From Gaiellaceae bacterium (GTDB lineage: Bacteria > Actinomycetota > Thermoleophilia > Gaiellales > Gaiellaceae), in NCBI GenBank assembly GCA_026002995.1, contig BPGK01000001.1, positions 1,736,001 through 1,800,000 on the forward strand: a stretch of DNA of 64,000 nucleotides. Reading direction: 5' to 3'. Positions 1-64,000 of this stretch are shown here, one piece after another. The translations under genes and the position numbers were made by a program. Numbering within the stretch: the stretch's first letter is position 1; each line of letters opens with the position of its first letter. The notes beneath the pieces are model-generated. The model did not search any database and was not told where the DNA came from. It saw only the letters and a program-made list of their open reading frames with translations.

Positions 1-175
1 GCTCACGTGCGCACACGGAGGGCTCACCGCATCTCAGGTCGCGTTGGAGACCGGCTTGGCTCGCGTCACGGCGCGCCGATACCTCGAGTATCTGGTCGCC
101 ACACATCAGGCGAGCGAGAGCTGCGTCGCGGAAGGCCCCGGACGGCCACCGAAGCGCTACAGCCTGTGGGCATGA
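1..175 (+). CDS. C-terminal fragment of a DcuR/CitB-family response regulator (5' end outside window)
   Basis: Frame 2 is open from the window edge and ends with TGA at 173-175. The visible 57 residues form a helix-turn-helix with LTASQVALETGL followed by ARVTARRYLEYLV and the ending GRPPKRYSL. This is the characteristic C-terminus of CitB/DcuR/DpiA-type regulators that pair with sporulation-kinase-like sensors. The receiver domain lies upstream of the window. The stop overlaps the start of the next gene as ATGA, so the two are translationally coupled. It would bind DNA to control uptake or use of a small metabolite; the signal is not visible here. Confidence 0.8.
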   Translation, partial: LTCAHGGLTASQVALETGLARVTARRYLEYLVATHQASESCVAEGPGRPPKRYSLWA

Positions 176-1362
176 CCGCCACTCCCCCACCCAGCTCGGC
201 CCAAGATGGCGACTTCACGGTCGGGGCGAGCCGCGCCATGGCTGCGCTGCTCGAGGTTGGCCGAGCAGTTGCCGAGGGACGCGAAGTCGGGCAGATCCTG
301 GACTTGGTAGCGAAAGAAGGAGTCGAAGTCGCGGGCGCCACTTCCGCGGACATCCTGCTCTGGCTGAACGGCCGACCGAAGCTCATCGGCTCGCACGGGC
401 TCAGCGACGAGTACAAGAAGCTCTACGAACATCCGCCCGCAGCTCTCGTTCGCCGGCGAGGCGCGAGCTCGATCGCAGTCGAGACGGGAACGGTTGTCGT
501 TGTCGAGGACACCGAGAGGGAGCGTCAGCCCGCGATCTTCCGCAACGTCGCGCGCGAAGAGGGGTATCGCTCATACATCAACGTCCCACTGATCGCCAGG
601 GGAACCACGCTCGGCGTCTTCCGGCTCTATCGGAAGCGGGCGGGCCCGTGGAGCGAGGAGGACGTCGAGCTCCTTCGCTGCCTCGCGACGCAAGCGGCCA
701 ATGCAGTGGAAACCGCACGGACACTGGAGAGCCGCGCTGCCGAGGTGAATGCCCTGTCTCGGCTCGTTCGGGCCATGCGTGAGCAGAACCACGAGCATGC
801 GAACCGTCTGCACGTCATCGGCGTGCTCCTGGCACTCGGCCAGTACGACGAAGCTGAGCGATTCGCTGCCAGCATCACGAGTCTCCATGCAGCGTCCCAC
901 GCGGTGGTGGTCGAAGCCATTCGCCACCCCGCGCTCGCGGCACTCGTGCTCGCGGAGACGACAGTCGCCCAGCAGCGCGGCATCACACTTGTCCTCGATC
1001 GTAGGAGCCGGCTGAACGCGCTTCCTGCGCAACTCCCCGACGCAGCCGCGGTCACGATCGTCGGCAACTTGGTGCAGAACGCGTTCGATGCGGTCGCCGA
1101 GGTTCGGAGAGGTCGCCGCCGCGTCCGCCTCGGCCTGTTCGAGAGCGTGCGAGAGATGAAGGTCTCCGTCCGAGACTGGGGAGCCGGCATTCCCGAGGGT
1201 GCCGAACAGCAGCTCTTCGAACCGGGATTCACGACCAAACCGGGCCATGACGGGCTTGGCCTTGCGCTCGTTCTCGCTGCCGTCGAAGCCGCGAACGGAA
1301 CGATCACGTGGAAACGCCTGGCGGAAGGCACTCAGTTCGACCTCCGCTTCCCGAAGCCGTAG
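172..1362 (+). CDS. GAF-domain sensor histidine kinase of the CitA/DcuS type
   Basis: The protein has 396 residues when started at ATG 172, which overlaps the TGA of the regulator in front. A longer in-frame start at 7 exists but would run over that gene. A GAF domain spans about residues 25-180. It is followed by a short dimerisation helix with NHEHANRLHVI near residue 206, where His207 with the following Glu is the likely phosphorylation site, as in SpoOB/CitA/DcuS kinases. The HATPase has an N-box around LVQNAFDAV, a G1 box DWGAGIP and a G2 region DGLGLALV. There is no transmembrane segment and no periplasmic PAS domain, unlike DcuS/CitA, so the signal is probably read in the cytoplasm by the GAF domain. 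Its partner is the upstream response regulator. Confidence 0.88.
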   Translation: MTATPPPSSAQDGDFTVGASRAMAALLEVGRAVAEGREVGQILDLVAKEGVEVAGATSADILLWLNGRPKLIGSHGLSDEYKKLYEHPPAALVRRRGASSIAVETGTVVVVEDTERERQPAIFRNVAREEGYRSYINVPLIARGTTLGVFRLYRKRAGPWSEEDVELLRCLATQAANAVETARTLESRAAEVNALSRLVRAMREQNHEHANRLHVIGVLLALGQYDEAERFAASITSLHAASHAVVVEAIRHPALAALVLAETTVAQQRGITLVLDRRSRLNALPAQLPDAAAVTIVGNLVQNAFDAVAEVRRGRRRVRLGLFESVREMKVSVRDWGAGIPEGAEQQLFEPGFTTKPGHDGLGLALVLAAVEAANGTITWKRLAEGTQFDLRFPKP

Positions 1363-1423
1363 CTCGGACTCTTCTCCCCGCCCTCGTGAACGCCTGAGTG
1401 TCGAGCACGCGGAGCCTGAGCGC

Positions 1424-3100
1424 TCAGAAGACCGGCGTCTCGCGCCACACGCCCCACACCTCGCGCAGGGCGTCGCACATCTCGCCGAGGGTGACGTCGT
1501 CGCGGGCAGCCTCGATGATGAGCGGCATGAGGTTGACGTCCTCGCGCGCGGCGGCCTCCTTGAGCGCCACGAGCCGGCGCTCGACCGCGGCCGCGTCGCG
1601 CCGCGCGCGCACGCCCCGCAGGCGCTCGATCTGCTTTTGCTCGAGAGCGGGGTCGATCTTCAAGATCGGGATCGGCCGCTCCTCCTCGAGCTGGTAGCGG
1701 TTGACGCCGACGATCACGCGCTTGCCCGACTCGACCTCGGACTGGTAGCGGTAGGAGGCCTCGGCGATCTCGCGCTGGAAGAAGTTCTGCTCGATCGCGG
1801 GGATCACCCCGCCGAGGGCGTCGATGCGCTCGAAGTAGGCGTAGGCCTGCGCCTCGAGCTCGTTCGTCAGGTGCTCGAGGTACCAGGAGCCGCCGAGGGG
1901 GTCGATCGTGTTCACGACGCCGGACTCGTGGGCGATCACCTGCTGGGTGCGAAGCGCGATCCGGACGGCGTCCTCGGTCGGCAGGGCGAGCGCCTCGTCG
2001 TAGGAGTTCGTATGCAGGCTCTGGGTGCCGCCGAGGACGGCGGCGAGCGCCTCGATCGTCGTGCGGACGATGTTCACCTCCGGCTGCTGGGCGGTGAGGG
2101 AGACGCCGGCCGTCTGGGTGTGGAAGCGCATGAGGAGCGAGCGCTCCGAGCGGGCGCCGTAGCGCTCCCTGAGCTCGCGCGCCCAGATCCGGCGGGCGGC
2201 GCGGTACTTCGCGATCTCCTCGAAGAAGTCGAGGTGGGCGTTGAAGAAGAAGCTGAGCCGGGGCGCGAAGTCGTCGACCGCGAGGCCGCGCTCGATCGCG
2301 GCCTCGACGTAGGCGAAGCCGTCGGCGAGGGTGAAGGCGAGCTCCTGGGCGGCGGTCGAGCCCGCTTCGCGGATGTGGTAGCCCGAGATCGAGATCGGGT
2401 GGAAGAGCGGCATCTCGCGCGCGCAGAACTCGACCATGTCGGTGACGAGCCGCAGCGAGGGCTCGGGCGGGAAGATCCACTCCTTCTGGGCGATGTACTC
2501 CTTCAAGATGTCCGTCTGCGCCGTGCCGCGCAGGCGCTCGCGCGGGACGCCCTGGCGCTCGCCGACGCAGACGTAGTAGGCGAGGAGGATCGCCGCCGGG
2601 GAGTTGATCGTCATCGAGGTCGAGACCTCTCCGAGCGGGATGCCCCGAAAGAGCGTCTCCACGTCGGCGAGCGAGTCGATCGCGACCCCCTCGCGGCCGA
2701 CCTCGCCCTCCGCACGGGGGTGGTCGGAGTCGTAGCCCATCAAGGTGGGCATGTCGAAGGCGGTCGAGAGGCCCGTCTGCCCGTGCGCGAGCAGGTAGCG
2801 GAAGCGCTCGTTCGTCTCCTCGGCGGTGCCGAAGCCCGCGAACTGGCGCATCGTCCACAGTCGCCCGCGGTACATCGAGGCATAGACGCCGCGGGTGAAC
2901 GGGTACTCGCCCGGGTAGCCGAGGTCGCGCTCGTAGTCGATCGGGACGTTCTCGGGCGTGTACAGGGGCTCGGGCTCGATCCCCGAGATCGTCGTCAGCA
3001 GCTCGTCGGTGCGCTCGGGCGTCGCCGCGTAGGCGCGCTCGCGCCAGGCCTCGACCGAGCTGGTGACGCGCGGGTCCTCGGTCGTCGCCACGCGACGCAT
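1424..3100 (-). CDS. Acyl-CoA mutase large subunit (methylmalonyl-CoA / isobutyryl-CoA mutase type)
   Basis: This 558-residue protein is the TIM-barrel substrate-binding subunit of the adenosylcobalamin-dependent acyl-CoA mutase family. Typical sequences include [20 protein letters not shown] near residue 70, [18 protein letters not shown] near 110, the [11 protein letters not shown] stretch and [16 protein letters not shown] near 360. The length matches stand-alone large subunits such as MutA-like or IcmA proteins. The C-terminal B12-binding domain of single-chain MutB is missing, so a separate small cobalamin-binding subunit must be supplied; none is in this window. It would interconvert branched and linear acyl-CoAs, for example methylmalonyl-CoA and succinyl-CoA. 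The exact substrate cannot be read by eye. A cobalamin adenosyltransferase that could supply the cofactor is encoded at 36314-36946. Confidence 0.92.
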
Positions 3101-3152
3101 TCTAGGTGCAGCGGGCTCGGGGAGCCAACGTCCCTGATCGCGCGAACGAGGG

Positions 3153-3968
3153 ATGGCTCACGGGTCGGGATCGGCCGACCTCGCACGTGTGAGCCTGCGG
3201 CAGTTCTCCTTCGCAGCGGTGGTCGGCGCGCTCGCCCTCGCGGCCCTCGGCGCCACGGGCTCGAGCGCGACCGCGGGACGCGCGTCGTCCTGCCTCGGCG
3301 CGAACGGCTCGGGCTACAGCTACGCCGGGCACCAGGCGACGTACAAGGGCCACGGCGTGCGGGCGACGATCACGGCGCAGACGGCGCCCCGCGTCAAGGC
3401 AGGGCACGTCGCCGGTTGGGTCGGCGTCGGCGGCCCCGGACAGGGCCCGAACGGCGAGGACGTCTGGCTCCAGGCCGGAATCGCCTCGGTCAACGGGGTC
3501 GCCCCGTTCAGCTACGTCGAGATCACCCGGCCCGGCCGCGACCCGGAGTTCATGCTCGTCGAGGAGGGGCTCGCCCCCGGGCGGCCGCACCGGTTCGCCG
3601 TTCTCGAGATGGGCCGGAGGCCCGGTTGGTGGCGCGTGTGGGTGGACGGCCAGGCGGTGACGGAGCCCGTCCACCTCCCCGGCTCGAGCGGCCGCTGGGC
3701 GCCCATCGCCACGGCCGAGAGCTACGCCGAGAGCCCCTCGCTCTGCAACTCGTTCTCCTTCCGCTTCGAGGGCGTCGCAGTCTCCTACGGCGGCGGCGGC
3801 TCCTGGCGGCCATTCGTCTCCGGCTACCGCTTCCTCGACGGCGGCAACGACCTCCGCCAGCTCGCCGCCGCCGACTCGCGCCCCGGGATGTACGCGCGGA
3901 AGCTCTCGAGCGCCGGTGCGACCGGCGCGCCGCTCCCGTACGCGTTCGTCGCCCGCTCGGGCTCGTAG
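3153..3968 (+). CDS. Secreted protein of unknown function
   Basis: The product is about 271 residues from ATG 3153, or 259 from GTG 3189, which would place the hydrophobic segment closer to the N-terminus. A signal peptide is visible ([19 protein letters not shown], ending near ATAGRA). The mature part is rich in Gly, Trp and Tyr and reads like a beta-sandwich: a region with [24 protein letters not shown], then [11 protein letters not shown], then [14 protein letters not shown]. Two Cys in the mature part could pair. The layout recalls small extracellular lectin-like domains, but no family could be assigned. It is divergent from the mutase gene (about 50 bp apart) and convergent with the next gene. 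Confidence 0.65.
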
Positions 3969-3992
3969 CGGGTCTCGAGTCGACTCCGCCTC

Positions 3993-5669
3993 TCAGCCGA
4001 GAGGCCGGTTGGTGACGGTCACCCGTTCGAAGTGCGCGAGGTCGGGGGGCAGTCCCATAACGGCCGGCCAGGCGAAGCGGAGCCTCGGACGTCGGCATGC
4101 GTCTGGAAGCCCGACCCCGCGGGATGGATCAGAGGAATAGATCGCCCGCAGGGAGTCGTCACCAGCACAGGCAAACGCGAGCACGGACGGCGACGGAATC
4201 CGAACCATGACGCCAGCCGTCGTCCGTCCGACAACCTGAACCCGGCAGACGGATCCGGAACAGTGCGACGCGTACGTGATGGCGGCGAGGTGCTTGCTCT
4301 CGAACCGAGGAAGTCCCGTGCTCAAAGCGACGGACACTGCCAGCGCGAGAAGCGCGACGAGCCCGAGCGCCGCCAGGGGCACGCGTACGTCACCCACTCC
4401 GCCCGGGTCGCCGCCACGAGATCGACGCTCATCCAGCCGAGCAAGGGCGTCCCGAGTCGCACGTACCGCCAGAACGGCTACCAGGATCGCGACGAGTAAC
4501 GCCGGGAGGAGGAAATCGCGGGCGAGCCCGAACTTCAGATGCGGGGATCCCGCCATCGTGCTCGCCACATACCCGAGTACGAGCCCCGACGCCGCGATCG
4601 CCATCTCGAGCATCAGTCGCAGCTCCCCAGTCCGACCCGACGTGTACCTGGGATGCACGGCGCGAAGCGAGAGCCATCCGAGAGCCAGAACCACGGCCGG
4701 AAGGAAGAGCAGAGCGGGAACCTGCAGGAGCAGCGGCTGCCGCCAGAACGCAACGCCGCTGTTGTCGGCGAGCTGGCAGAGCGAGAGGTAGCACGGATCG
4801 ACGAAGAGCTGGACGAGCTTTGACGGGATGAAGCCGAAAGAGAACGTCGGAGACTCGGCTACTGCGGCGTGCAGCACATCCTGCTGGTCGGGGTGCGGGT
4901 GGTACCCGTAGACGAACGGCGCCCGCTTGGCGGCCGCGAGGTGAACGACCGCCGCGGTGGCGACGAACGAGCCGACGAACGCCGCCATCGTCGGAAGGCG
5001 AACTCGGCTACGTTCGAACGCCGGGAGAGCGACTGAGAGAGCGAGAGCGAGCGCCCAGGCGAGCACGACGGCGGCGAGCTCGAACGTCCTCGTCGTCGCC
5101 AGGAGTCCGAGCAGCGCTCCTGCCGCGGCAGCGCCTGCTGAGCCGGGCAACACACGCCGCACCACGTAGAACGAGACAACGAGGGCGGCAGCGAAGAAGT
5201 GACTCCATGGGACGTCCGACCAGTACCAGAAGGCCGTCACCAGCATGAGCCCGAGGAAGAGAATCTGGCCGGACAGAGAGACGAGCGGAGCACCGGCCGC
5301 GGTCCGGCGGAGGAGCAGCCGCACCATCACGAGACCCATCGCCACGGAAACGGCGTACGAGGCTCGAGCGAGAGCGACGAGTGCGCTCTCCGGACTCAGT
5401 CCGAAGACCCAGTGGATCGACGCGGCGGCAAGCAGGTACGCAGGGCCGATGACGTTGTCGTCGATCGCGCTCGACGACCCCTGCTCGAGGAGCTCTCGCA
5501 GGGCGGCGAGATCTCGTGCCTGGTCGTGCCAGAAGGTGAACATCAGGTCGGGAAGCCCGCTGACGGGAAGCAGGGCGTAGAGGCCGAGCCACGCGAGCGG
5601 CAGCAGCCGATCGACACGCTCGATCAAACGGCTCGGGCGCCCGGTTGCGATGAGCGGAGCGTCGGTCAC
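3993..5669 (-). CDS. Multi-pass membrane protein, glycosyltransferase-39-like architecture
   Basis: A 558-residue integral membrane protein with roughly ten to twelve hydrophobic segments between residues 25 and 445 and a soluble C-terminal tail. Near the N-terminus, after the first membrane segment, comes TFWHDQARDLAALRELLEQG, resembling the acidic first loop of polyprenol-phosphate-sugar mannosyltransferases (GT39/PMT/ArnT type). The following DDNVIGPAYLLAAASIHWVFG also fits that group. A lipid-linked sugar transferase is therefore plausible but not proven. The gene ends close to the convergent secreted-protein gene and begins about 45 bp after the L,D-transpeptidase stop, so the two may be cotranscribed in a cell-envelope unit. 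Confidence 0.7.
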   Translation of the reverse strand: MTDAPLIATGRPSRLIERVDRLLPLAWLGLYALLPVSGLPDLMFTFWHDQARDLAALRELLEQGSSSAIDDNVIGPAYLLAAASIHWVFGLSPESALVALARASYAVSVAMGLVMVRLLLRRTAAGAPLVSLSGQILFLGLMLVTAFWYWSDVPWSHFFAAALVVSFYVVRRVLPGSAGAAAAGALLGLLATTRTFELAAVVLAWALALALSVALPAFERSRVRLPTMAAFVGSFVATAAVVHLAAAKRAPFVYGYHPHPDQQDVLHAAVAESPTFSFGFIPSKLVQLFVDPCYLSLCQLADNSGVAFWRQPLLLQVPALLFLPAVVLALGWLSLRAVHPRYTSGRTGELRLMLEMAIAASGLVLGYVASTMAGSPHLKFGLARDFLLPALLVAILVAVLAVRATRDALARLDERRSRGGDPGGVGDVRVPLAALGLVALLALAVSVALSTGLPRFESKHLAAITYASHCSGSVCRVQVVGRTTAGVMVRIPSPSVLAFACAGDDSLRAIYSSDPSRGVGLPDACRRPRLRFAWPAVMGLPPDLAHFERVTVTNRPLG

Positions 5670-5715
5670 GTCGCCTCTGCCGAGACGACTTCGACGAGAG
5701 CCGTGAGATCCCGCC

Positions 5716-6528
5716 TCAGGGGACGATCTTCACCGGGGTTCCGAGCGGCACGCGCGACTTCAGGAAGAGGATGTCGCGGTTGTGCATGCGGATGCAGCCG
5801 TGCGAGACGGCCTGGCCGAGCAGCTCGGGCCACGGCGTCCCGTGCACACCCACGATCCCGCCGCCGGGCCAGTCGGTGAGCTTCGAGTAGGCGCTCGTCT
5901 CGAACGCGTACTCTCCGAGGATCGCCCAGTTCGGGTCGATCTTCGGGCTGAACTTCCAGGTCACGTAGAAGAGTCCGGTCGGCGTCTCCGCGCCCGGCTT
6001 GCCGACCGCGACCTTGCCCTTGCGGACGAGCCGATCGCCCTCCCAGTACTCGAAGCGTCGCGCCCCACGGAAGACGACGAGCCGCTTCTTCACGGGCCGG
6101 AGCTCCACGGCGCTTGCCCGGACCCAGCCTGTCCTGCCGTTCGGTCGGCCCGGCACGGCGATCCGGTACCAGCTCGGCGCACCCGACTTCGAGCGGAGTG
6201 CGTCGAGCGCGAGCACGACTTGCGGCCGGAAGTCCGGACGGAACTGCCGCATCACTGCGACTCTCCTCGCACCGGCCTTCGGCGCGGCGAGCACCGAGAC
6301 CTTCGCGCGCGTGAGCGTGCCCGAGCCGACGACGCTGACGCTCGAGGCCCGCGTCGACTCGGCTCCCGCCGTCGGAGCGAGCGCGGCGAGGAGCGCGAGC
6401 ACGAGCGCCGCCGAGAGCGCGCCGACGGCGAGCAGCCGTCTTGGGTCTAGTGAGCCCCACGACATGGCTCGTGAAAGGGTAGTCGGCCGGCGTGGAGGGA
6501 GCGATCGCCGCATCGAGGGATCTCCGCT
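5716..6528 (-). CDS. L,D-transpeptidase (YkuD domain) with SH3-like N-terminal region
   Basis: The product is about 270 residues; candidate starts are GTG 6552 and ATGs at 6528, 6513 and 6465. ATG 6528 is used here because the GTG lies only one base after its purine stretch. A signal anchor (LLAVGALSAALVLALLAALAPTAGA) is followed by an SH3-like segment ending GRTGWVRASAVEL. The YkuD catalytic domain then starts at KRLVVFRGARRFEYW. The active-site signature is complete: GVHGTPWPELLGQ, then SHGCIRMHNRDI, with Cys as nucleophile and His as general base. It would form or edit 3-3 cross-links in peptidoglycan outside the membrane. Confidence 0.92.
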   Translation of the reverse strand, partial: SGDPSMRRSLPPRRPTTLSRAMSWGSLDPRRLLAVGALSAALVLALLAALAPTAGAESTRASSVSVVGSGTLTRAKVSVLAAPKAGARRVAVMRQFRPDFRPQVVLALDALRSKSGAPSWYRIAVPGRPNGRTGWVRASAVELRPVKKRLVVFRGARRFEYWEGDRLVRKGKVAVGKPGAETPTGLFYVTWKFSPKIDPNWAILGEYAFETSAYSKLTDWPGGGIVGVHGTPWPELLGQAVSHGCIRMHNRDILFLKSRVPLGTPVKIVP

Positions 6529-6631
6529 CATCTCCGTCGCTTCGTCTCTCACGCCTCCACCGCGTGCCCGGGGGCCGGGAGGCGACCGCAGCCACCTCCC
6601 GGCCCGCTGTGCGTAGCGCCCCCCTCCTCCG

Positions 6632-9600
6632 CTAGCCCGTCAGCGGCGGGAGGAAGACTCCGACGACGCCGACCCGGGCCGGCCCGCAGGCCTTCCGGTT
6701 GCGCTCCTGCACGGTGACCGTGAGGAGGCCGGCCTTCTTCGGATTGATCGTGAGCACGGCCACGCCGTTCTTAGCGGTGCGACCGGTCTTGCTCACGCCG
6801 GCGCCCTTGACCACGACCTTGACGCCCGGCTGGCGCTTCTTGGCCGCCGTCACGAGCACGCGCACCTTGTCCGGCTTGCCGTCGGCGGTGATCGTCTTCG
6901 GCGTCACCGTCAGCGTCAGGCAGATCGCCGGCTCGGGCTTCGGCTTCTCGGGCGTCGGCGGCTGGATCGGCCGCGGCACCACCGTCTGCGCTGAGTCGAC
7001 GTTGTCCGCGGGATTCGTCTCGCGGCCGCCCTGGCCGCTGACTGTCACCGTGTTGACGTGCGTCCCGACCGCGGTCGCCCGCCCGGTCGCGTTCACCGTC
7101 ACCGTCTGCCCGGGAGCAATCGTGCCCAGGTTGCAGGTGATGAGCGCAGCGCTCACCGTGCACGTCCCCTGCGATGCCGTCGCCGTCAGGAGCGTGATCC
7201 CCGCGGGCGCCGGATCCGCGAGCTGGACGTTCGTCGCCGTGTCCGGCCCCTTGTTCGTAACGGTCATCGTGTAGTTGACCGTCCCGTTCAGCGGGGTCGG
7301 CGAGCTCGCCGTCTTGTCGACGACGAGGTCGATGAGCAGCGGCGTGATGTCCACCCTCGCGTCGTCCGAGTCGCTGACCCGATTGCCGAACTCGTCCGTG
7401 CCGGTCGCGGTCACGACGTTGACGTGCGAGGTCCCGGCCGCCCCGGTCACGTTGCCGGTGAACTGGCAGAAGGTGGAGGCACCCGCCGCCAAGTTGATCG
7501 GCACGTCGAAGCAGCCGTTCCCGCCCGAGTCGTCGAGGTCGCCGAAGCGGTCGTCGACGACGTTCTCGATCGTCACGAGCACGTTGGACGTGTTCGTGAT
7601 CGTCACCGTGTACGTGACCGGGCCGCCCGGCTCCTTCACCGACGACTGGTTCGCGGACTTCGACACGCGGATCGCGCCGACGCCCCTCACGATGTCGTCG
7701 TTGGTGATCGTGCAGGTGGCGGACTCACCGAGCCCGAGGGTGATCGAGGCGCCGTCCTGCGAGCCGCCCTCGCACACCCACTCGCCCGCGTCGTAGCCGG
7801 CGGGGCCGGACTCGGAGAGCGTGTACGTGCCGGCCGAGACGTCGCCCTCGGCGCCGCCCGCTCCGGAGAGCGGGGTCGGGCCGTCGGCCGACAGCGTCCA
7901 CTCCTCGGCCGTCGCCGTGCCGCCGTTGTCGTTCTTCACGACCTTGACGAGCGTCAGGTGCGCCGCCTGGTCGTCGTTGGTGATCGTGCAGGTGGCGGAC
8001 TCACCGAGCCCGAGGGTGATCGAGGCGCCGTCCTGCGAGCCGCCCTCGCACACCCACTCGCCCGCGTCGTAGCCGGCGGGGCCGGACTCGGAGAGCGTGT
8101 ACGTGCCGGCCGAGACGTCGCCCTCGGCGCCGCCCGCTCCGGAGAGCGGGGTCGGGCCGTCGGCCGACAGCGTCCACTCCTCGGCCGTCGCCGTGCCGCC
8201 GTTGTCGTTCTTCACGACCTTGACGAGCGTCAGGTGCGCCGCCTGGTCGTCGTTGGTGATCGTGCAGGTGGCGGACTCACCGAGCCCGAGGGTGATCGAG
8301 GCGCCGTCCTGCGAGCCGCCCTCGCACACCCACTCGCCCGCGTCGTAGCCGGCGGGGCCGGACTCGGAGAGCGTGTACGTGCCGGCCGAGACGTCGCCCT
8401 CGGCGCCGCCCGCTCCGGAGAGCGGGGTCGGGCCGTCGGCCGACAGCGTCCACTCCTCGGCCGTCGCCGTGCCGCCGTTGTCGTTCTTCACGACCTTGAC
8501 GAGCGTCAGGTGCGCCGCCTGGTCGTCGTTGGTGATCGTGCAGGTGGCCGAGCCGCCGTTCGGGATGACGAGGTTGGAGCAGTTGTCGTAGCTCGTCTCG
8601 TAGCCGTCGACAGCGACCTCGGTGACCGAGTAGGTGCCCGCGCTCACGGCCAGCTCGTTCTCGCCGTCGGCCTCGAAGGCCTGCGCGGCACCGCCGTTGA
8701 CCTGGAAGGAGAAGTCGCTCGCGACCTTCGTCCCGCCGTTGTCGTTGACGACGACCTTCTTGACGATGAGGGTCGCCGGGCGATCGTCGTTGGTGATCGT
8801 GCAGGTGGCCGAGCCGCCGTTCGGGATGACGAGGTTGGAGCAGTTGTCGTAGCTCGTCTCGTAGCCGTCGACAGCGACCTCGGTGACCGAGTAGGTGCCC
8901 GCGCTCACGGCCAGCTCGTTCTCGCCGTCGGCCTCGAAGGCCTGCGCGGCACCGCCGTTGACCTGGAAGGAGAAGTCGCTCGCGACCTTCGTCCCGCCGT
9001 TGTCGTTGACGACGACCTTCTTGACGATGAGGGTCGCCGGGCGATCGTCGTTGGTGATCGTGCAGGTGGCGGACTCACCGAGCCCGAGGGTGATCGAGGC
9101 GCCGTCCTGCGAGCCGCCCTCGCACACCCACTCGCCCGCGTCGTAGCCGGCGGGGCCCGACTCGGACAGGTTGTAGGTGCCGGCCTGGAAGCTGGCGCCG
9201 CTCGACACGGACGGGCCCTGGCCCGAGAAGCCGTTCGGGCTTGCCGTCAGCGTCCAGTCACTCGCCGACGCAGTACCGCCGTTGTCGTTCACGACCTGCT
9301 TGACGAGCGTCAGCTTGGGCGCCTTGTCGTCGTTCGTGATCGTGCAGGTCTTCGTCTGCCCGAGCGCAATCGAGCCGGAGCAGTCCGCCGAGTAGCTGGC
9401 GGCGTAGCTCGGATCCTCGGTCTCGGTGACGCTGTAGGAGCCGGGGCCGATCGCGACCTCCTGGCCGGGAGCGCCCTGGCCGGCGAAGGTCGCCGGGCTC
9501 GGGTTGTTCCCGGAGACCTGGATCGGGAAGTCGCCGGCGACCTTGGTGCCGCCGTTGTCGTTCACGACGTTCTTGATCACGATCAGCTTGGCCGGCTTGT

Positions 9601-10996
9601 CGTCGTTCGTGATCGTGCAGGTCTTCGTCCCGCCTGCGGGCATCGTCCCCGAGCAGTCGCTCGAGTACGTCACGGCGTAGCCCGGATCCTCGGTCTCGGT
9701 CACCGAGTAGCTGCCGGGGCCGATCGTGACCTCTTGGCCGGGAGCGCCCTGGCCGGCGAAGCTCGCCGGGCTCGGGTTGTTCCCGGAGACCTCGATGGCG
9801 AAGTCACCGGCGACCTTCGTCCCGCCGTCGTCGTTGACGACGTTCTTGATCACGATCAGCTTCCCGGGCTTCGGCTTGTTGACGTACGTGCACGTCACGT
9901 CCTCGAGGAAGCCGAGCGTGATCGTCGCCGTGCGTCCGGAGACCGAGACGTTCGCACCACCTGTGCAGGAGAGGCTGTCGAACTCCCAGCCGCCCGTCGG
10001 CTCGACCTCGGTTACCGAGTAGACGCCGGGGCCGAGCTTGTCGAAGGTGCGGCTCTCGCCCGCCGCGAGCTGGAACGCGGCCGGGCTGAGATTCGAGGCC
10101 GTGTAGTCGAACTTCGTGCCGTCGGCAGGCGTCGCCTGCTTGCGGACCGTGATCGAACCGCACGTGTCGAAGGTGCCGAAGGCGAAGTCCTTGAGCTCGG
10201 CGGTGGTCGACTGCGACGTCCGCGTGTTCATGAGGACGGTGCTGAAGCAGGGAGCTCCGTTCGGGAAGAGCGCGCTCAGGTTGAGCCCGCCCTCGAAGAA
10301 GTACGGGCTCGGGATGTTCCCGGCCCACGACGTGGAGATCGTCACCGTGTTCGCGATGCCGCAGGCGTCCTTCGTGCCGAGCTTGCCGTCTGCACACTCG
10401 GCGGCGCTGTTGGCGAGGAACTGCAGTGACCCGCCCGTCCACTTGCCGATGCGGATGCCCGCGATCGAGCCGCCGTTCGTTAGCTCAGCCTGGACGAGGA
10501 CGTCGCCCTCGGCGTGGCTGCCCGTGAACTTGCCGTTCGCGCCGAGCCCGACCGGGTTCTGCAGGAACCAGACGCCGACGTTCGCGTTCCCCTGCTGCTC
10601 GACCTGCCGGTTCTGGCCGAAGTAGAGGACGAGGTCGCCCTTCTCCTCGTAGACGGCCGCGTACGCGTGGGCGATGTTGTCCTTGGCGGGCGTGACCTGG
10701 CCGGTCTTCCACGACCAGTCGCTGATCTGGTCGGTGTCCTTGTTCGACCCGGTGCCGTACCCGGTGTCGGAGGCGCCCGTGCCGTCCTCGATGAAGCCGG
10801 TGAAGAAGAGTGGGGCGCCGATGGTGTTCCGAGCGTCCCAGTCGTCTCGCCCGGCGCCCGCGGCGTTGCCGTCCAGCTCGAAGTTGCCGATGTCGTTGGT
10901 CGCAGACGCGCCGAGCGGAACTCCTACGAGCACCGCCGCGCCGATTGCGAGCGTGGCGGCCAGCAAGAGCCGCCTCAGCTTCCCCACGGTTCCCAT
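6632..10996 (-). CDS. Large secreted repeat protein with nine SpaA/prealbumin-like repeats and DUF11 domains
   Basis: ATG 10996 is chosen because GGGAGAG lies about nine bases upstream and a signal peptide follows at once (RRLLLAATLAIGAAVLVGVPLGASA). The 1454-residue protein has an N-terminal secreted domain (to about 285) and nine tandem units of about 87-92 residues (about 290-1105). Most units begin KxVxNDNGGT, contain SYSVTE or TYTLSE, and end TCTITNDD. Two DUF11-type repeats follow (about 1105-1340), then a Pro-rich linker and a C-terminal beta domain. No LPXTG motif or C-terminal membrane anchor is visible, so it is secreted or held non-covalently. Such folds often form pilus-like stalks or adhesins stabilised by internal bonds. 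Five units are essentially identical at DNA level, indicating recent expansion. Confidence 0.85.
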   Translation of the reverse strand: MGTVGKLRRLLLAATLAIGAAVLVGVPLGASATNDIGNFELDGNAAGAGRDDWDARNTIGAPLFFTGFIEDGTGASDTGYGTGSNKDTDQISDWSWKTGQVTPAKDNIAHAYAAVYEEKGDLVLYFGQNRQVEQQGNANVGVWFLQNPVGLGANGKFTGSHAEGDVLVQAELTNGGSIAGIRIGKWTGGSLQFLANSAAECADGKLGTKDACGIANTVTISTSWAGNIPSPYFFEGGLNLSALFPNGAPCFSTVLMNTRTSQSTTAELKDFAFGTFDTCGSITVRKQATPADGTKFDYTASNLSPAAFQLAAGESRTFDKLGPGVYSVTEVEPTGGWEFDSLSCTGGANVSVSGRTATITLGFLEDVTCTYVNKPKPGKLIVIKNVVNDDGGTKVAGDFAIEVSGNNPSPASFAGQGAPGQEVTIGPGSYSVTETEDPGYAVTYSSDCSGTMPAGGTKTCTITNDDKPAKLIVIKNVVNDNGGTKVAGDFPIQVSGNNPSPATFAGQGAPGQEVAIGPGSYSVTETEDPSYAASYSADCSGSIALGQTKTCTITNDDKAPKLTLVKQVVNDNGGTASASDWTLTASPNGFSGQGPSVSSGASFQAGTYNLSESGPAGYDAGEWVCEGGSQDGASITLGLGESATCTITNDDRPATLIVKKVVVNDNGGTKVASDFSFQVNGGAAQAFEADGENELAVSAGTYSVTEVAVDGYETSYDNCSNLVIPNGGSATCTITNDDRPATLIVKKVVVNDNGGTKVASDFSFQVNGGAAQAFEADGENELAVSAGTYSVTEVAVDGYETSYDNCSNLVIPNGGSATCTITNDDQAAHLTLVKVVKNDNGGTATAEEWTLSADGPTPLSGAGGAEGDVSAGTYTLSESGPAGYDAGEWVCEGGSQDGASITLGLGESATCTITNDDQAAHLTLVKVVKNDNGGTATAEEWTLSADGPTPLSGAGGAEGDVSAGTYTLSESGPAGYDAGEWVCEGGSQDGASITLGLGESATCTITNDDQAAHLTLVKVVKNDNGGTATAEEWTLSADGPTPLSGAGGAEGDVSAGTYTLSESGPAGYDAGEWVCEGGSQDGASITLGLGESATCTITNDDIVRGVGAIRVSKSANQSSVKEPGGPVTYTVTITNTSNVLVTIENVVDDRFGDLDDSGGNGCFDVPINLAAGASTFCQFTGNVTGAAGTSHVNVVTATGTDEFGNRVSDSDDARVDITPLLIDLVVDKTASSPTPLNGTVNYTMTVTNKGPDTATNVQLADPAPAGITLLTATASQGTCTVSAALITCNLGTIAPGQTVTVNATGRATAVGTHVNTVTVSGQGGRETNPADNVDSAQTVVPRPIQPPTPEKPKPEPAICLTLTVTPKTITADGKPDKVRVLVTAAKKRQPGVKVVVKGAGVSKTGRTAKNGVAVLTINPKKAGLLTVTVQERNRKACGPARVGVVGVFLPPLTG
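7696..8523. repeat. Three tandem 276-bp repeats inside the surface-protein gene
   Basis: Three consecutive 276-bp units (about 7696-7971, 7972-8247, 8248-8523) look identical by eye. Each codes on the minus strand for a 92-residue domain containing LVKVVKNDNGGT and GYDAGEWVCEGGSQ. The lack of visible third-position changes means very recent duplication or ongoing gene conversion, and copy number is expected to vary between strains. Confidence 0.9.
8524..9045. repeat. Two tandem 261-bp repeats inside the surface-protein gene
   Basis: Two 261-bp units (about 8524-8784 and 8785-9045) appear identical and encode an 87-residue domain containing VKKVVVNDNGGT and YETSYDNCSN. They are a different domain type from the neighbouring 276-bp units but share the same TCTITNDD junction, so the two repeat families expanded separately within one gene. 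Confidence 0.88.
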
Positions 10997-11104
10997 CTCC
11001 CAAATCTCTCCCTTCGCTGCTCGACTTGCCCGAAATCCCATCGCTCTCCCCCTCGAGGAACAGACAGATCGGGCCGAAGTTTCGTGTCCGAATCTGAGGG
11101 TATC

Positions 11105-11231
11105 CCCCTCCAGGGGCACGGTAAATCCCTCGTCCGAGTGTCTGGACTCATGACTAGGCGCGCCCTGGCTACCCCTTCAGGGGCCCTGCTCGCACCGCAT
11201 AGGGTGAGACACATCACCCCCTGTCCAGGGG
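11105..11231. promoter_or_regulatory. Three CCCCT-AGGGG inverted repeats in a divergent promoter region
   Basis: Between the divergent surface-protein gene (start 10996) and response-regulator gene (start 11269) are CCCCTCCAGGGG at 11105-11116, CCCCTTCAGGGG at 11172-11183 and CCCCTGTCCAGGGG at 11218-11231. The half-sites are identical and the spacer is 2, 2 and 4 bases. Repeated dyads in a divergent intergenic region suggest operators for a dimeric regulator, possibly the NarL-type protein encoded next to them. This is inferred; no binding is shown. Confidence 0.45.
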
Positions 11232-11268
11232 CCCCGGTTTAGCCGCCCGCTCTGCCACACTGACGGAC

Positions 11269-11898
11269 GTGCGAGTCGTGATCGCCGACGACCATCGCCT
11301 CGTCCTCGACGGCATCCGCCGCGCACTCGAGGCCGACGGGGGGTTCGAGATCGTCGGCGAGACGCAATCGGGGACGCAGGTCCTACCGCTCGTCGCTCGC
11401 GAGAAGCCCGACCTCGTGCTTCTCGATGTCCGCATGCCACACATGGACGGTCTCGCCTGCCTCGACCAGATCCGCGCGCGCCATCCCGAGGTCAAGGTCG
11501 TGATGCTGTCGGCGTCGTCGAGCCCGGAGCTCGTCGAGGCCGCCCTGCGGCGTGGCGCGTCCGCCTACGTGATCAAGACCGTCGAACCGAACGACCTCCC
11601 CGCGACCCTCCGCCAGGCCCTCGAGGGGAACGTGCGCACGCCCGTCGGCGGCACGGAGAGCGAGCCTCCGCAGGTGAAGTCACTCGGCCTGACCGAGCGC
11701 GAGCTCACCATCCTCGGCGCGCTCGCGCGTGGGCTCTCGAACGACGAGATCGCGAAGGAGCTCTGGGTGGCGCCGCAGACGGTGAAGTTCCACCTCACGA
11801 ACATCTACCGCAAGCTCGGGGTGAAGAACCGCACCGAGGCAACGAGGCTCGCCTACCAGCACGGGCTCGTGGAGAGCCCGCTCTACGCCGACGACTAG
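11269..11898 (+). CDS. NarL/LuxR-family response regulator
   Basis: A 209-residue protein from GTG 11269. The receiver domain holds the acidic pair at residues 7-8 (IADDHR), the phosphoacceptor Asp53 in LVLLDVRMPHMDG, Ser/Thr around 81-85 and Lys103 in YVIKTVEP. A LuxR helix-turn-helix covers about residues 143-205 (LTERELTILGALARGLSNDEIAKEL, then TVKFHLTNIYRKLGVKNRTEA). No kinase is adjacent; the NarL-type kinases at 26201-27646 or elsewhere could be partners. The gene is divergent from the giant repeat-protein gene and only 3 bp ahead of the next membrane-protein gene. Together with the dyads in front of it, this suggests it controls cell-surface genes. Confidence 0.92.
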   Translation: MRVVIADDHRLVLDGIRRALEADGGFEIVGETQSGTQVLPLVAREKPDLVLLDVRMPHMDGLACLDQIRARHPEVKVVMLSASSSPELVEAALRRGASAYVIKTVEPNDLPATLRQALEGNVRTPVGGTESEPPQVKSLGLTERELTILGALARGLSNDEIAKELWVAPQTVKFHLTNIYRKLGVKNRTEATRLAYQHGLVESPLYADD

Positions 11899-11901
11899 CG
11901 C

Positions 11902-13335
11902 GTGAGCCGCGTTCGGCGAATCGCCGAGGAGGAGTACGTCGTCCTCGTCCTCCTGGCCGGGTTCGGTCTCATCTTCCTGCTCGTGTTCCCGCCCTTCCTG
12001 CTCGTCAACGACAGCTGGCTCAACCTCATGGCGGGCAGGGAGATCTGGCAGAACGGATTGCCGAGCGTCGATGAGCTGACCGTCTATGGGAAGGGACGCA
12101 CCTGGACGGCGCAACAGTGGCTCGCGCACCTGTTCTTCTACGGGACGCACGCGCTCGGCGGGCACGCCCTCCTCGCGGTCGCGACAGGTGTCGTCGTGGT
12201 CGGTGCCTTCGGGATCGCCGCAGCGGGGGCGCGCTCGCTCGGCGCAGGCCCTCGCGCGATCTGGGCGCTCCTGCTCCCCGTGCTCATGGCGGCGCCCTGG
12301 GCCTGGACGATCCGCGCCCAGATGCTCGCGCTCCCGCTCTACACGGGGCTCCTGTGGATCCTCGCTTCGCAGGCTCGCAATCCGACGCGACGCGTGTGGC
12401 TCGCGATTCCGATTCTCGTGCTCTGGGCGAACCTCCACGGCAGCGTCGCCCTCGGCGCGCTCCTAGTCATGCTCCTCGCGGTGCACGAGCTCGTGCGGAG
12501 CCGAGGCGCGTCGTACCGCCGGAGCGGCCCCCTCCTCCTCTTGGCTCCCCTCGCAACCCTCGTCACGCCGTACGGGCCCGCCGCTGCGGCGCTCTACTAC
12601 CACCTCCTCCTCATCGACCCGCCCTTCGCCGGGAGGGTGACCGAGTGGAACTGGTCTGCTCCGACGGTCAACACGATGTTCTTCTACGTCCTCGTTGCGA
12701 TCGCAGTTGCGCTCGTCTGGCTCGGGCGACGCCGGCTGACCGCCTTCGACGTCGCCGTGCTGGCGCTCACGCTCGTAGGCGCGGTGACCGCGATCCGCGG
12801 GATCGCCTGGTTCGCGCTCGCCTGCATGGTGCTGCTCCCCGTCGCGATCGGGCGGAGCCTGGAGAGCCGCCGGCCTGCCCAGCCGCTCCGTCGCCTCAAC
12901 AGGGCGATCGCCGTCGGATGCACAGCGCTGCTCGTCGGCACCGTCGCCTACTTGCTCGCCCGCGATGAGGCCTGGTACGAGTCCGAGTGGCCGCGGGGTC
13001 CCCTCGAGGCGGTTCGCGAAGAGCTCGGTGAGGGCGATCTCGTCTACGCCCCCGACCGCTTTTCGGATTGGCTCCTCTGGAAGATCCCGGAGCTCCGCGG
13101 CCGCGTCGCCTATGACGTGCGCTTCGAGATCTACGATCGCGCGTTCTTCGAGCGCCTCGGTCGATACGCCGTGCAAGAAGGCCGTGATTGGAAGGAAATC
13201 GCAGAGCCGTTCCGCATCGTTCTCGTGGACGAGACGATGGGCTCGCAGACCGACGACTTCCTCGCCGAGCCCGGCGCGCGGGCGGTCTACCGAGACGACG
13301 AGGTGACGGTGATCGTGCGCCGCCCGCCCTCGTAA
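11902..13335 (+). CDS. Multi-pass membrane protein of unknown function (glycosyltransferase-like)
   Basis: A 477-residue protein starting at GTG 11902, three bases after the regulator stop, so probably cotranscribed. It has about ten hydrophobic segments (residues 14-350) and a soluble C-terminal domain of about 120 residues. The early loop NDSWLNLMAGREIWQNGLPSVDELT and QQWLAHLFFYGTHALGG resemble uncharacterised actinobacterial membrane proteins that look like lipid-linked-sugar transferases. The C-terminal part (YAPDRFSDWLLWKIPELRGRVAYDVRFEIYD) fits the small soluble domain found in that group. The assignment as a transferase is an inference; the substrate is unknown. Confidence 0.7.
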   Translation: MSRVRRIAEEEYVVLVLLAGFGLIFLLVFPPFLLVNDSWLNLMAGREIWQNGLPSVDELTVYGKGRTWTAQQWLAHLFFYGTHALGGHALLAVATGVVVVGAFGIAAAGARSLGAGPRAIWALLLPVLMAAPWAWTIRAQMLALPLYTGLLWILASQARNPTRRVWLAIPILVLWANLHGSVALGALLVMLLAVHELVRSRGASYRRSGPLLLLAPLATLVTPYGPAAAALYYHLLLIDPPFAGRVTEWNWSAPTVNTMFFYVLVAIAVALVWLGRRRLTAFDVAVLALTLVGAVTAIRGIAWFALACMVLLPVAIGRSLESRRPAQPLRRLNRAIAVGCTALLVGTVAYLLARDEAWYESEWPRGPLEAVREELGEGDLVYAPDRFSDWLLWKIPELRGRVAYDVRFEIYDRAFFERLGRYAVQEGRDWKEIAEPFRIVLVDETMGSQTDDFLAEPGARAVYRDDEVTVIVRRPPS

Positions 13336-13532
13336 GCACCGGATGGTCGCAGCCAGACCGAGAGCGCGACCGTGGCCGCGCAGAGAGGAAGGCCACGGCG
13401 GAGCGGGTCACACGAAACTGATACGACCCAGTCTGCGAAGCCGGCGGCTGCGGTCGCACTCCCGACCACGATCGCGGCGGTCGACGCGAGCCGTTGCCAA
13501 CCGAGCCTCCGATCGGGACACTCGAAGCTCAC
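13287..13532 (-). CDS. Possible small membrane protein coupled to the GT87 gene
   Basis: An 81-residue frame starts at GTG 13532, which overlaps the TGA of the upstream GT87-type gene as GTGA. This overlap is common elsewhere in this window. It has one clear hydrophobic stretch (LASTAAIVVGSATAAAGFADWVV) and a second weaker one near residue 52. The last 49 bp run antiparallel into the end of the preceding + strand gene, which is unusual and lowers confidence. No family is recognised. If it is not a gene, 13336-13528 is an intergenic stretch. Confidence 0.4.
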   Translation of the reverse strand: MSFECPDRRLGWQRLASTAAIVVGSATAAAGFADWVVSVSCDPLRRGLPLCAATVALSVWLRPSGAYEGGRRTITVTSSSR

Positions 13533-14662
13533 GCCGGCGCTGTCCCGCGCTCGCCATCACGTCGGGGCGCGACGAGCACGAACCCGACGAGGATCGCCGC
13601 CGCGATCGCTGGCAGGAACGTCTTGAACCCCTCGGCATACCCCGGCCGGGGGCTGATCCAGAGGAGCACCGGCAGGAGCCAGATCGGCGAGAACCGCGGA
13701 CGTGCGATCGCGAGCGGCACGATCAGCACGAAGAGGTAGTGCAGCCAGACGATCGGCGAGAGCGCGAGCGTCGCCGCCACGGCACACGTGAACGCACGGA
13801 ACTCCTCGCCACGACGAGCGAGCACGACGCACGAGGCGAGGAGCGCACCTCCGACGAGAAGCGCGACGGCACGCCCGAACGTCTCACCCAGGCCGAGCGT
13901 CGCCGCCATGCCGACGAAGGAGTAGCTGTTCGCGGCCTGGATCTCGTCGAGACGGCGCAGGAGATCCGGGTACCCGCTCAGGCCCGCGAAGCCGATCACA
14001 GCCCAGGCCGAGAGCGTCAGGGCCGCCGCGACGGCGAGCGCGCGAACCGTGAGCCGCACGCGTCCCGTGACCGCCGTCCAGACGAGGAGCGGCCACAGGA
14101 CGAGCTTCGCGGACACCGCGAGCCCGAGCGCGGCGGCGCCGGGCCAGAGGCGGTCGCGATACACCCAAAGCAGCGCGGTCGCGAACGCGAGCGGGATCGA
14201 CACGTTGGCGAGCAGGACGCCGCTCGCGGTCGGCATCCACAAGAACGAGGCGGCGTAGACGGCCACGTCGCGGACACCGAGGACGTAGAGCGTCGCGACC
14301 ACCAGCGCGAGCAGCCCGAGGCCCACGAGCAGCGCGACGACGTCGATCGGCAGCGCGGTGAGCGGCACGAGCAGGAGGACGAGCTGCGGTGGGTACACGT
14401 ACCCTTTCTGTTCCTCGAGGATCGGATCATTGAGCGCCGGGTACGGCGAGTCGCCATCGAGCACCTGCTCAGCCGCCGGGAGGTAGGCGAACCGCACATC
14501 CCACGCGAGGAGGCCCTCGCTCAGCCCGAATACGAGGAGGGCGAGCGTCCAAATGGTCGCAACCACGACGAGCGCCGGGGCGACGAGGCCCGGCCGCCCG
14601 TGTACGGAGGGCCGAGACGGCCTCTCCTGCGAGACAGCGGAGGACCTCACGTCATTGATCAT
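13529..14662 (-). CDS. Glycosyltransferase family 87-type (DUF2029) membrane protein
   Basis: The start is placed at ATG 14662, preceded by GAGGGA, giving 377 residues. Longer upstream frames run antisense through the pilin gene and are rejected. The protein has about ten transmembrane segments. The first extracytoplasmic loop carries GLLAWDVRFAYLPAAEQVLDGDSPYPAL, the acidic loop expected of GT-C polyprenol-dependent mannosyl- or arabinosyl-transferases of the GT87 group. It is followed by KGYVYPPQLVLLLVPL, also typical. It would transfer a sugar from a lipid carrier on the outer face of the membrane. The gene is divergent from the Flp pilin cluster. Confidence 0.78.
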   Translation of the reverse strand: MINDVRSSAVSQERPSRPSVHGRPGLVAPALVVVATIWTLALLVFGLSEGLLAWDVRFAYLPAAEQVLDGDSPYPALNDPILEEQKGYVYPPQLVLLLVPLTALPIDVVALLVGLGLLALVVATLYVLGVRDVAVYAASFLWMPTASGVLLANVSIPLAFATALLWVYRDRLWPGAAALGLAVSAKLVLWPLLVWTAVTGRVRLTVRALAVAAALTLSAWAVIGFAGLSGYPDLLRRLDEIQAANSYSFVGMAATLGLGETFGRAVALLVGGALLASCVVLARRGEEFRAFTCAVAATLALSPIVWLHYLFVLIVPLAIARPRFSPIWLLPVLLWISPRPGYAEGFKTFLPAIAAAILVGFVLVAPRRDGERGTAPA

Positions 14663-14840
14663 CGTCCCTCGACCGGAGGACTCCGAGTAGACGAAGGTCT
14701 GGTTCAAACCACCCGACGGACCAGACAGCGGAAGAGGAGAAGAGCCGATTTCAGACGAAACTGCTTCTCCAGCACGGCAGCGTCCGCAACGGGACGCTGC
14801 GCCTCTGAGAAGAGATGAAGAGAAAGGAGCGTTCCACACG

Positions 14841-15053
14841 ATGGCCGAGCTCATGCTTCGCCCGATCGTCGCCCTCCAGGTCGGCGTGCACCAGCTGCGC
14901 CACCGCGAGGACGGCCAGACGACGACGGAGTACGCGATCCTCGTCGGCTTCCTGGCGGTCGCGATCATCATCGCGCTGTTCTTCCTGCGCAACCAGATCC
15001 GGCAGCTCTTCTCGAACGCCGGCAGCTCGATCCAGAACGCGCCCGGAAGCTAA
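14841..15053 (+). CDS. flp: Flp-type pilin, copy 1
   Basis: A 70-residue class III (Flp) prepilin. The positively charged leader is followed by the cleavage site EDG-QTTTEYAILVG, with Glu at position 5 and Tyr at position 6 of the mature protein as in all Flp pilins. A hydrophobic helix follows (GFLAVAIIIALFFLR) and a short tail (FSNAGSSIQNAPGS). AAAGGAG precedes the start by about ten bases. It differs from copy 3 by about four bases over the whole gene. A strong hairpin follows the stop. The mature pilin would be cut by the prepilin peptidase at 33911-34561 and assembled by the Tad machinery downstream. Confidence 0.95.
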   Translation: MAELMLRPIVALQVGVHQLRHREDGQTTTEYAILVGFLAVAIIIALFFLRNQIRQLFSNAGSSIQNAPGS

Positions 15054-15076
15054 GCGGAAGACGCCCGCGTGTCTCG

Positions 15077-15112
15077 CCGGCACCGGCCCGTCGCCAGGCG
15101 GGCCGGTGCCGG
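15077..15112 (+). terminator. Hairpin after pilin copy 1
   Basis: A perfect 13-bp inverted repeat (arms 15077-15089 and 15100-15112) with a 10-base loop lies 23 bases after the pilin stop. There is no T tract, which is common for high-GC actinobacterial terminators. It could be a partial terminator or a 3' stabiliser of the pilin message. Confidence 0.7.
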
Positions 15113-15294
15113 AGCGAACCTCCTCACGACGGCCCGGACCTGAGAGAGCCGAGCGTCTGGGCCGCAACCGATCCATCGGCCAGTTGCAGTCGGGTGGCCC
15201 CGAGCCAATCCTGAGATCCCGACCCTACGCAATCCGTCGGGCTACGCACACCGAGGACCCTCGCGTCCTCCGATCGAAGGGGAGGTCCACCCGC

Positions 15295-15504
15295 ATGACC
15301 GAGCTCATGCTTCGCCCGATCGTCGCCCTCCAGGTCGGCGTGCACCAGCTGCGCCACCGCGAGGACGGCCAGACGACGACGGAGTACGCGATCCTCGTCG
15401 GCTTCCTGGCGATCGCGATCATCATCGCGCTGTTCTTCCTGCGCGACCAGATCCGGCAGCTCTTCTCGAACGCCGGCAGCAGCCTGCAGAACGCGCCGAA
15501 CTAG
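15295..15504 (+). CDS. flp: Flp-type pilin, copy 2
   Basis: A 69-residue Flp prepilin with the same leader and EDG-QTTTEYAIL processing site as its neighbours. It is the most divergent copy: RDQIRQLF instead of RNQIRQLF and a C-terminus SLQNAPN instead of SIQNAPGS. GGGGAGG lies about nine bases before ATG 15295. The coding sequence is otherwise almost identical to copies 1 and 3, while the intergenic DNA is not. This points to recent duplication or gene conversion limited to the coding unit and its ribosome-binding region. Confidence 0.95.
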   Translation: MTELMLRPIVALQVGVHQLRHREDGQTTTEYAILVGFLAIAIIIALFFLRDQIRQLFSNAGSSLQNAPN

Positions 15505-15531
15505 GCCCTCGGACCCCGTCGGGCCTCCGAC

Positions 15532-15591
15532 GGCCGACGAGCGACGCCGGCCCGGCTACCCCCTCGACCGGGCCGGCGTCGCTCGTCGGCC
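15532..15591 (+). terminator. 24-bp perfect hairpin after pilin copy 2
   Basis: Arms 15532-15555 and 15568-15591 are perfectly complementary over 24 bp with a 12-base loop. This is the longest and strongest of the three pilin hairpins. No T tract follows. It is a likely terminator, attenuator or RNA stabiliser between pilin genes 2 and 3. Confidence 0.75.
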
Positions 15592-15736
15592 TCGGGAAGA
15601 GCCGCAGGACCGAGCGACCATGGTCTAGTCGAAACCGGCCGAACGACTGGTTGTCGATCCGTGGTCTCGCTCCCACGCTGAGACGCGGTCGGCATCCGCC
15701 GGCCCAGAGAGAGCAATCAGAGGGAGGTCCACCCGC

Positions 15737-15949
15737 ATGACCGAGCTCATGCTTCGCCCGATCGTCGCCCTCCAGGTCGGCGTGCACCAGCTGCGCCACC
15801 GCGAGGACGGCCAGACGACGACGGAGTACGCGATCCTCGTCGGCTTCCTGGCGATCGCGATCATCATCGCGCTGTTCTTCCTGCGCAACCAGATCCGGCA
15901 GCTCTTCTCGAACGCCGGCAGCTCGATCCAGAACGCGCCCGGCAGCTAG
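15737..15949 (+). CDS. flp: Flp-type pilin, copy 3
   Basis: A 70-residue Flp prepilin, identical in protein to copy 1 except for Ala2 to Thr and a Val to Ile change in the helix (GFLAIAIIIALFFLR). The EDG-QTTTEYAIL cleavage site is intact. GAGGGAGG lies about nine bases before ATG 15737. The leader MTELMLRPIVALQVGVHQLR is shared with copy 2. It is followed by a third hairpin and then by two 24-bp direct repeats before the TadE gene, so expression of the machinery may be uncoupled from that of the pilins. Confidence 0.95.
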   Translation: MTELMLRPIVALQVGVHQLRHREDGQTTTEYAILVGFLAIAIIIALFFLRNQIRQLFSNAGSSIQNAPGS

Positions 15950-15977
15950 CGAGCGCGCCGCGTCCCAGGGACGACGG

Positions 15978-16017
15978 AGGCCCCGGCCCGGTACTCCCCT
16001 CGACCGGGTCGGGGCCT
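15978..16017 (+). terminator. Hairpin after pilin copy 3
   Basis: Arms 15978-15992 and 16003-16017 pair over 15 bp with one G-U pair and a 10-base loop. It lies 28 bases after the stop, the same placement as the hairpins behind the other two pilin genes, which supports a shared role as terminator or transcript stabiliser. Confidence 0.72.
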
Positions 16018-16020
16018 ACG

Positions 16021-16068
16021 CTTTCGGGTATCACCCTTTCGGAGCTTTCGGGAATCACCCTTTCGGAA
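16021..16068. promoter_or_regulatory. Tandem 24-bp direct repeat ahead of the tad genes
   Basis: Two adjacent 24-bp copies (16021-16044 and 16045-16068) differ at two positions. Each holds CTTTCGGG and CACCCTTTCGG, so the half-site TTTCGG occurs four times. The site lies between the last pilin terminator and the TadE start. It looks like a binding site for a regulator that controls the assembly genes separately from the pilins; this is an inference from position and repetition. Confidence 0.45.
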
Positions 16069-16157
16069 TCGAGGGGACGGGTGCACAATGAGTCTCTCGG
16101 AGGGTCTCTCAGAGTCGAGCGACTCGAGGCCGCAGCCGGGGGAGGGAGTGACAGCTC

Positions 16158-16697
16158 ATGCGCGAGCGGTTCGTGGTCGATAAGAGGAGGGACAGAATCG
16201 TGCGGAGACGAGACGACACACACGGACCCGACTGCTCGGATCGCGAGAGCGGCCAGGCGATGGTCGAGTTCGCCCTCGTCCTCTTCCCCCTCCTCCTGCT
16301 CGTCGCCGGGATCCTCCACTTCGGCATCGGCCTCAACTACTGGCTCGACATGAATCGGCTCTCGAACCAGGGAGCGCGCTGGGCGGCAGTGAACCGCTGG
16401 CCCGGGTGCCCGGCCGATCAGAGCCAAGCCTGCCCGACGACGCTCCAGGCGTACATCAGGAACGCGGCGGTTTCGCAGGGCCTGCGCGATTCGTCCACGG
16501 TGACGATCTGCTTCCCGCAGGACTCCGCGTACACCGCCGGCAGCGTTGGCGGCCCGGTGAAGGTGCGAATCACCTCGCCCTTCCGCCTCGTCCGACTCTT
16601 CCCCTCGTTCACCCTGACCGCGAGGACGACGATGCGACTCGAGCAAAAGGCCACGAGGTACACCGCCGACGTCCCACAAAACCAGTGTGGCACGTGA
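16158..16697 (+). CDS. TadE-family minor pilin
   Basis: A 179-residue protein beginning at ATG 16158. After a charged N-terminal tail comes the prepilin-like motif ESG-QAMVEFALVLFPLLLLVAG, with Glu at position 5 of the mature form, then a periplasm-facing domain with four Cys. The QAMVEFALV signature defines the TadE/TadG pseudopilin family, which is processed by the prepilin peptidase and needed to assemble Flp pili. An alternative start further down, just before the DRESGQ motif, would shorten the leader. It is followed after 14 bp by the larger TadG-like gene. Confidence 0.88.
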   Translation: MRERFVVDKRRDRIVRRRDDTHGPDCSDRESGQAMVEFALVLFPLLLLVAGILHFGIGLNYWLDMNRLSNQGARWAAVNRWPGCPADQSQACPTTLQAYIRNAAVSQGLRDSSTVTICFPQDSAYTAGSVGGPVKVRITSPFRLVRLFPSFTLTARTTMRLEQKATRYTADVPQNQCGT

Positions 16698-16711
16698 GAG
16701 GGGGACCCACC

Positions 16712-19192
16712 ATGCGAGGTCTGAGCGGTCGTTCACGCGAGAGCGGCCAAATCGTCGTCCTGTTCGCGCTCCTCCTCCCCGTGCTGCTCGGGACCGGCGC
16801 GATCGTGATCGGCATCGGCAACTGGTACACGCACGGGAAGAACCTGCAGACGAAGGCGGATGCGGGCGCGCTCGCGGGTGGAGGCTCCTGGCAGTTCCCC
16901 TGCGGACCGCAGATCGACGCGCGGATCGAGGCTGACGCACGGAAGTTCGTCGGGCCTCACACGCGGGCTGACGGCACCGTCTACAGCGGCCAGGCATTCA
17001 ATCCGCAGGTCGGTGGCGTCGGCGAGACCCAGATCCACGCGGTCTTGAACGGAGTCGACTGGTACGACGACGACTCGAATACGAGCCCGTCTGAGCGCAC
17101 GAGCCCGGCGAATCCCTCCATCTGCGCGAGCATGACGCTCGACGTCAAGCTCACCGAAGACAACTCGTTCCCGCTCTTCAGCCTCATCCCCTTCTACCCG
17201 GACATCAAGCGCAAGGCCCGCGTCGAGATCCAGGAGGCGGAGGGCCTCACCGGGCTCCTCCCGATCGCCGTGCGCGCCCCCGAGCCGCTCTCGGCGGCAG
17301 CCGTCTTCTACAACGAGGACACAGGCCAGATCCGCGCGGTTCGCTACCTCGTGAAGAACTCCGCGATCGCCGGCCTCCCGGGCGGGCTCCAGGGGTGGAC
17401 GACCTTGAACCCCGAAGACGCGAACGCGTGGGCGAGCTTCACCCCCACCTCGGAGACAGGCGTCGTCATCGCGACGAGCTTCCGAGGCGCCTGCGCGACG
17501 AACCTGCCCCCTGGAAACACGCTCATCGCGACGACTGCTGCTCCCTGCTTCGAGGACGAGGGCTTTGCCACCGCAAACGCGCTCTGCAACCAGGGCTCCT
17601 CGACGCAGATCGTGACCTGCTACGCGGCGAGCGGCGCCTGGCCGAGCCAGGCAGTCGCCTCCGGCCTCCACTTCATCCGCGGCTACCCGAACACGGATCC
17701 GGGGACGGGCCCGCCCGGTCTCGAAGGGGCGCACCTCGAGTACGTCTCCTGCTCGTACTTCTCGTACCACCCGACGAACGACTGCCAGGCGCGGCTCCGC
17801 GTCACGCTCGACCTCGGAACGCTCGTCGGTCAGTACACGAACCCGACCCCCCCGCCTAGCCAGATCACCGCTCCGCTGCGCGCGTCCGACGTCGAGGTGC
17901 GCTTCCGCCTCGTGCGCGACGACGGAAGCTCGCAGTGCGACTTCGGGACGAACTGCGACCTCCTCCCCGACAACGCAAACGGGACGGGAACGGTGACGTT
18001 CGCCACGACGGGCTCGAACAACTCGCCTCACCTCCGGTTCACACCGAAATCGGGGCGGAACGCGGTCGCGATCCAGGTGCGGCTGCGCAACGCGCGGAAC
18101 CACACGAACGCCAACTGTAGAAACGCGAACTTCAACAACAACTGCCGCTGGTACTACCTCGGAAGCGACGGCGTCTCCACCCGAACGACGCAGCCGACCG
18201 ACGCGGCCATCCTCGCCTCGCCCGTACAGCGCTCCTTCCGCAGCGCGAACAACCCCGCCCAGCGACGAGCCGGATCCGTCCAGTGGCTCCGACTCACCGC
18301 GAACGACTGCGGAGCGGGGACGACTTACATCGACAACGAGGCGGCGAGCCGACCCTCCGGCGCGTCGAGCTGCTTCCTCGTCGATCTCGGGCTCAAGGGC
18401 GGGATTGCGCAGGACGCGGACGAGCCCGCGCTCCTCTTCGACGACGGGACGGGCTCGAGCCAGGTCGGGACTCTCGACTGCGATCCGTCGATCCCGCAGG
18501 GACAGGAGCTCATCCAGGGCATCAGGGACGGCTGCAACGTCTGGTACGGACGCCACCCCTTCGACTGGAACCCGCTCTGCCCGTCGCAGAACAGCCTCTT
18601 CAACCAGCCGAACCCCGGACCTCCCTGGAACGACGGACGCTGGCCGCCGCTTCGCTGCGTGAAGACAAGGCCGACGAGCTCGGCGAACCAGATGGAGCGC
18701 GGGTTCAAGGAGCGCCTCTTCGGCAACGGAAACCAGAACTCGTGCCCCGCCGACCAGAACGCGTTCGTGAAGGGCCGGAACTACTGGAAGGTCGGCACGA
18801 ACATGGATACGACCTGGGGCTACCGCGACGACAGCCCCGCGCGCGACACGAACTTCCACCCCTCCGACCCCAGGCTCGTCACCATCTTCCTCACGACGCC
18901 CGAGGCGTTCGGTGGCAGCGGCCAGGAAGTCTTCCCGATCACGGGCTTCATCGCCGTCTACGTCACCGGCTTCGGCAGGGTGTCCGGGAACGGCAGCCTC
19001 CAGATCGACGACCCGTGCCCGGGGAACACGCCGCCCCCAGACCTCGACCTCTCGGGCGGGAGCGCAAGCGGCTACGTCGTGTGGGGCCACGTCCTCAACT
19101 ACGTCGTCCCGAGCGCGCAGGCGACGCCGAGCGGGCGCCTCTGCACGCCGGGTGCAAGCCCTCAGCCGTGCGTGGCGACCCTCGTCGAATGA
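16712..19192 (+). CDS. Large TadG-like pilus-associated protein
   Basis: ATG 16712, preceded by GAGAGGGGG, gives 826 residues. The N-terminus has a pseudopilin-like helix, ESGQIVVLFALLLPVLLGTGA, as in TadG, but Leu replaces the Glu5 that guides processing. A region with NWYTHGKNLQTKADAGALAGG follows, the usual motif of the 'Flp pilus-assembly TadE/G-like' family. The rest is a very long extracellular part rich in Asn, Thr, Gly and Cys with no recognised domain. Typical TadG proteins are 400-550 residues, so this is large and may form a tip or surface-exposed component. It lies between TadE and CpaB in the tad operon. Confidence 0.82.
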   Translation: MRGLSGRSRESGQIVVLFALLLPVLLGTGAIVIGIGNWYTHGKNLQTKADAGALAGGGSWQFPCGPQIDARIEADARKFVGPHTRADGTVYSGQAFNPQVGGVGETQIHAVLNGVDWYDDDSNTSPSERTSPANPSICASMTLDVKLTEDNSFPLFSLIPFYPDIKRKARVEIQEAEGLTGLLPIAVRAPEPLSAAAVFYNEDTGQIRAVRYLVKNSAIAGLPGGLQGWTTLNPEDANAWASFTPTSETGVVIATSFRGACATNLPPGNTLIATTAAPCFEDEGFATANALCNQGSSTQIVTCYAASGAWPSQAVASGLHFIRGYPNTDPGTGPPGLEGAHLEYVSCSYFSYHPTNDCQARLRVTLDLGTLVGQYTNPTPPPSQITAPLRASDVEVRFRLVRDDGSSQCDFGTNCDLLPDNANGTGTVTFATTGSNNSPHLRFTPKSGRNAVAIQVRLRNARNHTNANCRNANFNNNCRWYYLGSDGVSTRTTQPTDAAILASPVQRSFRSANNPAQRRAGSVQWLRLTANDCGAGTTYIDNEAASRPSGASSCFLVDLGLKGGIAQDADEPALLFDDGTGSSQVGTLDCDPSIPQGQELIQGIRDGCNVWYGRHPFDWNPLCPSQNSLFNQPNPGPPWNDGRWPPLRCVKTRPTSSANQMERGFKERLFGNGNQNSCPADQNAFVKGRNYWKVGTNMDTTWGYRDDSPARDTNFHPSDPRLVTIFLTTPEAFGGSGQEVFPITGFIAVYVTGFGRVSGNGSLQIDDPCPGNTPPPDLDLSGGSASGYVVWGHVLNYVVPSAQATPSGRLCTPGASPQPCVATLVE

Positions 19193-19284
19193 GCCCGGGA
19201 CTCCCAGCGGAAGTGAACTCCGGAAGAAAGAACTCACGGAATCGTGTCGAAGTGCCGACATAGGAGCAGCAAGGAGAGGAAGCC

Positions 19285-19992
19285 ATGTCCAATACGTTGA
19301 CCGGAAGAGTCTCGAGCAGGATGTCGTCTCGCGGGTGGGCGATCGCCCTCGGGATCGGCGCGATCGTGCTCGCCGCGATCCTGCTCATCGTCTACCTCGA
19401 CCGCTACCGCTCACGGGTAGCGGGCGAGAACGCCCCCACCCCGGCGCTCGTCGCCAAGCAGCTCATCCCGAAGGGAACACCCGGAACGCTGGTCGCGGCG
19501 AACCAGATGTACACCGCGACCACGCTCCCGCGGAAGGACGTCGTCGTCGGCGCGATCTCCGATCCGAGCTACCTCGCCGGCCGTGCCGCAGCCGTAGACA
19601 TCTTCCCCGGCGCCCAGCTCACGGCGGCAGACTTCGCCGCAAGCGACACCCAGTACGTGAAGTCGCAGATCACCGGCGAGCAGCGGGCGATCTCGGTCGC
19701 GATCGACCAGGTGCGCGGGAGCCTCTCGCAACTGCAAGCGGGCGACTTCGTCGACGTCTACGTCGGAACCGCCGGTGCCGTGAGGCTCTTCCGCGAGAAC
19801 GTGAAGGTGCTCGCGGTGCCGACCCCGGAGGGCGCAGGCAACATCATCCTCCGCGTGCGCGCCGCCGACGCGGCTGACTTCGCCTACGCCGTGGACAATG
19901 CGCAGCTCTGGTTCGTGATCCGGCCGGTCGTCGGCGCGAAGCCGACGCCGCGCGACACGGCCACTGCGTCTACCGTCCTGAGCGGAAGGTAA
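19285..19992 (+). CDS. cpaB: CpaB/RcpC-family pilus assembly protein
   Basis: A 235-residue protein preceded by AAGGAGAGGAAG. One N-terminal transmembrane segment (AIALGIGAIVLAAILLIVYL) is followed by an SAF domain (ALVAKQLIPKGTP, then DIFPGAQLTAADF) and the RcpC-type beta domain (ISVAIDQVRGSLSQLQAGDFVDVYV). This order is diagnostic of CpaB/RcpC. In Gram-negative cells it supports the secretin. Here no secretin gene is present, consistent with a single-membrane cell where CpaB acts at the outer face of the membrane or in the wall. Confidence 0.92.
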   Translation: MSNTLTGRVSSRMSSRGWAIALGIGAIVLAAILLIVYLDRYRSRVAGENAPTPALVAKQLIPKGTPGTLVAANQMYTATTLPRKDVVVGAISDPSYLAGRAAAVDIFPGAQLTAADFAASDTQYVKSQITGEQRAISVAIDQVRGSLSQLQAGDFVDVYVGTAGAVRLFRENVKVLAVPTPEGAGNIILRVRAADAADFAYAVDNAQLWFVIRPVVGAKPTPRDTATASTVLSGR

Positions 19993-20008
19993 GTACGAGG
20001 TCAGCCTG

Positions 20009-21217
20009 ATGCCGAGCCGCCCGGTCAAGGCACTCCTCAGCGTCGAGCCCGGCGTCGATCCGGTCGAGGTCCGGGACGCACTGCCGTCCGACGAGAACTT
20101 CACGGTCGTCGCAGTTGCCTCGAGCGCCGAGGAGACACTCAGTTGGCTGCGCGACGGCATCGTCGACCTCCTCCTCGTCGCCTGCGCCGGCTACTCGGAT
20201 CGCGCGCTCCTGCTGCTCGACTCGGTGCACCGCCAGCACCCCGATCTCAACGTCATGGTTCTGGGTCAGGGGTCGCCGAACGGCTTCCTCACGCGCGCGT
20301 TCGAGGCCGGCGCAGACGACATCGTCATGCTCCCGGCGACGCCGGAGCAGATTCGGTTCGAGATCCACAAGCTCCTTGCTCGCAAGCGAAAGTCGGAGCA
20401 ACCGTCGCTCGGTGAGGGTGCGAGGCTCGTCTGCGTCCTCGGACCGAAGGGCGGCACGGGCAAGACGCTGACGTCGACGAACGTCGCCGTCGCGCTCGCG
20501 CAGCGAGGCCACAGCGTGGCGCTCATCGACCTCGACCTCCAGTTCGGCGACGTCGCCCTCTGCCTCGGGCTCCCGCCCGAGAGGACGGTCTACGACCTCG
20601 CTCAGTCCCCGGGGGCCCTCGACTGGGACAAGCTCCAGGCGTTCCTCCCGCAGCACTCCTCGGGGGTGCGCACACTCATCGCCCCGCGGCGACCCGATCA
20701 GGCGAGCGCCGTCGGGGCGGAGCTCCTGCGCGAGGTCTACGCGATCATGCGGGCGAACTTCGAATGGGTGCTCGTGGACACCCCACCCGGCTTCACGGCC
20801 GAGGTCATCACCTCGATCGACTCCTCGACCGACATCGTGATGGTCGGGATGCTCGACTCACTCTCGCTCAAGAACACGAAGCTCGGGCTCGAGACGCTCG
20901 AGCTCATGAAGTACGACCCGGACGACATCTACCTCGTGCTCAACCGCGCCCACAGCCGGGTCGGGATCAGCCAGTCCGACGTCGAGGCGGTGCTCGGACG
21001 CGCCCCCGACATCCTGATCCCCTCGGATCGCGAGATTCCGCGCACGGTCAACGAGGGAATTCCCATCGTCATCGCTCGGCCCCAGTCGGAGCCCGCTGAG
21101 GCCTTCTCCAGGCTAGCCGAGCTCCTCGCGGGCCCAACGGCAGAGGCGGCAACCGAGCCGGCTCTCGCGGCGGCGGCGCCCGAGCCGAAGCGCCGCCGAT
21201 TCGGAAGAAAGGCGTAG
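20009..21217 (+). CDS. cpaE: CpaE/TadZ-family ATPase with receiver-like N-terminus
   Basis: A 402-residue protein. Residues 1-125 form an atypical receiver domain (VDLLLVACAGYSDRALLLLD, then GADDIVMLPATPEQ). The C-terminal part is a ParA/MinD-type ATPase with a deviant Walker A, GPKGGTGKT at about 145-153, the switch motif IDLDLQFGDVALCLGL and the VLVDTPPGF Walker B region. CpaE/TadZ positions the Tad machinery at the cell pole or membrane. It is followed by cpaF after three bases. The C-terminal EPKRRRFGRKA tail is basic. Confidence 0.93.
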   Translation: MPSRPVKALLSVEPGVDPVEVRDALPSDENFTVVAVASSAEETLSWLRDGIVDLLLVACAGYSDRALLLLDSVHRQHPDLNVMVLGQGSPNGFLTRAFEAGADDIVMLPATPEQIRFEIHKLLARKRKSEQPSLGEGARLVCVLGPKGGTGKTLTSTNVAVALAQRGHSVALIDLDLQFGDVALCLGLPPERTVYDLAQSPGALDWDKLQAFLPQHSSGVRTLIAPRRPDQASAVGAELLREVYAIMRANFEWVLVDTPPGFTAEVITSIDSSTDIVMVGMLDSLSLKNTKLGLETLELMKYDPDDIYLVLNRAHSRVGISQSDVEAVLGRAPDILIPSDREIPRTVNEGIPIVIARPQSEPAEAFSRLAELLAGPTAEAATEPALAAAAPEPKRRRFGRKA

Positions 21218-21220
21218 ACC

Positions 21221-22567
21221 ATGGAACTCCACGAGCGTCTCAACCCCTCCCAGCGGCCGACTCTCGAGTCGGAGCCGTTCGCCGAGCTCAAGAACCGAAT
21301 CCACATGACGGTCATCTCCGAGCTTGGTCCGCAGCTCTTCAACGTCGCCGTCGATCCGCGAGAGCTTCGCGACCGCGTCACCGCGGACGTCCGCCGGCAC
21401 CTGAACGACGAGCCGGGCCTGGCGCGCGAGGATCGCGAGCGTCTCACCTCCGAGATCCTCGACGACATCTTGGGATACGGCCCGCTCGAGCGCCTGATCG
21501 CGGACGACTCGATCACGGAGATCATGTGCAACGGGCCCGACGACATCTGGATCGAGCGCGGGGGCAAGCTGTACGAGACGACGGTGCGCTTCACCGACGA
21601 TTCGCACCTGCGCCGCATCATCAACAAGATCGTCTCCCAAGTCGGGCGCCGCATCGACGAGTCCTCGCCGATGGTCGACGCCCGTCTCCCCGACGGGAGC
21701 CGCGTCAACGCGATCATCCCGCCGCTTTCGCTGTCTGGACCGCTGCTCACGATCCGGAAGTTCTCGCGTCGCCGGCTCACGCTCGAGGACCTGATCAACA
21801 TCGGCTCCCTCTCCGAGGAGGCGGTCGAGTTCCTTTGTCGCTGCGTCGAGGCTCAGCTCAACCTCCTCGTCTCGGGCGGCACCGGCTCGGGGAAGACGAC
21901 GCTCCTGAACGCCCTCTCGGCCGCGATTCCGAACAACGAGAGGATCATCACCATCGAGGATGCCGCCGAGCTCCAGCTCCACCAACGACACGTGCTGCGA
22001 CTCGAGGCCCGGCCGCCGAACATCGAAGGCGAGGGGCAGGTCCCCATCCGCGAGCTCGTGCGGAACTCGCTGCGCATGCGCCCCGATCGGATCGTGGTCG
22101 GGGAGGTGCGCGGCGCCGAGGCGCTCGACATGCTCCAGGCGATGAACACGGGGCACGACGGGTCGCTCTCGACCATCCACGCGAACTCGCCTCGCGACGC
22201 GCTCCACCGCCTCGAGACGATGGTGATGATGGCCGGGTTCGACCTCCCGCTCCGCGCGATCCGACAGCACGTCTCCTCGGCGCTCGACCTCCTCGTTCAT
22301 GTCGATCGCCTCGAGGACGGATCGCGACGCGTCGTCGCCATCACGGAGGTTCTGCGCATGGAGTCCGACGTCATCCAGCTCCAGGACATCTTCGAGTTCG
22401 AGATCGACTCCGTCGCTCCCGACCGCACGATCAACGGTGCGCTCCGACCCACGGGGCTCCGTCCCGTTTTCCTCGAGAAGTTCCGCAAGCGCGGCATCGA
22501 GCTACCGCAGAGCATGTTCGGCGAGCGACTCGCCTCGCTCGACGAGCGAAGGGGCGCGACGGCGTGA
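21221..22567 (+). CDS. cpaF: CpaF/TadA-family pilus assembly ATPase
   Basis: A 448-residue type II/IV secretion ATPase. An N-terminal helical domain includes LDDILGYGPLERLIADDSITEIMCNGPD, typical of CpaF/TadA. The Walker A, VSGGTGSGKTTLLNALS, sits near residue 217. An Asp box (IITIEDAAELQL), a Walker B region (RPDRIVVGEVRGAEALDML) and the His box (GHDGSLSTIHANSPRDAL) follow. All motifs needed for ATP hydrolysis are present. It powers Flp pilus extension from the cytoplasmic face. Its TGA overlaps the GTG of the next gene. Confidence 0.97.
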   Translation: MELHERLNPSQRPTLESEPFAELKNRIHMTVISELGPQLFNVAVDPRELRDRVTADVRRHLNDEPGLAREDRERLTSEILDDILGYGPLERLIADDSITEIMCNGPDDIWIERGGKLYETTVRFTDDSHLRRIINKIVSQVGRRIDESSPMVDARLPDGSRVNAIIPPLSLSGPLLTIRKFSRRRLTLEDLINIGSLSEEAVEFLCRCVEAQLNLLVSGGTGSGKTTLLNALSAAIPNNERIITIEDAAELQLHQRHVLRLEARPPNIEGEGQVPIRELVRNSLRMRPDRIVVGEVRGAEALDMLQAMNTGHDGSLSTIHANSPRDALHRLETMVMMAGFDLPLRAIRQHVSSALDLLVHVDRLEDGSRRVVAITEVLRMESDVIQLQDIFEFEIDSVAPDRTINGALRPTGLRPVFLEKFRKRGIELPQSMFGERLASLDERRGATA

Positions 22568-24444
22568 GGGGTGCTCTGCGCATGGCGGCGACGAGCGTGG
22601 CTCTCGCCGCGCTGTTCGCCACGCCCGCCGCGGCGCTCGGCCAGGCAAGCCAGCCGACGCTGAAGGAGGAGCGGGGATCGAGCTTCCCCGATCGCACGTA
22701 CATCCTCGAGCTCCCACAGCGCAAGACGTTGACCGCGGGACAGCTCGAGGTCACCGAGAACGGCGGCGCGGTGCTCTCTCTGTCCGTCGAGGCGCCGGGC
22801 ACGACGACAGGCGCGATCCTCCTCATCGACGCGTCGAACAGCATGCGGGGGGCGCCGATCGAAGGGGCGATGGAAGCCGCTCGCGCGTTCATGGAGGTCC
22901 GAGCCCCGGATCTTCCGGTCGCAGTCATCGCCTACAACCCGCAGATCACGGTCCTGACGGACTTCACGACTGACCAGAACGCGCTGGAAGCCGCTATCGC
23001 AACGACGCCGGAGACGCGCGAAGGAACGGCGATCTACGACGCACTGATCAAGGCGGCGGAGCTTGCGCGAGCGGAGGGTCTCCCTCGCGCGACCGCCGTC
23101 CTCCTCTCGGACGGACACCGGCGAGGCATCCAAGCGACGCTCGACGAGACGCTCGCGGCGCTCAGCGAGGCGAACGTGCGCGTGCTCTCCGTCGGCCTGA
23201 AGTCGCCGGAGTACGACGAGGCGACCCTCAAGACGCTGGCGCAGCGCACGGGTGGCACGTACGTCGTCAGCCCGACCCCCGCAGCCCTCGAGCCGATCTT
23301 CGCCGACATCAGCGCGCAGCTCTCGAACGAGTACATCCTCCGCTACCGTTCGCTCTTGCCGGCTGACGTCAAGGCCACGGTCAAGGTCGTCGTCCCCGGG
23401 CTCGGGCCGGCGACCGCGACCTACACGACTCCGGCGCTCGAGATCCAGCCGGGAGGGACGTTCGAGCAGACATGGATCGACCGCGTCATCCTCTCGCCGT
23501 GGCTCATGATCTTCGTTGTCGCTTCGGTCGTCGCCCTGCTCGCGTTCGCAGTGCTCACCGCCGTCGACGTCCGGAGGCGCTCGCTCCGACGGCGCATGGC
23601 GCCCTACGTCGGGGTTCCCACCGAAGAAGAGTCTCGCGCGCGGCGCGCCGAGGTTGCTGCCTTCCTCGCCCAGAAGGCGCAGAGCAAAGTCGGCGGCCAG
23701 CGCTGGTGGCAGCGTTTCGAACACGACGTCGACTTGGCCGGATTCACGCTGACGCCACTCGCGATCGCCGGCTGGACGCTCGTCGGAGGGATCGCCGCAT
23801 CGCTCGTCAGTGCCATCGTCCTCGAGTCGGGATGGGGGTTGCTCGTGGGGCTCGGTGCACCGTTCGTGACCCGTGCAATCGTGTCGCGCCGCGTTCGCAA
23901 GACGCGGGCCGCGTTCGACGAGCAGCTCCCCGACAACCTGGATGTGCTCGCCGGAGCGCTCCGCACCGGGCACGCGATGATGGGCGCTCTCTCCGTCATG
24001 GTCGAGAGCGCGCAAGAGCCGTCGAAGTCGGAGTTCCGCCGCGTCCTCCAAGACGAGCAACTCGGCGTTCCTCTCGACGACGCGATCATGGTGATGGCCC
24101 GCCGGATGAACAGCCCCGACGCCGAGCAGGTCGCAATCGTCATGCGGCTGCAGCGCGAGGCGGGCGGCAACACCGCAGAGGTGCTCGACCGCGTCGCCGA
24201 GACCGTGCGCGGACGGATGGAGCTCCGTCGGCTCGTGAACGTCCTCACCGCGCAAGCGAGGATCTCGCGCTGGATCCTCACGGGGCTCCCGATCTTCCTG
24301 CTCGTGGCCCTCATCTTCACGGGAGGCGACTACCTCGATCCACTCCTGAACACGACCGTGGGGTGGGTCGCGCTCGGCGTCGGCGTCGTCCTCATCGTCA
24401 TCGGGTCGTTCTGGATCAAGCGAATCGCGAAGATCGAGGTGTGA
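22564..24444 (+). CDS. tadB: von Willebrand A domain - TadB fusion protein
   Basis: GTG 22564 overlaps the cpaF stop (GTGA) and starts a 626-residue protein; ATG 22582 is an alternative. A signal peptide (MAATSVALAALFATPAAALG) leads into a secreted von Willebrand A domain with the metal-ion site motif DASNSM near residue 88 and a later DGH that could complete it. A transmembrane segment near 312-336 follows, then a cytoplasmic T2SF domain with more membrane helices (LPDNLDVLAGALRTGHAMMGALSVM, then LQREAGGNTAEVLDRVAETVR). The second half is a normal TadB. The extracellular vWA domain makes the inner-membrane platform protein able to bind something outside the cell, perhaps the pilus base or a ligand. 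Confidence 0.9.
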   Translation: MRGALRMAATSVALAALFATPAAALGQASQPTLKEERGSSFPDRTYILELPQRKTLTAGQLEVTENGGAVLSLSVEAPGTTTGAILLIDASNSMRGAPIEGAMEAARAFMEVRAPDLPVAVIAYNPQITVLTDFTTDQNALEAAIATTPETREGTAIYDALIKAAELARAEGLPRATAVLLSDGHRRGIQATLDETLAALSEANVRVLSVGLKSPEYDEATLKTLAQRTGGTYVVSPTPAALEPIFADISAQLSNEYILRYRSLLPADVKATVKVVVPGLGPATATYTTPALEIQPGGTFEQTWIDRVILSPWLMIFVVASVVALLAFAVLTAVDVRRRSLRRRMAPYVGVPTEEESRARRAEVAAFLAQKAQSKVGGQRWWQRFEHDVDLAGFTLTPLAIAGWTLVGGIAASLVSAIVLESGWGLLVGLGAPFVTRAIVSRRVRKTRAAFDEQLPDNLDVLAGALRTGHAMMGALSVMVESAQEPSKSEFRRVLQDEQLGVPLDDAIMVMARRMNSPDAEQVAIVMRLQREAGGNTAEVLDRVAETVRGRMELRRLVNVLTAQARISRWILTGLPIFLLVALIFTGGDYLDPLLNTTVGWVALGVGVVLIVIGSFWIKRIAKIEV

Positions 24445-24445
24445 C

Positions 24446-25363
24446 GTGGACCTGAACCTCATGGCCTTCGCTGGCGTCCTCCTGCTCGGTGGAGGAATCG
24501 CAGTCCTCGTCGTCAACCTCGGCCGCAGCCGAGCGTCAGCGGGAACCCTCGACCAGATTCAGACGTACGGCTATGTCGCCGAGGTCGCCGGCGGCTCCGA
24601 GGTCGAGACACCCGCGAGCCGTCCGATCGACTCGATCGCAGGCCGCCTCGGCGACTTCGCCGCTCGGCGCACCACGCGCTTCAGCGAAGCGCGGATCCGA
24701 GAGCGGCTCGTGTCCGCGGGGATGTACGGGACGACCCCGCGGAAGATCCTCGGATACCAGGTGCTCTGCGCGATCGCGTTCGCGCTTCTCACCTTCTGGC
24801 TCGTTCCTGCGCTCGGCGGCTCGCTCGTCCTCGCGATACTGGCCGCCGCCGGCGTCGGCGCGGTCATGTGGTTCGCACCGCTCTACTACATCACCCTCCA
24901 GAAGCGGAAGCGCTTCGAGCGCATCGACAAGCAGATGCCCGACATGATCGATCTGCTCGTCGTGACCATCGAGGCCGGCCTCGGGATCCTGGCGTCGATG
25001 CGCGTCGCAGCGGAGACGATGTCCGAGCCGCTGGGCCAAGAGCTGAGACTGACGCTGCAAGAGCAGCGGATGGGCCTGACGGTTCAGCAGGCCATCGAGA
25101 GCTTTGCCCGTCGCGCCGACACGCCGAACGTCCGGATCTTCGCGCGCGCGCTGATCCAGGGTGAGCGACTCGGCGTGTCGATCGGCCAGACAATGCGCAA
25201 TCTCTCGCTCGAGATGCGGAAGCGACGGCGAGCGATGGCCGAGGAGAAGGCGCAGAAGATGCCCGTCAAGATGCTCTTCCCGCTCATCTTCTTCATCTTC
25301 CCGTCGATGTTCATCGTCCTGCTCGTCCCGATGGCTATCACCATCATGGACGCCCTGGGCTAG
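24446..25363 (+). CDS. tadC: TadC-family pilus assembly platform protein
   Basis: A 305-residue protein from GTG 24446, one base after the TadB stop. It has an N-terminal transmembrane helix, a cytoplasmic linker and a T2SF domain (DKQMPDMIDLLVVTIEAGLGILASMRVAAE, then RADTPNVRIFARALIQGERLGVSIGQTMRNLS) with terminal helices LLFPLIFFIFPSMFIVLLVP. TadC pairs with TadB to form the inner-membrane platform that CpaF drives. The stop TAG is directly followed by the ATG of the next gene. Confidence 0.94.
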   Translation: MDLNLMAFAGVLLLGGGIAVLVVNLGRSRASAGTLDQIQTYGYVAEVAGGSEVETPASRPIDSIAGRLGDFAARRTTRFSEARIRERLVSAGMYGTTPRKILGYQVLCAIAFALLTFWLVPALGGSLVLAILAAAGVGAVMWFAPLYYITLQKRKRFERIDKQMPDMIDLLVVTIEAGLGILASMRVAAETMSEPLGQELRLTLQEQRMGLTVQQAIESFARRADTPNVRIFARALIQGERLGVSIGQTMRNLSLEMRKRRRAMAEEKAQKMPVKMLFPLIFFIFPSMFIVLLVPMAITIMDALG

Positions 25364-26143
25364 ATGGCAACCCTGACGCTCCGGCGGGAAGACGGTCGGA
25401 TCGTCTGCGAACGAGTGGTCGTCGCCGACCGCGCCCACCGGCGGATGCGCGGCCTCCTCGGAAGACGGCACCTGCGGCAGGGCGAGGGTATGGTGCTCCG
25501 CCCCGGGTGGAGCATCCACACCGCGTTCATGCGCTTCCCGATCGACGTCGTCTTCCTCGACGCCGACCAGGTGGTGATGAAGATCGAGCCGAACGTCGGA
25601 CCCTGGCGAACGGTCTCCTGCCGCGGTGCCCGCGAGGTCGTCGAGCTCGCTGCTGGCGAGTGCCGGCGGCGCGGGCTCGAGGTCGGCGATCGCGTCGCCT
25701 GGGCCTCGCGGAGCAGCGGCGACGCGCGCGTCTCCCGGCACACCCGCGCACACGAGGGGCCGGGAGAGCCCGCCGAGCTCCGGGGGACGGTTCTCGTCGC
25801 GAGCTCCGACCAGCGGTTCGTGCGCCTCGCCCGCTACCTCCTAGGTGAGCGCGAGCTCGAGGCGCGCGAGACGACCGTCGACCGGCTCGTCGAGGCGATT
25901 CGCGAGCCGGATCTCGACGTCGTCGTCGTCGACGGCGCAGGCGACGTCGCGCAGGCTCTCCGAGTCTCGAACCGCGCTCGCGCGGCTCGTCCCGAGGTAC
26001 CGATCGTCGTCGCCGCCGACACGGGCGGCCGCAGCCCGGGTGGCCTCCGCGTCTTCGACCGCTGGAACGAGACCGAGGAGCTGCTCGCCGACATCGAACG
26101 GCTGCTCGCGGAGCGGAGCGCGGCCGCATCGGGCCTTGAGTGA
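25364..26143 (+). CDS. DUF192 domain fused to a degenerate receiver domain
   Basis: A 259-residue protein whose ATG follows the tadC stop with no spacer. Residues 1-115 match DUF192 (RMRGLLGRRHLRQGEGMVLRPGWSIHTAFMRFPIDVVFLD, then VVELAAGEC). DUF192 proteins are often found in tad loci but their role is unknown. Residues 140-250 look like a CheY fold (GTVLVASSDQRFVRLARYLLG, then LDVVVVDGAGDV). It keeps the phosphoacceptor-like Asp but lacks the paired acidic residues at strand 1 and the Lys of strand 5. It may therefore be a pseudo-receiver. The position suggests a regulatory or adaptor role in pilus biogenesis. The fusion itself is unusual. Confidence 0.8.
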   Translation: MATLTLRREDGRIVCERVVVADRAHRRMRGLLGRRHLRQGEGMVLRPGWSIHTAFMRFPIDVVFLDADQVVMKIEPNVGPWRTVSCRGAREVVELAAGECRRRGLEVGDRVAWASRSSGDARVSRHTRAHEGPGEPAELRGTVLVASSDQRFVRLARYLLGERELEARETTVDRLVEAIREPDLDVVVVDGAGDVAQALRVSNRARAARPEVPIVVAADTGGRSPGGLRVFDRWNETEELLADIERLLAERSAAASGLE

Positions 26144-26200
26144 GGAGCGAGAGGATGCGTTCTTCCCGCGCGATCCGTCCATGACGAAACACCAAACGGA

Positions 26201-27646
26201 GTGATAGGCGACTCGACAACCCCCGCTGGCCTCGGCTCCTCGTTCCCGCTCGCGCATCCCGGGACGCCCCCGGCGTCGCCGAGTGAGCGACTGGCCCGCC
26301 TGCACGCCTACTTTCTCGAGGGTGCGCCTGCTCGACTCCGCCCCGCGCTCGAGCACGCGCTCGAGGACGCGCGTCGTGTCCGCGAAGGCTACGGCGATGC
26401 GGAGGTTGGGGACAGCCTGGCGTCCGTCTGGTACGCGGCGGCGGTGATCGTGGAGCTCGCCGGAGCGCTCGAGCTCGACGACAGCGACGTTCGTACCGCC
26501 ACGGCTGCGGTAGCCGAGGCCTGTGCGCTCCCGCTCGCCTCGGCGCGCTTCCTGCTCTTCTCCCGGGTCGCGGGCAGTCCGCGCCTCCTCGAGTTCCCGC
26601 CGCTCCTCGCCGCCGAGACGCAGCTCGGACTCCTCCTCGCCTGCGACATCCTTCTCGACGCTTCCCTCTGGCGACGGACGGCGAGGGGGCCCGAGTGCAT
26701 CCTCTCGGTCGGAACCGCCGGCCCCCCGAGCCGGCGCATGCGGGCCGAGGCGAAGGCAGCGCTGCGCGGGCGCACGCGCCTCTCGCTGCTCGGCGGGGGC
26801 CAGCTCCGCTCGGTCGCGGTCGAGCGCTTCGGAGAGCCGTACGCGGTCGTGGTCGGCCGCACGGGTGGCGCCCCCGCGGAGGTGGCACGTGCCTACCTCG
26901 GCGAGCTCGCCGCAGCACTCGGGCCGGTGCTCGAGCGCGAGCACCTCCTCGAGCGCTCGGCGAGCCGGGAGCAGATGCTCGTCGCGTCCGCCGAGCGCCG
27001 CCTGATGCGCCTGGGCTTCGACCTCCACGATGGCCCGATCCAGGACGTCCTCGCGCTCGCCGCGGACGTGAAGCTCCTCCAAGAGCAGGTGTATCCGTTT
27101 GTTCTCGAACCGCACCGCGAGCTGGCGAACGGCCGCTTCGACGACCTCCTCGCGCGGCTCGTCGAGCTCGACCGCCAGCTCCGGGAGCTCGCCCATTCGC
27201 TCGAGACGAAGAGCGTTCTCAGTCGCCCACTCGGCGAGATCCTCCACCGCGAAGTCGACGCGTTCGCCCAACGGAGCGACATCGAGACGACGCTCACGAT
27301 CCAGGGGGAGGCGGACTCGCTCTCCTCCCAGCAGCGGATCACCGTCTTCCGAGCGATCCAGGAAGCGCTCGCGAACATTCGCGAGCATTCCGGCGCATCG
27401 AAGGTTGAGATCCGCGTTCGTGCCCGACGGAGCGCGATCGAGGTGCGGATCGTCGACGATGGAACGGGCTTCGAGGTCGAGCGCGCGCTCGCCAAGGCTG
27501 CCCAGCGCGGCCGGCTCGGGCTCGTCGGGATCGCGGAGCGGGTGCGCATGCTCGGCGGCACGTTCGAGATCGACAGCCGTCCCGGCGGCCCCACGAGCCT
27601 CGCGATCACACTCCCGCGCTGGGAGCCGCTCTCCACCGAGCTGTAG
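26201..27646 (+). CDS. NarL-family (HisKA_3) sensor histidine kinase
   Basis: A 481-residue cytoplasmic kinase starting at GTG 26201. Residues 1-260 form a sensory region without transmembrane segments, its second half GAF-like (FGEPYAVVVGRTG). HisKA_3 follows with the motif FDLHDGPIQDVLALA, where His is near residue 276. The HATPase has the N-box REHSGASKVEIRV and G boxes DDGTGF and GLVGIAERVRMLGG. Such kinases pair with NarL/LuxR regulators. None is adjacent; the regulator at 11269-11898 is the nearest candidate. Its place at the end of the tad operon suggests it senses or controls pilus state. Confidence 0.9.
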   Translation: MIGDSTTPAGLGSSFPLAHPGTPPASPSERLARLHAYFLEGAPARLRPALEHALEDARRVREGYGDAEVGDSLASVWYAAAVIVELAGALELDDSDVRTATAAVAEACALPLASARFLLFSRVAGSPRLLEFPPLLAAETQLGLLLACDILLDASLWRRTARGPECILSVGTAGPPSRRMRAEAKAALRGRTRLSLLGGGQLRSVAVERFGEPYAVVVGRTGGAPAEVARAYLGELAAALGPVLEREHLLERSASREQMLVASAERRLMRLGFDLHDGPIQDVLALAADVKLLQEQVYPFVLEPHRELANGRFDDLLARLVELDRQLRELAHSLETKSVLSRPLGEILHREVDAFAQRSDIETTLTIQGEADSLSSQQRITVFRAIQEALANIREHSGASKVEIRVRARRSAIEVRIVDDGTGFEVERALAKAAQRGRLGLVGIAERVRMLGGTFEIDSRPGGPTSLAITLPRWEPLSTEL

Positions 27647-27712
27647 CCCGACGGCACAGAGCACCCGATACAGAGCACCCGATGCGGCTGAGACAGAGCC
27701 GTCGTCGCACGA

Positions 27713-27742
27713 AGGGCGAGGGGCCCCTCGACCCCTCGCCCT
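27713..27742. terminator. Bidirectional hairpin between convergent genes
   Basis: An 11-bp perfect inverted repeat (arms 27713-27723 and 27732-27742) with an 8-base loop is followed by CTTCCCCC. It lies between the convergent kinase gene and the minus-strand repeat-protein gene and could terminate both. Just before it, a 14-bp unit (CAGAGCACCCGAT plus one base) is tandemly duplicated at 27657-27684. Confidence 0.7.
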
Positions 27743-27802
27743 CTTCCCCCTACGCCCGCCCGGACGGGCGGTTCGCGGCGCTACGCACGCCGGGTCTCCC
27801 GG

Positions 27803-28243
27803 TCAGTCATCGGACGACCGGAGAGCCTTCGCCATTGCCGACACGCACTTGCCGAAGGCGTTCGCCTTGTTCGGGTTCGTCCCGTACTTGTTCCTGAAGG
27901 CTTCGACGCCCATCGACGCGAGCTCGGCCTTGCACTTCTTCGCAGCGTTCTCCTTTGCCTCTCGCGCCTTGCGCTGCTCCTTGGACTTGGCCGACACGCA
28001 CTTGCCGAAGGCGTTCGCCTTGTTCGGGTTCGTCCCGTACTTGTTCCTGAAGGCTTCGACGCCCATGGACTGGCGCTCGGCGCGGCACGCGATGTCCGGG
28101 CTCACGCCCGTCCCTTGTTGCTGGCTCTGCGCCGTCTGGCCGGCGCCGGTGGTGTTGGGCGCCCCCTTGCCCTCCGGCGGGGCCGCATAGGCCGCCGGAC
28201 TGGAGAAGGCGACGAGCACCGCAATGACGACGAGCTTCTTCAT
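27803..28243 (-). CDS. Small secreted protein with a duplicated 27-residue motif
   Basis: ATG 28243 is chosen because AAGGAGA precedes it by about seven bases and a signal peptide follows (MKKLVVIAVLVAFSSPAAYA). The mature protein is about 126 residues and holds two copies of a motif starting SMGVEAFRNKYGTN and ending NAFGKCVSA, separated by a Lys/Glu-rich linker. The copies are almost identical at DNA level (about 27846-27912 and 28005-28071). Each copy is preceded by another Cys (ACRAERQ, KCKAELA), so each unit may close one disulphide. Similar motifs occur, from memory, in uncharacterised secreted proteins of Thermoleophilia. The function is unknown. Confidence 0.82.
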   Translation of the reverse strand: MKKLVVIAVLVAFSSPAAYAAPPEGKGAPNTTGAGQTAQSQQQGTGVSPDIACRAERQSMGVEAFRNKYGTNPNKANAFGKCVSAKSKEQRKAREAKENAAKKCKAELASMGVEAFRNKYGTNPNKANAFGKCVSAMAKALRSSDD

Positions 28244-28398
28244 GATCGGTCTCCTTACGAGGAGCGTGCTGTGAGGAGGTGGTGTGTGACGTTCGGTCGT
28301 ACGGGAGGATGCCTCCGCGGGCGACCTCTTGCGTAGTGCGATGTTAGGAGTCTGTAAGGGGGGTTGCGTATCGTCACCTCCTCGGGAACCGTGAGCGC

Positions 28399-29778
28399 AT
28401 GGCATCCACCGAGACCGAGCGGGACGCCGCACACGCCCTCGACAACCTCTTCCGGGCACACGGCGCGCGGGTCTACCGCTACTCACTCGCCGTGCTCGGA
28501 AACCACGCGGACGCAGAGGACGTCACGCAGACGACGTTCCTCAGCGCCTACCGCGCGCTCGAGCGAGGCGTCCGCCCGCGGAAGCCCGAGAGCTGGCTGC
28601 TCACGATCGCGAGCAACGCCATCAAGCAGCGGTACCGTCAGGAGAGCGCCCGCCCCCGCCAGGTCGAGCTCGACGACGAGGTCGCCGGAGTCGCACCCGA
28701 GGAGGACGGGCCGACGGTGGGTGAGCTGCTCGCGGCGCTCGCGAAGATCCCGCCGCAGCAGCGCCAGGCGATCGTGCTCCGCGAGTTCGAGGGCCGCTCG
28801 TACGCCGAGATCGCCGAGATCCTCGGGGTGACACACTCCGCGCTCGAGACGCTCCTCTTCCGTGCGCGGCGATCGCTCGCCGAAGAGCTGGAGGCGCAGC
28901 TCACCTGCACGGAGGCTCAGCTCGCGATCTCTCGCGCCGCCGACGAGCGGCTCGGACGCAAGGAGCGCAGGCGCCTCCGCGAGCACCTGGGCGAGTGTCC
29001 GGACTGCGCCCGCTTCGCGCGCCTCCAGCAGCGACACCGCCGTGCGCTGAAAGGCCTGCTCCTCCTCCCCGTGCCCGTTTCGCTGAGCCTCGTGCGCGGG
29101 ATCGAAGGCAGCGCTGCCGCCGCGACGGTGCCTGCCACGGCGACCGCCGCCGCGACCGCCTCCACCGCGAGCGTCGTCGCCGTCGGCGTCGGCACGGTCT
29201 CGACCGGGACGGGCGCGGGCGCGGCGGGCAGCAGCCTCTTCGCGGGGGGCCTCGCGCTGAAGGCGGCCGCCGTGGTGAGCGCGGCCGCCGTGACTGGCGG
29301 GGTCGCAGTCACCGGCTCCACCGAGAGAGTCGCGCCGGGGCGACGCGCACCCGTTCCGACGGTGCAGACGCCGAAGGCGACCCTCGGCACGGTGTCGTCG
29401 ACGGCGAGGGCGAACGGCTCGGCTCGCTCCGCGGCGAGCACGCGGGGGGCTGAGAGGCGCCTCGTCGAGCGACCGCCGAGGGCAACCCCGCCCTCCCACT
29501 CGCGGGGAGACGCCGCCGGGACTCGCTCGCAGGGAGCGGGGCGCGCGGGAGCGCCCGCCGCTGCGACTCGTTCGGAGACGCGTCCGCGCACAAACGCGGG
29601 CTCCTCCGGGCCGGCAGCGACGGCCCGGTCGCGCGCGAGGTCGGAGACGCCCGCGGCGACAGCGCAGTCGAAGTGGCCGACACGTGACCCGAAGGCGACC
29701 CGAGGTGTGTCCGAGCGAAGGTCGGCCGGACGGGCACAACAGCGCGTTCGAGCCGGTCGCGACGAGTCCGGCGCGTAA
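28399..29778 (+). CDS. ECF sigma factor with fused zinc-finger and membrane tail
   Basis: A 459-residue protein. Residues 10-165 form an ECF sigma-70 factor: region 2 (LFRAHGARVYRYSLAVLG, DAEDVTQTTFLSAYRAL) and region 4 (LAKIPPQQRQAIVLREFEGR, YAEIAEILGVTHSALETLLFRARRSL). Residues 168-205 carry a zf-HC2-like anti-sigma zinc finger (CTEAQLAISRAADERLG, then LREHLGECPDCARF). An Ala/Thr/Val-rich region around 235-300 could span the membrane, and the rest is a low-complexity Ala/Arg/Thr tail. Sigma and anti-sigma functions thus seem joined in one chain, giving an intrinsically restrained regulator. The TAA stop is also the first three bases of a repeat element. It is divergent from the repeat-protein gene. 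Confidence 0.88.
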   Translation: MASTETERDAAHALDNLFRAHGARVYRYSLAVLGNHADAEDVTQTTFLSAYRALERGVRPRKPESWLLTIASNAIKQRYRQESARPRQVELDDEVAGVAPEEDGPTVGELLAALAKIPPQQRQAIVLREFEGRSYAEIAEILGVTHSALETLLFRARRSLAEELEAQLTCTEAQLAISRAADERLGRKERRRLREHLGECPDCARFARLQQRHRRALKGLLLLPVPVSLSLVRGIEGSAAAATVPATATAAATASTASVVAVGVGTVSTGTGAGAAGSSLFAGGLALKAAAVVSAAAVTGGVAVTGSTERVAPGRRAPVPTVQTPKATLGTVSSTARANGSARSAASTRGAERRLVERPPRATPPSHSRGDAAGTRSQGAGRAGAPAAATRSETRPRTNAGSSGPAATARSRARSETPAATAQSKWPTRDPKATRGVSERRSAGRAQQRVRAGRDESGA

Positions 29779-29944
29779 GAACTCGCATCGGAATGACGCT
29801 TCGCTGCCGGGGCGCTCCGGACGAGTGCGAAGCGAGGACGCAGGGAGCCCCGATCTGAGACATATCGGGGCGACCGAGGACGAGGCAGCGTGCCGTCCGG
29901 TGCGTTCCGGCGGCACACGGCTTCATCTAGATCCGAGCTCTGAG
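29776..29944. repeat. Palindromic element copy 1 with 96-bp internal insertion
   Basis: Outer halves 29776-29810 (starts TAAGAACTCGCATCGGAATG) and 29907-29943 (contains CCGGCGGCACACGGCTTCAT) match the two halves of the compact element at 33841-33913, in the same orientation. Between them lie 96 extra bases that hold a 7-bp hairpin (29848-29854 with 29864-29870). The left end supplies the TAA stop of the sigma-factor gene. It resembles a REP/MITE-type element. No gene is seen in 29779-30030. Confidence 0.65.
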
Positions 29945-30030
29945 CCTGCGGCGCTCACCTTGACGGTGCGCCACCCGACCCTCGTTCGAGGGACGCCTCG
30001 CCGAGTGGTACTGCCGATTCAGTACGCGAG

Positions 30031-30591
30031 ATGCGGCTCGTCCTGCTCGCCTTCGCCCTCGCGCTCCTCGCCTGGCTTCCCGCGGCCGCCCAGGCACGGT
30101 CCGGGGAGCGGCCACGCGACGTCGAGCGGCGAGCGGAGCTCGAGCGTGAGGTTCTCCAGGAGCTCAACCGGGTTCGCTCGGCGCGGGGCCTGACACCGCT
30201 CCGCGTGGCGGCGGGGCTGCGCGCCGCCGCGTTCGCGCACTCCGAGACGATGGTCGTCGAGGGCTTCTTCTCGCACACGAGGCCGGATGGCACGCCGTTC
30301 CACGAGCGGATTCGACGCTTCTACACGAGACGGGGCTGGAGTTCCTGGTCGGTCGGAGAGACCCTCTACGCAGCGAGCGGCACGCAACACGCTCGCGCGA
30401 TCGTCGCCTCGTGGCTCGCATCTCCCCCGCACCGCGAGATCATCCTCGCGCCAGGCTGGCGCGACGCGGGCATCGGCGTCGCCTACCGGTCGTCGGCACC
30501 GGGAGTGTTCGGGGGTAGGGAGACGCTCGTCGTCACGGCTGCCTTCGGGATCCGCGAGAGCCGTGTCCCGGTCGCCCGGCTGAACTCCTGA
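30031..30591 (+). CDS. Secreted CAP/SCP-domain protein
   Basis: A 186-residue protein with a signal peptide (MRLVLLAFALALLAWLPAAAQA) and a CAP domain covering the rest. Typical CAP features include EVLQELNRVRSARGLTPLRV, AAAFAHSETMVVEGFFSHTRPDG and WSVGETLYA, then AIVASWLASPPHREIIL and the last strand GVAYRSS. The His of FSHT and the His of PPHREI line the usual CAP cavity. Bacterial members are secreted and of unknown role. It stands alone, upstream of a convergent DUF4314-like gene. Confidence 0.92.
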   Translation: MRLVLLAFALALLAWLPAAAQARSGERPRDVERRAELEREVLQELNRVRSARGLTPLRVAAGLRAAAFAHSETMVVEGFFSHTRPDGTPFHERIRRFYTRRGWSSWSVGETLYAASGTQHARAIVASWLASPPHREIILAPGWRDAGIGVAYRSSAPGVFGGRETLVVTAAFGIRESRVPVARLNS

Positions 30592-30612
30592 CGCGTCGCC
30601 TGCGAGGCGGCG

Positions 30613-30879
30613 CTATGCAGCCAGACGCTGGAACGGAGTCGAGTCGGGATCGATCGCAACCGTCAGGCCGCGATCCCATTCGACGATGATCTGACCGTGC
30701 TCGCCGATGGCGTTGACGACGCCGCGGTCGCCCGCGCGCAGCCCGTGCTCTCCGGCGAGGTCGCCGATGAGCTCGATTCTCGACCCGATCGACACGCCCG
30801 CGCGGATGCGGGCGGCGAGGAGACGTGCACCGTTGGCGTCCATGGGACGAGGTATCGGCTTCGCCGGAGCCCGCCGCAT
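30613..30879 (-). CDS. DUF4314-like small protein
   Basis: An 88-residue protein. Its core, IGSRIELIGDLAGEHGLRAGDRGVVNAIGEHGQIIVEWDRGLTVAI, has the SH3-like beta pattern of DUF4314 (RIELI, a GDRGVV turn, GQIIVEWD and a closing hydrophobic strand). DUF4314 proteins are small, often linked to phages or mobile DNA, and of unknown function. The assignment is by pattern only. The first 18 residues are basic, and the start could be ATG 30843 instead of 30879. Confidence 0.68.
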   Translation of the reverse strand: MRRAPAKPIPRPMDANGARLLAARIRAGVSIGSRIELIGDLAGEHGLRAGDRGVVNAIGEHGQIIVEWDRGLTVAIDPDSTPFQRLAA

Positions 30880-31007
30880 CCCTCCTCCGGAGGAGTCGGG
30901 CAGGATACGGAGATGCGCCGGAGAATTCAGCCGGTGCCGGCGGGGCGCTCCGAATTCGACGGCTTAGGAACGGCCCGCCGGCCCCGTCGACGTCGAGGAT
31001 CGGCACC

Positions 31008-31682
31008 GTGACGCGTCCAGAGCGGCTCTCCTACGACGACCCGGCCCCGCGCCGAGCGGGCTTCGTCGGGGGAATCGTACGGAGGCTCCGAGGCATGCGC
31101 CCCGACCCGGAGGAGCGCCTCCACGAGCTCGTCGAAGAGCACCGCCGCGAGCTCGCCGAGCGCACGCGTCGGTTCGAGGAGACGCTCACCGAGCTCGAGC
31201 GGCGGGAGCGGCTGCTCGCAGACTCGCGCGCGTCGGTGGAGCGGATGCTCAGGCTCGGCACGAGAGAGCTCGACGCCCGTGAAGAGGATCTCGCGCGGCT
31301 CCTTCGCGAGCTGGCAGAGCGCGAGGAGCGCGTCCGGGCGCAGGAGGACGAGCTCACCCGACGGCGCAGCGAGCTCGGCGCGGTCGAGCTCAGACAGCTC
31401 CGGCTCGAGCAGCGCGAGCGCGCGCTCGTCGAGCGCGAGCGGCGGCTCGAGGAGGCGGAGCGGCGCGCGGAGAGCTCCGCCCGGCAGGGGGCGGACGAGA
31501 CGCCGACGTCGGTGACGCTCGCCTTTCTCCCCGGTCGCCGCTACGAGCTCCGCGAGATCGAGCCGACCGAGGTCGTGGCCGGCGAAGCGCTCGTCCTCGA
31601 TGGCGCATCGTATGCGGTCGCTCGGGTCGGCCCGTCGCCGCTCCCCGGAGATCGGCGGCGCTGCGCCTACCTCCTTCCCTGA
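31008..31682 (+). CDS. Coiled-coil protein with a C-terminal beta domain
   Basis: GTG 31008, preceded by GAGGAT, gives 224 residues; an upstream extension would overlap the DUF4314 gene. Residues 35-160 are an almost uninterrupted charged coiled coil (Arg, Glu, Leu heptads such as LHELVEEHRRELAERTRRFEE). Residues 165-224 form a compact beta region (VTLAFLPGRRYELREIEPTEVVAGEALVLDG) that may bind a partner. No transmembrane segment is visible. The family is not recognised. It is convergent with the diguanylate cyclase gene 18 bp away. Confidence 0.75.
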   Translation: MTRPERLSYDDPAPRRAGFVGGIVRRLRGMRPDPEERLHELVEEHRRELAERTRRFEETLTELERRERLLADSRASVERMLRLGTRELDAREEDLARLLRELAEREERVRAQEDELTRRRSELGAVELRQLRLEQRERALVERERRLEEAERRAESSARQGADETPTSVTLAFLPGRRYELREIEPTEVVAGEALVLDGASYAVARVGPSPLPGDRRRCAYLLP

Positions 31683-31700
31683 GCTCGCCGAGTGGCCGAC

Positions 31701-33791
31701 TCAGCGCGTCCGCGGCGCGACCGCGTCCGGCGGGAGCTCGTAGCGCGGCGGCAGGCGGTCGGCGGGAGCGTCGGGCCCGAGCTCGCCGAGCCGGCGCTCC
31801 GCGCTCTCGACGAGGAAGCGAGCGAGCGCGACGTCGTCGTCCGTGAAGCGCCGCAGCCGCATCTCGTAGACCTCGACGAGGCCCCACGGCTCACCGCCGA
31901 CGCGCAACGGCAGCATGAGCAGCGCGTTCATGCTCAGCTCGCGCAGGATGAACGCCTCCGCGGGGTCGACCTCGGCGTCGACGAGCGACATCGCCCGAGG
32001 CTCGCCGGTGCGGAGCACCTCCTCGGTCAGCGGGAAGTCGGCGATGCGGTAGGCGGCTTGCGGCCCGAGGCTGACGTCTCGGAGCGCGTGGCCCGAGGCG
32101 TCCACGAGGTACTCGCCCTCGATCCGCGAAGCGAGACACCCGGTCGCGCCGACGACGAACACGAGTGACTTGCAGAGCCGCTTGCAGACCCCCTCCGAGG
32201 TCTGCTCGCCCGCGATCGCGCGCGTCGCTTCGAGCGCCTCGGCGAGCACGGAGCCATCGCTGCGCAACCTGCTCGCCCGCCGGTCGCGACCCGCGCGCGC
32301 CGGCGTCGGCGCCGCGGCCACGATCGTCGCGCCGAGGACGTCGCGGAACGACGCGATCCGGCCTTTTCCCTGGTTCTTGGCCGCGTAGAGAGCTTGGTCG
32401 GCGGCCCGGATGAGCTCCGTCGCGCCACCCCCGTCGAACGGGAAGGACGAGATGCCGGCGCTGATCTCGAGCGGGAAGCCGGCGTCCGTCATGCCCTCCA
32501 CGAGCGACTGGCGCAGGCGACCTCCGACCGTCTGCGCCGCGTCCGCCCCGATCTCCGGAAACATGACGACGAACTCGTCGCCGCCGAGGCGGGCGGCGAC
32601 AGCGCCTGCAGGCAGCCCGCGCGCGAGCTGCTCCGCGAGCTCGACGAGGAGGGCGTCGCCGAACTCGTGACCGGCGCGGTCGTTGATCTGCTTGAAGTCG
32701 TCGCAGTCGATGACCATGAGGCTGAGCGGCATCCGCCGCCCGGACATCTCGGCAAGCGCGGCGTCGAGCCGCTCCTCGAAGCCGCGCCGGTTGAGGATGC
32801 CGGTGAGGGGATCCGTCTCGGCGCTCTCGCGCTCGCGGCGCAGCGTGAGGGCTGCGTCGAGCGTGGCGGCGACGTGAGCTGCGAGCAGCGTCGCGGTGTC
32901 GAGCTGGGTCGTCGCCACCTCGAGGTCGGAGGAGCCGAGCCCGACGAGCGCGCCGAGATCCTCCCCGTTCGCCCGCAGCGGCAGCCAGACGATCGATCCC
33001 GCCCGCCCCCGCGGTCCGCCGCCGAGCACATGGCAGACGACGGAGCGGTCGACGAGCGAGCGAGCGCCCTCGAGCTCGGCGCTCGAGAGTGGCGGCCGCC
33101 CGCCTGCGGCCCGCCAGGACGCGCGCTCCACGGGATGATCGTTCTCGTCCCAGAGGACGACTTGGCTGGCCTCGAGCGGCACCACGCGGGCGAGTGTCGC
33201 CGCGGCGAGCGCCGCTATCTCGTCGGGGTCGCGGAGGCCGCTGATGTAGACGAAGAGACGAGTGAGGGCGGCGAGATCGAGCAAACGGGCGGCCGCCAGC
33301 CCAGCGACGCGGGGCGCGAGCGCCACCGCCAGCGGCTCGAGCCGCGTCGGCGCGTCGGGGGGAAGGACGTGCTCCGACTCGAGGTTGAGCGCCCCAATCA
33401 CCGCGCCGCCCACCTCGAGCGGGAGCGTGACCTCGGAGACGAGCCCCGGCACCGCCTCGATGTAGTCTGGATCCGCGCGAACGTCCGTTACGAACTGCGC
33501 CTCGCCGAGCCGCAATGCCCGGCCGACGACACCCGTCTCGACGCTGATCCCGTCGGGGATGGTCGTGTACCCACGCTGCGCGACGAGCCAGAGCCGTCCG
33601 TGCTCGAGCACGAACGCCGAGACGTAGCTCCCTGGCAGCGCCTGCCAGAGCGTCCGCGCCGCGATCTCGAGCGCGAGCGCGTGATCCGGCTCCGCGGCGG
33701 CCGCCGCGGCCGCCTCCCGCGCCGCAGCCGCGAGGAGGCCCGAGTCGAGCGGGGCCGCGAGGGCGGGAGCCGATCGAAGCGCATCGGCCAT
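31701..33791 (-). CDS. GAF-GAF-GGDEF-GAF diguanylate cyclase
   Basis: A 696-residue soluble protein. Two GAF domains cover about residues 35-180 and 185-325, then a GGDEF domain about 330-500 (DPLTGILNRRGFEERLD, ARLGGDEFVVMFPEIG), then a third GAF domain about 520-670. The catalytic GGDEF motif is intact. No RxxD inhibitory site precedes it (AGAVAARLGGDEF), so product inhibition may be absent. It should make cyclic di-GMP in response to small ligands. A GAF domain after the GGDEF domain is uncommon. A GGDEF-EAL protein is encoded nearby at 34740-36215. Confidence 0.93.
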   Translation of the reverse strand: MADALRSAPALAAPLDSGLLAAAAREAAAAAAAEPDHALALEIAARTLWQALPGSYVSAFVLEHGRLWLVAQRGYTTIPDGISVETGVVGRALRLGEAQFVTDVRADPDYIEAVPGLVSEVTLPLEVGGAVIGALNLESEHVLPPDAPTRLEPLAVALAPRVAGLAAARLLDLAALTRLFVYISGLRDPDEIAALAAATLARVVPLEASQVVLWDENDHPVERASWRAAGGRPPLSSAELEGARSLVDRSVVCHVLGGGPRGRAGSIVWLPLRANGEDLGALVGLGSSDLEVATTQLDTATLLAAHVAATLDAALTLRRERESAETDPLTGILNRRGFEERLDAALAEMSGRRMPLSLMVIDCDDFKQINDRAGHEFGDALLVELAEQLARGLPAGAVAARLGGDEFVVMFPEIGADAAQTVGGRLRQSLVEGMTDAGFPLEISAGISSFPFDGGGATELIRAADQALYAAKNQGKGRIASFRDVLGATIVAAAPTPARAGRDRRASRLRSDGSVLAEALEATRAIAGEQTSEGVCKRLCKSLVFVVGATGCLASRIEGEYLVDASGHALRDVSLGPQAAYRIADFPLTEEVLRTGEPRAMSLVDAEVDPAEAFILRELSMNALLMLPLRVGGEPWGLVEVYEMRLRRFTDDDVALARFLVESAERRLGELGPDAPADRLPPRYELPPDAVAPRTR

Positions 33792-33840
33792 GCTCGAAGC
33801 ATCGGCTCGCCAGGGCGTGCCCTTGAGGACTCAGCAGGCC

Positions 33841-33913
33841 TCAGAACTCGAATCGGAATGACGATTCGTTGCCGGTCCGGCGGCACACGGCTTCATTTCG
33901 ATTCGAGTTCTTA
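33841..33913. repeat. Palindromic element copy 2 (compact form)
   Basis: The ends AGAACTCGAATCGGAATGA and TCATTTCGATTCGAGTTCT are inverted repeats of 19 bp with one mismatch. The centre holds TGCCGGTCCGGCGGCA, itself a near palindrome, so the whole 73 bp can fold into one long hairpin. On the minus strand it begins TAAGAACTCG and supplies the TAA stop of the prepilin peptidase gene. It matches the element at 29776-29944. Confidence 0.72.
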
Positions 33914-34561
33914 GACGCCGAGATCCGTGTACCAGTCCCAGATCTCGGCGCCGAAGAAGAGGGCGAGCAGCGCGCCGAGCGCGAGGAAGGGCCCGAGCGG
34001 GATCGCCTGTCTGCGCGCCGCCCCGCCGTGTCGGAGCAGGAGCGCGAGCGCGGGGACGAACGCCGCGAAGAATCCGAGGAAGAGCGCGATCGCGACATGC
34101 GCTCCCAGACCCGCGCCGAGAAGCGCCGCGAGCTTGACGTCCCCCATCCCCATCCCCTTCGGGTAGACGAGGACGATGAGAAAGAGCACGAGGCCTGCGC
34201 CGAGCGCGCTCGCAACCCACTCGAGGCTCGGATCGTCGAGCGTCCGGAGCCCGAGGAGGAGCACGGTGCCGGGAAGGACGATGCGATCCGGGAGCAGGCG
34301 GTGCTCGAGATCCGTGCGGGTGAGGATCACGAGTAACCAGCAGAGCATCGCGGCCGCGAGGCCTTCGAGACCCAGGCCGAAGGCGAGCCCGCATGCCGCT
34401 CCGAAGCCGGCGGTGCCGAGAGCGACGAGCGGGAAGGCTCTCGAGAGGCCGGCGCGTCTCTGAAGGGGTGCCCCGATCGGGGCGTTCGTGGCGAGCTGGT
34501 CTGCGACCGGCGCGAGCACGAGCCCGGCGGCCAGAAAGACGAATCCCCCGCCGACGTCCAC
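33911..34561 (-). CDS. Prepilin peptidase (A24 family, short form)
   Basis: A 216-residue polytopic membrane protease. The two catalytic aspartates lie in RTDLEHRLLPDRIV (after the third or fourth helix) and in the GMGMGDVKLAALLG motif, the GxGD signature. There is no N-terminal methyltransferase domain with CxxC pairs, so it is the short CpaA/TadV-like form that cuts but may not methylate. It is the only A24 protease in the window and should process the three Flp pilins and the TadE-like protein encoded 18 kb away. The stop codon lies inside a palindromic element. Confidence 0.92.
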   Translation of the reverse strand: MDVGGGFVFLAAGLVLAPVADQLATNAPIGAPLQRRAGLSRAFPLVALGTAGFGAACGLAFGLGLEGLAAAMLCWLLVILTRTDLEHRLLPDRIVLPGTVLLLGLRTLDDPSLEWVASALGAGLVLFLIVLVYPKGMGMGDVKLAALLGAGLGAHVAIALFLGFFAAFVPALALLLRHGGAARRQAIPLGPFLALGALLALFFGAEIWDWYTDLGV

Positions 34562-34739
34562 AGCACAGGATTCACGGGCGGGTCGGCTCCTCCTCCCCGG
34601 CGGCAGCGGAGGCGGACGTCGAACCTTCCCTCGATCGAGAGTGGACGCTCACCCGAACGGGGGGCGACCGGGATCAACCACCTCCGTACCGTCGGAGCAC
34701 TGCGGCAATGCGGTCGAGAGCGAAGGAGGCAGGGGCCAG

Positions 34740-36215
34740 GTGAGGAGACAATCGAGGCGTGGCGTCGGGGTCACGCTCGCGTGGGCGACGCTGCTCGCCG
34801 GGCTCGTCCTCGCCGCCGGGATCCTCGTCGCGGCGCTCCGTGCAGCCCCGGATCGCGCGCTCGCGGCGCTCGCGTCGTTGGCCTTCCTGGCCGCGTGCGC
34901 AGGCGTCGTGCTCAGCGCACGCGCAACGCGCGCGCGCGCCAGCTCCCTCCACGACCCGCTCACCGGGCTCCCGAACCGCGTCCTCCTGGAAGACCGGATC
35001 GAGCAGGCGCTCCGCCATGCGCAACGCACCGGCGAGCCGTTCACCGTCGTCCTCCTCGACCTGGACGGCTTCAAGAACGTCAACGACCTCTACGGCCACC
35101 GAGCGGGCGACTCGGCGCTCCGGCTGCTCGCCCGTCGGCTCGAGGGCGCGCTACGGACGAGCGACACCGTGGCGAGGATCGGCGGGGACGAGTTCGTCGT
35201 CGTGTCGCGCGGCGCCGGCGACGACGAGGAGGCCGCACTCCTGGCGTCGCGCCTGCGCGGGGTCGTCCGGGAGCCCCTGCCCGTGGGCGACGCCACGGTC
35301 GAGGTCGATGCGAGTATCGGCTGGGCGATTCACCCGGCCGACGGCGAGACGCCATCGGAGCTCCTCGAGCGGGCGGACATCCAGATGTACGAGACGAAGC
35401 ACGACGACGGCGCTGAGGTCACGCCGCTTCGGCGTCGGGTGGACGCGCGGATCGTCCGCGACCTCGAGAAGGCCGTCGAGCGGAGCGAGCTCCTCGTCGT
35501 CTACCAGCCGATCCTCGACCTGCAGACCGGAAGCGTGGTCGCCGCCGAGGCGCTCGTACGCAGGCTCCTGCCGAACCGCACCGTGGTTCCACCGGCGGAG
35601 TTCGTTCCGCACGTCGAGCGCACGACGCTCGTGCGGGATCTCACACTGCTCGTGGTCGACGACGCGCTCCGGGCGCGCGAGCTGTGGTCGGAGACGAGCA
35701 GCGACCTCGCAGTGGCGGTGAACGTCCCCTTCCGGCTGCTCGGCGATCGGATGTTCGTGGACGGGCTCGCCGCGCTCCTCCGCACGTTCGACGCCCCCTC
35801 CGAGCGACTGACGCTCGAGGTCGGCCCCGCGAGCGTCGGCTCGCTCTCCGATCTCGATCACTTCGCCCTCGACCGCCTCACCAAGCTCGGCGTGCGCCTC
35901 TCGCTCGACGACGGTGGCCGCCCCGGCTCGATCGCGGCGTTGCGCGCGATGCCCTTCGACGAGCTGAAGATCGACGCCGCGCTCGTCCACGGCATCGGGC
36001 GCAACGAGGTCGACGCTGCCGTCGTTCACGGACTCGTCGGCATCGGCCATGCCCTCGGGCTGCCGGTCGTCGCAGAAGGAGTGGAGACACGGGATGCCTG
36101 GCGGGCCCTCGCGGCTTGGGGCTGCGACCGCGCGCAGGGCTTCTTCGTCGCCGAGCCCCGCCCTGCGACAGAGGTTGGAGACTGGCTCTGCCGCCGCTGG
36201 CCGGCGGTTGCGTAG
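34740..36215 (+). CDS. Membrane-bound GGDEF-EAL protein
   Basis: GTG 34740 with AAGGAGG about eleven bases upstream gives 491 residues. Two N-terminal membrane helices (about 11-33 and 38-60) precede a GGDEF domain with an intact signature (ARIGGDEFVVVS) and an RTSD inhibitory site, so it may make or sense cyclic di-GMP. The EAL domain (about 245-490) keeps EALVR, the AVNVP Asn, the DD pair, FDELKID, VAEGVET and RAQGFF, that is, all main metal and catalytic residues. Loop 6 is changed: DDGGRPGS replaces the usual DDFGTGYS. Phosphodiesterase activity may therefore be altered. Confidence 0.92.
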   Translation: MRRQSRRGVGVTLAWATLLAGLVLAAGILVAALRAAPDRALAALASLAFLAACAGVVLSARATRARASSLHDPLTGLPNRVLLEDRIEQALRHAQRTGEPFTVVLLDLDGFKNVNDLYGHRAGDSALRLLARRLEGALRTSDTVARIGGDEFVVVSRGAGDDEEAALLASRLRGVVREPLPVGDATVEVDASIGWAIHPADGETPSELLERADIQMYETKHDDGAEVTPLRRRVDARIVRDLEKAVERSELLVVYQPILDLQTGSVVAAEALVRRLLPNRTVVPPAEFVPHVERTTLVRDLTLLVVDDALRARELWSETSSDLAVAVNVPFRLLGDRMFVDGLAALLRTFDAPSERLTLEVGPASVGSLSDLDHFALDRLTKLGVRLSLDDGGRPGSIAALRAMPFDELKIDAALVHGIGRNEVDAAVVHGLVGIGHALGLPVVAEGVETRDAWRALAAWGCDRAQGFFVAEPRPATEVGDWLCRRWPAVA

Positions 36216-36236
36216 GGCCTGAACCCCTGGTGCGAG

Positions 36237-36278
36237 CCCCGGTGTCTGACACCGGAAATCCGGTGTCAGACACCGGGG
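36237..36278. repeat. GGTGTCTGACACC double palindrome, possible terminator
   Basis: A perfect 19-bp inverted repeat (arms 36237-36255 and 36260-36278) with the 4-base loop AAAT. Each arm contains a 13-base palindrome, GGTGTCTGACACC on the left and GGTGTCAGACACC on the right. It lies 21 bp behind the GGDEF-EAL stop and between convergent genes. The same 13-mer occurs twice at 49757-49782, also directly after a gene. It may act as a terminator or be a dispersed repeat. Confidence 0.7.
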
Positions 36279-36313
36279 GGTTCGGACCGAGATCGGCCAT
36301 GGCCGAAGTGGCC

Positions 36314-36946
36314 CTACGGAGTTCGCGTCTCGCCCGGGCGCCAGAGAGGCTCCGGCCGCCCGTCGGCGACGTTCGCCGCACGAGCGAGGACGAAGAGCAG
36401 GTCCGAGAGCCGGTTGAGGTAGATGAGCGCGAGTGGGTTGAGGTCGTGCTCGCGCGCCGCTCGGAGCGCCGCCCGCTCGGCACGCCGGCACACGGTGCGC
36501 GCGACGTGGAGCGCCGCGGCGGTCGGACTCCCGCCGGGGAGAACGAAGCTCCGGAGCTCCGGCAGGTCGGCGTTGAACCGGTCGCAATCCCGCTCGAGAG
36601 CGTCCACCTGCTCGTGCGCGATCCTCAGCCGACCCTCGTGCTCGAGGGGAACCGAGAGATCGGCACCGAGATCGAAGAGCTCGTTCTGGACGCGCGCGAG
36701 CACCGGCCGCATGCTCTCCGGGCAGGCTCCGGCGAGCACGACCCCGAGCGCGGCGTTCAGCTCGTCCACCGCGCCGAAGGCCGCGATCCGCTCGTCGAGC
36801 TTCGACACGCGAGAGCCGTCGCCAAGCGAGGTCTCGCCGGCGTCGCCGCCGCGCGTGTAGATCCGCGTTAGCCGAACCGGCTCGTCGCGCCGGCGCGTCA
36901 CGAGCAACCCGCCTCGACCCGAGAACGACGTCTCGCGCCGCCCCAT
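36314..36946 (-). CDS. PduO-type cob(I)alamin adenosyltransferase
   Basis: A 210-residue protein. The family signature TRIYTRGGDAGETSLGDGSRVSK begins near residue 26. SFVLPGGSPTAAALHVARTVCRRAERA and LIYLNRLSDLLFVLARAANV follow, matching the ATP- and corrinoid-binding regions of PduO/MMAB enzymes. It transfers the adenosyl group of ATP to cob(I)alamin and makes the cofactor used by acyl-CoA mutases such as the one at 1424-3100. An alternative GTG start 45 bp downstream would remove a non-conserved N-terminal tail. It is the last gene of a minus-strand run with acyl-CoA metabolism genes. Confidence 0.93.
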   Translation of the reverse strand: MGRRETSFSGRGGLLVTRRRDEPVRLTRIYTRGGDAGETSLGDGSRVSKLDERIAAFGAVDELNAALGVVLAGACPESMRPVLARVQNELFDLGADLSVPLEHEGRLRIAHEQVDALERDCDRFNADLPELRSFVLPGGSPTAAALHVARTVCRRAERAALRAAREHDLNPLALIYLNRLSDLLFVLARAANVADGRPEPLWRPGETRTP

Positions 36947-36981
36947 GCCTCAACGCCTACCGTATCTCCACCCCTGCGCAT

Positions 36982-38163
36982 TCAGCTCGACCTCGGAGCA
37001 GCGGTCACCCGATCTTCGCGCAAACCCCGCCCGAGGATGCTCCGGGCGATGACGAGGCGCTGGATCTCGCTCGTTCCCTCGTAGATCTCGGTGATCTTCG
37101 CATCGCGGTAGTACCGCTCGACGGGGAACTCCTTCGTGTAGCCGTAGCCGCCGAGGACCTGGATGGCCTCGGCCGTCTGCCGGCGCGCCATCTCGGAGGC
37201 GAAGAGCTTCGCCTTCGCGCCCTCGACCGCGTGCGGCCGCCCCTCCTGCTTCAGCCAGGCGGCACGGTAGGTGAGGAGTCGGGCCGCATCGATCTCGACG
37301 GCCATGTTCGCGAGCTTCGTCTGGATCGCCTGGAAGTCGCCGATCCGACGGCCGAACTGCTCCCGCTCACGCGCGTACCGGCTGGCGACGTCGAATGCGG
37401 CCTGGGCGATCCCGACCGCCTGGGCGGCGATGCCGATGCGGCCGCCGTCGAGGGTCGCCATCGCGACGGTGAACCCGCGCCCCTCCTCGTGCAAGAGCCG
37501 ATCCCGCTCGACGCGCGCGCCCTCGAGCACGAGATCCGAGGTCGTCGAGGAGTTGAGACCGAGCTTCTCCTCCTCGCGCGTGATCCGCACGTGCTCCGCG
37601 TCGAGCACGAAGCACGAGATCCCGCGCGCGCCCGCGGTGGTCGGGTCGGTGCGCGCAAAGAGGACGAAGGTGCCCGCGCGCGAGCCGTTCGTGATCCACT
37701 GCTTGGCGCCGTTCAGCACCCAGCCGTCCCCGTCGCGCGCAGCGGAGGTGCGCAGCGAGCCGGCGTCCGAGCCGGAGCCGGGCTCGGTCAACGCGAACGC
37801 GCCGAGCTGCTCGCCGCGCGCGAGCGGCGGGACGAAGCGGGCGCGCTGCTCCTCCGTCCCGAAGGCGAGGATCGGGAGCGTCGCGGCGCTCGTGTGCACG
37901 GCGACCGTCACGCCGACGCCCGCGTCCGCGCGCGACAGCTCCTCGAGGACGAGGACGTACGAGAGGAAGTCGCCGCCGGCGCCCCCGTACTCCTCCGGAA
38001 CGCAGACACCGAGCAGGCCGAGCTCCGCGAGCTTCGGGTAGAGCTCGTCCGGGAAGCGATGCTCGCGATCCCAGGCCCCCGCGTGCGGCGCGATCTCGGC
38101 CTCGGCGACCTCGCGGGCGAGCGTCTGGATCGCTCGCTGCTCCGGGGTGAGCTCGAGATCCAT
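36982..38163 (-). CDS. Acyl-CoA dehydrogenase
   Basis: A 393-residue flavoprotein of normal family length. Motifs include LGLLGVCVPEEYGGAGGDFL, FALTEPGSGSDAGSLRT (FAD/substrate loop), KQWITNGSRAGTFVLFART and the C-terminal IQVLGGYGYTKEFPVERYYRDAKITEIYEGTSEIQRLVIAR. The Glu in the segment KITEIYEGTSEIQ is the catalytic base position used by short- and medium-chain enzymes. It would oxidise a short-chain or branched acyl-CoA to the 2-enoyl form and pass electrons to ETF. It precedes the cobalamin adenosyltransferase gene by 35 bp. Confidence 0.95.
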   Translation of the reverse strand: MDLELTPEQRAIQTLAREVAEAEIAPHAGAWDREHRFPDELYPKLAELGLLGVCVPEEYGGAGGDFLSYVLVLEELSRADAGVGVTVAVHTSAATLPILAFGTEEQRARFVPPLARGEQLGAFALTEPGSGSDAGSLRTSAARDGDGWVLNGAKQWITNGSRAGTFVLFARTDPTTAGARGISCFVLDAEHVRITREEEKLGLNSSTTSDLVLEGARVERDRLLHEEGRGFTVAMATLDGGRIGIAAQAVGIAQAAFDVASRYAREREQFGRRIGDFQAIQTKLANMAVEIDAARLLTYRAAWLKQEGRPHAVEGAKAKLFASEMARRQTAEAIQVLGGYGYTKEFPVERYYRDAKITEIYEGTSEIQRLVIARSILGRGLREDRVTAAPRSS

Positions 38164-38172
38164 CGTCGCTGA

Positions 38173-39150
38173 CTATAGGCGCCGACGCGCCCTGCGATAC
38201 GCGCGCCGCGCGCGGCGGCGGGCGACCGTCCGCAGGCCACCGGCGGAGAGGAGGCGCCGCGTCCGCCCGGGGAGCAGCTCCGCGCAGAGGACGGCCGAGG
38301 CCGCAGGGCCTCGGTCGCCGTAGCGGACACCCGCCGTGTCGAGGTCCGGCGACGCCCGCCAGCCCTCGGGTGTCAGCTCGTAGAGCTCGAGCTCGTGAAC
38401 GAAGAGGCCGGCGCGCGCGAAGAGCCGCATCCAGCCTCGTTCGTCCTCCTGCCGGAACCAGCCGTAGTCCTTTGGCTCGCCGAGCGGCACGGTGACGAGG
38501 AGGCTTCCGCCGGGGCGGAGGACGCGGCCGAGCTCGCGCAAGGCCGCGAGCCGCGGCTCGCCGTCCGTCCCCTCGGCGGCGGCGATCCCGTACACGGCGT
38601 TATCGGCGCCGACGTGCTCGAGCGTCGAGACGAGCAGCGCCTGGTCGACCGAGTCGTCCCCGAGCGGGAGCGCGCGGACGTCGGCCCGCACCGTCTCCAT
38701 ACCGTCGACGTCCCGAGTCGCGAGATCGACTCCCACGAGCTCGACCCCGGAGCGCAGGAGACCGGCGAGGTACGCCGGCTCCGCGAACGCGTAGCCGACC
38801 TCGAGGACGCGTCCGCTCGGCACGAGCCGGGAGAGCACCCACGGCACCTCGACGACGCGCTCGTCCGTCGCCGGCGCCTGTAGCCAGCGGATCCGCTCGC
38901 CCCGCGCACGCGCCCCGAGCCCGAGCGCAACGGCGTCGTCGAGCTCCCGCACGCGGGCGTGCTCCGGACTCGCGGCGAGCTCGTAGAGCAGGGTCGCTCG
39001 CGAGAGCGTCCCCTCGGCGAGCTTCCGCAACGCCCGCTCCCGTGCCTCGTCGTCGGGCGGTCGGCGGAGCACGAGCCGGAAGAGGCGCTCGACGAGCTCC
39101 TCGTCCGAGCCCGCGTGCGCATCGAGCTCAGCCTCGAGGCGAGGATCCAC
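38173..39150 (-). CDS. Class I SAM methyltransferase with an N-terminal DUF4214-like segment
   Basis: A 325-residue protein from GTG 39150, overlapping the end of the hydroxyacyl-CoA dehydrogenase gene by 23 bp. Residues 12-68 ([29 protein letters not shown], then [16 protein letters not shown]) resemble DUF4214, a segment often seen in surface-polysaccharide proteins. A Rossmann-type methyltransferase follows with [20 protein letters not shown] (motif I), [33 protein letters not shown] and [21 protein letters not shown]. The C-terminus is very Arg-rich. The substrate is unknown; a polysaccharide or lipid is likely, not a CoA ester, despite the neighbours. Confidence 0.8.
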
Positions 39151-39988
39151 GCTCCCCGTCGTACTCGTAGAAGCCGCGACCCGCCTTGCGCCCGAGCCTG
39201 CCCGCGGCGACGTACTGCCGCAGGAGCGGGCAGGGCGCGTACTTCGGGTCGCCGAGGCCCTCGTGCAGCACCTCCATGATCGCGACGCACGTATCGAGCC
39301 CGATGAGGTCGGCGAGGGCGAGCGGCCCCATGGGGTGCGCGAACCCGAGCTTCGCGATCGTGTCGATCGCCTCCGCCTCGGCGACGCCCTCCATGAGCGC
39401 GTACGCCGCCTCGTTCACGAACGGCATGAGGATCCGGTTCGAGACGAACCCAGGGAAGTCGCGCGCCCGCGCCGGCACCTTCCCGAGGTCTTCGGCGAGC
39501 GCGACGATCGCGGCTTCGGTCTCGTCCGAGGTCTGTAGCGCGCGGACGACCTCGACGAGCTTCAGCACGGGCACGGGGTTGAAGAAGTGCATGCCGATCA
39601 CCCGATCCGGACGCCGGGTCGCCGCGGCGAGCGTCGTGATCGGGATCGAGGACGTGTTCGAGGCGAGAATCGCCTCGGGCGGGAGGATCGTGTCTGCGCC
39701 GGCGAAGAGCTCCCGCTTCACCGCGGCGTCCTCGACCACCGCCTCGATCATGAGGTCGGCGGCGACGAGGCTCTCGACCGGCTCGATCCGGGCGAGGACG
39801 CTCGCTGGATCCGGCCCACCCTTCTCGGCGAGCTTGGCGAGGCTCCGCTCCATCGCGTCGAGCGCGCGCTCGACCGCGCCGGGCGCAGCGTCGTGCAGCG
39901 AGACGCGCCGGCCGGAGGCGGCGACGACCTGCGCAATCCCTCCACCCATCTGGCCTGCGCCGACGACGAGGACGTGCTCGAACCTCAT
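39128..39988 (-). CDS. 3-hydroxybutyryl-CoA dehydrogenase
   Basis: A 286-residue protein with the NAD-binding motif [21 protein letters not shown] at the N-terminus, the [10 protein letters not shown] segment, the [15 protein letters not shown] signature with the catalytic His, and the C-terminal dimer region ([46 protein letters not shown]). Length and motifs fit PaaH/Hbd enzymes. It oxidises or reduces (S)-3-hydroxybutyryl-CoA and acts together with the neighbouring thiolase and acyl-CoA dehydrogenase. Confidence 0.95.
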
Positions 39989-40007
39989 GGCCCGGAGTAT
40001 CCCCTAC

Positions 40008-40520
40008 TCACGGGCCAGGGGCGCCCGGGAGCTCGGGGCGCGAGCCCCGCCGGAGCCGCCAGAAGGAGAGAGCGAGGACGAGTGCGAGGATGACGACGCC
40101 GACCGCGACCTTGATCGCGCCCCCGCGCGGCTCCCCGCCGACGACGACGAGCGGCCCCGGCTCGACGACGCTGCACGCCGTCGCGAGCCAGGCGTCGTCC
40201 TCCCCGCGGGTCAGCAGGAGCCCCACCGCACGATCGAGCTCGAGCCGGACGTCGCACGTCGTTCCGGAAGGGCTGCGAACGAGGAGCGTCCGCTCGACTG
40301 CCCCCTTCACACGCTGGTCGACTTCGACGGTGAGGAGACGCTGCGGCGCGCCGTTCAGGTCGCCTTCCTCGATCCGGACGATGCGGCCGACGACGGCGGC
40401 GTCCGCGCGCTCGAGGCGATCCTCGAGCGGCGCGTCGCCACAGACGCACGCGAGCGCGTCGCCGGCCATCGTCAGGGAGACGACCGTCGCTGCGACGAGC
40501 GCGAGAGTTCGCCTCCTCAC
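40008..40520 (-). CDS. Secreted, membrane-anchored protein with an NTR/TIMP-like pattern
   Basis: A 170-residue protein from GTG 40520, which overlaps the thiolase stop as GTGA. A signal peptide (LALVAATVVSLTMAGDALA) is followed by CVCGDAPLEDRLERADAAVVGRIVRIEEG, a beta-rich region with two further Cys, and a C-terminal membrane helix (VAVGVVILALVLALSFW) with basic residues after it. The CxC near the mature N-terminus and the ADAAVVGRI strand resemble the netrin/TIMP-like (NTR) fold found in some bacterial surface proteins. This is a pattern match only. Its placement among acyl-CoA genes is not explained. Confidence 0.65.
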   Translation of the reverse strand: MRRRTLALVAATVVSLTMAGDALACVCGDAPLEDRLERADAAVVGRIVRIEEGDLNGAPQRLLTVEVDQRVKGAVERTLLVRSPSGTTCDVRLELDRAVGLLLTRGEDDAWLATACSVVEPGPLVVVGGEPRGGAIKVAVGVVILALVLALSFWRLRRGSRPELPGAPGP

Positions 40521-41668
40521 ACCTCGATGAGCAGCGCGTCGCCCTGGCCACCGCCGGAGCAGATGGCGGCGAGGCCGAGTCCTCCCCCCTCGCGACGCAG
40601 CTCGTGCACGAGCGTCGCGACGATGCGTCCACCGGAGGCGCCGATCGGGTGGCCGAGCGCGACTGCCCCGCCGTTCACGTTCACGATCTCCTCGTCGACG
40701 CCGAGCATCCGCGTCGAGCTCTTCGCGACCGAGGCGAACGCCTCGTTGATCTCGACGCGCCGGACGTCGTCGATCGTCTTCCCCGCCTTCGCGAGCGCCT
40801 GCTCACCGGCGAGCGCGGGCGTCCGAGCGAGGTAGGCGAAGTCGTCGGCGACGTAGCCCTGCGAGACGATGCGCGCGAGCGGCTCGAGCCCCCGGCGCTC
40901 GGCGAGCTCTTCCGAGCAGACGACCACGCACGAGGCGCCGTCGTTCACCCCCGGCGCGTTGCCGGCGGTCGTCGTGCCCTCGGGGTCGAAGACCGGCGCG
41001 AGCGAGGCGAGCTTCTCGAGCGTCGTGTCGCGGCGCACGCTCTCGTCCGCCGTCACGTCTCCGACGGGGACGATCTCGTCGTCGAAGCGCCCGGCGTCCT
41101 GCGCGGCGGCGGCGCGCTGGTGGGAGCGGTAGGCCCACTCGTCCTGCTCCTCGCGCGAGATGCCGAGCTCGCGCGCGACCTTCGAGGCCTGCTGCACCAT
41201 GTGCAGTCCGTCGAAGGTCGACGTCAGCCCGTCGAAGACCATGTGGTCGAGCACCTCCCCGTGCCCGAGGCGGTACCCGAACCGCCCTCGTGGAAGGAGG
41301 TATGGCGCCTTCGACATGGACTCCATCCCGCCCGTCACGACGAGGTGGTGGCCGCCCGCGCGGATCATGAGGTCGGCGATCTCGAGGGCGCGGATCGAGG
41401 ACGCGCAGACCTTGTTGATCGTGTCTGCAGGGACCTCCTTCGGGATCCCGGCCGCGATCGCCGCCTGCCTCGCAGGCGCCTGCCCGACGCCCGCCTGGAG
41501 CACCTGGCCCATGATCACGTACTCGACCTCGCCGGGCTCGAGGCCGGCTCGTTCGAGAGCAGCGCGAATCGCGATCGCGCCGAGCTCGGTCGCGGAGTAC
41601 TCCGCAAGGGCGCCGCCGAGCCGCCCGAAGGGCGTTCGCACAGCAGCGACGATGACCGAGCGGGTCAC
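40517..41668 (-). CDS. Acetyl-CoA C-acetyltransferase (thiolase)
   Basis: GTG 41668 (VTRSVIVAAVRTPFG) is preferred over an earlier ATG because the conserved thiolase N-terminus begins there; this gives 383 residues. The nucleophilic Cys is in NKVCASSIRALEIADLMI. GMESMSKAPYLL, the NVNGGAVALGHPIGASGGRI motif with the catalytic His, and the C-terminal CSGGGQGDALLIEV with the second Cys are all present. It would condense two acetyl-CoA or cleave 3-ketoacyl-CoA. It sits upstream of the hydroxybutyryl-CoA dehydrogenase gene. Confidence 0.95.
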   Translation of the reverse strand: MTRSVIVAAVRTPFGRLGGALAEYSATELGAIAIRAALERAGLEPGEVEYVIMGQVLQAGVGQAPARQAAIAAGIPKEVPADTINKVCASSIRALEIADLMIRAGGHHLVVTGGMESMSKAPYLLPRGRFGYRLGHGEVLDHMVFDGLTSTFDGLHMVQQASKVARELGISREEQDEWAYRSHQRAAAAQDAGRFDDEIVPVGDVTADESVRRDTTLEKLASLAPVFDPEGTTTAGNAPGVNDGASCVVVCSEELAERRGLEPLARIVSQGYVADDFAYLARTPALAGEQALAKAGKTIDDVRRVEINEAFASVAKSSTRMLGVDEEIVNVNGGAVALGHPIGASGGRIVATLVHELRREGGGLGLAAICSGGGQGDALLIEV

Positions 41669-41678
41669 GAGCGTGAGG

Positions 41679-41801
41679 CTACCGATCGCGGATCCGCACG
41701 CGCTTCCCACAGCGCTCGCAACGCTGGTAGCGCTCGGTGAGGAAGAAGGGGCGCTTGCGGCGCGGCAGCCGATGCCCGAAGAGGCGGCAGCGGAGCTTCA
41801 C
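41679..41801 (-). CDS. 40-residue zinc-ribbon-like protein
   Basis: GTG 41801 overlaps the stop of the upstream reductase as GTGA and the frame ends ten bases before the thiolase start. The protein begins VKLRCRLFGHRLPRRKRP and ends with YQRCERCGKRVRIRDR. One Cys and one His near the N-terminus (CRLFGH) and a CxxC near the C-terminus could bind one zinc ion. The spacing resembles DUF1660-type small proteins. Overlapping start, tight fit between genes and conserved-looking metal ligands support a real gene despite its size. Its function is unknown. Confidence 0.6.
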   Translation of the reverse strand: MKLRCRLFGHRLPRRKRPFFLTERYQRCERCGKRVRIRDR

Positions 41802-42811
41802 GACGGCCCCGGACCGACCTGCACGAGCATCTTCCCGATGTTCTCGCCGGTGAAGAGGCCGATGAACGCGCGCGGAGCGTTCTCGATCCCCTCGACGATC
41901 GTCTCGCGGTAGCGGAGCCGCCCCTCGCGCACCCACTCCCCCGCCCGCGCCAGGAACTCGGGGAACTCGGCGAAGTGGTCGCTGATGATGAAGCCCTGCA
42001 TCAGCAGTCGCTTCGTCACGACCTGGAACAGGTTCCGAGGGCCGGGCGGCGGCTCGGTCTCGTTGTAGAGCGCAATCGAGCCGCAGGCGACGATCCGACC
42101 GTACGTGCGGAGCGCCCCGATCGCGGCCTCGAGGTGGTCGCCACCGACGTTGTCGAAGTAGATGTCGATCCCCTCCGGGGCGAGCTCGCGGAGGGCGTCG
42201 CGTGGGGATCGCTCGTGGTAGTCGAAGGCGGCGTCGAAGCCGAGCTCGGAAAGCCAGGCCACCTTCTCCGGCGAGCCGGCGCTCCCGAGCACGCGGCAGC
42301 CGGCGATCTTCGCCATCTGCCCGGCTGCGCTCCCCACCGCGCCGGCGGCCCCAGACACGAAGACCGTCTCGCCCTCCTTCGGCCGGCCGATCTCGAACAG
42401 GCCGTGGTAGGCCGTCAAGCCGGGCATGCCGAGCACGCCGAGCGCCGTCGTGACCGGCGCGAGCGACAGGTCGAGCACGCGGACGGCGCTCCCGTCGGAG
42501 AGCGCCCACTCCCGCCAACCGAGGCCGTGGAGCACCCAGTCGCCGGCCGAGAACGCGGGGTGCCGCGACTCCTCGACGCGACCGACGGCGCCGCCTTCCA
42601 GCGGCTCGCCGAGCTCGAACGGCGGGACGTACGAGCGGGTCTCGTTCATCCGCGGTCGCATGTACGGGTCGACCGAGAAGTACGCGTTCCGGATGAGGAG
42701 CTCGCCCTCGCCAGGGCTTTGGATCGGCGTCTCGGCGAGCTCGAAGTCCTCCTCGCGGGGGAGGCCGCGCGGTCGCGCCGCGAGACGGATCTCCCGTGAG
42801 ACGCCTTCCAT
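41798..42811 (-). CDS. NADP-dependent medium-chain reductase (leukotriene B4 dehydrogenase / CurA type)
   Basis: A 337-residue protein from ATG 42811. It has the MDR catalytic domain without zinc ligands (RNAYFSVDPYMRPRMNE) and the Rossmann motif ETVFVSGAAGAVGSAAGQMAKIAGCRVLGSAGSPEK. GLTAYHGLFEIGRPKEGE and IDIYFDNVGGDHLEAAI are typical of the PTGR/YncB/CurA group. Members reduce carbon-carbon double bonds of unsaturated ketones or aldehydes with NADPH. The start lies 13 bp from the divergent AlgH-like gene, so the two promoters must overlap. Confidence 0.93.
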   Translation of the reverse strand: MEGVSREIRLAARPRGLPREEDFELAETPIQSPGEGELLIRNAYFSVDPYMRPRMNETRSYVPPFELGEPLEGGAVGRVEESRHPAFSAGDWVLHGLGWREWALSDGSAVRVLDLSLAPVTTALGVLGMPGLTAYHGLFEIGRPKEGETVFVSGAAGAVGSAAGQMAKIAGCRVLGSAGSPEKVAWLSELGFDAAFDYHERSPRDALRELAPEGIDIYFDNVGGDHLEAAIGALRTYGRIVACGSIALYNETEPPPGPRNLFQVVTKRLLMQGFIISDHFAEFPEFLARAGEWVREGRLRYRETIVEGIENAPRAFIGLFTGENIGKMLVQVGPGPS

Positions 42812-42824
42812 TCGAGGCGATGAT

Positions 42825-43373
42825 ATGCGGGTGGAGTCGCTCAAGGGACACCTCCTCGTCGCCGGCCCGCAGCTCGTCGACCCGAACTTCCGGCGCACGG
42901 TCGTCCTCGTCGGCGAGCACACCGAGGACGGCGCGCTCGGCGTCGTGCTGAACCGCGTGTCGGACACGACCGTGGCCGAGGCGGTGCCCGAGCTCGCCGC
43001 CGTCGTGGACGAGGAGTCGGTGCTCCACGTCGGCGGTCCCGTCCAGCGCTCGGCCATCGTCGTCGTCGCCGACTTCGAGGAGCCCGAGCGCGCTGCGATG
43101 CTCGTCGTCGGGTCGGTGGGCTTCCTCCCCGCCGAGGTCGACCCCGACGAGCTCGGCGAGCTGCGGAGAGCCCGCGTCTTCGCCGGCTACTCGGGCTGGG
43201 GGTCGGGCCAGCTCGAGGCGGAGCTCGCAGAAGGCTCGTGGATCGTCGAGCCGGCGCTCCCGGACGACGTCTTCACGCCGAGCCCGGAGACGCTCTGGAG
43301 CGAGGTGCTGCGCCGCAAGGGCGGGCCCTACGCCGTGCTCGCGGCGATGCCGCCCGATCCGAGTCTGAACTAA
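42825..43373 (+). CDS. UPF0301 / AlgH (YqgE) family protein
   Basis: A 182-residue protein from ATG 42825. Family features: the start SLKGHLLVAGPQLVDPNFRRTVVLVGEHTEDGALGVVLNRV, the GGPVQ turn, GYSGWGSGQLEAELAEGSWIVEPA, and a C-terminal segment with LRRKGGPYAVLAAMPPDPSLN. AlgH/YqgE proteins are widely conserved and of unsettled biochemical role. It is divergently oriented from the reductase gene and lies upstream of the molybdoenzyme operon, from which it is separated by about 107 bp. Confidence 0.93.
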   Translation: MRVESLKGHLLVAGPQLVDPNFRRTVVLVGEHTEDGALGVVLNRVSDTTVAEAVPELAAVVDEESVLHVGGPVQRSAIVVVADFEEPERAAMLVVGSVGFLPAEVDPDELGELRRARVFAGYSGWGSGQLEAELAEGSWIVEPALPDDVFTPSPETLWSEVLRRKGGPYAVLAAMPPDPSLN

Positions 43374-43480
43374 GGGAAGAGACGACGGGCGAGGCACGCC
43401 TCGCCCTGCGGGAAACTACCGAGCTCCCTGCGGAGCACCGCCGATGCCGGCCACTCGCCGCGCGCGGAGGCTTCTACCCG

Positions 43481-46400
43481 ATGGACGCGGGGCTCTCCCG
43501 TCGCGATCTCCTCCGGCGCGCGCTTCTCGCCGGCTCGAGCGCGGCGCTCGCGGATCTCTTCCTGCCTGCGCAGTTCCTCGCTCCCGCCTCAGCGCAGGTC
43601 GGGGGCCCCCGCGTCGTGTCGGTCGGGAACCCGCTGGCGAAGACGCCCGACCGCAGTTGGGAGCAGATCTACCGCGACCAGTTCGCCGAGGACGACTCGT
43701 TCGTCTTCACCTGCGCGCCGAACGACACGCACAACTGCCTCCTCCGCGCGCACGTGAAGAACGGGGTCATCGTCCGCATCAGCCCGACGTACGGATACGG
43801 GAAGGCGAAGGACCTGTACGGAAACCGGGCCTCCCACCGCTGGGATCCGCGGATCTGCCAGAAGGGCCTCATCCTCGGGCGCCGCATCTACGGCGACCGG
43901 CGGGTGAAGGCCCCTTCGATCCGCAAGGGGTTCAAGGAGTGGGCGGACGCCGGCTTCCCGCGCCACGACGACGGCACCCCGAAGATGGACACGACGAAGC
44001 GCGGCTACGACGAGTGGCTCCAGATCTCGTGGGAGGAGGCCTTCGCGATCGCCGCAGCCACGATCCGAAACGTCGCGGAGACGTACTCGGGCGAGGCGGG
44101 CGCCGAGAAGCTCCTCGAGCAGGGCTACGAGCCGGCGATGGTCGAGGCGATGCACGGCGCCGGGGTGCAGACCATCAAGATGCGCGGCGGCATGCCGCTC
44201 CTCGGGGTCGGCCGCGTGTTCGGCTTCTACCGCTTCGCCAACATGCTCGCGCTCCTCGACGCGAAGGTCCGGCCGGGAACGCCACCGGAGGAGATCGTCG
44301 GCAGCCGGGCGTTCGACAACTACGCATGGCACACCGACCTCCCGCCCGGGCACCCGATGGTGACCGGCAGCCAGACCGTGGACTTCGACCTCTTCGCCGC
44401 CGAGCACGCGAAGCTCGTCGTGCTCATCGGGATGAACTGGATCTGCACGAAGATGCCCGACGGACACTGGCTCGGAGACGCTCGCCTGAAGGGGACGCGG
44501 GTGATCGTCGTCTCGGCCGACTACATGCCGACGGCGAACAAGGCCGACGAGATCGTCATCCTCCGGCCCGGCACCGACGCCGCGTTCTTCCTCGGCGTCG
44601 CCCGCGAGCTCATCTCGAAGGGCCTCTACGACCGCGACGCGGTCGTGGAGCGCACCGACCTGCCGCTCCTCGTCCGCCTCGACACGGGCGAGCGGCTCCA
44701 GGCGAAGGACGTCTTCCGCGGCTACCGCCAAGCCGAGCTCTCGAACTACGTGACCGTGAAGCCCGCCGCGGAGCTCGCCGGCCCGCCCCCGCCGCCGTTC
44801 ACCGTCGGCACGCAGGTGGTCGCGGAGGAGCTGCGCGAGGAGTGGGGCGACTTCGTCTACTGGGATCGTCGCGCCGACGCCCCGCGCGCCGTGAGCCGCG
44901 ACGAGGTCGGCGGGCGCTTCCGCGGGGACCCGGCTTTGCGCGGCACCTTCGAGGTGGAGCTCGTCGACGGATCGACGGTCACCGTCCGTCCCGCTTTCGA
45001 CCTACTCGCGGAGTACCTGGACGAGAACTTCGACCTCGCCACCACGGCCGAGATCTGCAACGTCGACCCGCGGGCCGTTCGGAGCATGGCTCGTCAGCTC
45101 GCGGCGAACAGGCGATCCACCCTCCTTGCCGCGGGAATGGGGCCGAACCACTACTTCAATGCCGACCTCTTCGGCCGCGTCCACTTCCTCGTCGCCGCGC
45201 TCACCGACAACATCGGGCACTTCTCGGGGAACGTGGGGAGCTACGCGGGCAACTACCGCGGATCCCTCTTCCAGGCGATGGGCCAGTGGATCGCCGAGGA
45301 TCCGTTCGACCAGGAGCTCGACCTCACGAAACCGGCGCGGGTGAAGCGCTACTACAAGGCCGAGTCCGCGCACTACTGGAACTACGGCGATCGGCCCCTG
45401 CGCTCCCCGAGGGAGATCATCACGGGACCGAGCCACATGCCGACGCCGACGAAGCTCATCTGGTTCGGCAACTCGAACTCGCTCCTCGGCAACGCGAAGT
45501 GGTCGTACGACGTCGTCAAGAACACGCTGCCGCGTCAGGACGCGATCTTCTGCAACGAGTGGCACTGGACGAGCTCGTGCGAGTACTCGGATCTCGTCTT
45601 CCCCGCCGACTCGTGGGCGGAGTTCGAGCTCCCGGATCTGACCGCGAGCTGCACGAACCCGTTCCTGCTCGCGTTCCCGAAGACGCCGATGGCGCGCATC
45701 TTCGATACCCGCTCCGACTACGAGATCCTCGCCGGAGTCGCCGCCGAGCTCGCCGACGAGGTCGGAGAGCCGGCCATGCGCTCCTACTGGCAGGGGATCC
45801 TCGACGGCGACCCGACCCCGTACCTCCAGCGCGTGCTCTCCGGCTCGAACGCGACCCGCGGCGTCCTCTACGAGGAGCTCCACGAGAGCTGCGCGAAGGG
45901 CGTCCCCTTCCTCATCAACGCGCGCACGTACCCGCGCCACGGCGGCTGGGAGCAGCGCCAGGAGGACAAGCCGTGGTACACGCCGACCGGGCGGCTCGAG
46001 TTCTACCGCCCGGAGCCGGAGTGGCGGGCGGCGGGCGAGTCGCTCCCTGTCTGGCGCGAGCCGGTCGACGCGACGTTCTACGAGCCGAACGCGATCCTCG
46101 CGAACAAGCCCCATCCGTCCATCGTCCCCCGCTCGCCCGAGGACTACGGCGTTCCCGAGTCGCAGCTCGACGTCGAGACGCGCCAGTACCGCAACGTCGT
46201 CCGGACGTGGCAGGACCTCAAGCTCTCGAAGCACCCGCTGAACGAGAAGGATCCCGCCTACCGCTTCGTGTTCCAGACGCCGAAGTACCGCTGGGGCGCG
46301 CACTCCACGGCGGTCGACTCGGACTGGATCGCCATGCTCTTCGGGCCGTTCGGCGACCCGTACCGACGCGATCCACGCACGCCGTGGACGGGCGAGGCCT

Positions 46401-46984
46401 ACGTCGAGATCAACCCGCGCGACGCCGCCGAGCTCGGCCTGAAGGACGGCGACTACGTCTGGCTCGACGCCGACCCGGACGATCGCCCCTACCGGGGCGC
46501 GTCGAGCTCGGACGCCTTCCACGACGTGGCTCGCGTGATGCTGCGGGTCCGCGTCTACTCGGGGATGCCGCGGAATGTCCTCCGAACGTGGTTCAACATG
46601 TACGCGGCGACGCCCGGAACCGTGCGCAACCAGCGTGAGGTCGAGGGCGGCCCGGCGCGCAACCCCGACACGCACTACGTCGCGCTCTTCCGCCACGGCT
46701 CGCACCAGTCGGGCACGCGCGCCTACCTGCGACCGACGCAGATGACCGAGTCGCTGAACCGGAAGGCGTACTTCGGGCACGTGATCGGCAAGGGCTTCGA
46801 GGCCGACGTCCACTCCCCCTCCGGGGCGCCGAAGGAGGCGTTCGTCAAGGTCGAGAAGGCCGAGGACGGGTCGCCCGACGGGGGCGAGTGGCGCCCGGTG
46901 ACGCTTGGCCTGCGCCCCGAGGCGCCCTCCGAGGCGATGCGGGCCTATCTCGCGGGCGAGTTCGTCAAGAGGAAGGGATCCTGA
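43481..46984 (+). CDS. Type II DMSO-reductase-family molybdenum subunit (NXR / archaeal-NarG-like alpha subunit)
   Basis: ATG 43481 has GGAGG ten bases upstream; the protein has 1167 residues. The N-terminus is a Tat signal ([13 protein letters not shown]), so the enzyme works outside the cytoplasmic membrane. The FS0 site reads CAPNDTHNC (Cys78, Asp82, Cys86) with a further Cys near 126, where NarG has His and three Cys. The likely molybdenum ligand is Asp near 286 in [11 protein letters not shown], which marks the type II branch. [15 protein letters not shown] and [10 protein letters not shown] recall, from memory, Nitrospira/anammox nitrite oxidoreductase and haloarchaeal nitrate reductase. 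The substrate (nitrite, nitrate, chlorate, selenate or other) cannot be settled from sequence alone. Confidence 0.9.
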
Positions 46985-46987
46985 GCG

Positions 46988-48136
46988 ATGGCGAGGGTGC
47001 GCAACTGGCAGCTCGGACGGGACATGGAGTACCCGTACGAGGCGGAGCGGCCGAAACGGCAGTTCACGATGATCATGGACACGAACAAGTGCATCGCCTG
47101 CCAGAGCTGCACGATCGCCTGCAAGAGCACGTGGACGTGGGGCAAGGGCCAGGAGTTCATGCTCTGGAACAACATCGAGACGAAGCCGTTCGGCTTCTAC
47201 CCGACGGGCTGGGACGTGAACATCCTCGCGAAGCTCGGCGAGCAGTCCTGGGACGGCGACACGTACACGGGTCAGACGATCTTCGAAGCGGCCCCCGAGG
47301 GCGAGCGCGTGCTCGGCTGGACGGCCGCCGAGGAGGACTGGTCGCACCCGAACATCGGCGAGGACGAGCCGACCGGGAACGCGATCGAGACGACGTACGT
47401 CCCCGACCGGCCGCACTCCCTCATGTGGATGTACTACCTCCAGCGGATCTGCAACCACTGCACGTACCCCGCCTGCGTCGCAGCCTGCCCGCGCGAGGCC
47501 ATCTACAAGCGGCCCGAGGACGGGATCGTGCTCGTCGACCAGACGCGCTGCCGCGGCTACCAGGAGTGTCTCACCGCCTGCCCCTACAAGAAGACGATGT
47601 TCAACCTCGAGACCCGGGTCTCCGAGAAGTGCATCGGCTGCTACCCGAAGATCGAGCAGGGGCTCCAGACGCAATGCACGACCGCGTGCATCGGACGCCT
47701 GCGCTTGACCAACTTCCTCTCCCCGCCGGAGGAGGCCGACCCGCGCAAGCCTGCCGACTTCCTCGTCCACATCCGGAAGATCGCGCTCCCGCTCTACCCG
47801 CAGCTCGGGCTCGAGCCGAACGTCTACTACATCCCGCCGACGCACGTCCCGACCGACTTCCTCACACAGATGTTCGGGCCCGGCGTCGAGGAGGCGGTGA
47901 AGATGTACGAGAACGCGAAGGACGATCCCGAGCTGCTCGGCCTCCTCATGCTCTTCGGGGCGACCGAGCGCATCTTCGAGACCTGGGACGTGTCGGGCGG
48001 GGTGGCGCGCGCCTACGACGAGCAGGGCGAGGAGATCGTGGCCGTGCCGCTCCGAGAGCCGACGTTCGTTCGGCCGTTCGAGTTCGCAACCGAGGTGGCC
48101 GGCGAGCCGGTGACCGGCTACCGCCACAACACGTGA
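46988..48136 (+). CDS. Four-cluster iron-sulfur beta subunit (NarH/NxrB-like)
   Basis: A 382-residue protein starting three bases after the alpha stop. Four ferredoxin motifs are visible: [48 protein letters not shown] and [20 protein letters not shown]. In the third motif a Tyr (CRGYQEC) stands where NarH has Trp and ferredoxins have Cys, so that cluster is expected to be [3Fe-4S]. It has no signal peptide and should be co-exported with the Tat-tagged alpha subunit. It conducts electrons between the Mo site and the heme subunit. Confidence 0.95.
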
Positions 48137-48143
48137 GGGCGAG

Positions 48144-49067
48144 ATGAGCGCTTCCAAGGTCACGAGGCAGGACGCGCTGCTCTACGGGGGAGCCGCGGTC
48201 GGCGGCCTCGTGGTCGGCGGCGCGGCCGTCGTCGGGATCGCCGCAGCGGTCGAGAACCGGAAGGGCGCCGAGACGGCCGAGGGCGAGCCGATCGTCGCGC
48301 GCTACCACGACGGCGAACTCCCCGCGGAGGACCCGGGCTCGGGGACGTGGAGCAAGGCGACGCGCGTCAGGGTGCCGATCGCCGCACAGCGGATCGTGCA
48401 GCCGTACCTCGAGCGGGAGGGCGTCACCGAGCTCGGCGTGCGTGCGCTAGCGAGCGCGACCGAGGTCGCGTTGCTCCTTGACTGGGAGGACGACGCGATC
48501 GACGACCTCGACGGGATCCGCCGCTACCACGACGCGGTGGCCGTACAGCTCCCGACGCGGGCCGGTGCGCCACCCCCGCCCCTCACCATGGGAGCCCCGG
48601 GAAACCCCGTCCACATCCTCCAGTGGCGGGCCACGTGGCAACGAGACATCGACTCGGGCGGCAAGACGGGCGTCGACCAGATCTACCCGGAGGTCGTGCA
48701 CGACGTCATGCCCGACGACGTCCTCCCACCCGAGGCGGCCCAGCTCTACTGGGTCGGTCGCGAAGCCGGAAACCCGCTCTCGAAGATCGACCGCTCGACG
48801 CCGGTGGAGGAGGTTGCTGCGGAGGGGTTCGGAACCGTCACGCACCTCCCGAACCAGCTTGCACGTGGCCGTGGGGTTCACGAGGACGGGCGTTGGAAGG
48901 TCGTGATCGCACTCCCGTCCGCGCGCGCGGGCGTCGGGGAGGCGCTCGCTCCCGGGACGAGCTGGCCGATTGCCTTCGCGGTCTGGCTCGGCTCCGACGA
49001 GAACCGCGGCGGTCGCAAGCACATCTCGACCTGGCAGACGCTCGCGCTCGAGGAGCGGCCGGCGTGA
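48144..49067 (+). CDS. Heme-b gamma subunit (ethylbenzene-dehydrogenase-type)
   Basis: A 307-residue protein with an N-terminal hydrophobic segment (LLYGGAAVGGLVVGGAAVVGIAAAV) that acts as an anchor or signal. The rest matches the ethylbenzene dehydrogenase gamma/DdhC/SerC heme-binding beta sandwich. Candidate axial ligands are Met in PLTMGAPGNPVHILQW and Lys in GGRKHISTWQTL, the same Met/Lys pair used by family members. It would pass electrons to or from a periplasmic-side carrier. Its presence separates this enzyme from the NarGHI type, which uses a membrane NarI. Confidence 0.88.
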   Translation: MSASKVTRQDALLYGGAAVGGLVVGGAAVVGIAAAVENRKGAETAEGEPIVARYHDGELPAEDPGSGTWSKATRVRVPIAAQRIVQPYLEREGVTELGVRALASATEVALLLDWEDDAIDDLDGIRRYHDAVAVQLPTRAGAPPPPLTMGAPGNPVHILQWRATWQRDIDSGGKTGVDQIYPEVVHDVMPDDVLPPEAAQLYWVGREAGNPLSKIDRSTPVEEVAAEGFGTVTHLPNQLARGRGVHEDGRWKVVIALPSARAGVGEALAPGTSWPIAFAVWLGSDENRGGRKHISTWQTLALEERPA

Positions 49068-49753
49068 CCGTCGCCGCCGCGTCCGGAGTCGGCCAGGCGG
49101 CTGCCTGGCGTCTCCTCTCCCTCGGCTTTACCCCGCCAACGCGCGAGACCCTGGACGAGGTCGCGGGGCTCGCCGAAGCGCTCCTCGGGCTCGAGTGGGA
49201 TCGACGCGTCGAGAGCACGCTGCGCGTGATCGTGTCCGAGGCGGAGAGCGTCGACCGCGATGCGCTCGCCGCGCAGTACCAGCATCTCTTCGGCGGCACC
49301 GTGCGCGTCGCTCCCTACGAAGGCAGCTACGAGCTCGACCCGATCAGGCAGGGTCGTCAGATGGCGGACGTCGCCGGCTTCTACCGCGCCTTCGGCGCCG
49401 AGGCGCGCGGACAGGTCGCCGAGCGACCGGACCACGTCGGCTGCGAGCTCGAGTTCCTCTCCTTCCTCGAGCTCCGTCGGCTCGAGGCGCTCGAGAGCGA
49501 GCGCGAGGCCGACGCAGCCGTGCTCGACGACGTCGCGGCGAGCTTCCTCCGCGATCACGCAGGACGGTGGCTGCCGACGTTCTTCGGCGAGGTGTACGCC
49601 GCGGCCGGGAACGCGCAGCTCTACCGCGGCCTCGCAGCGTTCGGCATGCACGTCGTGCGGGCCGAGCTCGAGCGTCGCGCCCTCGACCCGGAGCCGCTTC
49701 CTCGCCGCCACCCCGTCTCCGCCGTCGAGCGCGACGCCTTCGACTGTGGCTGA
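49064..49753 (+). CDS. TorD/DmsD-like molybdoenzyme maturation chaperone
   Basis: GTG 49064 overlaps the gamma stop (GTGA); the protein has 229 residues and is all helical in appearance. The family pattern LAAQYQHLFGGTVRVAPYEGSYELD, then FYRAFGAEARGQVAERPDHVGCELEFLSFLELRRLEALE is clear. Such chaperones bind the Tat leader and the apo-alpha subunit until the Mo cofactor is inserted. It completes an alpha-beta-gamma-delta operon with gaps of at most seven bases. Confidence 0.9.
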   Translation: MTVAAASGVGQAAAWRLLSLGFTPPTRETLDEVAGLAEALLGLEWDRRVESTLRVIVSEAESVDRDALAAQYQHLFGGTVRVAPYEGSYELDPIRQGRQMADVAGFYRAFGAEARGQVAERPDHVGCELEFLSFLELRRLEALESEREADAAVLDDVAASFLRDHAGRWLPTFFGEVYAAAGNAQLYRGLAAFGMHVVRAELERRALDPEPLPRRHPVSAVERDAFDCG

Positions 49754-49756
49754 CCC

Positions 49757-49782
49757 GGTGTCAGACACCGGTGTCTGACACC
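49757..49782. repeat. Back-to-back GGTGTCAGACACC palindromes after the operon
   Basis: GGTGTCAGACACC (49757-49769) is directly followed by its reverse complement GGTGTCTGACACC (49770-49782). The pair begins three bases after the chaperone stop. It is the same 13-mer pair as at 36237-36278 but without a spacer. It may serve as a terminator or mark a dispersed repeat family. Confidence 0.65.
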
Positions 49783-49841
49783 CGTCGTCCACGTTGGACC
49801 TGTCCCGGTAACGGTCACCGCCGATGCTCTAGCGTGTAGCC

Positions 49842-50489
49842 GTGCGAATCGTCTACGTCGTCGACGTCCACGACCGCTTCGACCGGGTCGTCGAGGTCGT
49901 ACGCCCGCTCGGAGCCGTAGACGCCCTCGTCGTCGGGGGCGACCTCACGAACGCGGGCTCGCCGGAGGACGCCGAGCGCGCGCTCGAGCTCTGGCGTCCG
50001 CTCGCCCCGACCCTCGTCGCGGTCGCGGGAAACATGGACTCGCCGGCGATCGACCGCCGTCTCGCCGAGCTCGGGGTCTCGCTCGACGGGAGGGGTGTCG
50101 TGCTCGACGACGTCGGCCTGCACGGGGTCTCCGCGTCTGGGCCCACCCCGCTGTCGACGCCATACGAGCTCCCCGACGACGAGCTCGGGCGGCGTGCGCA
50201 AGCCGGACACGCGGACGTCGCCGGCTGCCGGATCCGCATCTTCTGCCCGCACTCACCGCCACGGGGGACCGCCTGCGACCGCCTCGCCTCGGGCGCCCAC
50301 GTCGGAAGCCCGTCGCTGCGCGCCTTCGTCGAGCGGGAGCAGCCCGACCTCGTCCTCTGCGGCCACATCCACGAGTCGCGCGGGGAGGACGTGATCGGGC
50401 GAACGAAGGTCGTCAACCCCGGTCCTGTCGCCTCCGGCCACTGCGCGCTCGTCGAGGTCGACGGCGGGGTCTCGGTCACGCTCCGCTGA
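49842..50489 (+). CDS. Calcineurin-like metallophosphoesterase
   Basis: A 215-residue protein from GTG 49842. All metal-binding motifs are present: DVHD near residue 8, GGDLTN near 33, GNMD near 65, CPHSPP near 136 and GHIHES near 171. The short length and the NPGPVASGH ending fit the compact YfcE/TTHA0053-like group of phosphoesterases. Substrates in this group are often unknown. The following gene starts directly after the stop, so a shared message is likely. Confidence 0.9.
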   Translation: MRIVYVVDVHDRFDRVVEVVRPLGAVDALVVGGDLTNAGSPEDAERALELWRPLAPTLVAVAGNMDSPAIDRRLAELGVSLDGRGVVLDDVGLHGVSASGPTPLSTPYELPDDELGRRAQAGHADVAGCRIRIFCPHSPPRGTACDRLASGAHVGSPSLRAFVEREQPDLVLCGHIHESRGEDVIGRTKVVNPGPVASGHCALVEVDGGVSVTLR

Positions 50490-51422
50490 GTGGCGGTGAG
50501 CCTCTCCTCCCTCCCGCGCTCCGTGATCTTGCGCGCCGCCGAGAGCGCCTGGCTCCGGCGCCTGGTCGAGCGCCACGGGATGCGCCTCGGGGCGGCGCGC
50601 TTCGTCGCCGGCACGACGCTCGACGAGTGCGTCGCCGTCCTCCGGAAGCTGAACGAGTCCGGCCTGTACGCGAACACGACTCTCCTCGGCGAGGCGATCG
50701 CCGACCGGGCGGCGGTCGAGGCGATCGCAGCGGAGTACGAGCACATCCTGGAGCGGCTCGTCGCCGAGCGCCTGCGCGCGAACGTCGCGGTCAAGCTCAC
50801 CCAGCTCGGCCTCTCCATCGACCCTGAGCTCGCGTACGGGAACGTCGAGCGCCTCGTGCGGAGCGCCGAGGAGCGCGGGACGTTCGTCCGCATCGACATG
50901 GAGCAGTCCGAGCACGTGGACGCGACGCTCGAGATCTACGAGCGACTGCGCGCGGCCGGCCACGACGCCGTCGGGACAGTGCTCCAGTCGTACCTCTACC
51001 GCTCGCCCGCGGACCTCGAGCGCCTCCTCCCGCTGCGCCCGAACCTGCGGATCGTGAAAGGCGCCTACCTCGAGCCGCCGGATGTCGCGTACCCCGACAA
51101 GCGCGACGTCGATGCCGCCTACCTACGACTCGTCGAGAACGGTCTCCGCGGCGGCGCGACCATCGCGGTCGCGACGCACGACGAGCGGATCATCGAGCAC
51201 GTGAAGGCATTCGTCGCGCGAGAGGGGATCGGCAGCGACCGCTTCGAGTTCCAGATGCTGTACGGCGTGCGCCCGGCTCTCCAGCGGGCGCTCGCCGCCG
51301 AGGGGTACAAGGTGCTCGTCGCGACGCCCTTCGGGCCGGACTGGTTCCCCTACCTCATGCGCCGGCTCGCCGAGCGTCCCGCGAACCTCCTGTTCCTGCT
51401 CCGCAACCTCGTTCGCCGATGA
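50490..51422 (+). CDS. Proline dehydrogenase (monofunctional)
   Basis: A 310-residue FAD enzyme from GTG 50490. Motifs include AGTTLDECVAVLRKLN, NVAVKLTQLGLSID, VRIDMEQSEHVDATLEIYERL, VLQSYLYRSPADLERL, RIVKGAYLEP and QMLYGVRP, all typical of the PutA-type TIM barrel. It oxidises proline to pyrroline-5-carboxylate. The partner P5C dehydrogenase is not in the window. Its last codons overlap the next flavoprotein gene (ATGA). Confidence 0.95.
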   Translation: MAVSLSSLPRSVILRAAESAWLRRLVERHGMRLGAARFVAGTTLDECVAVLRKLNESGLYANTTLLGEAIADRAAVEAIAAEYEHILERLVAERLRANVAVKLTQLGLSIDPELAYGNVERLVRSAEERGTFVRIDMEQSEHVDATLEIYERLRAAGHDAVGTVLQSYLYRSPADLERLLPLRPNLRIVKGAYLEPPDVAYPDKRDVDAAYLRLVENGLRGGATIAVATHDERIIEHVKAFVAREGIGSDRFEFQMLYGVRPALQRALAAEGYKVLVATPFGPDWFPYLMRRLAERPANLLFLLRNLVRR

Positions 51423-52570
51423 GCGGGTTGCCGAGGAGCGCGGACGTCGTCGTGGTCGGCGGTGGCGCGATCGGGACGAGCATCGCCTTCCACCTCGCCG
51501 AGGCCGGGGTGGCTGTCTGCCTGCTCGAGCGGGACGCGCTCGCGTCGGGGTCGACCAGCCGCGCGGCCGGCGGCGTCCGGGCGCAGTTCTCGGACCCGCT
51601 CAACGTCGCGATCGGGCTGCGCGGGATCGAGGCGTTCGCCCGCTTCTCGGAGCGCCCCGGCGGCGCGATCGACTTCCGCCAGGTCGGCTACCTGTTCCTG
51701 CTCGACCGGCCCGAGGACGTCGTAATCTTCGAGCGGAGCGTGGAGCTCCAGAACGAGCTCGGCGTGCCGAGCCGCCTCGTCGGACCGGAGGAGGCGGCTC
51801 GCCTGTCGCCGCTTGCCGGGCTCGAGGGCGTCCTCGCCGCGACCTTCTGTCCAATCGACGGGCACGCGAGCCCGGAGGCGGTCACCCAGGGCTACGCGGC
51901 GGGTGCGCGCCGCCACGGCGCCGCAATCGTCGTCGGCGTCGAGGCTCTCGCGATCGACGTCGCCGCTGGCAGGGTGCGCGGGGTAGCGACCGACCACGGG
52001 ACCGTGTCCGCCGAGGCGGTCGTGTGCGCCGCCGGGGTCTGGTCGCCCGCGCTCGCTCGGACGGCCGGGGTCGAGCTCCCGGTCGAGCCTGTCCTGCGCG
52101 AGGTCTACACGACCGAGCCGATCCCGGACCTGCGCTCCGAGATCCCGCTGACCGTGGACTTCACGACGGGCTTCTACTTCCACCGCGAAGGGCCGGGCTT
52201 GCTCTTCGGGATGGCCGACCGATCTCAAGCTCCGGGGTTCGATCGGCCAACGGATCCCACCTGGCTCGAGCGCGTGTCCGAGGTCGCGGGGCGGAGAGCG
52301 CCGATGCTCCTCGACGTGGGCGTCGCGCACACGTGGAAGGGGTACTACGAGGTGACTCCCGACCACAACGGCCTCGTCGGCGAGGCGCGACAGGTCGAGC
52401 GCCTCTACTACGCAACCGGCTTCTCGGGGCACGGGTTCATGCAGGCGCCTGCGGTCGGGGAGATCATCCGTGACCTCGTCCTCGGCCGCGAGCCGTTTCT
52501 CGACGTCTCGCCCCTGTCCGTCGAGCGGTTCGCGATGGCGACCCAGCGCCCGGAGCACAACGTGATCTAA
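51419..52570 (+). CDS. FAD-dependent amine/amino-acid oxidoreductase (DAO family)
   Basis: A 383-residue protein starting at ATG 51419 inside the stop of the proline dehydrogenase gene. The N-terminus has the dinucleotide fold ADVVVVGGGAIGTSIAFHLAEAG, followed by SGSTSRAAGGVRAQF and, near the C-terminus, YYATGFSGHGFMQAPAVGEIIRDLV, both typical of sarcosine oxidase/glycine oxidase/PDH-beta type enzymes. Coupling to proline dehydrogenase suggests a proline, hydroxyproline or related secondary amine as substrate; this is inferred from position. Confidence 0.92.
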   Translation: MSGLPRSADVVVVGGGAIGTSIAFHLAEAGVAVCLLERDALASGSTSRAAGGVRAQFSDPLNVAIGLRGIEAFARFSERPGGAIDFRQVGYLFLLDRPEDVVIFERSVELQNELGVPSRLVGPEEAARLSPLAGLEGVLAATFCPIDGHASPEAVTQGYAAGARRHGAAIVVGVEALAIDVAAGRVRGVATDHGTVSAEAVVCAAGVWSPALARTAGVELPVEPVLREVYTTEPIPDLRSEIPLTVDFTTGFYFHREGPGLLFGMADRSQAPGFDRPTDPTWLERVSEVAGRRAPMLLDVGVAHTWKGYYEVTPDHNGLVGEARQVERLYYATGFSGHGFMQAPAVGEIIRDLVLGREPFLDVSPLSVERFAMATQRPEHNVI

Positions 52571-52716
52571 CGGGTGATCCGGTGCCCCATCGTCGAGCCT
52601 GCCGTCTTCGAGTGGCAGGACGAGGCACGCGCTTTGCCCGGTGAGCGTACCCTCTCACCGCGAAGCCGGTGTAGAGCGCCGCTCGGACGAGGGTCACCCG
52701 GAGACGAAGACCCCTT

Positions 52717-52861
52717 GTGGCTCTGAGCCACGAGCTCGGCGTGCTCGCCAGCGCCCGCACGTCGTCTCGAGAGAGCCTCCTCGTGGCTCTGAGCCACAAG
52801 GTCGGCGTCCGACTCCCGCTGCTGAGCCCGCGAGGAGAACCTCCTCGTGGCTCTGAGTCAC
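52717..52861. repeat. Three GTGGCTCTGAGCCAC hairpins in about 65-bp tandem units
   Basis: The 15-mer occurs at 52717-52731 and 52783-52797, and with one change at 52847-52861. Each is a 6-bp stem with a CTG loop. Flanking bases such as AGGTCGGCGT are also partly conserved, so the unit is about 65 bp. The set lies in the 320-bp gap between the oxidase stop and the glycosyltransferase start (52571-52890), which otherwise shows no gene. It may be regulatory RNA structure or an array of operators. Confidence 0.6.
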
Positions 52862-52890
52862 AAAGTCGGGGTCACCCGTACGATTCGGCG

Positions 52891-53625
52891 ATGGCCGCGT
52901 CCGACACGCTCGTGTTCATCCCCGCGTGGAATGAAGAGCAGAACCTCCCGGCCGTCCTCGGGGAGCTCCACGCGGAGCTTCCGGACGTGGACGTGCTCGT
53001 CGTCGACGACGGCTCGACCGACCGCACGGCCGCGGTCGCGCGCGAGCTCGGCGCCGACGTGCTCTCCTTCCCCGAGAACCGGGGCCTGCGGGCGGGCATC
53101 GCGGCCGGGTATGCGCAGGCGCACGAGCGCGGGTACGCGTTCTGCGGCCGCGTCGACGCAGACGGCCAGCACCCGCCCCGTGAGCTCGCGAAGCTCCTCG
53201 CCATCGTGCGCTCGGGAGAGGTGGACGTCGCCGTCGGCTCGCGGTTCGCCACCGGCGAAGGCTGCGAGGCATTCCGCTACGAGCCGAGCCCGAGCAGACG
53301 CCTCGGGACAGCGCTGCTTCGGCGCGGAATGCGCGCCGCGCTTGGACACCCGTTCCACGACGCGACGAGCGGCATGTACGCGGCGAGCGCCGCAGCGCTG
53401 CCGATCCTCGCCGAGCCGTACGAGAGCGGCGCGCCCGAGGTCGAGTCCCTGCTCCGTCTCCGCGAAGCGGGTCTCCGCGTGCGCGAAGTCCCCGTCCACA
53501 TGCGCGAGCGCGCAAGCGGCGAGTCGAAGCTGCGCGGGCGGCGCGCCGTCGAGCTCGTCGTCACCGTCGTCGGGACGCTCCTCCTGTACGGCGTGTGGCG
53601 TCGGTATCGGGGAGGCCGCTCGTGA
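52891..53625 (+). CDS. Family 2 glycosyltransferase
   Basis: A 244-residue protein from ATG 52891. The GT2 fold is clear: TLVFIPAWNEEQNLPAVLGELH, VLVVDDGSTDRTAAVARELG, then FCGRVDADGQHPPRELAKLL with the DxD-type metal site. VAVGSRFATGEG and a C-terminal hydrophobic segment (VELVVTVVGTLLLYGVWRRY) follow. This is the polyprenol-phosphate sugar synthase (DPM1-like) subgroup. It would charge a lipid carrier for the membrane glycosyltransferases of the envelope. Its stop overlaps the start of a broken YdcF-like gene. Confidence 0.92.
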   Translation: MAASDTLVFIPAWNEEQNLPAVLGELHAELPDVDVLVVDDGSTDRTAAVARELGADVLSFPENRGLRAGIAAGYAQAHERGYAFCGRVDADGQHPPRELAKLLAIVRSGEVDVAVGSRFATGEGCEAFRYEPSPSRRLGTALLRRGMRAALGHPFHDATSGMYAASAAALPILAEPYESGAPEVESLLRLREAGLRVREVPVHMRERASGESKLRGRRAVELVVTVVGTLLLYGVWRRYRGGRS

Positions 53626-54039
53626 GGCGCCTCGTCGCGGTGCTCGGCTACTCCAATGGCAGCGGAAGCCTGCACCCGATCTGCGCGACGCGACTCGAGC
53701 TTGCCGCCGAGGTAGCCTGACCCGACGACGTCGTCCTCCTCTCGGGCTGGGCCCGGCGACCCTGGCGCCCAGCTCATGGCACGCGCCTGGAGAGGAGTCG
53801 CGAGCGAGGTGCTCCTCGACGGCAACGCACGCTCCACGCTCGGCAACGTCGTCCGAGCCGTCGGAGTCGCTCTGGAACTGGGAGTGCGCGAGATCGTGCT
53901 CGTCACCTCCGGTTGGCACGCGCGCCGGGCGGCCGCTCTCGTGCCCGCTGCCGCCCGCGGAACCGGGGTGCGCGTCGAGGTCGAACCGACCGGGGAGCGG
54001 GGATCGCTCCGAGCGCGGGTGCGCGAGCTCGTCTGTTGA
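53622..54039 (+). pseudogene. YdcF/DUF218-like pseudogene
   Basis: The frame starts at GTG 53622 (GTGA overlap with the glycosyltransferase stop) and reads VRRLVAVLGYSNGSGSLHPICATRLELAAEVA, then TGA at 53718-53720, then continues in the same frame with PDDVVLLSGWARR. It is then shifted near 53750-53775, and the last part is read in another frame as MARAWRGVASEVLLDGNARSTLGNVVRAV and IVLVTSGWHARRAAALVPAA. Joined, these make a complete DUF218/YdcF protein of about 138 residues. One nonsense change and one frameshift interrupt it. A sequencing error could explain the frameshift but less easily both. Confidence 0.8.
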
Positions 54040-54093
54040 AGCCTCGTTCCGGCACAGGCCGCGCTCGCGACGCGCCGCCGGTAGGCTGCGACC

Positions 54094-54645
54094 GTGCACC
54101 GCGCGCTCCTCGCCGTTTTGCTCTCCGGCGCGCTCGCCGTCCTCGCGGCCGGGTGCGGCGGAGGCGACGAGCGCGAAGCCTCCTCGGCCGTCGACTGGGC
54201 AGACGGCGTCTGCGCAGCCACTGCGGAGTGGACGGACGCGCTGAAAGCGATCGGCGAGCGGTTCACCGACCTCTCGAACCTCAGTCGGAACAGCCTCGAG
54301 GAAGCGACGAGCGACGCACGCCAGGCGACCGAGGACTTCATCGCCACGCTCCGGGAGCTCGGCGCGCCCGAGACCGACTCCGGCCAGGAAGCCAAACGGG
54401 CTCTCGACAGCCTGGCGAGCGAGCTCGAGACCGGCGTGGCCGAGATTCAAGAGACGGTCGAGGGTATCGAGGGCATCACGGGCATCCCCTCGGCGATCGC
54501 CTCCATCGGCGGCACGCTGACAACCCTCTCGCAGGAGGCCTCCTCCACGCTCCAAACGCTCACGAGCGGCGATCTGGGAGACGAGCTCGAGACCGCGTTC
54601 ACGCAGGCGCCCGCCTGCGACGAGCTCACGGCGGCGTCGAGCTGA
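54094..54645 (+). CDS. Lipoprotein of unknown function
   Basis: A 183-residue protein from GTG 54094 with a signal peptide and lipobox LAAGC, so Cys becomes lipidated and the protein is anchored outside the membrane. The mature part is helical and acidic (AVDWADGVCAATAEWTDALKAIGERF, then DSLASELETGVAEIQETVEGIEGI) with two Cys at the ends that could pair. It resembles uncharacterised actinobacterial lipoproteins with WAxxVC starts. It lies alone between two pseudogenes. Confidence 0.8.
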   Translation: MHRALLAVLLSGALAVLAAGCGGGDEREASSAVDWADGVCAATAEWTDALKAIGERFTDLSNLSRNSLEEATSDARQATEDFIATLRELGAPETDSGQEAKRALDSLASELETGVAEIQETVEGIEGITGIPSAIASIGGTLTTLSQEASSTLQTLTSGDLGDELETAFTQAPACDELTAASS

Positions 54646-54649
54646 GCCT

Positions 54650-55025
54650 CGTCGAGCCGCGCGAGCCCCTCCTCTGCCCTGCCCAGCAGCGCGACCTCCG
54701 CGAGCCCGAACTGCGCCAGAGCCCGCAGCTCGAGGTCGGCGTCGCTCACGTACTACCGGGAGAGCCAGAGCGCGACCCGAGCCGCGCGGGCGCGGTCGCC
54801 CTCGCGCCGGAAGGCCGCGTACGCGCGCTCCCGCGCCACCACGGCCTCGCGCTCCTCCCGCAGCCACCAGAGCGCCCGCCCGAGTCCGTCGAGCGCTTCG
54901 GCCGAATCGGCCCTCGCGAGCTCCTGCTCGAAGGCGGCGCGCGCTGCCTCCCACTCACCCGCAGCGAGGGCCTCGTGGCCTCGAGCGAGGCTGCCGTCGG
55001 AGACCGCGACCGGCTCCCTGGTCAC
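54650..55025 (-). pseudogene. Remnant of a LuxR/TPR-type transcriptional regulator
   Basis: The gene begins at GTG 55025, overlapping the stop of the receiver-thioredoxin-reductase gene as GTGA. It reads 90 residues of a TPR region (LARGHEALAAGEWEAARAAFEQELARADSAEALDGLGRAL, ending RARAARVALWLSR) and then stops. A second fragment, SDADLELRALAQFGLAEVALLGRAEEGLARLDEAQ (54650-54749, same strand), corresponds to a later part of the same protein type. An internal stretch is missing and no LuxR helix-turn-helix follows. The gene has lost both its middle and its C-terminal DNA-binding domain. Family assignment is from memory of the TPR pattern. Confidence 0.65.
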
Positions 55026-56683
55026 GTTCCAACCGAGCTCGCGGCCTGCGATGCCAGGTAGGCGTGCACCTGCTGGATCACGACCGAGCCCTCGCCGACG
55101 GCGGAGGCCACGCGTTTTACCGAGCCCGCCCGCACGTCGCCGATGGCGAACACTCCGGGCAGCGACGTCTCGTACCCCCGCTCGCCGCCGCCGGTGACCA
55201 CGAACCCGCGCTCGTCGCGAACGACCTCCGGCGGGAGCCACCCGGTGCGCGGCTGCGCGCCGATGAGCAGGAAGAGGGCATCCGCGGGAACAGTCCTCTC
55301 GGTCCCGGCCCCGTCCCGGAGCGTGAGCCGCTCGAGCTCTGAACCTCCCTCGACGCCCACGACCTGCGTCTGCAGGAGCACGTCGATGCTCTCGGCGGCC
55401 GCGATCTCGTCCTGCAGGTACTGCGACATCGTCGCCGCGAGGCTCGAGCCTCGGACGACCAGCGTCACCCTGGAGGCGTAGCGGCTCAGGAGCACGGCGG
55501 CCTGTCCCGCGGAGTTGGCGCCGCCGACGACGAAGACCTCGCCCCCGCTGCAGAGCTGCGCGTCCGAGCGCGACGCGCCGTAGAAGACGCCCGCGCCTTC
55601 GAGCCGCTGCAGGTCGGGGATGTCGAGTCGGCGGTACTCGACGCCCATGGCGAGGACCACGCTCCGCGTCTCCACCTCGAGGCCGCCTGAGAGCGAGACG
55701 ACGTGCCCGCGCCCCGAAGAGCGCAGCCCCTCAGCCTCCCGCAGGAGCAGGAACTCGGCGCCGAAGATCCAGGCCTGCTGGTAGGCGCGCTGCGCCAGCT
55801 CCGCGCCCGTGACCCCGCGCGGGAAACCGAGGTAGTTCCGGATCCGCGCGCTCGAGGTCGACTGCCCGCCGATCGAGCGCTGCTCGACGACGAGCGCGCG
55901 CAGCCCCTCGGACGAGGCGTAGACGGCGGCGGCGAGCCCCGCCGGTCCGGCGCCGACCACGACCACGTCGAACTCGCCCTGCTCCTGCAGCTCGGTCGGG
56001 AGCCGGTAGCCCTCGCGGGCCAGGATCTCGTCCGAGGGGTTCTCGAGCACCGTGTCGTCGGGAAGGAGCACCACCGGGACGCGCGAGCCCTCCCGCCCGC
56101 ACCACTCGAGCAGGCGCTTGCCCTCCTGCGAGTCGCACGAGTGGAAAGCGTGCGGGACGCCGTTCCGGGCCAGCAGGTTCCGGATCTCGTAGCCGCGGGT
56201 CGAGCGAGGATCCGCGACGACGGTCAGCTCCCGCCGCCCGCTCGCGCTCGCCCGGCGCCACTCGAACAGGAGCTCGGAGACCGTGCGCTGGAAGAGCTCG
56301 TCCGGCTCCGCCCACGGCTTCAGGACGTAGGTGTCGATGTGCCCGCGGGTCATCGCGTCCCGGATGCAGTCGGCGGTCTCGGGGTCGGTCCAGCCTCCCC
56401 ACTCGATGAGCAGGCCGCGCTTCGCGTGCGGGTGCAGCCGGTGGACGCGTGCGAGCAGGTCCTCGCCCCTGAGCATCCCCGAGCCCCGGGCGGCGAGCAC
56501 GAGCGCGACCTGCGCGCCGTCGCGCTGCCCTTCGAGCTGCGTGAGCGCGTCCTCGGGGGAGGACCCGCAGACGACCCGGTAGTCCCGCGCGTATCGCTCG
56601 AGCGCGCCCGTGATCCGCCGCAGCGCCGGCGGGTCGTCGTCCACGGCGAAGACGAGCGGTCTCTCGTCGGGCGCGTCCGTCAC
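55022..56683 (-). CDS. Receiver domain fused to a thioredoxin-reductase-like flavoprotein
   Basis: GTG 56683 overlaps the cyclase stop (GTGA); the protein has 553 residues. Residues 8-140 form a response-regulator receiver (PLVFAVDDDPPALRRI, then YVLKPWAEPDELF with the conserved Lys-Pro), although the usual phosphoacceptor position reads VLAARGSG. A thioredoxin-like segment follows (LTVVADPRSTRGYEIRNLLARNGVP), then a two-dinucleotide-fold reductase (FDVVVVGAGPAGLAAAVYASSEGL, EVFVVGGANSAGQAAVLLS, GVFAIGDVRAGSVKRVASAVGEG). The CxxC redox pair of real thioredoxin reductases is not visible. It may act as a redox-sensing regulator together with the cyclase. Confidence 0.9.
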   Translation of the reverse strand: MTDAPDERPLVFAVDDDPPALRRITGALERYARDYRVVCGSSPEDALTQLEGQRDGAQVALVLAARGSGMLRGEDLLARVHRLHPHAKRGLLIEWGGWTDPETADCIRDAMTRGHIDTYVLKPWAEPDELFQRTVSELLFEWRRASASGRRELTVVADPRSTRGYEIRNLLARNGVPHAFHSCDSQEGKRLLEWCGREGSRVPVVLLPDDTVLENPSDEILAREGYRLPTELQEQGEFDVVVVGAGPAGLAAAVYASSEGLRALVVEQRSIGGQSTSSARIRNYLGFPRGVTGAELAQRAYQQAWIFGAEFLLLREAEGLRSSGRGHVVSLSGGLEVETRSVVLAMGVEYRRLDIPDLQRLEGAGVFYGASRSDAQLCSGGEVFVVGGANSAGQAAVLLSRYASRVTLVVRGSSLAATMSQYLQDEIAAAESIDVLLQTQVVGVEGGSELERLTLRDGAGTERTVPADALFLLIGAQPRTGWLPPEVVRDERGFVVTGGGERGYETSLPGVFAIGDVRAGSVKRVASAVGEGSVVIQQVHAYLASQAASSVGT

Positions 56684-57555
56684 CGCGCGGCGGCCTCCTC
56701 CTCCGAGACGTACGCCGCCAGGCGGCGCTCGCCCTCGAGCCCCTTGAGCACGTGCGCGCCCCGGTCCTCGAACTCGAGCCCGGAGGCGAGCGCGAGCGCC
56801 CGGGTCAGCTCCGAGACGAGGATCTCGCCCGGGCCGGCGGCGGCCATGATCCGCTGCGCCTCGTGCACCGCGACTCCGCGCAGGTCCTCCCCGACGATCT
56901 CCACCTCGCCCACGTGCACGCCGGCGCGGACCGCGAGACCGTCCCTGCTCGCGATCCTCCCGATCGCGGCCGCGCAGCGCAGCGCCTGGCCCGGGCCGTC
57001 GAAGGTGGCGAGCAGCCCGTCGCCTGTGGTCTTGACCTCGCGCCCTCCATACCGCTCCAGCTCGGCCCGGACGCCCTGGAAGTGCCGCGCCAGGAGCTCC
57101 CGCCAGCGCAGGTCGCCGAGCCTGGCCGCGGTCGCGGTCGAGTCGACGAGGTCGGTGAAGAGGAGCGTCGCGAGGACGCGGCTCGCGCTCCCGAGCAGGA
57201 AGCTGGCGAAGAACGGGCGGTTCCCCGCCCAGGTGAGCTGCGCGCACGGCTCGTCGCCGACCGTGTAGCCGTCGTGCCCGGGCGGGACGTCGAAGACGTC
57301 CTCGGGCCCGTAGACGACCTCCGTTCCGTCCGGGAAGCGGATCCCGAGCCGGCCCGAGAGGACGACCCCGACGTGGTGGACCCGGCACCACTCGCCGCCG
57401 ACCTGCGGGCGCACGTGCTCGGACCAGCGCCAGCCCGGCTCCACGACCTCGATCGCGAGCGTGAGCTCGCCGAGCTCGACGAGCCGGGCCCTCAGCAGGG
57501 GCAGCTCGACGACCTGGTCCGGCGCCCGGAAGCTCTTGCGCGCGCGCTCCGCCAT
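56680..57555 (-). CDS. Cupin - class III adenylate/guanylate cyclase
   Basis: A 291-residue protein. The N-terminal half is a small cupin (GEWCRVHHVGVVLSGRLGIRFPDGTEVVYGPEDVFDVPPGHDGY) and the second half a class III cyclase domain (LLFTDLVDSTATAARLGD, then YGGREVKTTGDGLLATFDGP, HVGEVEIVGEDLRGVAVHEAQRIMAAA). The two metal Asp (FTDLVDS and TTGDG) are present, so it should make cAMP or cGMP. The cupin may bind a ligand that sets its activity. It is coupled by a GTGA overlap to the receiver-reductase gene. Confidence 0.92.
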   Translation of the reverse strand: MAERARKSFRAPDQVVELPLLRARLVELGELTLAIEVVEPGWRWSEHVRPQVGGEWCRVHHVGVVLSGRLGIRFPDGTEVVYGPEDVFDVPPGHDGYTVGDEPCAQLTWAGNRPFFASFLLGSASRVLATLLFTDLVDSTATAARLGDLRWRELLARHFQGVRAELERYGGREVKTTGDGLLATFDGPGQALRCAAAIGRIASRDGLAVRAGVHVGEVEIVGEDLRGVAVHEAQRIMAAAGPGEILVSELTRALALASGLEFEDRGAHVLKGLEGERRLAAYVSEEEAAAR

Positions 57556-57559
57556 CGGC

Positions 57560-57802
57560 TTAGCGAGCGCTCACCGTCTCGCCCACGTCCGCGAGCGCCC
57601 GGAGCGCCTGCGCGAGCGCGAGCGGCAGGGAACCGAGAGTGAGCGTCGCGGCGGCGCCAAGGAGCAGGATCCTGATCGTGGCCTCCGAGCCCTCGACCTC
57701 GACCGCCCAGACGATCGTCCCCGCGGCCGCCAGCGCAGCCGCGAGGGTGCCCGCGAGCGTGAGCACCGCGGCCGTCGTCCGAAGCCTCCCGTACTGCGCC
57801 AT
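57560..57802 (-). CDS. Small two-helix membrane protein
   Basis: An 80-residue protein from ATG 57802, with GGAGGCCGGAG just before it. Two membrane helices are visible (AAVLTLAGTLAAALAAAGTIVWAV and ILLLGAAATLTLGSLPLALAQAL). It is separate from the ligase frame that appears to run into it after the frameshift near 58015. It ends 4 bp before the cyclase start, suggesting a common message. No family is recognised. Confidence 0.7.
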   Translation of the reverse strand: MAQYGRLRTTAAVLTLAGTLAAALAAAGTIVWAVEVEGSEATIRILLLGAAATLTLGSLPLALAQALRALADVGETVSAR

Positions 57803-57839
57803 CTCCGGCCTCCCTCTGGTCGTTCGCGTCCCGGCGAGA

Positions 57840-59371
57840 TTACTCCCCCCGCGCATGCAGGGCACGCACGGCGTCGATCGTGTCGGCCTCCTCGGGCCGC
57901 TTGTCGGGCCGGTAGCCCGTGACGCGGGCGAAGCGGAGCGCGACCCCGCCGGGGTAGCGCGAGCTCGCCTGCACGCCGTCGAAGGCCACCTCGACCACCA
58001 GCTCCGGCGCACGTACACCGTGTGCGGGTCGCTGTGGGTCTCCAGGGCGAGCAGGCGCTCGGTCTGCCAGGCGAGCATGGTGTCGGTCAGGCCCTTGAAG
58101 GTCTTGCCGAGCATGACGAAGCCGCCGCTCGCCGGGTCGCGCGCTCCCAGGTGGAGGTTGGAGAGCTTCCCTCGACGGCGCCCGTGCCCCCACTCCGCGG
58201 CGAGCACGACGAGGTCGAGGGTGTGTGCGACCTTCACCTTGAGCCAGCTCGACCCGCGGCGACCGGCCTCGTAGGGCGCGTCGAGGGCCTTCACCATCAC
58301 CCCTTCGTGGCCTCGCTCCAGCGCGCCGGCGAGGAAGCCGCGCGCCTCCTCGAGGTCATCCGTCTCGACGCGCGGCACCCGCAGCTCTCCGGGCAACCGT
58401 TCCTCGAGCGCGGCCAGACGCTCGCGCGCAGACCGGTCGAGGAAATCCTCCCCGTCCACGTGGAGCAGGTCGAAGAAGAAGACCGAAAGGGGCAGCGCCG
58501 CTCGCGCCTCCCCCACGTTCACCCGGCTGCCGAAGCGGCTCATCGTTTCCTGGAACGGCCGCGGCCGGCCAGCGCCGTCGAGCGCGATCGCCTCGCCGTC
58601 GAGGATCGCGGCCTCGAGCGGAAGGGCGCGCGCGGCCTCCACGAGCTCGGGCACGCGCTCGGTGATGTCGGCGAGGTTACGGGTGAACGCGCGTACCTCC
58701 CGCCCCAGCCGGTGTACCTGAACCCGCGCCCCGTCGAGCTTCCACTCGAGCCCGGCCGGCGAGATGCGCGCGAACGCCTCGCCGAGATCGGCCGCGCTCT
58801 GCGCGAGCATGGGCTCGAGCGGGCGGAGCACGGTGAGGCGGAAGCGGGCGAGCCCGGCCTCCCCGTCCGCGAGCGCGGCCTCCGCCACCGACCCGAGATC
58901 GCCCGCGAGCATGAGCGCGCGCCGCACGGCCGCGGCCGGGACGCGCGCCGCCTCCGCCGCCGCCTCCACCATCACCCCCTAGAGCGCGCCCTGGCGGAGC
59001 TCGCTGGCGAGGAGCGCGACCAGGAAGCGCTGCTCGGGCTCGGTGGCGCGGGCGAGCAGGCTCCCGAGCGTCTCCCGGCGGGCGGCCTGCGAGCCCGGGC
59101 CGGCGAGGGCGGCCACCTCCGCGAGCGCGGCCTCGACCTCTGCGAGCTCGAGCGACGGCGGCGGCGGAGCGGGCGGCGGCAGCTCGCGCAGCGACGCCCA
59201 CCCGACGCCGATCCGCCCCTGCGGGAGCGTGCCCGCGAGGTACGCGGTCGCGATCGCTGCCTCCCCCGGGCGAGCACGCCGGAGACACTCCCCGAGCGCC
59301 GCCACCTTCCCGCGCCGGGAGGAGGTCGCCGCGACGCGGGCCGAGGTGTCGGCGAGGTCCGCGAGCAGCAC
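57840..59371 (-). pseudogene. ATP-dependent DNA ligase, disrupted by a stop and a frameshift
   Basis: The frame begins near 59371 (LADLADTSARVAATSSRRGKV) and runs to ELRQGAL, then TAG at 58979-58981, then continues in frame with GVMVEAAAEAARVPAAAVRRALMLAGD. The ligase core follows: motif [34 protein letters not shown] and [10 protein letters not shown]. Near 58015 the frame shifts: HTVYVR should continue as [13 protein letters not shown], found in the next frame down to TAA at 57840. Loss of one C from a CCC run explains it, and a G-to-T change explains the stop. The intact protein would be about 510 residues (LigB/LigC-like). Confidence 0.85.
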
Positions 59372-59409
59372 GGACGAACTCTGCCCGCTTCACCCGTTCG
59401 GCGCGGCGC

Positions 59410-59826
59410 CTACTCCGGGAGCAGCGTCAGGGCCTCGCAGTGAGCCGGCCGGACGGCGGCGAAGTCGCGGCGGTCCAGGGTCGCGACCTTCGTCTCGCGG
59501 AGCCGCTCACAGGTCACGATCACCGAGGCATCGACGAAACCGAGGTCGAGCTCGGCGTACGCTCGCTCCAGCTCGGCGACCCGGACGAGGTCCTTCTCGT
59601 CGAGGTGATGGAGACGGTAGCCGCCCTCGACCACGTCCTCGACGAACACCTGCCAGACGGCAGGGCCGAGACGCTTCAGGATCCAGTAGTCGAGCTCGAC
59701 CAGCACCGGCGCGGGAACCACCAGATCTTCTCGGACGTTTCGCACCATCGCGAGACAGGCCGCGTGGTGGCGGTCGTCGGCATCGAGCAGCGCAAGGACT
59801 GGTCCCGTGTCGAGGACGAGCGGCAC
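59410..59826 (-). CDS. vapC: VapC-type PIN-domain toxin
   Basis: A 138-residue PIN domain from GTG 59826, placed directly after the antitoxin stop. The four acidic residues of the active site are present: Asp6 in LVLDTGPVLALLD, Glu in VPAPVLVELDYW, Asp in DLGFVDASVIVTCERL and Asp in KVATLDRRDF. It would cleave RNA, often tRNA or rRNA, when released from its antitoxin. The target is unknown. Confidence 0.92.
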   Translation of the reverse strand: MPLVLDTGPVLALLDADDRHHAACLAMVRNVREDLVVPAPVLVELDYWILKRLGPAVWQVFVEDVVEGGYRLHHLDEKDLVRVAELERAYAELDLGFVDASVIVTCERLRETKVATLDRRDFAAVRPAHCEALTLLPE

Positions 59827-60063
59827 TCAGGTCCCGCCGCGTTCGCGCACCGGGGCGTTTTCGTCCTCGACGGAGGCCCAAGCCGCGCCACCGCCATGTG
59901 CGAGCCCGAAGCGCGGGCGCCGGCGCGCGCGAATCTCATCAGCCTCGCGCGCGACGACCTCGCGAAGCACCTGCGCGAGCGAGACACCGCGGCGGCGCGC
60001 CTCGCCTTCGAGGACTGCGAGGTCGGCACCGTCTGCTGCGAGCGTCGTCCGTCGGGTTGGCAT
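59827..60063 (-). CDS. vapB: VapB-type antitoxin
   Basis: A 78-residue protein from ATG 60063. The N-terminus has TRRTTLAADGADLAVLEGEARRRGVSLAQVLREVVAREADEIR, a ribbon-helix-helix-like DNA-binding segment, and the C-terminus (PRFGLAHGGGAAWASVEDENAPV) is the likely toxin-binding tail. It is followed with no spacer by the PIN-domain toxin. A 12-bp perfect palindrome lies 7-18 bases ahead of its start and could be the autoregulatory operator. Confidence 0.85.
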   Translation of the reverse strand: MPTRRTTLAADGADLAVLEGEARRRGVSLAQVLREVVAREADEIRARRRPRFGLAHGGGAAWASVEDENAPVRERGGT

Positions 60064-60069
60064 GCATCA

Positions 60070-60081
60070 GATGCTAGCATC
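60070..60081. promoter_or_regulatory. Palindrome in front of vapBC, likely operator
   Basis: GATGCTAGCATC at 60070-60081 is a perfect 12-bp palindrome placed 7 bases upstream of the antitoxin start codon on the minus strand. VapB-VapC complexes usually repress their own promoter by binding such dyads. This is an assignment by position and symmetry. Confidence 0.5.
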
Positions 60082-60233
60082 ACATCGCCTGACGCGAACG
60101 GTTCCGCGCCGCTCGGCGCGCGGTCCCGAGCCGTGCTCAGACCGTGATTCATGGATAAGCGCGATCTGAGCGTTGTTTGCTGCGGCGAGGCTGGTGGGCG
60201 GTGGCGTGGCAGCGGCTGGACAGGTCGCGAGCA

Positions 60234-61623
60234 GTCAAGTCCCAGGACGTGGTGTAACTCGCCGGCATCGTTGGCTGCTCAGGCCGCGGTGAGCTCGCGC
60301 ACCTCCTCTTGGTGCTCTTGCTCTTGTCTATCTCCCTCGAGGACGGCCTCCAGGGAGTGAGCGCTGAGATAGCGCCGCCCTACCAGCCATTCGTCGTTCT
60401 GCTCGATCACGACCGAGGCGGCGAGGCGGATGAGCGAGCGGTCGTTGGGGAGGATGCCGACGACGTCCGTGCGTCGTCCGATCTCGCGGTTGACACGCTC
60501 GAGCGGGTTCGTGGAGCGCAGCTTCGTCCAGTGCTCAGCGGGAAAGCCGTAGAAGGCGAGCAGGTCCTCCTCTGCGGCCTCGAGCATGGCGGCGACCTTC
60601 GGCAGCGGACCTCGTAGTCGCTCCAAGGCATCGCCGACGAGCTCGCGGGCGGCTTCGCCCGAGGAGGCGTTGAAGAGTGGTCGCAGGAGCGCGGCGAGCA
60701 TGCCCTGCTGCTCTTTGCGCGCGTGTCCGAGCGCCTCGCGCAGGAAGTGCACGCTGCAGCGCTGCCAGGGACAGCCGAGCACCTGCGCGATCGCGGCCTT
60801 GAGCCCGGCGTGCGCATCGGAGACGACGAGCTCCACTCCGCCGAGGCCGCGCTCGACGAGCGAGCGCAGGAAGCTGCGCCAGAAGGCCTCCGTCTCGGCC
60901 TCTCCGACGTCGAGGCCGATCACCTCCCGGTAGCCCGACTCATGCACGCCATAGGCGAGGACGAGACACTTCCTGACGACACGTCCGCCGTCTCTGACCT
61001 TCTCCACCTTGGCGTCGAGCCAGAGATATGGGTAGCGACCCTCGAGCGGCCGGTTGCGGAAAGCGTCGACCTGTTCGTCGAGGCCCTGGCAGATCCTCGA
61101 GACCTCCGACTTGGAGATGCGAAGGCCGAGCGACTCGACGACCTGATCCATCTTGCGCGTCGACACACCCGCCACGTACGCCTCCTGGATCACGGCCACG
61201 AGCGCTTGCTCGGAGCGGCGTCTGGGCTCGAGGAAGCTCGGGAAGTAGCTCCCGCGACGGATCTTCGGGATGGCGAGCTCGAGCTCGCCGGCGCGGGTGT
61301 GCCACGGCCGCGGCCGGTAGCCGTTTCGGTGCGTGAGCCGCTCCTCGGGTGCGCGCTCGCCGCGCTCGGCGCCGACGAGCTCGGACACCTCGGCCTCCAT
61401 CAGCTGCTGACACACCCACAGCAGGCTCTCGCGCAGGACGTCGACTCCCTCTCCTTCGAGGAAGTAGCTGACGACCTCGTCGACCGTCATCCTTGTGACC
61501 TCGGCCATCGTGGTGCTCCTTTCGTCGAACTCTTGGCAGAGCCGACGATGATGAGCGCCGCGGTGGCCGGACTCTCGTCCGGCTCCGTCCGACGCTCAGT
61601 TACACCACGCTAAGGGACGTGAC
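60234..61623. mobile_element. IS256-family insertion sequence
   Basis: The ends are 26-bp imperfect inverted repeats: 60234-60259 and 61598-61623, matching at 21 of 26 positions with the shared core CGTGGTGTAACT. The element is about 1.39 kb and carries one transposase gene (60279-61508). No 8- or 9-bp target duplication is visible (CGCGAGCA on the left, CTCCGGAC on the right), so it may have been moved or one edge may have been altered. Confidence 0.82.
60279..61508 (-). CDS. IS256-family (Mutator-type) transposase
   Basis: A 409-residue transposase with all parts of the family. The DDE residues are in YLWLDAKVEKV, VVSDAHAGLKAAI and NPLERVNREIGRRTDVVG. The zinc-like and helical regions CPWQRCSVHFLREALGH and KMDQVVESLGLRISKSEVSRIC are typical. 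The frame is intact and the length normal, so the element may still be active. Confidence 0.96.
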   Translation of the reverse strand: MAEVTRMTVDEVVSYFLEGEGVDVLRESLLWVCQQLMEAEVSELVGAERGERAPEERLTHRNGYRPRPWHTRAGELELAIPKIRRGSYFPSFLEPRRRSEQALVAVIQEAYVAGVSTRKMDQVVESLGLRISKSEVSRICQGLDEQVDAFRNRPLEGRYPYLWLDAKVEKVRDGGRVVRKCLVLAYGVHESGYREVIGLDVGEAETEAFWRSFLRSLVERGLGGVELVVSDAHAGLKAAIAQVLGCPWQRCSVHFLREALGHARKEQQGMLAALLRPLFNASSGEAARELVGDALERLRGPLPKVAAMLEAAEEDLLAFYGFPAEHWTKLRSTNPLERVNREIGRRTDVVGILPNDRSLIRLAASVVIEQNDEWLVGRRYLSAHSLEAVLEGDRQEQEHQEEVRELTAA

Positions 61624-61709
61624 CTCCGGACGGCGATCTCGGACTCAGCTTCAACGAGTTCACCGGCGGACCGGACTGTCCAAGCAGCGACCGAACCGCC
61701 ACGAACAAG

Positions 61710-62030
61710 ATGAAGCTGACCTCAACCGGGAGCAGCGCAAGTGCGGGTGCGGGAGAGGGACAGCCGTTCCGAGATGCACTAGAAACCGAGGAGGAGAAGG
61801 CCCTGTATGACGAGGCCTTTGCGGGCTGCGATCCCACGTCGAGCGGCAAGAGCCCGGCGGAGTACGTACACGAAGTGGGGCCGCTCCTCAACATCTATGC
61901 GTCGGACGTCGAGGACTACGCTAATCAGCTCGCAGCCGCGTACGTAGCGCAGGCCGAGACCGAATTCGAGCGCAGTACTCGTGCTCGCGCGATCCTCTCT
62001 CAGGGATGCGAGGACGCGCTGAGCCAATGA
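61710..62030 (+). CDS. Hypothetical protein, perhaps 5'-truncated by the insertion element
   Basis: From ATG 61710 the frame codes for 106 residues: an acidic helical protein with ALYDEAFAGCDPTSSGKSPAEYVHEVGPLLNIYASDVEDYANQLA and a late Cys. Upstream of the ATG the same frame stays open to the edge of the insertion element and reads GDLGLSFNEFTGGPDCPSS, which looks like coding sequence. The gene may have lost its 5' part when the element arrived. Its stop overlaps the start of the next gene (ATGA). The family is not recognised. Confidence 0.55.
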   Translation: MKLTSTGSSASAGAGEGQPFRDALETEEEKALYDEAFAGCDPTSSGKSPAEYVHEVGPLLNIYASDVEDYANQLAAAYVAQAETEFERSTRARAILSQGCEDALSQ

Positions 62031-62203
62031 GCACGAGCAAGACACCTGACACTGATCGCACCCCACCCACAGACGACGCCGTCCTCGGAGTCGTTCTAGT
62101 CGCGATCCTGTTCGTCCTCGCCCTCGCGTCCGGCTGGATCGTCGTGTCGATCGTCACCGGGCTCGTGCTCCTAGCTGTCGTGCTCGCGCTGATCCCGGCG
62201 TGA
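62027..62203 (+). CDS. Small membrane protein
   Basis: A 58-residue protein starting at ATG 62027 in an ATGA overlap. After a polar N-terminus (STSKTPDTDRTPPTDD) comes a long hydrophobic region (AVLGVVLVAILFVLALASGW and VVSIVTGLVLLAVVLALIPA) that forms two helices. Overlapping starts on both sides (this one and TGATG at its end) make a three-gene unit likely. The family is not recognised. Confidence 0.65.
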   Translation: MSTSKTPDTDRTPPTDDAVLGVVLVAILFVLALASGWIVVSIVTGLVLLAVVLALIPA

Positions 62204-62376
62204 TGGCGTCCCCAAGCGCGCCTGGGCAACTGACCGACGCGGACGAGGTCTCGCTCGCCCTTGCCCGTGTCGTCGAGCTCCTAGAGCAGATCGCCGCCGC
62301 GCTCGCCCGAATCGAGGAGCGGCAGGAGCGAGCGAACGAGTTGCTCGACCGGATCGACCGGACGCAGTGGTCGTAG
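62203..62376 (+). CDS. 57-residue coiled-coil protein
   Basis: ATG 62203 overlaps the TGA of the previous gene (TGATG) and the frame ends with TAG at 62374-62376. The sequence is MASPSAPGQLTDADEVSLAL followed by ARVVELLEQIAAALARIEER and QERANELLDRIDRTQWS. It is an amphipathic helix with a heptad pattern, likely a short coiled coil. It is too short for common gene finders, but the overlap and strong helical pattern support it. Its role is unknown; it may work with the membrane protein in front. Confidence 0.6.
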   Translation: MASPSAPGQLTDADEVSLALARVVELLEQIAAALARIEERQERANELLDRIDRTQWS

Positions 62377-62388
62377 GCCAGGAGGCGG

Positions 62389-62667
62389 TCACGCCTTCTC
62401 GCAGGCGATCCCGTCCTTGTCGCGATCGAGGCCACGGTTGTAAGACATCGCGAGCTTGTAGAGCCTCGTGCTGCGCTTGAAGTTCGTCACCGGAGTGCCG
62501 CTCGTGTGATCCCTCGCCCCGAGCTTGCCGAGTCCGTGGGGATACTTCTTATTGAGGTTGGTGCAGTTCTTGTAGAGCGGCGGTGCGGCAACGACGGTTG
62601 CCAACGCTGAGCTCACCGGAGCCATGAGAACCAGCGCGGCGACTGCGAGCGCAGCAAGGCGGTTCAC
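62389..62667 (-). CDS. Secreted excalibur-domain protein
   Basis: GTG 62667 gives 92 residues; a longer upstream frame has no signal peptide at its start. A signal peptide (MNRLAALAVAALVLMAPVSSALA) is followed by YKNCTNLNKKYPHGLGK and, at the C-terminus, RGLDRDKDGIACEKA. This is the excalibur calcium-binding motif, with DRDKDG as EF-hand-like loop and two Cys. It is often found beside thermonuclease domains, and here one is encoded at 63160-63693. Confidence 0.88.
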   Translation of the reverse strand: MNRLAALAVAALVLMAPVSSALATVVAAPPLYKNCTNLNKKYPHGLGKLGARDHTSGTPVTNFKRSTRLYKLAMSYNRGLDRDKDGIACEKA

Positions 62668-62723
62668 GGGACGCAGCGTACAACGGTTGCGTTCAGCGAG
62701 CACGTCGCCGAGGATGCGCCAGG

Positions 62724-63175
62724 ATGGTACGCCAAGGGCGGCTCTCCAAGATCGTGCTCGTCGTCGCGGTAATAGGCCTTGCCGTGTTTGCAATCGGGGA
62801 GCTCGCAGGCGGATCCGACGACGAGGTCGATGTGGCGGTGGAGGAGACGACGACGACAAGTGCGACCTCCGACGACCCGCTGGCTTGCCTCGATGACCTC
62901 GGGCTCTCGAACATCGAGAAGCGAAGCGACGACTTGTGGCGCGCCTTCTACAGCCCGCCCTGGGCCCCTTCTACGGGATCCGCGTGACGCTTCTCCCGTC
63001 CGAGGCTGAAGCTCGTCAGGCTGTGGCAGACGCGGTCGACGTATACGCCGCGCAAGCGGGCCAGTACGCAGTCTTCGGCCCGTTCAAGCCGAGCGCGGGC
63101 GGCCAGCTCTCTCCCGATGACGCGGCACTCGCCGAGCAGCAAGTAGAAGCAGTCGCAGTGTGTCTGGGCGGCTAG
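62724..63175 (+). pseudogene. Frameshifted membrane-anchored protein
   Basis: The first frame (from ATG 62724) gives a membrane anchor (IVLVVAVIGLAVFAIGELAGG), an acidic linker and DDPLACLDDLGLSNIEKRSDDLWRAFYSPPW, then ends early at 62987. The overlapping next frame continues with GPFYGIRVTLLPSEAEARQAVADAVDVYAAQAGQYAVFGPF and ends LAEQQVEAVAVCLGG at 63175. Joined after SPPW the two make one protein of about 150 residues with two Cys. Loss of one G from a TGGGGCCCC run at about 62960-62970 accounts for it. It may be a sequencing error rather than a true pseudogene. Confidence 0.7.
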
Positions 63176-63693
63176 CAAGTCTCGCCGGAGTCGCACTCCT
63201 CCTCGGGTTGCTGGCGGCTAGTACCACAGGCGGCGGGCATGTGTCCGCCGCGCAGACCGTCTACCGCATCGACCACGTCACCGACGGCGACACGGTCGTG
63301 CTCCGCAACGGCCAGCGTGTTCGCCTCGTCCAGATCGACACGCCCGAGGTCTACTTCGGCACCGAGTGCTACGGGCCGCAGGCGTCCGCGACGACGAAGC
63401 GGCTCCTGCCCGTGGGGACGAAGGTGCATCTCGCGCCGGAACCTGCGACCGATCTCGTGGACGACTACGGGAGGCTCCTGCGCTACGTCATCCGCGCGGA
63501 CGGGGTGAACGTGAACCTCCGCCTTGTCGCCGTGGGGGCCGGAGCGCCGTATTTCTACGACGGTCGCCGCGGTCGCTATGCGAACCGACTGGAGACACTC
63601 GCGAAGCGGGCGCGGGCGAAGAAGCTCGGCCTCTGGAGGGCGTGCCCGCGGACGGTGTACGACCCGTATCGAGGGATAGAGACGCAGCGCTGA
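63160..63693 (+). CDS. Secreted thermonuclease-like (SNase) protein
   Basis: A 177-residue protein from GTG 63160, overlapping the previous reading frame by 16 bp. A signal peptide (LASLAGVALLLGLLAAST) precedes an SNase domain: VTDGDTVVLRNGQRVRLVQIDTPEVYFGTECYG, then DYGRLLRYV and VNLRLVAVGAGAPYFY. The metal-binding Asp of DGDT, the Asp of QIDTPE and the Arg/Glu pattern of the family are present. It would cut DNA or RNA outside the cell or at the wall. Confidence 0.93.
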   Translation: MSGRLASLAGVALLLGLLAASTTGGGHVSAAQTVYRIDHVTDGDTVVLRNGQRVRLVQIDTPEVYFGTECYGPQASATTKRLLPVGTKVHLAPEPATDLVDDYGRLLRYVIRADGVNVNLRLVAVGAGAPYFYDGRRGRYANRLETLAKRARAKKLGLWRACPRTVYDPYRGIETQR

Positions 63694-63738
63694 CGCCCTG
63701 GCCCGTTTAGAGTCCACTCCAACGAGAAGGGAGCAAGC

Positions 63739-64000
63739 GTGCGGGTCATCTTGAACATCCTCTGGCTCGTCCTCTCGGGGATCTGGGTGGCGATCGCCTA
63801 CGTCATCGCCGGGGTGATCTTGTGCATCACCATCATCGGGATCCCTTTCGGAAAGCAGGCGTTCAAGCTCGCGGGGTACGCGCTCTGGCCGTTCGGTCGG
63901 GCACTCGTCCCCAGCAGCACGCGCAACGTCGGGCTGAGCGTGATCGGGAACATCCTCTGGCTCATTCTCGCCGGGTGGTGGCTCGCACTCGGGCACCTCA
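63739..64000 (+). CDS. YccF-family (DUF307) membrane protein, 3' end outside window
   Basis: GTG 63739 with GAAGGGAG upstream begins a frame open to the window edge. The sequence has two repeats: ILNILWLVLSGIWVAIAYVIAGVI, then CITIIGIPFGKQAFKLAGYALWPFGRALVP, then the start of a second copy (VIGNILWLILAGWWLALGHL). This internal duplication, with IGIPFG, is typical of YccF inner-membrane proteins. The function of the family is unknown. Confidence 0.88.
   Translation, partial: MRVILNILWLVLSGIWVAIAYVIAGVILCITIIGIPFGKQAFKLAGYALWPFGRALVPSSTRNVGLSVIGNILWLILAGWWLALGHL

What the first reader, a model, noticed from the sequence alone, without database searches (positions are those of the whole stretch)
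29776..33913. Dispersed palindromic element that supplies the stop codons of two genes
Copies at 29776-29944 and 33841-33913 share both halves in the same orientation. One has a 96-bp internal insertion with its own hairpin. In both cases the TAAGAACTCG end provides the TAA of the flanking gene (sigma factor on +, prepilin peptidase on -). This is a REP/MITE-like element with a fixed relation to gene ends, possibly a mobile terminator.
Basis: partly seen in the sequence, partly recalled or inferred. Interest (0 to 1): 0.57.

Follow-up and report, generated by a model that had tools for sequence, protein, structure and literature searches.

The report
Stop-codon-landing mini-transposon with structured core
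Two short hairpin-shaped DNA repeats in this bacterium are mini-transposons that land on stop-codon-like target sites, and the longer one belongs to a very large, apparently undescribed family whose folded middle is more conserved than its ends.

Summary
Both copies are MITEs with terminal inverted repeats (TIRs) like those of a 901-bp IS5-family insertion sequence elsewhere in the genome. They are flanked by TNA triplets, the IS1031-group target. TNA is always a stop codon on one strand, so insertion into a gene's own stop codon leaves the gene intact. Of 144 copies from relatives with both flanks, 87 have a neighbouring stop codon at the border; kind-A targets are enriched at stops 12-fold over other non-coding TNA sites. 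Autonomous IS copies do the same (6 of 12), and relatives carry the prepilin gene without the element.

The '96-bp insertion' is the normal interior; the short copy has lost it. That interior is a conserved core (AAGGACGCAGGGAGC-hairpin-GCGACYGAGGACGC) with covarying stems, tandem G.A mismatches and G.U>>A.C on one strand. It occurs in 95 of 103 family genomes, in Solirubrobacterales and in Nitrospirota, with at least 150 copies in one genome, under several unrelated TIRs. No Rfam or literature match was found. Why the core is conserved is unknown; a need for one folded strand in propagation is my best inference.

The parts
29776..29778 (+). left TNA flank (TAA), also the stop codon of ORF 28399-29778
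29779..29796 (+). left TIR of the long copy, GAACTCGCATCGGAATGA; 17 of 18 identical to the right end of the genome's IS5-family element
29779..29940 (+). long (full-form) element, 162 bp; folds as one nested hairpin, z = -5.25 for 29770-29950
   Evidence: CM match
29842..29901 (+). approximate conserved core: GCGAGGACGCAGGGAGC, covarying hairpin, GCGACCGAGGACGAGGCAGCG
29923..29940 (+). right TIR of the long copy, diverged (13 of 18 against either IS end)
29941..29943 (+). right TNA flank (TGA); not identical to the left flank
33841..33843 (.). left TNA flank (TCA) of the short copy
33844..33910 (+). short, core-less element, 67 bp; TIRs 16-17 of 18 identical to the IS left end
33911..33913 (-). 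right TNA flank (TTA), also the stop codon (TAA) of the - strand ORF 33911-34561

Best explanation
Both repeats are non-autonomous mobile elements (MITEs) moved in trans by IS5-family (IS1031-group-like) transposases, which cut at TNA (in practice often CTNAG) and duplicate it; a second kind targets CTAG. These targets always contain a stop codon on one or other strand, and in these GC-rich genomes insertion elsewhere usually breaks a gene. Insertion into a gene's own stop codon duplicates it and leaves the protein unchanged, so these insertions survive. 'Supplying the stop codon' is therefore a by-product of target choice plus survival (shown: position, target, shared ends, relatives without the element; inferred: the transposition itself). 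The long copy is the full form; the short one lost its interior. The interior is a conserved core that folds on one strand and is shared by elements with several unrelated TIRs across Thermoleophilia and beyond. Inferred: the folded strand, most likely as RNA, is needed for the element's propagation, and the core has repeatedly been combined with the ends of whichever IS5-type transposase is available.
For: Own genome: 901-bp element at 110863-111763 with PF13340 + PF01609 / NF033580 IS5 transposase in two overlapping frames, TTA on both sides, ends matching the MITE at up to 17 of 18. Published IS1031 group: 857 bp, 17-bp ends beginning GAAC, two ORFs with frameshift, 3-bp TNA repeats (PMC12016507, passage). 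IS ends like those of co-resident MITEs also in G009 and G022. Copies: 155 of 161 bounded, 154-174 bp; kind A 74 (26 with identical TNA on both sides), kind B 51 (8 with CTAG on both sides), 30 unassigned. Stop codon at the border in 87 of 144 (A 42 of 67, B 36 of 50, unassigned 9 of 27). Reconstructed targets of kind A: stop 29, intergenic 12, in gene 11, against control TNA sites stop 65, intergenic 318, in gene 1893; Fisher p 2e-12 for stop against intergenic. Relatives' prepilin gene without element in G003, G004, G005, G006, G007, G009; G010 has a kind-B element at the same gene's stop. Core: 24 of 39 pairs with changes on both sides, covariation 0.382 against 0.196 shuffled; G.T 513 against A.C 23 in 101 copies, 106 against 14 in columns at least 80% Watson-Crick. 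Spread.
Against: The flanking triplets of the two window copies are not identical (TAA/TGA, TCA/TTA), and only 34 of 125 assigned copies have identical flanks. In genome G527 only 11 of 62 copies lie on a stop codon and many flanks are not TNA. Several genomes rich in copies have no PF13340 transposase (only 22 of 103 genomes have one), and MITE ends do not match the resident IS in some genomes (e.g. G034, G068, G073; read by eye). The strand asymmetry is weaker in the alignment not fitted to the model (30 against 12, 12 columns against 6). There are no RNA expression or transposition data, and no strand bias relative to neighbouring genes in favour of an mRNA role.
Confidence: 0.85

Rival explanations
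1. Mobile transcription terminator or 3'-UTR element: selected at gene ends because the hairpin terminates or stabilises the upstream mRNA.
For: Hairpins are very stable (-41.4 kcal/mol short copy, -97.8 long copy) and lie right after stop codons; convergent gene pairs make up 43 of 144 contexts.
Against: No terminator-like site at the copies. Stop codons abut the antisense end at least as often as the sense end (43 against 27, p 0.07), whereas the fold is preserved on one strand. Autonomous IS copies show the same position.
Confidence: 0.08
2. Ordinary MITE family whose core is conserved only by recent common descent, and whose covariation comes from palindrome correction (template switching in the hairpin) rather than selection.
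For: High copy number and tandem and nested copies show vigorous turnover; palindromes are known to be corrected in this way (recalled).
Against: The unpaired core positions are 93-100% conserved in most columns while stems and TIRs vary freely, the same core is found in different classes and phyla under other ends, and correction should not favour G.T over A.C.
Confidence: 0.2
3. The core is a host structured RNA or regulatory element that IS5-type ends have captured repeatedly (a cargo useful to the cell).
For: Strong structure conservation under several TIRs.
Against: No copy was found that lacks transposon-like ends and sits at a conserved locus (not systematically searched); core-less elements persist, as in this window; no orientation preference towards transcription.
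Confidence: 0.1

Closest known systems
IS1031 group of the IS5 family (e.g. ISLrh, PMC12016507, passage read)
   Same: Two overlapping transposase ORFs, about 0.9 kb, ends beginning GAAC, TNA target with 3-bp repeat.
   Different: The window elements carry no transposase; the second kind targets CTAG, closer to IS5 proper (4-bp repeat, PMC11677980, passages).
CMITEs of Acropora corals (PMC2872659, passages read)
   Same: MITEs whose interior is more conserved than their TIRs, several different TIRs on one interior, tandem arrays.
   Different: Eukaryotic, piggyBac-related; no structured RNA-like core or stop-codon position in the passages read.
QMITE1/QMITE2 of Coxiella burnetii (PMC5896051, passages read)
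   Same: Bacterial MITEs with a conserved core and variable ends (QMITE1), strong hairpins, full-size and small forms (QMITE2), one case altering a gene's stop codon.
   Different: Described in one species; direct repeats of 7-9 bp (QMITE2, review PMC10969869); no phylum-wide core.
REP / GTAG- and CGTC-tagged palindromes (PMC3733652, passages read)
   Same: Dispersed palindromic repeats.
   Different: 20-40 bp with a tetranucleotide tag, RAYT tyrosine transposases for the GTAG type; here 162 bp, TIRs, DDE transposase.

Membership tests
MITE | short, non-coding, with terminal inverted repeats | tested here: met
   67 and 162 bp in the window; 154-174 bp with TIRs in 155 of 161 copies
MITE | TIRs shared with an autonomous element that can supply the transposase | tested here: met
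   own genome: three of four ends match an IS end at 16-17 of 18 bases; G009, G022 by eye; not met in some genomes
MITE | target-site duplication | tested here: inconclusive
   34 of 125 assigned copies identical on both sides; the window copies have TNA on all four sides but not identical
MITE | sites without the element in relatives | tested here: met
   prepilin gene in six relatives, sigma gene in G007; relatives are 60-68% identical in protein, so not base-exact empty sites
IS5 family, IS1031 group (the autonomous partner) | IS5 transposase, TNA 3-bp repeat, GA-starting ends | tested here: met
   NF033580, PF13340, PF01609; TNA on both sides of 11 of 12 IS copies inspected, L154 being of another type; no phylogenetic placement was made
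REP element | 20-40 bp hairpin with GTAG or CGTC tag and RAYT | tested here: not met
   length and TIRs differ; RAYT genes were not searched
intrinsic terminator | GC hairpin followed by a T run | tested here: not met
   no site at either copy in 29650-34050
known structured RNA family (Rfam 15) | covariance-model match at the gathering score | tested here: not met
   0 matches in the window; nothing credible at relaxed thresholds in the window stretch and seven loci

The most novel reading that the evidence does not exclude
A mobile, strand-specific structured nucleic-acid module with its own conserved tandem-G.A core exists throughout Thermoleophilia and sporadically in other phyla. It survives by repeatedly acquiring the terminal repeats of different IS5-type transposases, and it depends on the folded strand (RNA or single-stranded DNA) at some step of its propagation: a bacterial counterpart of a SINE-like or satellite-like parasite of transposases, landing on stop codons without damaging genes.
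Probability: 0.35. Interest if true: 0.85.

Novelty: new variant of a known kind. Interest (0 to 1): 0.64.

Why it matters
It gives a simple rule for why transposon debris sits on stop codons in GC-rich genomes: TNA and CTAG targets are stop codons. It also points to a large class of structured mobile DNA absent from Rfam (95 of 103 genomes of this family; at least 150 copies in one chromosome). Conservation of a folded interior over the recognition ends contradicts the usual picture of MITEs as decayed IS remnants defined by their TIRs, and it is testable with a transposition assay.

Tried and rejected
Rfam scans of the window and of seven loci gave no credible family. Replication-strand preference in G527: 72 + against 78 -, no switch along the chromosome (a script on positions typed from the 150 rows listed). 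Plasmid collection: no match to one element. Viral contigs: none for the core pattern. Orientation-specific insertion: the nested copies seen in G527 all have one orientation, but a single nested ancestor that was later copied explains this equally well, so I do not claim it. A kink-turn reading of the core was considered and dropped: the internal loops do not fit the 3-nt bulge layout (by eye, recalled definition). Literature: ten full-text searches found no description of this core or of a stop-codon rule for TNA elements; the library is open-access PMC only. Dropped rows: of 175 aligned matches, 165 were unique; 4 weak antisense duplicates were dropped, and 6 gave no boundary. The copies were mostly the best-scoring ones listed, so weak or decayed copies are under-represented.
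Full report
What is in the window. The two copies lie at 29779-29940 (162 bp) and 33844-33910 (67 bp), each between two TNA triplets: TAA/TGA and TCA/TTA. The halves match at 86-87%, far above chance. The short copy folds as one hairpin (-41.4 kcal/mol, z -7.1) and the long copy as a nested one (z -5.25). The left TAA of the long copy is the stop of ORF 28399-29778, and the right TTA of the short copy is the stop of the - strand ORF 33911-34561.

Source of the ends. A search of the window's own 2.62-Mb genome found the same ends about 0.9 kb apart at 110.9-111.8 kb. Between them lie two overlapping transposase frames matching PF13340 and PF01609, and NCBIfam's IS5 model NF033580. The element is 901 bp with TTA on both sides. 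Three of the four MITE ends match an IS end at 16-17 of 18 bases at best; the diverged right end of the long copy matches at 13. Length, ends beginning GAAC, split frame and TNA repeat agree with the IS1031 group as described in PMC12016507 (one passage read). Its TTA on the right is the stop codon of the ORF at L012:3265-4164, so the autonomous element itself shows the stop-codon position.

Why stop codons. TNA is TAA or TGA on one strand, and TTA or TCA (TAA or TGA on the other strand) otherwise; CTAG contains TAG on both strands. So every insertion carries a stop codon on some strand. To test more than this, I took copies from relatives, called genes with a codon-usage script, and located borders in 155 of 161 copies. 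The start of the left gene's stop codon lies at exactly -3 or -2 from the element in 44 of 151 copies with a left flank; the right gene's stop lies at +2 to +4 in 61 of 148. Per copy, 87 of 144 with both flanks have a stop codon at a border. After rebuilding the target, kind-A sites were stop 29, intergenic 12, in gene 11, against 65, 318 and 1893 for other TNA sites in the same flanks (Fisher p 2e-12 for stop against intergenic). For kind B (CTAG) the figures were stop 17, intergenic 2, in gene 3, against 10, 15 and 10 (p 0.001). Autonomous IS copies: 6 of 12. Against this, in genome G527 only 11 of 62 copies did so. I conclude that the relation is real in this family but follows from target and survival, not from a terminator role. 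No terminator-like site was found at the copies, and the element lies on either strand relative to the gene (43 against 27, p 0.07).

Sites without the element. In the same genus the prepilin-peptidase gene ends without the element in G003, G004, G005, G006, G007 and G009, and the sigma-type gene does so in G007. In G010 a full element of the other kind (TAG followed by GGAGGGCTTGGCGGAA) begins at the stop codon of the same prepilin gene: an independent insertion of an element with unrelated ends at the same gene end.

Which copy is normal. Relatives show the opposite: full elements are 154-174 bp, mostly 160-165, and the short copy lacks 95 bp of the interior.

The interior. A BLAST search with the long copy matched 88 of 103 genomes of the family, and the middle matched more widely than the ends. 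The aligned copies share AAGGACGCAGGGAGC, a hairpin of variable sequence, and GCGACYGAGGACGC. RNAalifold and counting on a named structure give 24 of 39 pairs changed on both sides in at least one copy (shuffled mean 11.2) and 93% of cells paired. The unpaired core can be drawn as three tandem G.A steps (by eye), with 93-100% conservation at most positions in 101 copies. One such position pair changes together: A/G 172, C/A 14, A/A 2, though the C/A copies may share one origin. G.T exceeds A.C 513 to 23, and 106 to 14 in columns that are at least 80% Watson-Crick. In the alignment not fitted to the model the strict figure is 30 to 12, so the size of the effect is uncertain, but its direction is the same. 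This says that one strand, the one with the G.A steps, is the folding strand.

Many ends, one core. The same core lies between ends beginning GAACTC/GAGCTC (TNA), GGAGGG..TTTGGCGGAA (CTAG), GTG..CAC (CTAG), CAGGCTGTTGAA and others. Two end types coexist in G527.

Spread. With a covariance model, 95 of 103 family genomes matched at E<=0.001, and 21 of 396 in an even sample of the phylum. Nearly all are Actinomycetota, including Gaiellaceae, Solirubrobacterales and Conexibacter sp.; a few are Nitrospirota MAGs and a MAG labelled Bacteriovoracaceae. A chosen set of nine of these genomes all matched, with at least 150 copies in the 4.6-Mb Thermoleophilia genome G527 (the listing stops at 150). No viral contig and no plasmid (one query) matched.

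Mechanism. Shown: position, target, ends, constant length, core structure, spread. Inferred: mobilisation in trans by IS5-type transposases; survival because stop-codon insertions are harmless; and a need for the folded strand in propagation. RNA is my first choice because G.U is tolerated, but folded single-stranded DNA is not excluded. Copies do not prefer the sense strand of neighbours, and replication direction shows no effect, so selection probably acts on active copies rather than through host mRNAs.

Relation to known systems. The nearest published parallel is the CMITE group of corals, with a conserved interior, different TIRs and tandem arrays (PMC2872659, passages). QMITEs of Coxiella include a conserved core with variable ends and one stop-codon case (PMC5896051, passages). 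The review PMC10969869 (passages) describes prokaryotic MITEs as mostly IS-derived and moved in trans; the term 'stop codon' does not occur in it. I found no description of this core in ten searches of the open-access library or in Rfam. I file the elements as MITEs of IS5-type transposases and rate the conserved-core superfamily as a new variant of a known kind.

Noticed in passing
G527 (loci L424, L425, L441; positions): Head-to-tail tandem copies of the element 163-167 bp apart, always in the same orientation; one array in L441 has two full units and a partial third; L315 has a similar pair.
   Followed up: partly
L424, L427, L430, L433, L437, L440: Elements nested inside other elements at one site of the core (GGCAA/GGACGC), all in the same orientation; L439 has a small insertion at the same site that looks like an excision footprint.
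   Followed up: partly
L385 (G010): A kind-B element at the stop codon of the prepilin-peptidase relative, the same gene end that carries the kind-A short copy in the window.
   Followed up: yes
L271, L348 (Nitrospirota MAGs); L328, L353, L374 (MAG labelled Bacteriovoracaceae): The core with ends like GGCTGTTGAAAAAG or related ones outside Actinomycetota; horizontal transfer, old descent or mislabelled MAGs not separated.
   Followed up: no
G000:C1:877544-877762: A second, broken IS5-family transposase remnant in the window's genome (stops inside).
   Followed up: no
window 30932-30986: Another strong inverted repeat (23-bp arms, 9-nt loop, 83% complementary) between short ORFs, unrelated by eye to the elements.
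   Followed up: no
window 27803-28243, - strand: Small predicted protein with two near-identical repeats (GVEAFRNKYGTNPNKANAFGKCVSA), read.
   Followed up: no
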